This document shows, piece by piece, positions 1 through 37,746 of a stretch of DNA of 37,746 bases. Source of the stretch: Candidatus Limisoma faecipullorum (GTDB lineage Bacteria; Bacteroidota; Bacteroidia; Bacteroidales; Muribaculaceae); contig JADIMC010000036.1 of the NCBI GenBank assembly GCA_017694955.1, positions 1 to 37,746 of the forward strand. The letters are read 5' to 3'. A model generated the notes under the pieces. It was not told the DNA's origin and did not search any database. It saw nothing but the letters and a program-made list of their open reading frames with translations. The stretch's first letter is position 1. Each line of letters opens with the position of its first letter. The translations under genes were made by a program, and so were the position numbers.

Positions 1-455
1 CCATTCTCTGCTTCAGCAATCGCATCCTTTGCAAATTCAGCATATTCGGCATCCGACTGGATTTGTTCAGCACGCCTGTCAGCCGCCATTTCAGGCACAA
101 GACGATCAAGATTTGAAACAGTTTTACGGAACATGTATTCATTTCCATCTATGATTTTCGTCTCTATATATTTTTTGTTTATCCACTCTTCTATTTGCGA
201 AATAGTGGCAAATGGGAACTTTTCTTGAATAGCATTTACACCTTCAGAATATGAAATACGGAAATCCGACCGGATACGGTCCATAATCTCATTAAGCGAG
301 TCTTTCTCGAAACAAGTTGCTTCCGTACTGGATTTCAGGAGCTCAGACGCTGCCGTGAATTCACCGCAAGACATCATCGTATTCACTTGTTCCGGCACTT
401 CCGCGAAACAGCCAAAAGCGGGAATCAGCCCTAATAAAAGAATAAAACGGTTCAT
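1..455 (-). CDS. Partial CDS (3' end outside window): secreted protein, possibly transglutaminase-like family
   Basis: Open frame read from ATG (complement of 453-455) to the window edge: MNRFILLLGLIPAFGCFAEVPEQVNTMMSCGEFTAASELLK...KFPFATISQIEEWINKKYIETKIIDGNEYMFRKTVSNLDRL. Signal-peptide-like N-terminus. The middle resembles the N-terminal region of Bacteroidales transglutaminase-like proteins (from memory). Not in the ORF track because it runs off the edge. Confidence 0.6.
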   Translation of the reverse strand, partial: MNRFILLLGLIPAFGCFAEVPEQVNTMMSCGEFTAASELLKSSTEATCFEKDSLNEIMDRIRSDFRISYSEGVNAIQEKFPFATISQIEEWINKKYIETKIIDGNEYMFRKTVSNLDRLVPEMAADRRAEQIQSDAEYAEFAKDAIAEAEN

Positions 456-493
456 AAAATGATATATAATATTATGTATTGGAAATTTGAAAA

Positions 494-525
494 CAAAAAT
501 AATGATAAATTATCTACATTACCAA
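494..525 (-). promoter_or_regulatory. Bacteroidetes-type promoter (TTG-N21-TATTTTTG) for the partial CDS 1..455
   Basis: Complement reads TTG(525-523), 21 nt, TATTTTTG(501-494), upstream of the start codon at 455. Confidence 0.5.
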
Positions 526-616
526 CTTCCACCGGATAAATTATAAAAATTTATTACATTTGCATATTACACAACATATGCCTTAGAAAGTGTATGAGAC
601 ATAGAATACGACAACT

Positions 617-1411
617 ATGACAAACAATTGGAAAACCATACAATACATATCTGCAATAGTTGCGACCTCAGCCATAGCCATCCTATGGATAGATGATGTT
701 GTCGGGATACTGATAATAGCCTTAATGTTTTGGTTGTTTGTTCCGGCTTTAATAATATCTACTGTTTCTTTTTTCCTGTCCTTAAAATGCAACATAAGGC
801 ACAAACGCATATTACTGGCTTGGCACTCTCTTAACATACTGGCCTTAATATTGTGGATAACCAATCCAAACAGCAACTGCAATGCAGATATTATGGAAAA
901 ACACTACGAGAGCCACAAGGAGAATTTTTGCGAACTGTATCAGTATGTAAACAATCATTTAAAGCCAGGTTGCGGAATCTCACTTGAATTTGAAAATGAA
1001 AAAGTTTCCATATTTCATGTCATAGGAGAAAATGGCTTATGGAACAATGAATGGAATCCCTCTGAAGAAAAAATAGATTCACTGCTTAAAGAATCGGGTC
1101 TTAACCGTAAAAACCTTGATTACATAAAGAAAGAATTGAAGAAAACGCATTGCATTTCCATAAAGGCATTCGATGACCCAACGCATCCATACACTATCGG
1201 CTTCAGACGAATAGGTATGGGTATGTACAGTTTCAAAATTTACAACAGGATTTTATCAGCGGACGAAAAGAAGATTATTGATGAAGACTGTTCCACCATT
1301 TTATACACATCATCCGTCGTGTTTGAATATAGCGGCGGCGCAATAGGAAATCAATGTTTCATCGGCAAAGAAGAATATCTCAAAAACAAGGCAAAGAAAA
1401 AGCATCTATAA
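617..1411 (+). CDS. Hypothetical membrane-anchored protein
   Basis: 264-aa ORF with about three hydrophobic N-terminal segments and a soluble C-terminal part. A TACATTTG -7-like element lies at 555-562. No family recognised. Confidence 0.75.
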   Translation: MTNNWKTIQYISAIVATSAIAILWIDDVVGILIIALMFWLFVPALIISTVSFFLSLKCNIRHKRILLAWHSLNILALILWITNPNSNCNADIMEKHYESHKENFCELYQYVNNHLKPGCGISLEFENEKVSIFHVIGENGLWNNEWNPSEEKIDSLLKESGLNRKNLDYIKKELKKTHCISIKAFDDPTHPYTIGFRRIGMGMYSFKIYNRILSADEKKIIDEDCSTILYTSSVVFEYSGGAIGNQCFIGKEEYLKNKAKKKHL

Positions 1412-1585
1412 ATTAACCTTTTTTTAAAACGATTGCCATCATATTGATGCAACACAAAGGCATACATTTGCAAGAAACAACAATCGAAAAGCCATAAGAA
1501 TCACACCATTTGACATAACATTCAAAACTGCATCACAAGTTACAATTTTTAAACTGTAAAAATTTCAGGATTGGTATTTGTTGAG

Positions 1586-1593
1586 TAATTTTG
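1586..1593 (+). promoter_or_regulatory. Candidate -7 element (TAATTTTG) for fumarase gene
   Basis: TAnnTTTG match about 40 bp upstream of the ATG at 1633. A second candidate, TACATTTG, lies at 1463-1470. The -33 box is not clear. Confidence 0.4.
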
Positions 1594-1632
1594 CGGAAAC
1601 GAAAAACTGAAAACAACATAAATTACGTAATT

Positions 1633-3276
1633 ATGGCAACACCAGAATTCAAGTACCGTCCTATGTTCCAAAGAGGGAAAGACGATACGGAGTACTATCT
1701 GCTTACGAAAGACTATGTTTCGGTAAGCGAGTTTGAAGGTCATCCGATTCTCAAAGTAGAAAAAGAAGGACTTACGGCAATGGCTAATGCAGCGTTCCAC
1801 GACGTGTCGTTCATGCTCCGCCGTTCCCACAACGAACAAGTGGCAAAAATACTCCATGACCCGGAAGCAAGCGAAAACGACAAGTATGTGGCTCTCACAT
1901 TCCTGCGCAACGCAGAAGTGGCAGCCAAGGGAGTACTACCGTTCTGTCAGGATACCGGTACTGCCATAATCCACGGCGAAAAAGGCCAGCAAGTATGGAC
2001 AGGCTATTGCGACGAGGAGGCATTATCGTTAGGCGTATTCAAGACCTATACTGAAAACAACCTCCGCTATTCGCAAAACGCACCGCTGTCGATGTACGAG
2101 GAGGTAAACACAAAATGCAACCTTCCGGCACAAATCGACATCGAGTCAACAGAAGGAATGGAATATGAATTTCTTTGCGTTACCAAAGGTGGCGGCTCGG
2201 CAAACAAGACATATCTATATCAAGAAACAAAAGCCATCCTGAATCCCGCCACATTAGTCCCGTTCCTCGTTGAGAAAATGAAGACCCTCGGTACGGCAGC
2301 ATGTCCTCCTTACCATATAGCATTCGTAATCGGCGGCACATCGGCAGAAAAGAACCTGTTGACAGTGAAGCTTGCTTCCACCCACTTCTACGACACACTG
2401 CCTACCACAGGCGACGAAACAGGCCGCGCATTCCGCGACATAGAATTGGAGAAGAAAGTGTTGGAAGAAGCCCACAACATCGGCCTGGGCGCACAATTCG
2501 GAGGTAAATACTATGCTCACGACGTGCGCATCATCCGCTTGCCACGCCACGGCGCATCGTGTCCGGTGGGTTTGGGAGTATCATGCTCGGCCGACCGCAA
2601 CATCCGTTGCAAAATCAATAAAGACGGCATCTGGATTGAGAAACTCGACAGCAATCCCGGCGAACTAATCCCGGAAGAATTGAGAAATGCCGGTGAAGGC
2701 AACGCTGTCAAAATCAACCTCGACCAGCCGATGAGCGAGATATTGAAAGAGTTGACAAAATACCCAGTATCGACACGCCTGTCGCTTTCCGGCACAATCA
2801 TCGTGGCACGCGACATCGCGCACGCAAAATTGAAAGAGCGCATCGACCGCGGCGAAGACCTTCCTGAATACTTCAAGAACCACCCGGTTTATTATGCAGG
2901 ACCCGCAAAGACACCGGCCGGAATGGCATGCGGCTCTATGGGCCCGACAACGGCAGGACGTATGGACCCGTATGTTGATTTGTTCCAAAGCCACGGCGGC
3001 AGCATGGTGATGCTTGCTAAAGGCAACCGCTCGCAACAAGTTACCGATGCCTGCAAGAAGCACGGCGGCTTCTATCTCGGAAGCATCGGCGGACCGGCTG
3101 CAATCCTTGCACAGAACAACATCAAGAGCATCGAATGCGTAGAATATCCGGAACTCGGAATGGAGGCCATCTGGAAAATCCACGTAGAGGATTTCCCGGC
3201 ATTCATCCTTGTTGACGACAAGGGCAACGATTTCTTCAAACAAATCAAGCCCCGCTGTTCCTGCTGCGGTAAATAA
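1633..3276 (+). CDS. Fumarate hydratase, class I ([4Fe-4S] type)
   Basis: The protein has [90 protein letters not shown] and a Cys-rich C-terminus. The start is moved from 1591 to 1633 because the upstream 14 codons overlap the candidate -7 element. Confidence 0.95.
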
Positions 3277-3300
3277 ACTTGCGACAAAAGACTGATAATA

Positions 3301-3345
3301 AAGCCGTATGGTCGTGCATTGCACATTTCCATACGGCTTATTTTT
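3301..3345 (+). terminator. Rho-independent terminator of the fumarase gene
   Basis: Perfect 11-bp stem AAGCCGTATGG (3301-3311) / CCATACGGCTT (3329-3339) followed by ATTTTT. The loop holds a small nested GTGCA/TGCAC stem. Confidence 0.85.
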
Positions 3346-3647
3346 ATACATCCAAACCAAAATAAAACAGTAATGGCGTCCATTACTTCGCAGTTCTGAA
3401 CGCCATAATCGGATACGAAAAAGTTATTTTATATTTACTGAGCTACCAGCTCATCTTACCTTTAATTACCCTTTTGTTTTTGAAGTCATTTATATGACTA
3501 CAACATACTGTTTTGGTTTAATCAAGCCTCCCGGACTTAACTTATATTAACACAACTTGAAAAATTGACTCCACCCGAATACTCCGATGTGATAATATCT
3601 TAACAAAGTTTTCAATTAAAGCATTTTTTATACACCAACATTACATT

Positions 3648-3655
3648 TATCTTTG
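3648..3655 (+). promoter_or_regulatory. Candidate -7 element (TATCTTTG)
   Basis: TAnnTTTG match 33 bp upstream of the ATG at 3689. Confidence 0.45.
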
Positions 3656-3688
3656 TACCATTAAACAATAAAAACCTGACATCTCAAT

Positions 3689-5533
3689 ATGAATACTAAA
3701 TCTATAATCAAAAGCCTTTCAATAGCGGCGCTTCTGTTATGCTCACAAAATCTGCAAGCGTTGAAATTCTCAGTACTCTCCGACATCCACGTCACTCCTG
3801 GAAACGTCAACGAGCAGCAGCTCAGAAACGCAATTGCGGAAATCAGCGGCAACAATTCTGAATTCGTTATACTTTCAGGCGATTTGTCGAACGAAGGCAG
3901 CGACGAACAGCTCTACAACGTAAAATCCATACTCGACGGACTTACAAAACCTATCTATGTAATCCCCGGCAACCACGAGAACAACTGGTCGCAAAGCGCG
4001 ACAAAGACATTCTCCGACATATGGAACGACGACCGTTTCGTATTCGAAAGCGACAGTCTGATATTCATAGGGATAAATTGCGGCCCTTATATGAAAATGG
4101 GAGACGGACATATAAAACAAGAAGACCTTATATGGCTCGACAAAGAGCTTTCACGCCGTTGCAGCCCAGGCAAACGTGTGGTTTCAATCAACCACTACCC
4201 CATCAAGGACGACCTCGACAATTGGCAGGAATATATCAAAACACTCCAAAAGTATCCTGTAATAGTACACATCTGCGGACACTACCACACTTTCGACAAA
4301 TATAAAGGCGGTGACATCGATGCCGTTATATGCAGGGCTTTGGATATGACAAGAGTGAACGACGGATACGGATACACCAATTTCGACATTACAACGGATT
4401 CCATATTTCTATACGACAAAGCCATCGGCAAGGAACAAGTGCTGAAATATGCATTTCCCGCAAAGTCCAAGCATCCGGAATATAAAGAAACAGCAGCCGA
4501 AAAATTCGCTGTCCCACAAAATGTGAAACTCGAAAAAGTGTTTCAGGACAGTGCATCGATTTTCACACGTGTGGCAATCGACTCGAAACGAATTTATTTC
4601 GGGAATTCGCTCGGCGAAGTAAAGGCTATTGACAAGAACACCGGCAAGCAATTATGGAAATTCGAGACAAAAGCCTCTCTCTTCTCACGCCCGGCCCTAA
4701 CATCAAAGTACATAATCATTCCCACTTCGGATAAGCGCATAATATGGGCAGACAAGGAAACCGGACGGATAATCCGTGAAAACGACTCGAAAGGCCCATA
4801 TGTAGCCGACGGTGTAGTCAAAGGCGACCGCCTATATCAAGGAGGTTACAAAAAATTCGAATGCTGGAACACCCATACCGGCAATATCGTATGGAGAAAT
4901 AAAGATTTCGACAATTATTGTCAAGCTGCTCCAGTGGTTGATGGCAATGACGTGATATTCGGCGCATGGGATACCTACCTGCGCTGCCTCGACCGGAAAA
5001 CCGGAAAACTGAAATGGAAATGGAACAATGGGAAAAACGCAAATATGCTCGGTCCGGGCAATTGTGTTCCTGTAGTCACCAAAAATCGCGTATTCGTAGT
5101 TGCACCCGACCGCTATATGACAGCGCTTGACCGCAAAACCGGAAAAGAAATATGGCGTTCCAACTTCGACGGCAAATATAAAGTACGTGAAAGCCTCGGC
5201 TCTTCGCCCGACAAGAAATATGTCTATGCAAAGACTATGGACGGACAACTAATTGCCGTAAACACAACAAGCGATACGCCTGCAGTGGATTTCGTAGTCG
5301 ATGCCGGATTCGGATATGAGCACACACCATGCATCATCGTAGAAAAGAACGGAATCATATTTATGGGCTCGCGTAAAGGCGTATTGGCAGCCATCGACGC
5401 AAAGACATTCCAATTGCTATGGCGTTATCAGCTCGGCAGTTCCGCCTTCAACGGCTTCGAGACAAGCAAGGACGGAAGCGTCTATGCTTCTCTGATAGAA
5501 GGAACAATCTGGAAAATAACACCACAAAAATAA
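3689..5533 (+). CDS. Secreted calcineurin-like metallophosphoesterase fused to a PQQ-like beta-propeller
   Basis: Signal peptide, then SDIHVTP...LSGDLSNEG...VIPGNHENN...INHYPI...ICGHYHTF (metallophosphoesterase motifs). The C-terminal half carries repeats such as VKAIDKNTGKQLWKFE, LRCLDRKTGKLKWKW, MTALDRKTGKEIWRSN and LAAIDAKTFQLLWRYQ. Confidence 0.9.
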   Translation: MNTKSIIKSLSIAALLLCSQNLQALKFSVLSDIHVTPGNVNEQQLRNAIAEISGNNSEFVILSGDLSNEGSDEQLYNVKSILDGLTKPIYVIPGNHENNWSQSATKTFSDIWNDDRFVFESDSLIFIGINCGPYMKMGDGHIKQEDLIWLDKELSRRCSPGKRVVSINHYPIKDDLDNWQEYIKTLQKYPVIVHICGHYHTFDKYKGGDIDAVICRALDMTRVNDGYGYTNFDITTDSIFLYDKAIGKEQVLKYAFPAKSKHPEYKETAAEKFAVPQNVKLEKVFQDSASIFTRVAIDSKRIYFGNSLGEVKAIDKNTGKQLWKFETKASLFSRPALTSKYIIIPTSDKRIIWADKETGRIIRENDSKGPYVADGVVKGDRLYQGGYKKFECWNTHTGNIVWRNKDFDNYCQAAPVVDGNDVIFGAWDTYLRCLDRKTGKLKWKWNNGKNANMLGPGNCVPVVTKNRVFVVAPDRYMTALDRKTGKEIWRSNFDGKYKVRESLGSSPDKKYVYAKTMDGQLIAVNTTSDTPAVDFVVDAGFGYEHTPCIIVEKNGIIFMGSRKGVLAAIDAKTFQLLWRYQLGSSAFNGFETSKDGSVYASLIEGTIWKITPQK

Positions 5534-5535
5534 GT

Positions 5536-5712
5536 ATGGAATTACCACAAGACCCGATTATACTCTTAGGCATACTCAATACCAAGCTGCGCGACTACTA
5601 CCGCAGCCTGGATGCCCTATGCGAGGATATGCACATAGACAAATCCGAAATCCTCAGACGCATGAAAGATGCAGGATTCGAATATAGTCCGGAAAACAAT
5701 AAATTCTGGTAA
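5536..5712 (+). CDS. DUF4250-like small protein (58 aa)
   Basis: ATG at 5536, 2 nt after the previous stop: MELPQDPIILLGILNTKLRDYYRSLDALCEDMHIDKSEILRRMKDAGFEYSPENNKFW. It matches the DUF4250 pattern from memory. The track ORF 5419..5712 is an in-frame extension. Confidence 0.85.
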   Translation: MELPQDPIILLGILNTKLRDYYRSLDALCEDMHIDKSEILRRMKDAGFEYSPENNKFW

Positions 5713-5756
5713 GGAATCATCAATAAACCACCACGACACATTCATTATTAAATAGC

Positions 5757-5790
5757 AATACCGGGAACGTATATTTCCGGTATTTTTTAT
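5757..5790 (+). terminator. Rho-independent terminator after the DUF4250-like gene
   Basis: AATACCGG...CCGGTATT stem followed by TTTTTAT. Confidence 0.75.
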
Positions 5791-5844
5791 ATTATTTTAT
5801 AAAAAAACCCACATTGCATTTTAGGTTGTAAGAAAAACAATGAG

Positions 5845-5852
5845 TAAATTTG
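5845..5852 (+). promoter_or_regulatory. Candidate -7 element (TAAATTTG) for recJ-recQ
   Basis: TAnnTTTG match about 160 bp upstream of the recJ ATG, implying a leader of about 150 nt. Confidence 0.45.
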
Positions 5853-6013
5853 CGTAGCATATTATTCTTCATTTTTAACAATCCTTGGCTAAACGGAACA
5901 GTCAAAAGAATTGTTATAAAGAATAGCTTGGCAAACAAGGCTCCATTAAATGCCAAAACGCTTGCCTACAGCACTTAAAGTGCCTCAAATCAGATAAATA
6001 AAAAACAACATAA

Positions 6014-7762
6014 ATGATAAGTAAATGGAATTACTTACCTCTTACATCCGAAGAACAAGAATTAGAGATCGAGTTGGCAAAAAAATTTGCCGGCAGTCCG
6101 GCGATAGCTGAGCTATTGGTTCAGCGAGGCATCACGACTGTCGAAGAAGCTGAACACTTTTTCAATCCCTCTCTGTCCGACTTGCACGATCCATTCCTTA
6201 TGCGGGATATGGACAAGGCTGTAAAGAGGCTAAACAAAGCCATCGGGGCTAAAGAGAACATATTGGTATATGGAGACTATGATGTTGACGGGACAACCGC
6301 CGTGTCTCTCGTGTACAAATATTTAAGGAATTACTATTCGCATATCGAATATTACATTCCGACACGCGACGAAGAAGGCTATGGCATATCCATAAAAAGC
6401 ATAGACCATGCCGTAGCCAACAATATCAAATTAATAATCGTGCTCGATTGCGGAATAAAAGCCATCGAAGAGATTGCCTATGCAAAACAGCACGGTATCG
6501 ACTTCATCATCTGCGACCACCACGTACCAGATGATGAGCTTCCAGATGCATATGCCATACTGAATCCTAAAATGGATAATAACACTTATCCTTACCCACA
6601 TCTGTCAGGTTGTGGAGTGGGCTTCAAGTTTATGCAGGCATTTGCAGAGAGCAACGGTCTGAGCAATAAGAACGAGCTATACGGATTGCTTGATTTGGTA
6701 GCAGTAAGCATTGCCGCCGACATCGTGCCAATGACCGGCGAAAACCGTGTCATGACTTATTACGGATTAAAAAAGCTCAATACCAGCCCCAACACCGGAT
6801 TAAAAGGCATAATAAAAGTATGCAATCTCCTCAACAAAGAAATCACAATCAGCGACGTGATTTTCAAGATCGGGCCGAGAATCAACGCTTCAGGACGTAT
6901 GCAATCCGGTATGGAAGCCGTTGACCTGTTAACAACCAAGAACTTCAACGATGCTTACGCCAAAAGCAAAAACATCGACCAATACAATAAAGACCGCAAA
7001 GAGCTCGACAAACGCATTACAGAAGAAGCCAATAAGATTCTTGAAGAACGTGGAGAAATCAACTCCAACCACAAAACCATTGTAATCTACAACAAGAATT
7101 GGCATAAAGGAATCATCGGGATTGTGGCTTCACGACTCACAGAACTTTACTACAAACCAGCTGTAGTGCTCACTTTATCAAACGGACTTGCAACGGGGTC
7201 ATCACGCTCCGTACAAGGCTATGATATTTACAAAGCCGTAGAAAGCACACGCGACCTTCTTGAAAACTTTGGCGGACATACCTATGCCGTAGGTTTGTCT
7301 TTGAAAGAAGAAAATATTCCTGAGTTCACGCGCCGCTTCGAGAGATATGTGGAAGAAACAATAAGTCCCACACAACTGACTCCACAAATCGACATCGACG
7401 CATACTTGAAATTCGAAGAAATAACACCGGAATTCCTGACATATCTGCGAATGTTCAATCCGTTTGGTCCAGGCAATCAGAAACCCACATTCTGCACCAA
7501 AAACGTACTTGACTACGGAACAAGCAAATTGGTCGGGAAGAATATGGAGCACATAAAGCTTGAGCTTGTTGACAATAGCTCTGCAAAAGTACTCAATGGA
7601 ATTGCTTTCAATATGTCACAATATTTCGATTACATAAAATCAGGACAACCGTTTGACATATGCTACACAATAGAAGGCAACAAGCATCCCAACAGTTCAA
7701 ATAAATATCAACTGGCAGTAAAAGAAATACGAATCAACAGCCAAACAGAAATCAAGCAATGA
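6014..7762 (+). CDS. recJ: Single-stranded-DNA-specific exonuclease RecJ
   Basis: DHH-family motifs: [57 protein letters not shown] and [12 protein letters not shown]. Confidence 0.95.
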
Positions 7763-9651
7763 ATGCCACTATCCACGACATACTTTATAAGTATTGGGGA
7801 TACCGGCAATTCAGGGAAAAACAAGAAGAAATAATAACGTCGGTACTCGAAGGGAATGACACTCTCGGATTGCTTCCGACTGGAGGAGGAAAGTCAATAA
7901 CCTTTCAAGTACCGGCTATGCTCTTCGACGGCATAGCTATTGTCATTACTCCCTTGATTTCCTTGATGAAAGACCAAGTTGACAACCTCCGTCAACGTCA
8001 TATAAAAGCGCTTTACATACATTCCGGATTACGATATACCGAAATACACAATGCAATCGACAAATGCATTTATGGCAACTATAAATTTCTGTATATATCC
8101 CCGGAAAGGCTTTCGTCAGCCTCATTCATGGATAGCCTGCGGCTAATGAAAGTATCATTTCTTGTAGTTGACGAAGCCCATTGCATATCGCAATGGGGAT
8201 ACGATTTCCGACCATCCTATCTCAAGATTTCCTCCATAAGGAAAATATTTCCAAACATACCTGTTCTGGCATTAACAGCATCGGCAACCAAAGAAGTAAT
8301 CACCGACATCATCGACAAGCTGGAATTCCGAGGAAATACAGTAATCAGAAAAAGCTTCCGACGGGAAAACCTGTCATATATTGTACGCCGTACAGAAAAC
8401 AAACAAGAACGGCTTATCAACATCATAAAAAAGACAACAGGCAGCTGCATAGTATATGTCAGAAGCCGAAAAAAAACCAAATTAATCGCGGAAGACTTAT
8501 CAATTCACGGAATATCCGCAGATTACTACCACGCCGGACTTTCCAACGAAGAGAAACAAGACAAACAGGACAAATGGAAAAACGGCACAACGCAAGTAAT
8601 CGTTGCAACCAACGCATTCGGCATGGGCATAGACAAACCAGATGTAAGAGTAGTGACGCATCTCGATGTGCCTAATTCAATCGAAGAATATTATCAAGAA
8701 GCAGGAAGGGCAGGAAGAGACTCCAAGCGAGCATATGCCGTAATGCTTGCATCACCAAGAGACAAATCCATACTTCTCAAACGCATATCAGAAACATTCC
8801 CACCCAAAGACACAATAAAAGAAATCTATGTAAGGCTTTGCAATTTTCTTGAGATAAGTCTCGGAGGGGGATTCGACAAACTATATGAATTCAATTTCAA
8901 CCTATTCTGCACAACTTTCAAATATCCTGCCAGCATTGCATCAAATGCTTTGAAGATTCTCACTCAAGCCCAATATATAGAATATATAGAAGAAGTCGAT
9001 ACACTGTCAAAAATATTGATATTGGCCAATAAACGCGACTTGTACGACATTAAAGGAATCACCCCAAGAAGCGACGAGATACTTGAGCTCATATTGCGCA
9101 ACTACACTGGATTATATGCCGACTATGTAACGATTGACGAATTATCGATAGCATATAAATTCAACATACCGCTCCAGGACATTTATGACACATTAATATT
9201 CCTCAACAAACAACATGTAATACATTACATACCGCGTCGCCGAACAGCCTACATATATTTTCCCTGCTCAAGAGTAGAACCCCGTCACCTTGAAATAACA
9301 AAAGAAGTATATGAAAAAGGAAAAGAACGGCTTGAGAAACGAATCAACTCAATAATCGCATATGCGGAAAACGACAGCACCTGCCGTGAGAAAATGATTC
9401 TCGAATATTTCGGCGAGAAAGCCAACGACTGCAACAGATGCGACATTTGCATCGAGCATAAGAAAAAAAAGAATGACAACATACAAGAAATCCAGGAAGG
9501 CATTCTATATATGCTGTCATTAAAACCCCGCAAAATGATTGAGTTCATCGACACACTGTCATTCAACAACGATGCAATAATCAATCAATTGCGATTCTTA
9601 TGCGATGAAGGAAAGATTTTATATGCTGATGACATATTCACTCTGAAATAG
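7759..9651 (+). CDS. recQ: RecQ family ATP-dependent DNA helicase
   Basis: Helicase motifs [55 protein letters not shown]-terminal [23 protein letters not shown] zinc-binding cluster. ATGA start/stop overlap with recJ. Confidence 0.95.
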
Positions 9652-10831
9652 ACATACTGCCATCTTTCAGTATATCATATTTTGTCAAATCCACATATTT
9701 CGTCTGAAAATCGTATTCCATATCATACAATCTTTGTGTTGCCGCCGTTATATCACGTATTTCTATAATATAATCACGAAGAGATATCTGACCGGCATTC
9801 AACGCATCAGCAAGAAGCCGGTAATACTCATCATTAAGCACAAGCGGTCTGTATTTTCCAATCATTTCCTCTTGAGCCAGCAATGAGGCATAATCGCCAC
9901 GTATCCGCAACTCTTCTTGCAAACCGACATTATCAGCAGCATATGCCGTTGCCAACGACTGATGCTTTGCCGCTCTTATCTTATGGCGTCCTGAAAAAAC
10001 AGGGATACTCATACCCACAATAAAACCATGAGCTTGCTCACCACCTTCATCCTTATACTTATACCCCACTGTAAAGCCAGGGAAATTGGCAAATTTAGCA
10101 ATTTTTTCAGCTTGATTATCCGCAATCCGCTGCTGCATCGCCACTTTATATTCAGGACTATACTGACGAAAATCAGACAGGTAAGAATCCACGTTATCAA
10201 GAATCCTGTCATCGTAATCTGCTATATCAACATCCAGACCTGACAGTTCATTGCCACCATTCAATGTCTTCAAACTCTCGACAATAACATTCTTCCGAAC
10301 ATTTAAATCCTTCAATACAGCCTTATTATCAAACAGTTCAAGACGCAATTTATTAATTTCAATAATCGAAATCTCACGATCGGCATATTTTTCCGACAAT
10401 ATTCCCAACAGCTCCTCCTCTTCAGCAAGTATCCGTTTTTGTAAAGCAATTCTACGGTTGACATCCACAAGATCAATCAAAGCAGACCTCACATTAGCGG
10501 AAATCTCAACGCATTTTGTCTGATAAACATACTCAAGAGCTGTTATCTGATGCTTAATGTATTTCTTACGTGCCCCGTACATACCTGGCCAGTCTATCCC
10601 CTCTGTCACGGTCAATTCAATGCCCTTTCCAGGACGGTCAAACAAATAGGCAAGCTCCACCTCCGGATCTGCAAGATTATTCTCCGCCTTCAAATTCAAC
10701 GCATCAGCCTCATACGTCATTCTCGCAGACTGCAAATCGGGATTATTAGCAAATACTTGGCGCATCACGCCATCATTTGCCACCGACAACAAAGGCACAA
10801 TCACTACCGAAAGCAATAATCCATATCTCAT
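9638..10831 (-). CDS. TolC-family outer membrane efflux protein
   Basis: 397 aa with signal peptide and TolC-like helical repeat character ([41 protein letters not shown]). Downstream partner of an RND pump in the same operon. Confidence 0.85.
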
Positions 10832-13800
10832 ATTTTACTCTTTTTCAAATTATACAAATAATAAATCACTGGCACAACCAGCAAGTTAAGAATCGTGGAA
10901 GAAAACAAACCTCCCAATATCACAATTGCCAAAGGAGCCTGTATCTCATTCCCCGGCTCACCACCCCTTGCTACAATAGGAATCAAAGCCAATGCTGACG
11001 ACAATGCAGTCATGACAATAGGCAGCAATCTGTCTGCTGATCCTTTATAAACCCGTTGCATAAGCGGCAGTCCATCTTTTTCCAGCTGATTATAATGCGA
11101 CATCAACAACATACCATTACGTGTCGAAATCCCCAGTAAGGATATGAATCCGATAATGGCAGGAATATTCAATTCACCAGATGTGAAGAATATTATCACC
11201 ACTCCACCAATCATAGCCAATGGTATATTAACCAAAATTATGGATGCCTGGGTGAAATTCTTGAATTCCTGATAAAGCAGCATAAAAATGCATAATATTG
11301 CCAGGCAAGAAGCAATGCTCAGTGTACGCGAAGCTTCAGCCTCACTCTCAAACTGTCCGCCATACGAAACCTGATAGCCTTCCGGCAGTTTTACTGTCGA
11401 TTCAATCTTATCCTGAATATCGTTTACTGCTCCCCTCAAATCGCGGTCTGCCACATTTGCAGAAACGACAATACGTCGGCGAGCATTTTCCCTGTTAATC
11501 GAACTCGGACCAGATAAGGATTTAATATCAGCCACATCCGAAAGTGGAATCTTACCAACGTTGCTGTCAATCATCAGATTTCCAATTTCTTCCATAGTCA
11601 ACGAGTTTTCCGAAGTGAAGCGCAATGTCAAATCATATGGAAGACCGTCCTCATAGACTTGTGACACAACAATTCCTGAAGCTGCAATATTCACAAGGCT
11701 GGAAAACTCAGGAATCGTTATCCCATACTTGGCAAGCAATTCACGACGTGGTGTGATTATCACCTCCGGACGCTCTATCTGCTGCTCTATATTAATATCG
11801 ACAATTCCAGGGACTTCGCTAATTTCCTGTTTTATCTGTTTCCCTACCGTATAAAGCTGATTGAGATTATCACCAAATACCTTGATTGCAATCTGTGCTT
11901 CCGTGCCTGAAAGCATCGCATCTATACGGTGCGAAATCGGCTGACCAATTTCTATGCTAACACCAGGAATAGACGACAGTTTATCCCTGATTTCGTGCAT
12001 AATTTCCGACCGTGGACGATCGACTATCCTATACGGTGCCTCTATCTCCGACGCATTGCTTCCACGCGAATGCTCATCGAGCTCCGCACGACCTGTCTTT
12101 CTGGCAATAGTCTTTATCTCAGGAATACTTAGCAAAATCCTATCAACCTTCTTGCCAATATTATCCGACTCTTCTAAAGATATACCAGGCAATGTGGCTA
12201 TATTGATTGTAAATGAGCCCTCATTAAAAGAAGGAAGGAAACTGCGTCCGAACGTAAAGAACAGACAAACAGCCACAATAAACAACGCCCCGGTAGAGCC
12301 TAACACAACTTTTTTATGAGAAAGCGTCCATACCAGAACTTTATTATAGACATTACGCAGTTTCACAGATGTCCACGCTTCTTTTGTCTGCTTCTCTATA
12401 TGCTTGTCATTTTTTAAAAGCACACTACATAATACAGGGGTCAATGTCAACGCAACAATTGTTGAAGCAATCAGCGATATGATAAAAGCCACACCAAGCG
12501 GGATAAGCAACCGTCCTTCCATACCGGAAAGGAAAAACAAGGGAAGGAAACTGGCAATAATAATCAACGACGAGTTGAATATCGGCATCCTGACTTCCGT
12601 AGAAGCATTGAATATCACATCGAGAATTTTCTTTCGCTCACCAACCGGTAAAGATGCATTATACCGCAACTTCTTATACACATTCTCCACATCGACTATC
12701 GCGTCATCAACAAGTGAACCGATAGCAATGGCAATACCACCAAGCGACATTGTATTGATTGTATATCCCATCGCATGCAACGCAATCATCGTTATAAGGA
12801 CAGATAGCGGTAATGCCACCAATGAAATAATGGTAGCCCTGATATCCATCAAGAAGAAAAACAATACAATCACAACAAACAACGCCCCTTCAAGCAACGC
12901 GCTTTGTGTATTGTCAATCGAGCTCTCAATAAAATCGCTTTGGCGGAATATATCGGTAGAAATATGAATGTCAGAAGGTATGTTTTTTTGCAACTCCGCC
13001 AACTCATCCTCAATCTTATCGATAAGTTCTATCGTCCCGGTATTATATTGTTTCGAAACCGTAACAAGCACAGCCGGTTTCCCTTTCTCCGAAGCAACAC
13101 CAAGGATAGGAGTTTTCGCACCGATACGCACATCGGCAATATCACTAAGATGAACAAGCGTGTCTGGCTTATTGACTATCACTGCCTGACCGATCTTATC
13201 CACATCTGTAGTGTTAATATTCCCTTTCAGGACATATTCGTTGCCGTTCTCATACATAATTCCACCGTTGGTATTAGTATTAATCCCATCGGTTGCCTGC
13301 ATCACCTCGGAAAGGCTGACATTATAATATTTCATCTTTTCCGGGCTAAGCACAATCTGATATTCCTTGATATCACCACCCATAACAGTCACCTGCGCCA
13401 CACCGCTTATCGATAAAAGTTGCGGAGAAATAAGCCTGTCGGCTATTGTACGCAAATCCTGCATAGAAGTCTTAGTCGATGTAAGTCCTATTATCATCAC
13501 CTCTCCCATTATCGAGGTCTGTGGTCCAAGCACCGGCTTATTCACGTTTGGAGGAAGCGATTCCATTACAGTAGTAAGCTTCTCAGAAACAATTTGCCGG
13601 GCTATATAAATGTCTGTTCCCCAATCGAATTCCACTGTCACAACAGAAAAACCTGTATCCGACGATGACCTGACACGTCTTACCCCCGTAGCACCATTCA
13701 ACGCCGATTCTATCGGATATGAGACCAATTTTTCAACCTCTTCCGGAGCAAGTCCAGGAGCCTCTGTCATAATCGTCACAGTAGGCGCATTCAAATCAGG

Positions 13801-13917
13801 AAAGACATCCACCTCGGTCTTTGTGGTAACATAGATGCCCACCGCTAACAACAAGACGGATATAATGATTATCAACATCTTGTTGTGCAACGAAAAATGA
13901 ATTATCCTATTAAGCAT
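10828..13917 (-). CDS. Efflux RND transporter permease, CusA/CzcA (HME)-like
   Basis: 1029 aa. TEVDVFPDLNAPTVTIMTEAPGLAPEEVEKLVSYPIESALNGATGVRRVRSSS is typical of CusA/CzcA-like pumps. TM4 region reads AIAIGSLVDDAIVDVENVYKKL. 4-bp overlap with the TolC-family gene. Confidence 0.93.
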   Translation of the reverse strand: MLNRIIHFSLHNKMLIIIISVLLLAVGIYVTTKTEVDVFPDLNAPTVTIMTEAPGLAPEEVEKLVSYPIESALNGATGVRRVRSSSDTGFSVVTVEFDWGTDIYIARQIVSEKLTTVMESLPPNVNKPVLGPQTSIMGEVMIIGLTSTKTSMQDLRTIADRLISPQLLSISGVAQVTVMGGDIKEYQIVLSPEKMKYYNVSLSEVMQATDGINTNTNGGIMYENGNEYVLKGNINTTDVDKIGQAVIVNKPDTLVHLSDIADVRIGAKTPILGVASEKGKPAVLVTVSKQYNTGTIELIDKIEDELAELQKNIPSDIHISTDIFRQSDFIESSIDNTQSALLEGALFVVIVLFFFLMDIRATIISLVALPLSVLITMIALHAMGYTINTMSLGGIAIAIGSLVDDAIVDVENVYKKLRYNASLPVGERKKILDVIFNASTEVRMPIFNSSLIIIASFLPLFFLSGMEGRLLIPLGVAFIISLIASTIVALTLTPVLCSVLLKNDKHIEKQTKEAWTSVKLRNVYNKVLVWTLSHKKVVLGSTGALFIVAVCLFFTFGRSFLPSFNEGSFTINIATLPGISLEESDNIGKKVDRILLSIPEIKTIARKTGRAELDEHSRGSNASEIEAPYRIVDRPRSEIMHEIRDKLSSIPGVSIEIGQPISHRIDAMLSGTEAQIAIKVFGDNLNQLYTVGKQIKQEISEVPGIVDINIEQQIERPEVIITPRRELLAKYGITIPEFSSLVNIAASGIVVSQVYEDGLPYDLTLRFTSENSLTMEEIGNLMIDSNVGKIPLSDVADIKSLSGPSSINRENARRRIVVSANVADRDLRGAVNDIQDKIESTVKLPEGYQVSYGGQFESEAEASRTLSIASCLAILCIFMLLYQEFKNFTQASIILVNIPLAMIGGVVIIFFTSGELNIPAIIGFISLLGISTRNGMLLMSHYNQLEKDGLPLMQRVYKGSADRLLPIVMTALSSALALIPIVARGGEPGNEIQAPLAIVILGGLFSSTILNLLVVPVIYYLYNLKKSKI

Positions 13918-13937
13918 ATATTTTCAACATTTAGGCA

Positions 13938-15059
13938 TTAATGATGATGATGCCCCTCAGGGACAGCTGACGAATTGGCAGCAATCTTGACAAGTACCGC
14001 ACCTTCTGTCACAACAGATTCACCGGCTTTCAGCCCGGAAAGAATCTCTATATTCTTCCCGTCACATCCTCCGATATCAATCCGGCGTTTCTCATAACAA
14101 CCTTTCTCATGCTCCACATAGGCATAGAAATATCCCATCTCCTCTGTAACGGACTGCACAGGCAGCACTATGGAATCCTCTTTTCCAGACCCAAGCAAAT
14201 AAATTTCAGCATATGTTCCTGGAACGATGCCGCCAGTATTATCAAAATCAAAGGCCACATCGATGTAACCACCGGACGTAGCGGCATTGTCGGAAGTTAT
14301 CTTCCGCCCATTCATCTCACTGAGATCATACACCTTCTCAGAATAAGGCAATTTGAAATTGGCAGTTTTAAGCGAAGCCAATTTCTCATAGTATTTTTTA
14401 GGAAGATATGCACGCAACGTCAACCTACGGTTCTCCGAAACAACAGCTATAGCAGTACCGGCATCCACATATGCCCCATTCTCAACAAGCAATTGAGTCA
14501 CAATGCCACTTAACGGACTAACCACCGTAGTTGAGCCTTTTCCACCCAAATATGCATTTTCAGCCAGTTCATACGCTTCTTTTGCTTCTTTATATTCACC
14601 GGCTGTAACTATCTTTTTCTCATACAAAGGCTGTATGCGCTCATATTCCGCTTTTGCCGATTCATATGCTATTTTTGCCGACTTATTAGGATCTCCTCCT
14701 AAAATACCGTCAGAGCTTATATTGCAAATCAAACCACCTTTACCCACGGCCGCTCCTTCTGTGACATTATTGTAAAATGCAACAATTCCAGAAGTTTTAG
14801 CCACGACCGATTTCATAGCGCCTTGAGCAGGGGCGACTTCTCCTGAAACAGCAATTACCTCACGGAATGTCACCGGCGTAATTTTTGCAGTTTTTATGCC
14901 CAATTCATCCACATGATGTTTATCTATTATAATTTCGTTCTCATGGTGCTCGCCAACCTCCTCTTTTTTATGTTCTTGTTCAGCTGATGAATTGCCATTG
15001 CCACAACTTAATAATAATGAAGGCAATAACAGAATTAGGAATTTGTTTCGTTTTTTCAT
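13938..15059 (-). CDS. Efflux RND periplasmic adaptor subunit (lipoprotein) with His-rich termini
   Basis: MKKRNKFLILLLPSLLLSCGNG lipobox, lipoyl/barrel-sandwich pattern (VVAKTSGIVAFYNNVTEGAAVGKGGLI ... VVSPLSGIVTQLLVENGAYVDAGTAI), C-terminus VPEGHHHH. Confidence 0.92.
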   Translation of the reverse strand: MKKRNKFLILLLPSLLLSCGNGNSSAEQEHKKEEVGEHHENEIIIDKHHVDELGIKTAKITPVTFREVIAVSGEVAPAQGAMKSVVAKTSGIVAFYNNVTEGAAVGKGGLICNISSDGILGGDPNKSAKIAYESAKAEYERIQPLYEKKIVTAGEYKEAKEAYELAENAYLGGKGSTTVVSPLSGIVTQLLVENGAYVDAGTAIAVVSENRRLTLRAYLPKKYYEKLASLKTANFKLPYSEKVYDLSEMNGRKITSDNAATSGGYIDVAFDFDNTGGIVPGTYAEIYLLGSGKEDSIVLPVQSVTEEMGYFYAYVEHEKGCYEKRRIDIGGCDGKNIEILSGLKAGESVVTEGAVLVKIAANSSAVPEGHHHH

Positions 15060-15136
15060 AATTTACATAATTAAAGATTGCAGCAGAATGCAATTCTGCC
15101 TTGAAATAATTAATCAACACAAAATAATTAGAAAGA

Positions 15137-15541
15137 CTAAGCAACAGGAGGTGCCCTCAAAGAGTAATTAGGAAATCCTTCTTGGCTATAGACGCTGACA
15201 GCATAAAAACATTCAAAAACCGACACTGTCAAGCAAGGAGGAATCAGGATCAGGCAATCATCAAAGATGCAAACATCCACAAAAGAATGCTGCACACCAT
15301 TACAATAAGAATCATCGGCATTATTAAGCCTGCACACATTTGCCAAATGCAACGGACATCCGTCATCCGAATAATTATCAGCCTCACCTCCATCGCAATC
15401 CCCATCCGGATTACCGTGGACATGCAACAGACACAATGCAAGGTTACTGCCGTCAGATATATGATGATGATATTGCACGACACTCGACAAGAGTATCGCT
15501 ACAATAAAAATATGCTGTAATATTTTAAACAGTTTACCCAT
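15137..15541 (-). CDS. Small exported His/Cys-rich protein, possibly DUF6769-like, in the RND efflux operon
   Basis: MGKLFKILQHIFIVAILLSSVVQYHHHISDGSNLALCLLHVHGNPDGDCDG... N-terminal hydrophobic segment. The start at 15541 is preferred over 15562 because a TATTTTTG -7-like element overlaps the upstream codons. Confidence 0.75.
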   Translation of the reverse strand: MGKLFKILQHIFIVAILLSSVVQYHHHISDGSNLALCLLHVHGNPDGDCDGGEADNYSDDGCPLHLANVCRLNNADDSYCNGVQHSFVDVCIFDDCLILIPPCLTVSVFECFYAVSVYSQEGFPNYSLRAPPVA

Positions 15542-15559
15542 CACCACCCGATTACTCCA

Positions 15560-15567
15560 CAAAAATA
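15560..15567 (-). promoter_or_regulatory. Candidate -7 element (TATTTTTG) for the efflux operon
   Basis: CAAAAATA on + strand, giving TAnnTTTG on the minus strand about 19 bp upstream of the ATG at 15541. Confidence 0.4.
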
Positions 15568-15629
15568 CAAATCAAAAAATGTAACCTTGTTGCAAAACCG
15601 GATGTATTAATCTTTTTTAAGAAAGATAC

Positions 15630-16067
15630 TTAATCTTCATCATCGAAGAAATCATCATCAAATTCAAAATCCGTATCGCTGTAAGAATATGCATCATCTG
15701 TAAAACGCGACAATTCACGTCCATCTTTTTTAGTAGGCCGGCCCAAACCTTTCTGACGATTGATAAACCCTGAAATTTTCACCATTTCCAATAATTCCAT
15801 CTGGCTTGCAGCTGTGACATTCTCCAAATATTCAGGTACAAGCTTAGCTCCCATCCGGTTTTCCGCCAATGCTTTCACACGGAAAGAATATGTAACAGGA
15901 GGCTTTCTTACATCGACAATTTCCCCCACTTTCAACGGACGCGACGGCTTGACATTAATTCCAGCAATTGATACCCTGCCCTTTTTGCAAGCATCAGTGG
16001 CAATAGTACGCGTTTTGAATATGCGTGTAGCCCATAGCCACTTGTCGATTCTTACTTCCTTATCCAT
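15630..16067 (-). CDS. S4-domain RNA-binding protein (Hsp15/HslR-like)
   Basis: VRIDKWLWATRIFKTRTIATDACKKGRVSIAGINVKPSRPLKVGEIVDVRK is the S4/Hsp15 signature. Highly acidic C-terminal tail. ATG at 16067; the track start at 16070 is TTG. Confidence 0.9.
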   Translation of the reverse strand: MDKEVRIDKWLWATRIFKTRTIATDACKKGRVSIAGINVKPSRPLKVGEIVDVRKPPVTYSFRVKALAENRMGAKLVPEYLENVTAASQMELLEMVKISGFINRQKGLGRPTKKDGRELSRFTDDAYSYSDTDFEFDDDFFDDED

Positions 16068-16070
16068 CAA

Positions 16071-16634
16071 TCACTTGTTATTGTATTGATTCATAGTTAT
16101 ATCCAAACCTGCAAGACAGAAACTCTTAATAGCATCTACAGCCAAAGCAATTCTCTCTTTTAAAAGCGGCTTATCTTCATCCGGAAATTCTCCAAGCACA
16201 AAATCCACTTGCCCTCCTTTAGGAAAATCATTCCCTATGCCGAAACGCAACCGGGAATAAGCCTGCGTTCCAATCATTGCCGCAATACTTTTAAGCCCGT
16301 TATGCCCGGCATCGCTGCCTTTTCCCTTTAATCTGACAGCACCCAACGGTAATGCAAGGTCATCAACAACAATAAGGAGGTTCTCCAATTCTATTTTTTC
16401 CTTATCCATCCAATATCTTACGGCATTCCCGCTAAGATTCATATAAGTGGACGGTTTTAAAAGAACCAACTGCTTATTTTTCAAACGCATTTCTGCCACA
16501 TCACCATAACGCTGGGTAGTAAAAGTGATATTGGATGCCTCAGCAAAGGCATCCAATATCATAAAACCTATATTGTGGCGGGTATCCCGATATTCAGGAC
16601 CTATATTACCCAGTCCAACAATCAAATATTTCAT
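16071..16634 (-). CDS. pth: Aminoacyl-tRNA (peptidyl-tRNA) hydrolase
   Basis: [78 protein letters not shown]. Confidence 0.96.
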
Positions 16635-16640
16635 CTGTTA

Positions 16641-17297
16641 TTATTTAGCAGCTTCAGCGGCAGCCTGCGCACCACGAGCGGCACGAGTCAATTGAACAGC
16701 GCAAACCACAGCGTTTTTCGCATTCATCAATTCCAAACCTTCGAAATGCAAATCGCCGATTTGAAGCGTCTTTCCAAGTCCAAGATGGTCAACATTGATG
16801 ACAACTCTTTCAGGAATGCTGGTGTAGAGAGCCTTAACTTTAATCTTCTTCATAGACAAAGTCAGCTTACCACCGGCCTTAACACCTTCAGCATGACCTT
16901 CAAGCTTCACAGGAACTTCCATCACAACCGGCTTCTTATCCGACACCTCAAGCAAGTCAATGTGAAGGATATTATCAGTTACCGGATGAAACTGTATATC
17001 TTTCAAAACAGCATTTTTCTTAACGCCATTCACATCCAAATCGATAGCAAAAATGTCTGGTGTATAAATCAATTTACGAACATCTTCTGCCTTAACCTGC
17101 AAATTTGTAACAATGATGCCTTTACCATTTTCAATCTCAACGACATTCTCACCTTCATTCAACTTTCCATTGTAAGGCAATTCTACGATTTCACCACCAT
17201 TCATAACGACAGGTATCAAACCTGCCTTGCGCAACTCTTTAGTCGCTTTCTTGCCAACCAACACTCTTGGTTGTGCAGACAATTCATAAGTCTTCAT
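16641..17297 (-). CDS. rplY: 50S ribosomal protein L25/general stress protein Ctc
   Basis: ELSAQPRVLVGKKATKELRKAGLIPVVMNGG...HIDLLEVSDKKPVVMEVPVKLEGHAEGVKAGGKL, typical of the long L25/Ctc form. Confidence 0.95.
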   Translation of the reverse strand: MKTYELSAQPRVLVGKKATKELRKAGLIPVVMNGGEIVELPYNGKLNEGENVVEIENGKGIIVTNLQVKAEDVRKLIYTPDIFAIDLDVNGVKKNAVLKDIQFHPVTDNILHIDLLEVSDKKPVVMEVPVKLEGHAEGVKAGGKLTLSMKKIKVKALYTSIPERVVINVDHLGLGKTLQIGDLHFEGLELMNAKNAVVCAVQLTRAARGAQAAAEAAK

Positions 17298-17314
17298 TCT
17301 GTAAAATTTTTGTG

Positions 17315-17662
17315 TTACTCAAAATTAAGCGTTTTGCTTCTTAATTTCCCATCACACGGAATCTTAAAAAAGCGTGGCAAAGATAGCAATTTTTCTCCTA
17401 TCCGCAAAACAATACAAATCAAACATCTCATAACAAATTCTAAAAGATGCATCCACCACCATACGGAATAGCACTCTATTTGCCGACGGTATAAGATATG
17501 CAGTAAAGAATTGTTTATCAAGACGACAGTAATAAACCAAAAAGTTCCTTTTTCAGAAATATACATATTCCACACGGAACATATACTGTATAAAAATGTA
17601 ATCACATTTCCAAACAGGGCTATAATTAACAAATATCTTACATGAAGACCTTCATATATCAA
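17315..17662 (-). CDS. Uncertain hydrophobic ORF, possibly spurious
   Basis: 115-aa ORF with a 4-bp start overlap to the upstream gene, but its 3' third contains the best candidate rplY -7 element and leader hairpin. No recognisable family. Confidence 0.25.
   Translation of the reverse strand: MIYEGLHVRYLLIIALFGNVITFLYSICSVWNMYISEKGTFWFITVVLINNSLLHILYRRQIECYSVWWWMHLLEFVMRCLICIVLRIGEKLLSLPRFFKIPCDGKLRSKTLNFE
17378..17385 (-). promoter_or_regulatory. Candidate -7 element (TATCTTTG) for rplY-pth-hslR
   Basis: CAAAGATA on + strand, giving TATCTTTG on the minus strand about 80 bp upstream of the rplY ATG. Confidence 0.5.
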
Positions 17663-18435
17663 TCAACGAGTTGCCCTGAAGAAGCAGCATCAATCATTGT
17701 CTTTCCAGGTACTAAATAAATTTCCAAACGCCGGTTTAGCTGCCTATTAGCAATCGAGTTGTTAAGATACAAAGGCTCAGACGCACCCATAGCATATGGA
17801 ATTATATAATCGCTGTTTGAACTGTTTTCTATAAACCATTCAAGCACAGCAATCACACGCTTGCTTGTCAAGGCATCTGTATAAGCAGATGTTCCCGTGT
17901 CGTCACTGTGCATAGCCAACAGCATTCTGTACATATCCGGCACTTTCAGAAACTGCAAGAATGGACGCAACTGTTTTCCAGCATTAGGCTTCAGCACTGT
18001 ATCGTTCGGATAAAACAGCTCGTCGCTTTGAATGGTAGCAATCACCACTTCCCCATTGCGCATCGTCTCAACATTCAACCCGGCAACAACAAGTTTTTTA
18101 GCCTGCACAAGCTGATGTGGCTTAATTATGCTCTTTTCATAGTCCGGCAACACCGGCACCGACAAATTCTCATCAAGAGACAGCTCATAAAGCTGCTCAA
18201 GCGTATAATCGACATTCAAAGGCTTCCTTCCGGATTTCCTACCTTTTTTCACGACAGTGTCAACACTGTCAGGCACGATATCCTGCTTTTCCTTCTCATT
18301 CTTATTACCTTTAAAAAAATTTTTTACGGCTGTCACACCTTTCTGAAACACATTGTTCTGAGCCTCTACCATCTCAAATGGCACAAAAAGCGACAAAACA
18401 AATGCAGACAATATAATTATAAATCTATTAAGCAT
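17659..18435 (-). CDS. Secreted protein with OmpA-like C-terminal domain
   Basis: Signal peptide. C-terminal VLKPNAGKQLRPFLQFLKVPDMYRMLLAMHSDDTGTSAYTDALTSKRVIAVLEWFIE...ANRQLNRRLEIYLVPG resembles the OmpA/MotB peptidoglycan-associated fold. Confidence 0.7.
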   Translation of the reverse strand: MLNRFIIILSAFVLSLFVPFEMVEAQNNVFQKGVTAVKNFFKGNKNEKEKQDIVPDSVDTVVKKGRKSGRKPLNVDYTLEQLYELSLDENLSVPVLPDYEKSIIKPHQLVQAKKLVVAGLNVETMRNGEVVIATIQSDELFYPNDTVLKPNAGKQLRPFLQFLKVPDMYRMLLAMHSDDTGTSAYTDALTSKRVIAVLEWFIENSSNSDYIIPYAMGASEPLYLNNSIANRQLNRRLEIYLVPGKTMIDAASSGQLVD

Positions 18436-18444
18436 AACAAGTAA

Positions 18445-18759
18445 TCACAAATTAACTGAATCCTCATATTCCAACTCCAACCGTACGATACGTGCTAAAA
18501 TTCCGTCATCATTGAATACACAGATTTTCTTTTTCCTCAACGAATTATTTACGAACGACAATATTTCATCCTCCGTAAAGTCGCCATCAGAGTCAAGATT
18601 GTCAAAATCAAGCAATCCCTTGGAGTCATAAAAATCGAAAATGGAATCAATAACTGACAATATATCGTCACGTCTGCAATCCAAATCAGGCATATTCGAC
18701 AATATATAATCTATCGCCTTCTCCTCATCGTAATATATATCGTCAGTCTCTTCTACCAT
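18445..18759 (-). CDS. Hypothetical acidic protein (104 aa)
   Basis: Compact ORF 10 bp upstream of the next gene in the same direction. Strongly acidic, no family recognised. Confidence 0.7.
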   Translation of the reverse strand: MVEETDDIYYDEEKAIDYILSNMPDLDCRRDDILSVIDSIFDFYDSKGLLDFDNLDSDGDFTEDEILSFVNNSLRKKKICVFNDDGILARIVRLELEYEDSVNL

Positions 18760-18840
18760 TTTCCTTTTATATCCGCTAAATTATAAAAAACACAAGCAAC
18801 GACAAAGCAGGCAACAGTATATTTGAAAATTTAGCAATCT

Positions 18841-19362
18841 TTAGTTTAATTGAGATTCAATCATACCCTCAGGCAAATCTACGATAATAAATCTATCTTG
18901 TTCGTTTATTTCAAGTATAAAATCGTCCACAACAGGTATGTACAATTCTCCATTATTTCCATCGACTACAAACAGCACATTCGCTGTCGAATCGTCCACG
19001 TCTGTCACCGTACCTATCCGTTTACCATCTGCCATTAGGATATCGAACCCAATAAGAAGCCCATCCTCCATCACATCACTTTCCAACAATTCTTTTCTCA
19101 ACACATAAATCCTCTTATTGGAAAATTTCTTAACCGCCACGTCAGTATCAAAGCCATCGATGGTCAACAGTGCTGTCACCTGTCCTTTTTGCCGTACACT
19201 TTCAATAAAAAAAGGGACATATATGCCTTCCATCTCACAAACGATTGCAGAAAAGCTCTTCAACTCATCAGCCGGCACATCTAATTCAGCCGAGATTTCC
19301 CCCTTGACACCGTGAGGTTTCCTAAACAGCCCTATTTCAGCAATCTCTTCCTTACGAATCAT
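18841..19362 (-). CDS. rimM: Ribosome maturation factor RimM
   Basis: IGLFRKPHGVKGEISAELD ... GFDILMADGKRIGTVTDVDDSTANVLFVVDGNNGELYIPVVDDFILEINEQDRFIIVDLPEGMIE. The start is moved to MIRKEEIAEIG at 19362, because the longer frame overlaps the DUF4290-like gene. Confidence 0.93.
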   Translation of the reverse strand: MIRKEEIAEIGLFRKPHGVKGEISAELDVPADELKSFSAIVCEMEGIYVPFFIESVRQKGQVTALLTIDGFDTDVAVKKFSNKRIYVLRKELLESDVMEDGLLIGFDILMADGKRIGTVTDVDDSTANVLFVVDGNNGELYIPVVDDFILEINEQDRFIIVDLPEGMIESQLN

Positions 19363-19372
19363 ACTTACATTC

Positions 19373-19975
19373 TCATTTCTTCTTTTTACCCTTCTTTCCA
19401 CCACCATTACCTTGTGGCTGCATCAACTCCTTGAAATCCGACAAATGGCACACATCCGGGTCAAGCAAAATCTTGCCATACGAATAAAATGCAAGATCCT
19501 TAAAGACTTTTTCATCGTCCACTCCATCCTTATTGACAGAAAGCAATTGTTTTTTCATATGATTGGCAAGCAACATAACCAGCTGGTCGCGCTCCTCGCC
19601 CTCAGGCATATCAGCAGCAATATCTATCAGCTTCTCCATAATCTTCCCGTAATGACGAAAATGTATAGGAGTAAGCTTATAGGGCACAGCCTCCGGTTTT
19701 GAATAAAGATTCTCCGGCTTGATTACCTCACAAGGATAATCGATATCAAGCTTAAAATCCGACATTATGGCAAGCTGATTCCAAAGCATCTTGTCAAAAT
19801 CATCCACATCTTTCTGATTGGAAAAAAGATTGCGCATTATATCAACAATGGCATAGGCACATCTTGTACGCTCTTCCCTGTCAGGAATTGTCATACAATA
19901 ATCAACCATCTGCTGAACGTTTCTGCCATATTCCGGCAACACTAATCTCTCTCTCTGCGTATTGTAGTCCAACAT
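19373..19975 (-). CDS. DUF4290-like protein
   Basis: MLDYNTQRERLVLPEYGRNVQQMVDYCMTIPDREERTRCAYAIVDIM matches the Bacteroidetes DUF4290 family from memory. Basic GKKGKKKK tail. Confidence 0.85.
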   Translation of the reverse strand: MLDYNTQRERLVLPEYGRNVQQMVDYCMTIPDREERTRCAYAIVDIMRNLFSNQKDVDDFDKMLWNQLAIMSDFKLDIDYPCEVIKPENLYSKPEAVPYKLTPIHFRHYGKIMEKLIDIAADMPEGEERDQLVMLLANHMKKQLLSVNKDGVDDEKVFKDLAFYSYGKILLDPDVCHLSDFKELMQPQGNGGGKKGKKKK

Positions 19976-19981
19976 AATTCC

Positions 19982-20674
19982 TTATAATATATTTTTCTTA
20001 GGAGTGGTGGCTTGAAACTTCTTCAAATATTTCGGAGTAGAATAAGCCACATCAATAAAATCCTTCTCCCGAAAAGCCTTTTCCGACAACGCAATCATAT
20101 CGACAGCATTGAGCTGCACCCCATAAATGAATTCAGCATTCGGGTGCTTTATCACCTCACGCACCTTATCAGCCCCGTTGCCCATAAAAAGCATTTTATG
20201 ACTTTCAAGCAACTCACGGAATGAATCGCCATCGATAATCATCGGCTGTGGAGCCAACACCTCATTCAATGCCAAATCATAAACACCTGTAAACACCTCC
20301 ATACGGCGAGCATCAATCATCGGCACAAACAGTTCATCTTCACCGACAAACCGTGAGAACATTACCGCTACACTCAATATCTTTAAAGTATCAACTCCGA
20401 TTAACGGCAATCCTAACCCGAAACACAGCCCTTTGGCTTCAGAAAGACCTATGCGCAATCCTGTATAAGACCCGGGTCCTATGCTTACCGCAACGGCATC
20501 AAGCTTTATTTCACACTGCCTGGCATAATCCAAAGCATCCTTAACATATCCGCCAAGCACCGCCGCATGATTTCTTCCTTTATAATCAGCATTGCTGAAT
20601 TTCATTTCGCCATCCTGCGAAAGGCACACAGAACATACATCGGTTGCCGTCTCTATATTTAAAATTGCCGACAT
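19982..20674 (-). CDS. tsaB: tRNA threonylcarbamoyladenosine biosynthesis protein TsaB
   Basis: MSAILNIETATDVCSVCLSQDG...HAAVLGGYVKDAL...DAVAVSIGPGSYTGLRIGLSEAKGLCFGLGLPLIGVDTL. Start at 20674 rather than 20743. Confidence 0.94.
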   Translation of the reverse strand: MSAILNIETATDVCSVCLSQDGEMKFSNADYKGRNHAAVLGGYVKDALDYARQCEIKLDAVAVSIGPGSYTGLRIGLSEAKGLCFGLGLPLIGVDTLKILSVAVMFSRFVGEDELFVPMIDARRMEVFTGVYDLALNEVLAPQPMIIDGDSFRELLESHKMLFMGNGADKVREVIKHPNAEFIYGVQLNAVDMIALSEKAFREKDFIDVAYSTPKYLKKFQATTPKKNIL

Positions 20675-20701
20675 AATCAAAACAAATCTTATGATTGCGT
20701 G

Positions 20702-20709
20702 CAAAATTA
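20702..20709 (-). promoter_or_regulatory. Candidate -7 element (TAATTTTG) for tsaB
   Basis: Complement of CAAAATTA, just upstream of the ATG at 20674. Confidence 0.4.
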
Positions 20710-20752
20710 CAAAATTCTTCGCATTAACGCCCCATTCACACAAGTTTGTTTA

Positions 20753-20760
20753 TATCTTTG
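20753..20760 (+). promoter_or_regulatory. Candidate -7 element (TATCTTTG) for the methyltransferase gene
   Basis: TAnnTTTG match 25 bp upstream of the ATG at 20785. Supports the shorter start. Confidence 0.5.
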
Positions 20761-20784
20761 CCGCAAACAAAGCATCCACAAATC

Positions 20785-21993
20785 ATGGCAGATTTTTCTT
20801 TTATAGGAACTACAGAATACAAAGAATTCATCCGTGAATACCAAAATCACGACACACTCAAATTGAGACTGAAAGAATTCCGGAATCTGCCATTCGACAA
20901 AGAATTTGCCATACGCCAAATAGAATGCCTGAAAAAAGCCAAGGACAAGATTCCGGAATTGTCTGAATTATGGATATACCCCACCTCTCTTTCAATTGAG
21001 CAATGCACGCCGGAGATTGTTGCACGTTTCAATGCCTCATTATTCAAAGGCTGTGAGAATGTGGTAGATTTCACGTGTGGATTAGGCATAGATTCCTACT
21101 ACATATCAAAAGAAGCCAGACATCTGACAACAATCGACATCAATCCGGATGTGGCAGATGCCGCCATATTCAATTTCAAAAATGCGCAAGCCGATAATAT
21201 AACCGTAATGAATACCGATTCTGAAATATATGCATCCAATATGGATTGGACGTTTTCAGCCGCATTCATAGATCAATCACGTCGAGGAGAAGGCAATGCA
21301 AGAATCTATGACATAAATGAATGCGTTCCATCCATCACAAAAATAATCAATGCGATAAGCGACAAAACAAACTTCCTTATTGCCAAAACATCTCCAATGA
21401 TCGACATAACAGCCACCATCCGCCAATTTAATTGCATCACAGATGTATGGGTCATATCAATGAAAAACGAATGCAAAGAATTGCTCTTCAAATTTGACTT
21501 CAAATCCATTGACAAAGAAAGGCTTATACACACAATTAATTTTGAGCAAGACAGCATTCAAGATTTTTCCTTACGATACGGTAATGAAAACCTGATTGTA
21601 GAAAACCGAACACCTCAGCAGGACGACATAATAGCACTTCCGAACTCATCAATTATGAAAGCCGGTGGATTCAATCAGTTGTGCAAAGCATATTCCCTTA
21701 CCCAAATATCGTCCAACTCACACATATTCATTTGCAACAGACAGACACAAACAAAAGATTTCCCAGGAAAGACATACAAAATAATTCAAATATTCACGCT
21801 GTCGAAAGCTGATATAAAAAAACTGAATAAAACCATCGACCGCGCAAATATCTCCTGCCGGAATTTCCCATTGTCGCCCGATGAATTATACAAACGCTTA
21901 AAAATAAAGACAGGCGGCAGCGCCTACATATTCGCCACAACCACTGATCGCGGAGAAAAAATATTACTACTCTGCAAAAAAAACAGGGACTAA
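20785..21993 (+). CDS. Class I SAM-dependent methyltransferase with THUMP-like domain (PG_1098-like)
   Basis: [53 protein letters not shown] is a SAM-binding fold. [22 protein letters not shown] and the C-terminal [26 protein letters not shown] are typical of the Bacteroidetes family. Confidence 0.88.
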
Positions 21994-22442
21994 TGCTTGA
22001 ACATACGGTCTATTTCCCGTTTGTCCTCACGCTCCTTTATAGACTGACGCTTATCATAGGCTTTCTTTCCTTTTGCAAGAGCAATCTGCACTTTAGCCAA
22101 TCCACGGTCGTTGACAAACACCTTCAACGGAATTATGGAAAAGCCGTTATCCTTACTTGCCTTCCCTAATTCGTTTATTTCTTTTTTATTAAGCAACAAT
22201 TTCCGGTCACGACGTGATGAATGATTATTATATGAACCATAAAAATATTCGCCTATGTACATATTCTTTATCCAAATCTCCCCGTTATTCTCATAACAAA
22301 ACGAATCCGTCAAACCGGCCTTACCGAGCCTGATTGACTTTATTTCAGTGCCTGTCAGCACAATTCCAGCCACATAAGTGTCGATTATGTCAAAATCAAA
22401 CGTGGCACGACGATTCTTTATGTTTACTTGAGCAAGCTTCAT
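21990..22442 (-). CDS. smpB: SsrA-binding protein SmpB
   Basis: [43 protein letters not shown]...[25 protein letters not shown]-like pattern. Confidence 0.96.
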
Positions 22443-22996
22443 AACGATGGCATCAATTTATTAAGCAACATCAAAACGACATATGGAAGTGCCACTATTA
22501 TCAAAAAGGCACATACTGTAAAAACCGCTTCCTTATCGCTTTCAAGTGAGAAGAACTTCACACTCCTGAATATTACATACAATATGTATAATGTAAATAT
22601 ATACAACAATGGCATATCGTCTGTCGGCAACAAATTCCTGACAAGCTCAATCAATACCAATATCGACATATTATAAATCACGAATGTCCGCACCCTTCCG
22701 TCTGTGGTAACTTTGCCTGCCTGTTGCAATTTTGGCAACAGTATGGAAATCAAAAACGAAGCCACTACATAGCCAAGAAAAAATGCCACAAATTCCATCA
22801 CCGCTCCGATTATAGCCATATGCAATGTGCTCATCGGGTTATACACCAATATCATAAATGATGAAACGGCAAGCAGCCCGACCAACGGATAATACATCGT
22901 CCTCTCAAGAGAAGCACTCGATGATGACTTGAATATCCGAGACCACGTAGCTTGCGGACTCACTATCAATCGGAAAACAGTAGCAATTTTTCTCAT
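22439..22996 (-). CDS. Yip1-family/DUF1282-like membrane protein
   Basis: 185 aa, about five TM segments. [44 protein letters not shown] overlap with smpB. Confidence 0.75.
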
Positions 22997-23019
22997 TTTT
23001 TGTCCATCACATATCGCTG

Positions 23020-23050
23020 CAAAGATACAGCATAGAGTGCGAATAACAAA
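23020..23050 (-). promoter_or_regulatory. Strong Bacteroidetes promoter TTTG-N19-TATCTTTG for the Yip1-smpB operon
   Basis: + strand CAAAGATA at 23020-23027 and CAAA at 23047-23050 with exactly 19 nt between. Confidence 0.65.
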
Positions 23051-23079
23051 TAAGCTTTTGAATATACATCAAAATAATT

Positions 23080-23087
23080 TACTTTTG
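23080..23087 (+). promoter_or_regulatory. Candidate -7 element (TACTTTTG) for the FtsX-like permease
   Basis: TAnnTTTG match 28 bp upstream of the ATG at 23115. Confidence 0.45.
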
Positions 23088-23114
23088 CAGTCAGTCACAA
23101 CAACTGACATCATT

Positions 23115-24359
23115 ATGAAATTTGAACTGTTCATAGCAAAGAGACTTCAATTATACAACAATGACAGCAGTACCGGTTCTGCAGCTTTCTCCCTAAAAAT
23201 CGCGACATCCGGGATAATACTTGCCATCATAATAATGATTGCCTCGATAGCAATCGTTTCCGGATTCAAAAGTACAATTATCAATAAGATGTCCGCTCTT
23301 GAGCCACATATCAAACTGGAATCAGGAGAATACAGAGCCTCAGACGGGAACACCGACTCCATAAATTGCACCCCTTCTCTTTTATCAATAATCCGCAACC
23401 ACACCAAGGACATCAACTCTGCAAGTCTTGTAGCAGAATCACCATGCATAATAAAGACACGTGACAATTTCAATGGAATAATGTTGAAAGGGGTATCACC
23501 GGATTATGACGGAAAATTCCTTTCCAACTCCATAATATCAGGTAAATACGACGTCACCGACAACAATATCATAATATCAAGCCTCATTGCAAAGCGAATG
23601 AATTTATCCACAGGTGACAGAATACAGGTATTCTTCATAACAGATGGAAAAATCAAGCAACGCAAACTGAATATTGCAGGAATATTCAATACTGATTTTG
23701 AAGACTTCGACAAAGCATTCATCATAGGAGACATAAAAATTACACAATCTGTAAATTCTTGGGATGCCAACACCGGCACATCAATCGACATATTCTGTAA
23801 CGACATTAAAGAAATCGACCGCATAAGAGAAGAAATCGCCCATAAGCTTTATGAATCGCTTTATATGCAAAATAGCACAAAAGTGTATGAGCTATCAACA
23901 ATCACAGAACGCAACTCTACCTATTTTGCATGGCTTGACCTGCTCGACACCAACATAGTCGTAATACTCATACTTATGACACTTGTCGCATGCTTCTCAT
24001 TAATCGCCGGACTACTCATTGTTGTACTTAACCGCATAAATATGATCGGCATTCTGAAATCATTAGGCGCAAGCAACAAGAACATCCGGACAATCTTCAT
24101 ATATCTTGCCGAAAAAATCATACTAAGAGCCATAGTGATTGGCAACGCCACAGGACTGCTACTCATATTCATCCAGCAACAGTTTCATATAATAAAATTA
24201 GACCCAAACACTTACTATATGAGTTATGTGCCTGTTGAATTCAACATATGGCTGATTGTGCTAAATATCGGTATTCTGATCGTATCATTGCTCGCACTCG
24301 TCGGGCCATCATATATAATCACCTCGATAAATCCAGCAAAAACAATAAGATTCGAATAA
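23115..24359 (+). CDS. LolC/LolE-like ABC transporter permease (FtsX family)
   Basis: MKFELFIAKRLQLY...N-terminal TM, large periplasmic domain, C-terminal FtsX domain (RINMIGILKSLGASNKNIRTIFIYLAEKIILRAIVIGN). Start is at 23115; the track start at 22929 overlaps the divergent gene. Confidence 0.88.
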   Translation: MKFELFIAKRLQLYNNDSSTGSAAFSLKIATSGIILAIIIMIASIAIVSGFKSTIINKMSALEPHIKLESGEYRASDGNTDSINCTPSLLSIIRNHTKDINSASLVAESPCIIKTRDNFNGIMLKGVSPDYDGKFLSNSIISGKYDVTDNNIIISSLIAKRMNLSTGDRIQVFFITDGKIKQRKLNIAGIFNTDFEDFDKAFIIGDIKITQSVNSWDANTGTSIDIFCNDIKEIDRIREEIAHKLYESLYMQNSTKVYELSTITERNSTYFAWLDLLDTNIVVILILMTLVACFSLIAGLLIVVLNRINMIGILKSLGASNKNIRTIFIYLAEKIILRAIVIGNATGLLLIFIQQQFHIIKLDPNTYYMSYVPVEFNIWLIVLNIGILIVSLLALVGPSYIITSINPAKTIRFE

Positions 24360-24363
24360 AAAA

Positions 24364-24393
24364 TGGGTCGCTACGGTCACCCGCCACGACCCA
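24364..24393 (-). terminator. Rho-independent terminator for the minus-strand coiled-coil lipoprotein gene
   Basis: TGGGTCG (24364-24370) / CGACCCA (24387-24393). On the minus strand the stem is followed by TTTTTTA. Confidence 0.65.
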
Positions 24394-24418
24394 CACAAAA
24401 GTCTAAATAAGAACCATT

Positions 24419-25276
24419 TTATTTAACCTCGATTACCAGAAAATCTGATTTCTCCCAAAACAGATTTGCATTAGTGATTTTCACAACTTTATAACCATTC
24501 TCATCCACTATTTCGTAAGAGTCTGCCGGCTGCTTACTTACCACCTTGGCAGAGGTGCTTCCAGTAGGGATTTCTGTCAGGCTACGCTTATCAGCTTTAA
24601 CAAATGCAGAGCGGTCAAAATCGCCTTCCATAATTTTTGTCCTTCCAAGAAACCTCTTTTCAAGAATTTTCTTTTCTTTCAGCACCTTATTCGTCTCCAC
24701 GATATAGTAGCACGTGTTGAGTTGATTTGTAAGCTCTTCCGTTTTTTGCTCAGCAATCTGCTTTTCCTTTGACACATTCGACACTTCAGTATTCAACGAG
24801 TCAACACGCACATTTAAATCTTCTATTTTAATATTCGCTTTTGCAAGCTCATCTTCCAAATCGGTAATTTTCTTATTTTGCTGGTCAATCAACTGCTTCT
24901 GCGAATCTATAGTCTTTTGCAAATTGGCAGTATAACCATTCTGCTTTTTCAACTTTTCTTCCAACTGCTCCAATTTCTGACGACGTACAGCCAGCTCTTG
25001 CTTGATAGCCTCGATATTATTTAAAATTTCGCGTTTCCTCGACGGCGACTCCGACTTAAATTCCTTAGATGTGACAATATTCTCTAATCCGTTAATTTCA
25101 ATCAGATTATTGCTTATTTCACCCATAAGGCTCATCAAACTGTCCTTCTCAGTCTCAAGAGTCTCTATCCTAATAGAATCCTGAGCAGCTTCATCAGCCG
25201 CATTATCAGTCTTGCCATCACTGCAAGATACCGCAAAAACAGCAATCAACCCGGCTACAAAAAATACTCTCTTCAT
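24419..25276 (-). CDS. Putative lipoprotein with long coiled coil
   Basis: MKRVFFVAGLIAVFAVSCSDGKTDN lipobox followed by heptad-rich KQELAVRRQKLEQLEEKLKKQN...QNKKITDLEDELAKANIKIEDLNVRVDSLNTEV. Confidence 0.85.
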   Translation of the reverse strand: MKRVFFVAGLIAVFAVSCSDGKTDNAADEAAQDSIRIETLETEKDSLMSLMGEISNNLIEINGLENIVTSKEFKSESPSRKREILNNIEAIKQELAVRRQKLEQLEEKLKKQNGYTANLQKTIDSQKQLIDQQNKKITDLEDELAKANIKIEDLNVRVDSLNTEVSNVSKEKQIAEQKTEELTNQLNTCYYIVETNKVLKEKKILEKRFLGRTKIMEGDFDRSAFVKADKRSLTEIPTGSTSAKVVSKQPADSYEIVDENGYKVVKITNANLFWEKSDFLVIEVK

Positions 25277-25402
25277 AATTTTACAACATCAATATTATAC
25301 ACGTTCATATGCATCAATTCATATGCCAAACATCATAATTTCACAACACGCTAACACACAGCTATTTCACTCTTGACCGCATCCCCACTACAAGCATCAC
25401 GG

Positions 25403-25443
25403 TGTGGAACAATTCCACAGCCATATGGAACAATTCCACAGCC
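25403..25443 (+). repeat. Tandem palindromic direct repeat (18-bp unit, 21-bp period)
   Basis: TGGAACAATTCCACAGCC occurs at 25405-25422 and 25426-25443. The first copy extends to the perfect 7+3+7 inverted repeat TGTGGAA-CAA-TTCCACA (25403-25419). Confidence 0.85.
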
Positions 25444-25465
25444 GTAAAAAAAACCACAAACATTA

Positions 25466-25495
25466 TTGATGAATAAAATTATATCATTACATTTG
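25466..25495 (+). promoter_or_regulatory. Bacteroidetes promoter TTG-N19-TACATTTG for galE
   Basis: TTG at 25466-25468, 19-nt spacer, TACATTTG at 25488-25495, ATG at 25518. Confidence 0.6.
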
Positions 25496-25517
25496 CAATT
25501 ATCAAATTTAATCACAT

Positions 25518-26552
25518 ATGAAAGGTAGAATTTTAGTAACGGGAGGAACCGGCTATATAGGCTCACACACTGCCGTTGAACTCCAAAACGCAGGGTATGA
25601 AGTTGTAATTATCGACAATCTATCGAACAGCAATATAGAAGTACTCGACGGTATAGAAAGAATCACAGGCAAACGTCCTGAATTCGTGAACGCAGATTGC
25701 ACGGAGATCAATGCATTAGAACGACTTTTCATAAAATACAGCGGTATAAAAGGAATCATCAACTTTGCAGCAAGCAAAGCCGTCGGAGAATCCGTACATA
25801 AACCACTTTTATACTACAGAAACAATATCAACACCCTCATCAACTTGCTTGAGCTGATGCCCAAATATGGCGTAAAAGGGATTGTATTCTCATCATCATG
25901 CACAGTATATGGAGAACCTGACAGCAACCCGGTGGATGAAAACGCACCAATAAAAAAAGCCACATCACCATACGGCAACACAAAACAAATAAGCGAGGAA
26001 ATCATTCAAGATTTTGTAGCATCAGGAGCAGGTATCAAGAGCATTATACTCCGTTATTTCAATCCAGTCGGAGCGCATCCTTCTGCTGAAATCGGCGAGC
26101 TACCCAATGGAGTACCTCAAAATCTGATTCCATATCTTACACAGACCGCAATCGGAATCAGAAAAGAATTAAGCGTATTTGGCAATGATTACAACACTCC
26201 TGATGGCTCATGCATACGCGATTTCATCAATGTGGTTGATCTTGCAAAAGCACACGTGACAGCCATTGAGCGCATGCTCGAAGACAAGAGCGAGGATAAT
26301 GTGGAAATCTTTAATCTCGGAACAGGAAATGGTGTTTCCGTCCTTGAACTAATCAACACATTCGAGCAAGCCACAGGCGTGAAAGTACCTCACAAGATTG
26401 TTGGTCGAAGAGAAGGTGATATAGAAAAAGTGTGGGCAAATCCAGAGAAAGCTAATAAAATATTAGGATGGAAAGCAGAAGTTCCATTAGCGGAAACAAT
26501 GAAATCGGCATGGAACTGGCAGTTACGGCTTCGCGAACGTGGCATAATGTAA
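25518..26552 (+). CDS. galE: UDP-glucose 4-epimerase
   Basis: ILVTGGTGYIGSHTAVELQNAGYEVVIIDNLSNS, FSSSCTVYGEPD, SPYGNTKQISEEI, LRYFNPVGAHPSAEIGE. Confidence 0.96.
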   Translation: MKGRILVTGGTGYIGSHTAVELQNAGYEVVIIDNLSNSNIEVLDGIERITGKRPEFVNADCTEINALERLFIKYSGIKGIINFAASKAVGESVHKPLLYYRNNINTLINLLELMPKYGVKGIVFSSSCTVYGEPDSNPVDENAPIKKATSPYGNTKQISEEIIQDFVASGAGIKSIILRYFNPVGAHPSAEIGELPNGVPQNLIPYLTQTAIGIRKELSVFGNDYNTPDGSCIRDFINVVDLAKAHVTAIERMLEDKSEDNVEIFNLGTGNGVSVLELINTFEQATGVKVPHKIVGRREGDIEKVWANPEKANKILGWKAEVPLAETMKSAWNWQLRLRERGIM

Positions 26553-26594
26553 CACGAATTAAACTAACGACACGTTTATAATCATATATACAAC

Positions 26595-26626
26595 AATTAA
26601 GGCAGCCCGAATGGGCTGCCTTAATT
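26595..26626. terminator. Bidirectional rho-independent terminator between convergent galE and PFOR genes
   Basis: Perfect 14-bp stem AATTAAGGCAGCCC-GAAT-GGGCTGCCTTAATT located between the two stop codons. Confidence 0.85.
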
Positions 26627-26644
26627 AATTATTGTCACCAACTA

Positions 26645-29600
26645 TTATTTCAAATCGTCAGGATTCTGCCCCCATTGCTGCATTGCAAGACGGCGATAGT
26701 TATTGTAACGCCACTGTGCATTTGCCTTGGCGGCAGCATAAAGTTCTTCAGCTTCAGCCGGATATTGCTTCATCACAGAAGCATAGCGCACTTCTCCCTT
26801 GAGGAAGTCCTCGAATTTATCCCAATTCGGCTCCTTACTGTCGAGCGTGAACGGATTCTTTCCTTCCTTCTCCAATTCGGGATTGTAACGCCATAAGTGC
26901 CAGTATCCGCACTCAACGGCAGCAGCCTCTTCAGCCTGCGACTTACCCATACCCTTCTTCAAACCGTGGTTGATACACGGAGCGTATGCAATAATCAAAG
27001 AAGGTCCGTCGTAAGCCTCTGCCTCACGTATAGCTTTCAATGTCTGAGCCTGATCTGCACCCATAGCCACCTGTGCCACATATACATAGCCGTAAGTCGA
27101 AGCAATCAAGCCAAGATCTTTCTTTCTCACGCGCTTACCTGCTGCGGCAAATTTAGCAATAGCGCCGACTGGAGTAGCCTTGGAAGCCTGACCTCCAGTA
27201 TTTGAATAAACCTCGGTATCAAGCACGAGAATGTTGACATTCTTACCCAATGCTATAACATGGTCAAGTCCGCCGAAACCTATATCGTAAGAAGCGCCAT
27301 CACCACCTATAATCCACTGGCTGCGTTTTACAAGATGATTCTTCAAATTATCGAGACGTGAACAGAACGTGCATTCATTCTTATGGGCTTCAATCATCGG
27401 TATCAATTTATCGGCAGCAGCACGACTGGCAGCAGCGTCATCCTTACCGGCAAGCCACTCCTCACAAGCTGCCTTGAAATCAGCAGGAACATCAGCAGAA
27501 GCGACAACATCCTCCATAATATGCTGGATACGGGAAACCATCTTGTTATGAGCCAAAGTCATACCAAGACCGAACTCGCAGAAATCCTCGAACAAGGAGT
27601 TTGCCCATGCCGGACCGTGACCCTGCTCATTTGTAGTATAAGGAGTTGACGGAACAGAGCCGGAGTAGATTGAGCTACATCCTGTAGCATTCGCAACCAT
27701 CTCGCGGTCACCGAACAACTGGGAAATCAACTTCACGTATGGAGTCTCACCACATCCAGAGCAAGCGCCTGAGAACTCGAATAACGGAGTTGCGAACTGT
27801 GAATTCTTAACATTCGCCTTAATGTCAACCAAATGCTGTTTCGACTTAACATTAGCAACACAATAATCCCAGCCTTTCTGCACATCAAGCTGTGACTCAA
27901 GCGGCTTCATAACCAAAGCCTTCTCGCCTTTCTTGCCCGGACATACATCAGCACAGTTGCCACATCCCAGACAGTCGAGGACATCAACCTGCTGAACGAA
28001 ACGCATGCCAGTGAAAGTCTTGCCGATTGCAGGCAATGTGTTGTTCTCATCGAATGGAGAGCCAGCCATTTCTTCCGGAGTAAGCACAAACGGACGAATA
28101 GCTGCATGAGGACAAACATATGCACATTTGTTACATTGGATACAATTCTCAGGATTCCATTCCGGAACAAATGTTGCCACACCACGTTTCTCATAACGAG
28201 CCGTACCCTGCTCCCAAGTACCATCGGCATTGTCCTTGAATGCAGAAACCGGAAGCAAGTCACCGTCCTGGGCATTGATTGGACGTACTATGTTGTTGAT
28301 AAACGCAGGATCCTCATTGGCTTCTACCTCGTCATCCGGAAGATTAGCCCAAGCCGGATCAACAGCAAGCTTCTGATATTCACCGCCACGGTCAACTGCA
28401 GCATAATTCTTATTAACTACATCTTCACCCTTCTTGCCGTATGATTTAACAATGAACTTCTTCATCTGTTCAACTGCCAAATCCACAGGAATCACACCCG
28501 TGATACGGAAGAATGCAGATTGAAGGATAGTGTTAGTACGATTACCCAAACCTATTTCCTGCGCAATCTGAGTAGCGTTGATATAATATACAGTGATATT
28601 ATTCTTAGCGAAATACCTCTTCACCTTATTCGGAAGATGCTTTGCAAGCTCCTCCCCTGTCCATATGGTATTGAGCAAGAATGTACCGTCAGGACGCAAC
28701 CCGCGGGTAACATCATACATATGCAAATAAGCCTGAACATGGCATGCCACAAAATTAGGCGTATTCACCAAATATGTAGAACGGATTGGATGGTCACCGA
28801 AACGAAGATGCGAACAAGTAAAACCGCCCGACTTCTTAGAATCGTAAGCAAAATATGCCTGGCAATACTTATCTGTATTATCACCAATAATCTTAACCGA
28901 ATTCTTATTTGCTCCGACTGTACCGTCAGCACCCAAGCCATAGAACTTAGCTTCGAACATACCATCACCGCCAAGAGCGATTTCTTCTTTTTGCGGAAGC
29001 GAAGTGAATGTCACATCATCAACAATTCCGATTGTAAAGCGGTCTTTCGGCTGCGGCAAAGCAAGATTCTCATATACTGAAAGAATCTGTGCCGGGGTCG
29101 TATCCTTAGATCCCAAGCCATAGCGTCCACCAACGATAACTGGGGCATCCGGCTTACCATAGAAACAATCCCTTACATCAAGATACAAAGGCTCGCCAGT
29201 TGCACCCGGTTCCTTGGTACGGTCAAGCACTGCGATACGCTTCGCCGTCTTAGGAACGGCTGCAAGGAAATGCTTTGCAGAGAACGGACGATACAAATGG
29301 ACAGCCACAATACCGACCTTCTCACCTTTTTCCATCAAATAATCGATAGCTTCCTGAGCAGCCTGAGTTACAGATCCCATTGCAATAATCACACGGTCAG
29401 CCTCAGGATCGCCATAATAATTGAACAAGCCATATTTACGACCGGTAATCTCGGAAATCTTTTCCATATATTCCTCTACGATTGCAGGAACTGCATCGTA
29501 ATAAGGATTACTTGCCTCACGATGCTGGAAGAAATGGTCAGGATTCTCTGCCATACCACGTGCCACAGGTTTTTCCGGATTCAAAGCGCGTGCACGGAAT

Positions 29601-30211
29601 TCAGCAAGTGCTTCACGGTCGATGAGCGGAGCAAGATCCTTCTCTTCGAGCATTTCTATTTTCTGTATTTCGTGTGAAGTACGGAAACCGTCAAAGAAAT
29701 TGACAAACGGCACACGGGCTTTTAAAGAAGCTAAATGAGCTACACCCGCAAGGTCCATCACTTCCTGCACAGACCCTTCACACAACATTGCAAAGCCAGT
29801 CTGGCGAGTGGACATCACGTCCTGATGATCACCAAAGATACACAATGCATGAGAAGCCAACGTACGGGCAGACACATGGAACACGCACGGCAAATTCTCG
29901 CCGGCAATCTTGTACATATTAGGTATCATCAACAGCAACCCTTGTGAAGCTGTGTATGTAGTAGTCAATGCACCTCCTTGCAAGGAGCCATGAACGGCAC
30001 CGGCCGCACCGGCCTCTGATTGCATTTCCTCAACGAAAACCGGTTCTCCGAAAATATTTTTACGGCCTGCTGCCGCCCATTCGTCAACATATTCAGCCAT
30101 AGTTGACGACGGTGTGATAGGATAAATGGCAGCCACTTCAGAAAACATATAACTTATATGCGCAGCCGCCTGATTACCATCACAAGTCAAGAATTTCTTT
30201 TCTTTACTCAT
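26645..30211 (-). CDS. nifJ: Pyruvate:ferredoxin (flavodoxin) oxidoreductase
   Basis: 1188 aa with [18 protein letters not shown], two 4Fe-4S motifs ([34 protein letters not shown]) and a TPP domain ([36 protein letters not shown]). Confidence 0.97.
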   Translation of the reverse strand: [1188 protein letters not shown]

Positions 30212-30316
30212 ATTTGTTAATCAATTAATTGATAATTTATCTATAAGATTAAACCTGAAACAATGCTATTCTAACCAACAACATACAGGAATAAACACTT
30301 AATGCTTTTAACGGTG

Positions 30317-30347
30317 CGAAATTACACATTATTATTATAAAAGCAAA
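30317..30347 (-). promoter_or_regulatory. Candidate promoter TTTG-N19-TAATTTCG for the PFOR gene
   Basis: + strand CGAAATTA (30317-30324) and CAAA (30344-30347), 19-nt spacer. Confidence 0.45.
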
Positions 30348-30422
30348 AAATTATCCCTGCTTTTAATGGCTAATTAACCAATGATAATAGCCAATTATTC
30401 TTCTATGCAAAAGCACATAGTA

Positions 30423-31499
30423 TCAACGGTTTTTATACATTTCATCATAATATCTCTGATAATCTCCAGATGTCACATTATCCATCCATTCCTGATTATC
30501 AAGATACCAACGCACAGTTTTCTCTATGCCTTCCTCAAACTGCAGACTTGGCTCCCAACCAAGTTCAGTTTTCAGTTTAGTAGAATCTATGGCGTAACGC
30601 AAATCGTGCCCTTTACGATCAGTCACATAGGTAATCAAATGCTCGCTCGTCCCCTCCGGATTTCCAAGCAAGCGGTCAACAGTGCGTATTATTACTTTAA
30701 TCAAATCAATATTGCGCCATTCGTTGAAGCCGCCAATATTATACGTCTCGGCAATTTTTCCCTTATGAAAAATCAAATCGATTGCCCTTGCGTGATCTTC
30801 CACATAAAGCCAATCACGCACATTCTCGCCCTTGCCATAAACCGGGAGCGGCTTCTTATGCCGTATGTTATTAATAAACAACGGTATCAATTTTTCCGGA
30901 AACTGATATGGTCCATAATTATTAGAGCAATTTGTCACTACCACAGGCATACCGTATGTGTCGTGAAACGCCCTTACAAAATGGTCACTGCTTGCCTTCG
31001 ACGCACTATAAGGAGAATGCGGCTGGTAGTGTGTCTCTTCGGTAAACAATTTACCGTCAAACTGCAACGCACCATACACCTCATCAGTAGAAATATGATA
31101 AAAAAGTTTTCCGTCATAACCTTTTAAATCCTCTTCCCAGCACACCTTAGCCGCCTGCAAAAGCGACAACGTGCCCATCACATTTGTACGGGCAAATGTA
31201 AAAGGGTCCCTAATCGAACGATCAACATGGCTTTCCGCCGCAAGATGTATGACTCCGTCAATTTCATATTTACGAATAATTTCCTGCATTTTTCCAAAGT
31301 CGCATATATCCGCCTTCTCAAACACATAATTAGGCTTATCTTCCACATCCTTCAGATTTGCAAGATTCCCGGCATAGGTAAGTTTGTCAAGATTGACAAT
31401 CCTATATTCAGGATATTTATCAACAAAGAGACGCACTACGTGGCTGCCAATAAAGCCTGCGCCACCAGTTATCATTATATTTCTTTTGTAACCGCTCAT
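30423..31499 (-). CDS. rfbB: dTDP-glucose 4,6-dehydratase
   Basis: ITGGAGFIGSHVVRLFVDKYPEYRIVNLDKLTYAGNLANL, HLAAESHVDRSI, STDEVYGAL, YSASKASSDHFVRAF. Confidence 0.96.
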   Translation of the reverse strand: MSGYKRNIMITGGAGFIGSHVVRLFVDKYPEYRIVNLDKLTYAGNLANLKDVEDKPNYVFEKADICDFGKMQEIIRKYEIDGVIHLAAESHVDRSIRDPFTFARTNVMGTLSLLQAAKVCWEEDLKGYDGKLFYHISTDEVYGALQFDGKLFTEETHYQPHSPYSASKASSDHFVRAFHDTYGMPVVVTNCSNNYGPYQFPEKLIPLFINNIRHKKPLPVYGKGENVRDWLYVEDHARAIDLIFHKGKIAETYNIGGFNEWRNIDLIKVIIRTVDRLLGNPEGTSEHLITYVTDRKGHDLRYAIDSTKLKTELGWEPSLQFEEGIEKTVRWYLDNQEWMDNVTSGDYQRYYDEMYKNR

Positions 31500-31500
31500 A

Positions 31501-32358
31501 CTATTGCCTATTTAATCTGTCGATACACTTGCCAAGACTGTCCTTCCAATAGGGAACAACAAGACCAAAAACAGTTTTCAACTTTGTCTTATCCAATACA
31601 GAATAATGCGGACGCTTCACCTTGCTTGGAAACTCATCACTATGGCAAGGCTGTATGTCACAAGTGTTTCCAGACATCTCACATATCTCTTTCGCAAAAT
31701 CATACCATGAGCACACCCCTTCATTGCTAAAGTGATATATCCCTGTACGGTCAAGCACCCTGGCATCTATCACTTTATAAATCACGAATGCAAGGTCGGC
31801 AGCATATGTGGGGGTACCAATCTGATCGAAAACCACTTTCAACGAATCTCTTTCAGAAGTGAGCCTGCTCATTGTCTTTACAAAATTGTTTCCATACGGT
31901 GAATACAACCATGCGGTACGGAATATCAAATATTTGCATCCTGAGGATTTTATAGCGTTTTCACCAGCCAGCTTCGTAATACCATAGACACCAAGAGGGT
32001 CAGTATGCCAATCCTCACGGCAAGGCACATTCCCGTCGCCCTTGAACACATAATCCGTAGATATGTGAATCAACGTCGCACCGACAGTTTTGCATGCCAC
32101 GGCAAGATAGCCTACAGCCTTATTATTAATCGAATCCGCAGTTGCATAGTCGTCTTCCGCCTTATCAACATTCGTATATGCCGCACAATTAACAACTACG
32201 TCAACAGCGTGCTCCTTAACATAATCCATCACGGCACCGGCATCTGTTATATCGAGTTCCGCAACATCAGTAAACATATAATTGTCATTGCTGCCTGCAA
32301 CAACATTACGCATTTCCATTCCCAATTGCCCGTTAGCCCCAGTAACCAATATATTCAT
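31501..32358 (-). CDS. rfbD: dTDP-4-dehydrorhamnose reductase
   Basis: MNILVTGANGQLGMEMRNV, VVNCAAYTNVDKAEDD, HISTDYVFKGDG, YGITKLAGENAI. ATG at 32358; the track start at 32364 is TTG. Confidence 0.95.
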   Translation of the reverse strand: MNILVTGANGQLGMEMRNVVAGSNDNYMFTDVAELDITDAGAVMDYVKEHAVDVVVNCAAYTNVDKAEDDYATADSINNKAVGYLAVACKTVGATLIHISTDYVFKGDGNVPCREDWHTDPLGVYGITKLAGENAIKSSGCKYLIFRTAWLYSPYGNNFVKTMSRLTSERDSLKVVFDQIGTPTYAADLAFVIYKVIDARVLDRTGIYHFSNEGVCSWYDFAKEICEMSGNTCDIQPCHSDEFPSKVKRPHYSVLDKTKLKTVFGLVVPYWKDSLGKCIDRLNRQ

Positions 32359-32360
32359 AC

Positions 32361-32930
32361 TCAATAAAGATTCTCATAATAGTCAAACAATTCGTCACTG
32401 TCCTGAAGCTTCGGATGAGAAACGTCCTTAGCCGAAAGAATCACCTTATCAGCCGGAATATGCCAGTCTATCCCTAAGTCAGGATCGTCCCACGCTATAG
32501 CCCCCTCGCTTTCCGGAGCATAATAGTTATCACATTTATACTGAAAGACCGCAATATCACTCAATACAGAAAAACCATGCGCAAAACCTCTCGGAATAAA
32601 TAATTGACGATGATTCTCCTCGGAAAGTTCAATCGCGACATACTTCCCAAAAGTAGGAGACCCTCTTCGTATGTCAACCGCCACATCAAGCACTGTACCA
32701 CGAATTACCCTAACGAGCTTGCTCTGCGAATACGGCATTTTTTGAAAATGCAACCCACGCACCACCCCATAAGACGAACGGCTCTCGTTGTCCTGAACGA
32801 AAACCGTATCGCAAACTTTTTCAGCAAACATCCTTTGTGAAAACGACTCGAAAAAATATCCACGGGCGTCAGCAAACAGTTTTGGTTCAATCACGACAAC
32901 ACCGGGAATGGATGTAGCTATTATCTTCAT
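32361..32930 (-). CDS. rfbC: dTDP-4-dehydrorhamnose 3,5-epimerase
   Basis: [58 protein letters not shown]. Confidence 0.96.
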
Positions 32931-33811
32931 TGTTTCTTATCTTCAACTAATTTTAAAAGATATTGCCCATATTGATTCTTAAGCATCGGCATAGCAAGTT
33001 CTCGCACTTTTTCCGCGCCAATCCATCCTTTTTCATAAGCGATGCCTTCAAGACAAGCAATCTTCAATCCCTGACGTTTCTCTATAACCTCTATGAATGT
33101 GCTTGCCTCACTAAGCGAATCATGAGTGCCCGTATCAAGCCAGGCAAAGCCACGACCTAACAACTGCACCTGCAACTCACCATGCTCAAGAAATGTCTGG
33201 TTGACAGAAGTTATCTCCAGCTCTCCACGTGCAGAAGGCTTTATGCTCTTTGCTATATCAACGACCCTGTTAGGATAAAAATACAATCCTACAACAGCAT
33301 AATTAGAATCCGGATGCTCAGGTTTCTCTTCTATGCCTGTCACATTGCCACTACTATCAAAACTCACCACACCATAACGTTCAGGATCACTTACCCAATA
33401 CCCGAACACCGAAGCCTTATCTTCATTCTCAACCGCATGCACGGCCTTCTTCAACAAGTCAGTCAAACCTGTTCCATGAAAGATATTATCCCCCAGGACA
33501 AGACAAACGGAATCTGTCCCTATAAAATCAGCGCCAATAATAAAAGCTTGTGCCAATCCGTCGGGAGAAGGCTGCACCGCATATTCAAAACGCACCCCGA
33601 AATCACGGCCATCACCAAGCAAGCGCTCGAATCCGGCAATATCCTGAGGAGTTGATATTATCAGTATATCCCTTATACCGGCAAGCATCAGCACCGATAT
33701 CGGATAATACACCATCGGCTTGTCGAAGATGGGCAACAATTGCTTGCTGACACCTTTTGTTATCGGATAGAGACGAGAGCCCGAACCGCCAGCCAATACT
33801 ATACCTTTCAT
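32927..33811 (-). CDS. rfbA: Glucose-1-phosphate thymidylyltransferase
   Basis: [55 protein letters not shown] at 33811; the track start at 33814 is TTG. Confidence 0.97.
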
Positions 33812-34917
33812 CAATACTCCTTTCCTTTCTTTCTGATGACAGACGACAGAAAAATATTAGAAACCGTATATATTAGAATATCAATCAACAAAATAACATT
33901 CACGTCAAGATGTGGCAACAGTATTAAATTCAAAACGACAAACAACATTGCAAACAAAAGAATCGTAACCATCGCCAACTTATGCGGCAACCCCAATGCC
34001 AACAACTTATGGTGTATATGACTTTTATCCGGGTGAAAAACACTTCTACCACTCCTTGCCCTATGAATCATAACCCTTATCACGTCAAAAGCAGGCACTA
34101 TCAACATCGAAAATGCAACAATAATCGACCCGTCAATTTTTGACGTCATCAACGGATCATTCATTGAAAGACGCACAGCAAAATATCCCAACAACAACCC
34201 TATGCACTGCGAGCCAGTATCTCCCATAAAAATCTTACGACATCTGTCAGCATTGCCAAACACATTGTAATAGAAGAACGGGCAAAGCGTACCGAATGTA
34301 GCAAACGCAAGCGCCGCACATCCCCATAGATTCACATAGACAAACATCACCCCGAAGAAAAATGAAGCAACAATACTCAATCCGGAAGCAAGCCCATCTA
34401 TTCCATCTATCAAATTTATAGCATTTATCAAATACACCATTAATATTACCGTGAACGGCATCCCTATGTATGGAGGAAGTTCGTGCACTCCAAACAGTCC
34501 GTGAAAATCATTAATCCATATGCCCGACAAGACTATCAATACTGCAGACACAATCTGAAATACGAATTTTACCCGATAGCCTAATCCAACAAGGTCATCC
34601 ATTATGCCTTCAAAATAAAGCAGCAATATCGCACATAGCCCGAACGCCAGTTGCAATGCTCCAAAGAAGCGTACCGTCGTATCTCCATTAAACAAGACAT
34701 TAAGACCAATTATAAGAGACAATGACACAACAATCGACGGCACAAAAGCCACACCGCCAAGCCGCGGCACTATGCCTTCGTGCACCTTACGCTCACTCGC
34801 AAAATCAAAAAGCTTCTTTTTGAATGATACGATAAGAATCTTTGGAATAAACCACGCTGTAAATAAAACACTTATCACAGCTGAGAATATGATTACAAGC
34901 CATTCATCCTGTGTCAT
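33811..34917 (-). CDS. MraY/WecA-family undecaprenyl-phosphate sugar-1-phosphate transferase
   Basis: Multi-TM protein with [43 protein letters not shown] and [16 protein letters not shown], the WecA/TagO-like signature. Confidence 0.92.
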
Positions 34918-34949
34918 AAATCTAAACTTTCATTATATTTACACGCTTA

Positions 34950-34957
34950 CAAAGATA
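34950..34957 (-). promoter_or_regulatory. Candidate -7 element (TATCTTTG) for the rfb operon
   Basis: Complement of CAAAGATA, about 33 bp upstream of the ATG at 34917. Confidence 0.5.
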
Positions 34958-35021
34958 ACGTATATTTTCCATAACAAAGAGTTTCAAATAAAAAATATTC
35001 CATTAATCCGCATAATTTACC

Positions 35022-35029
35022 TAACTTTG
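35022..35029 (+). promoter_or_regulatory. Candidate -7 element (TAACTTTG) for the DEAD-box helicase
   Basis: TAnnTTTG match 32 bp upstream of the ATG at 35061. Confidence 0.45.
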
Positions 35030-35060
35030 TATTGGATAATAATTTTCAACTCAATTAAGA

Positions 35061-36380
35061 ATGAAAGAATCGGATATCATACAAAACATAAAGAGCAAAT
35101 TTGGCATCGAGTCCATAAATGCAATGCAACGCACTATGGCAGATGAATTCCGCCGTCAGGACATAATGCTGCTTTCCCCCACCGGATCAGGTAAAACGAT
35201 AGCCTTTGCAATATATCTGATAAAGAATCTGAAAGAACCATGCGGACGAGTACAAGCTGTTGTAATAGCCCCCTCAAGGGAACTGACCGTACAGATTTAC
35301 AAAGTAATGCAAGCAATATCATCCGAATACAAGACAACCTGCTGCTATGGAGGGCATAACTTTGAGGATGAAAAAAATTCACTAAACGCCACACCCGACA
35401 TAATCATAAGCACACCAGGCAGATTGCTTGACCATCTGACACGCGGCGACATAGACATTCGCCCTGTAAGAATCTTAATTTTAGACGAATTCGACAAGTC
35501 GCTCGAATTAGGATTCCAAGATGAAATGAGAAAAATCATACGCCGTATGCCCAACATTTCAAGGAGAGTTCTTACATCGGCGACAAAACTGGCAACCACA
35601 CCCGATTTCATCGACCTTTCAAGTGCATCCATACTTGATTTCCTTAAAGAAAACGCAACTGAAACCCGATTGAAAATAGTCGAAGTAAAATCAGACCTGA
35701 AAGACAAGCTCGAAGCATTAGGCAACTTGCTTTATTCCCTCGGAGAAGAAAAAAGCATAGTATTTGCCAACCACCGCGAGTCGGTTGAACGCATATTCAA
35801 TTATTTAAAAGAAAAAGGATTTCCTGCAGGGATATACCACGGAGGATTGGAGCAGATAGAGAGAGAAAAAGCCGTAGCTTTATTCAACAACGGCACAATA
35901 TCCATACTTGTCACAACAGATCTCGGCTCACGTGGATTAGACATTGCCGATGTAAAGCACATAATACATTATCATATTCCTGTTTCTGCCGAAACATACA
36001 CCCACCGCAACGGCCGCACCGCACGCGTATCAGCAACAGGAAGTGTCTATGTAATTACCGGTCCAGAAGAAAAAATGCCTGAATTCATAAAATTCGACGA
36101 AACAATCACGTTAGATAAAGTCCATAACATTGAAATAAAAAAGGAGTATGAGACGTTATTCTTCTCCGCCGGCAAAAAGGAGAAACTGTCGAAAGGCGAC
36201 ATTTTAGGATTTCTGATTGCAAAAGGAAACCTTAACGCCCAAGAAATAGGAAAAATCGATGTCGCCGACCACTATGCATTAGCAGCCATACCTGCGAATA
36301 AAGCTTCAGACATATTGAAAATGATACGCCGTGAGAAAATAAAGAACAAACGGGTGAAAATCAGTATGGTACGTCAATGA
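35061..36380 (+). CDS. DEAD/DEAH-box RNA helicase with DbpA-like C-terminal RNA-binding domain
   Basis: SPTGSGKTIAFAIYL, PSRELTVQIYK, STPGRLLDHL, ILDEFDKSLELGF (motif II DEFD), TSATKL, HRNGRTARV. C-terminal KGDILGFLIAKGNLNAQEIGKIDVADHYALAAIPANKASDILKMIRREKIKNKRVKIS. Confidence 0.93.
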   Translation: MKESDIIQNIKSKFGIESINAMQRTMADEFRRQDIMLLSPTGSGKTIAFAIYLIKNLKEPCGRVQAVVIAPSRELTVQIYKVMQAISSEYKTTCCYGGHNFEDEKNSLNATPDIIISTPGRLLDHLTRGDIDIRPVRILILDEFDKSLELGFQDEMRKIIRRMPNISRRVLTSATKLATTPDFIDLSSASILDFLKENATETRLKIVEVKSDLKDKLEALGNLLYSLGEEKSIVFANHRESVERIFNYLKEKGFPAGIYHGGLEQIEREKAVALFNNGTISILVTTDLGSRGLDIADVKHIIHYHIPVSAETYTHRNGRTARVSATGSVYVITGPEEKMPEFIKFDETITLDKVHNIEIKKEYETLFFSAGKKEKLSKGDILGFLIAKGNLNAQEIGKIDVADHYALAAIPANKASDILKMIRREKIKNKRVKISMVRQ

Positions 36381-36385
36381 AATTG

Positions 36386-36991
36386 CTATAACCGCAACTC
36401 GCCTTTCCCTTCTCTGACAACCTCGGCTTCGCCAGTTGTGCAATCCACCACAGTCGAAGGAACCAATCCTCCGTCGCCGCCGTCAATCATATATGGCACA
36501 ACACCATCATAAGCTTCCGCTATCAGCTCTGGATTGACAGCATAATCATCATCCTCATATTTGATTGTAGTAGAAAGCACCGGATTGCCAAGACGACGTA
36601 CCAATTCAATCGCAATCTTATTATCCGGAATACGAATACCTACAGACTTCCGGCCTTTAAACACTTTCGGAAGCGACGACGATGCCGGAAAAATAAAAGT
36701 GAAAGGCCCTGGCATATTGTTCTTCAACAGCTTAAACATCCGATTGTCGAACCTCGCATATTCAGCTGCCATTGATATTCCATCACAAATTATCGATAGA
36801 TTTGTCTTATCGGGATTTATACCCTTTATTTTGCAAATCTTTCCAATTGCACTGTTGTTCAAGGCATTGCACCCTATGGCATAAAGAGTATCCGTCGGAT
36901 AAATCAATATCTCGCCATCAGCAAGAGCTTTTACAGCAATATCAATGAACTTGTCGTTTATGCTGTTTTCTAATATTTTCAATATTCTCAT
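36386..36991 (-). CDS. L-threonylcarbamoyladenylate synthase (Sua5/YciO/YrdC family)
   Basis: ALADGEILIYPTDTLYAIGCNALNNSAIGKICKIKG, MPGPFTFIFPASSSLP, SVGIRIPDNKIAIELVRRLGNPVLSTT. Confidence 0.93.
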   Translation of the reverse strand: MRILKILENSINDKFIDIAVKALADGEILIYPTDTLYAIGCNALNNSAIGKICKIKGINPDKTNLSIICDGISMAAEYARFDNRMFKLLKNNMPGPFTFIFPASSSLPKVFKGRKSVGIRIPDNKIAIELVRRLGNPVLSTTIKYEDDDYAVNPELIAEAYDGVVPYMIDGGDGGLVPSTVVDCTTGEAEVVREGKGELRL

Positions 36992-37002
36992 AACAACATT
37001 GA

Positions 37003-37662
37003 TTAAAAAATATCGATTTGCAAATTTTTAGCAGACGCATATTTTTCAAGCAACGAAACCGACCAATCAATAGTGTCTGCCAATGGCATTTCTTCTCCAA
37101 AAGCATTGATTTGCATCTGAAGCCGCACGGTTGACATCGTGATTTTCGTTCGTTCCTCATCGCTTGTAGGGCTACCTATTCCACCAACAGCATCCCTATA
37201 AAGCGGCAATCCTTCCACATTAAGCAACCCCCTGCCTATGCCTTCAAACTTTTCATCGTGCCGTCCCACTCCCAGCGTAACCATATCACCAACAATCTTG
37301 TCGGCATCAAAGCCTCCGATAGAATAACCGCTACACATCGAAACAAGATTTATCAAATCAACAAGCGTATTTATCCTGTATAAATCCATACCTTTAACGA
37401 CACGACGGCACAATGCCTCGCTCGACACACGATAACGGTTAGGGTCCTTACCCATACGCTTATAAAGATTGCGGTTTGCCACAATAGCAGGACGCTTGTT
37501 TATCCACGACAGCTCATAACTTTCACGTATCCGCCGGGATGCCTCCTCGATTTCAGTCCACAATTCGTCAGAGGTTTCCGAATTCACCACATCTGCCCTA
37601 ATCAGCCCGATTTTCATATCTGGACAGGCATCCTTTATCTCTTGTTCTATTTCAATTTTCAT
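37003..37662 (-). CDS. B3/B4 tRNA-binding-domain protein (PheRS beta-like editing domain)
   Basis: SWINKRPAIVANRNLYKRMGKDPNRYRVSSEALCRRVVKGMDLYRINTLVDLINLVSMCSGYSIGGFDADKIVGD is the B3/B4 domain pattern. Confidence 0.88.
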   Translation of the reverse strand: MKIEIEQEIKDACPDMKIGLIRADVVNSETSDELWTEIEEASRRIRESYELSWINKRPAIVANRNLYKRMGKDPNRYRVSSEALCRRVVKGMDLYRINTLVDLINLVSMCSGYSIGGFDADKIVGDMVTLGVGRHDEKFEGIGRGLLNVEGLPLYRDAVGGIGSPTSDEERTKITMSTVRLQMQINAFGEEMPLADTIDWSVSLLEKYASAKNLQIDIF

Positions 37663-37707
37663 ATTAAAGATTTAAACACACAAAGATAGTCCAAATCATA
37701 TATAAAA

Positions 37708-37740
37708 CAAACCCACGACAAAGTTGTTGCCGTGGGTTTG
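37708..37740 (-). terminator. Likely terminator of a minus-strand gene lying beyond the window
   Basis: CAAACCCACG (37708-37717) / CGTGGGTTTG (37731-37740). On the minus strand the stem is followed by TTTTATA. Confidence 0.55.
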
Positions 37741-37746
37741 GATAAT

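Follow-up and report, generated by a model that had tools for sequence, protein, structure and literature searches.

The window examined here is the whole 37,746-nucleotide stretch of contig JADIMC010000036.1 from the assembly of Candidatus Limisoma faecipullorum (Muribaculaceae), denoted G000 below. Within the window, the intergenic region between a lipoprotein gene and the divergent galE gene, an arrangement correctly recognized in an earlier note made from the sequence alone, contains two palindromic boxes along with a candidate promoter for each gene (G003 is the closest relative):

24419..25276, minus strand: Cbp1-family coiled-coil lipoprotein of 285 aa (NCBIfam NF052320: 206.8 bits, cut-off 90), the likely target gene
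25314..25328, minus strand: sigma-54 type -24/-12 promoter, TGGCATATGAATTGA (TGGCAT-N5-TTGA), 52 bp before the lipoprotein ATG; the extended element keeps 16 of 18 bases in G003, at the same distance
25403..25419, no strand assigned: box A, TGTGGAACAATTCCACA, a perfect 17-bp palindrome; proximal putative enhancer box, starting at -143 from the lipoprotein ATG; position kept in G003
25424..25440, no strand assigned: box B, TATGGAACAATTCCACA, in which one base departs from the palindrome; distal putative enhancer box, spaced 21 bp from box A and starting at -164 from the lipoprotein ATG
25466..25495, plus strand: putative galE housekeeping promoter, TTG-N19-TACATTTG, read from the sequence; outside the box-promoter unit
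25518..26552, plus strand: galE (TIGR01179), the divergent neighbour, an improbable target

The array includes an exact 18-bp repeat, TGGAACAATTCCACAGCC, with a period of 21 (25405-25422 and 25426-25443), and both boxes fit the palindrome TGTGGAA-N3-TTCCACA at an exact spacing of 21 bp. The perfect repeat and the perfect dyad of its first copy, which is the 17-mer of box A, were thus accurately described in the earlier note, and its reading of the boxes as operator-like palindromes in same-face register, suited to a dimeric regulator, is supported as probable binding by a dimer. A search of the window for TGGAACAATTCCACAGCC with up to three mismatches returned the two tandem copies only, against 0.01 matches in dinucleotide shuffles, and the core TGGAACAATTCCA has no further occurrence in the 2.27-Mb assembly. 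A different imperfect tandem repeat with the same 21-bp period (80% match), unrelated in sequence to the boxes, is found at 14641-14681.

The sigma-54 type promoter, which had been overlooked, follows the two boxes on the minus strand at distances of 91 and 112 bp. The window contains two matches to the pattern TGGCAY-N5-TTG, this promoter being one of them, with 0.52 expected by chance. Its -12 element has TTGA in place of TTGC, which counts against the sigma-54 assignment. With the transcription start expected near 25302, the box centres are located about 108 and about 129 bp upstream of it, that is, within the usual range for NtrC-type activators.

Another line of evidence comes from comparison with G003, a member of the same genus in which galE is 94% identical and the gene order at the locus is shared. 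The G003 boxes start at -164 (a perfect palindrome) and -143 (degenerate, TGTGGAGGCTGTACACA), and the promoter at -52, positions identical to those in G000. Box B retains 15 of 17 bases, box A 11 of 17 and the extended promoter element 16 of 18, so that 42 of the 52 bases in the three elements are kept, compared to 22 of 71 (31%) in the spacer between boxes and promoter and 13 of 36 after the promoter. As judged from the alignment of these two species, the box-box-promoter unit is a phylogenetic footprint oriented towards the lipoprotein gene. When named genomes were scanned, the only additions were the G003 locus and distant homologues, and the upstream regions of lipoprotein homologues from other genera contained no good box. 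G000 additionally encodes a second Cbp1-family paralogue, 49% identical to the first (C45:6097-6864, L131), which adjoins an rsmI-like gene, the neighbourhood where the sole copy resides in most members of the family; no box was detected there.

The candidate regulator is a sigma-54 dependent response regulator, represented by the 458-aa protein P0001 of the related genome G001, that combines a receiver domain, a sigma-54 interaction domain and a Fis-type HTH domain. The G000 orthologue is encoded at C63:37758-39080, and its separation from the boxes is a point against the proposed role; the earlier note had suggested that the cognate factor, having no adjacent gene, would act in trans, which is supported as probable. 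In G003, a single contig carries the regulator, the lipoprotein boxes at a distance of about 5.5 kb from it and, at about 6 kb, the box of an efflux operon discussed below. The gene next to the regulator encodes a hybrid histidine kinase (HisKA, HATPase and receiver domains) with a C-terminal stretch that, read by eye, is HPt-like. In G000, the kinase gene appears to be split over the end of contig C63 and the start of contig C57, and the two contigs are therefore probably chromosomal neighbours. The sigma-54 gene rpoN is present, with the domain PF04552 above the cut-off in G000 and six relatives (7 of 7 genomes tested). The regulator shares its domain architecture with ZraR/NtrC/AtoC-type regulators, and the paired palindromic boxes about 110-130 bp before the expected start, together with the -24/-12 promoter, are likewise common to those systems. 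Nevertheless, the G003 regulator scores well below the NCBIfam equivalog cut-offs for ZraR (365.8 of 760 bits), NtrC (362.6 of 558.6) and AtoC (357.3 of 714), the kinase differs in being a hybrid that itself includes a receiver domain, and the box TGTGGAA-N3-TTCCACA was not found in the literature searched.

Orthologues of the regulator, with at least 57% identity, are present in 7 of 397 genomes of the family, including G000 and G003. The box core followed after 80-110 bp by a sigma-54 promoter was identified in 8 of the 397 genomes, namely, 5 of the 7 with the regulator versus 3 of the 390 without it (Fisher p=1.4e-8, an optimistic value because related genomes are not independent). In the three regulator-less cases (L093, L099, L100), the box departs from the full 17-mer at 2-3 positions, and these matches were attributed to chance; the two remaining genomes with the regulator, G142 and G231, have boxes with 1-2 mismatches and a sigma-54 promoter beside the regulator gene. 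Perfect palindromes alone occur in 5 of 7 genomes with the regulator versus 7 of 340 without. Six of the latter seven are inside genes and the seventh (G005, L135) is intergenic but lacks a sigma-54 promoter; no perfect box was found in G002, a species of the same genus in which the regulator is absent.

Across the order, homologues at the same threshold were detected in 76 of 393 genomes. In 17 of the 26 Bacteroidales loci with the closest orthologues, the 700 bp that follow the regulator gene contain a box (at most 2 mismatches), and in 13 of these a sigma-54 promoter lies 94-124 bp beyond the box, compared to 0.19% and 0%, respectively, in dinucleotide shuffles. The 14 arm bases of the box are conserved, and their distance to the sigma-54 promoters recurs. 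The box is missing downstream of the orthologues in G500, G652, G780, G682, G538, G087 and G599, and neither G000 nor G003 has a box adjoining the regulator gene; both points count against the proposed regulon. None of the three scorable paralogue controls (of four) carries the box; the recognition helix of the paralogue controls differs from that of the orthologues (GITRQTLYNKMKRYG against GIDRKTLYNKLKLY).

Additional candidate sites point to a second likely target. Sites in G000 (C57:5049) and G003 (C15:21221) precede RND adaptor genes that are orthologous and 97% identical, and a perfect site in G001 (C11:20697) is similarly placed, giving three species in all. At these sites, the alignment reveals another box, degenerate in sequence, at a distance of 23 bp, followed after about 90 bp by a conserved TGGNAY-type element; this element lacks the usual -12 GC, a point against the sigma-54 reading. 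In the same G000 operon, a single ORF joins an AcrB-type RND permease with a TolC-type outer-membrane efflux domain (C57:6387-10877, L124); the G001 C11 ORF (L125:2871-7385) is similar in length, the two giving a range of 1496-1504 aa. A second perfect G001 site (C28:30629) directly follows the response-regulator gene and precedes a gene for a small secreted protein with TGGCACAGGTATTGT. Most of the 2-mismatch genome-wide matches with examined context fall inside genes.

Taken together, these observations make it very likely that the two boxes together form a bipartite enhancer, or upstream activating sequence, through which an NtrC/ZraR-type sigma-54 activator drives the lipoprotein gene. NtrC-type activators bind as same-face dimers that oligomerise on phosphorylation and contact the sigma-54 polymerase by DNA looping. 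By analogy, we infer that, in response to a signal, the hybrid kinase would phosphorylate the response regulator, dimers of which would occupy both boxes on one face of the DNA and then oligomerise; looping would bring the regulator to the sigma-54 RNA polymerase at 25314-25328 (minus strand), and ATP hydrolysis would open the promoter of the Cbp1-family lipoprotein gene. Probable further targets of this regulator are the RND efflux operon in G000 and, in most relatives, the small exported-protein gene beside the regulator's own gene.

The most obvious alternative, and the one adopted in the earlier note, is that the boxes are an operator of galE, at which an unknown dimeric regulator acts on the housekeeping promoter, either alone or besides a role at the lipoprotein gene. 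As stated there, 22 bp separate the end of the array from the downstream TTG at 25466-25468, which is spaced by 19 bp from TACATTTG (25488-25495) in what is a plausible Bacteroidales housekeeping promoter with this TTG as its -33 element, and the position would suit an activator or a repressor. However, whereas the exact spacing to the lipoprotein promoter is kept, the distance from the box to the galE ATG changes from 78 bp in G000 to 328 bp in G003, where the DNA upstream of galE is different and includes a tandem repeat array between the box and the gene. The array (L004:1187-1495) consists of units of about 90 bp with a promoter-like TTTG-N20-TATCTTT(C/G) motif that seemingly supply the galE promoter. 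The earlier note had also suggested a search upstream of galE orthologues; in the other galE loci fetched, the core (at most 2 mismatches) was absent, including within 1.5 kb of galE, in a search of the given strand of each whole locus, the core being nearly its own reverse complement. Elsewhere, boxes accompany sigma-54 promoters of other genes. Because both the spacing and the conservation of the boxes speak against it, we reject the galE assignment, which appears unlikely; as far as the comparison of genomes goes, the boxes very probably serve the lipoprotein gene via a sigma-54 activator.

Even if the lipoprotein promoter is the target, the boxes might be bound by a regulator other than the co-occurring one, given that G000 encodes further regulators and that binding by the candidate is predicted from co-occurrence. 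The tightness of this co-occurrence with one orthologue group, and the box beside that very gene in many families, make such a substitution quite improbable. Finally, palindromic and tandem elements could be hairpin terminators, RNA elements or a small mobile repeat, the last being the alternative raised in the earlier note. Two observations are of this kind: a 1-mismatch G001 match (L056) was set aside as a terminator-like hairpin, and in several Bacteroidales (L154-L156) the box follows the stop codon of the regulator gene inside a longer inverted repeat with variable outer arms, which perhaps doubles as the terminator of that gene. An interspersed repeat was nevertheless rejected on account of just two core copies in the genome, and an RNA element given that an Rfam search yielded zero matches. 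Furthermore, the site in the window is upstream of both divergent promoters, without an extended stem or a T-run, and the conservation of the box arms, with a recurring distance to sigma-54 promoters, also speaks against explanations of this type, which seem extremely improbable.

A sigma-54 enhancer with a response-regulator activator is a well-known kind of system; a conserved two-component regulon of Bacteroidales with these boxes has apparently not been described so far, and the literature searched, largely outside subscription journals, contained no report of the box, the regulator or the regulon in Bacteroidales. The likely targets, a surface lipoprotein, an efflux operon and small exported proteins, fit the idea of sigma-54 control of the bacterial exterior (PMC3162934), a paper in whose text a search found no mention of Bacteroides-type bacteria. 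The target lipoprotein belongs by sequence to the Cbp1 family (NF052320), whose namesake is described in passages of PMC3949742 as a collagen adhesin of Bacteroides fragilis; sigma-54 regulation of Cbp1 is absent from those passages.

We consider it more probable than otherwise, if by a limited measure, that a Bacteroidales-wide sigma-54 phosphorelay, comprising the hybrid kinase and the activator that recognizes TGTGGAA-N3-TTCCACA, controls envelope genes and that, within one Muribaculaceae genus, it has been rewired from the regulator-adjacent small exported protein to a Cbp1-type lipoprotein and an RND efflux operon. The literature searched has little on sigma-54 enhancers in gut Bacteroidales, and here a testable box is obtained together with the protein that probably binds it and the genes probably under its control. 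The attribution of the boxes to galE, natural as it was, is probably wrong and is corrected. The same boxes would mark the likely targets of this activator across many Bacteroidales.
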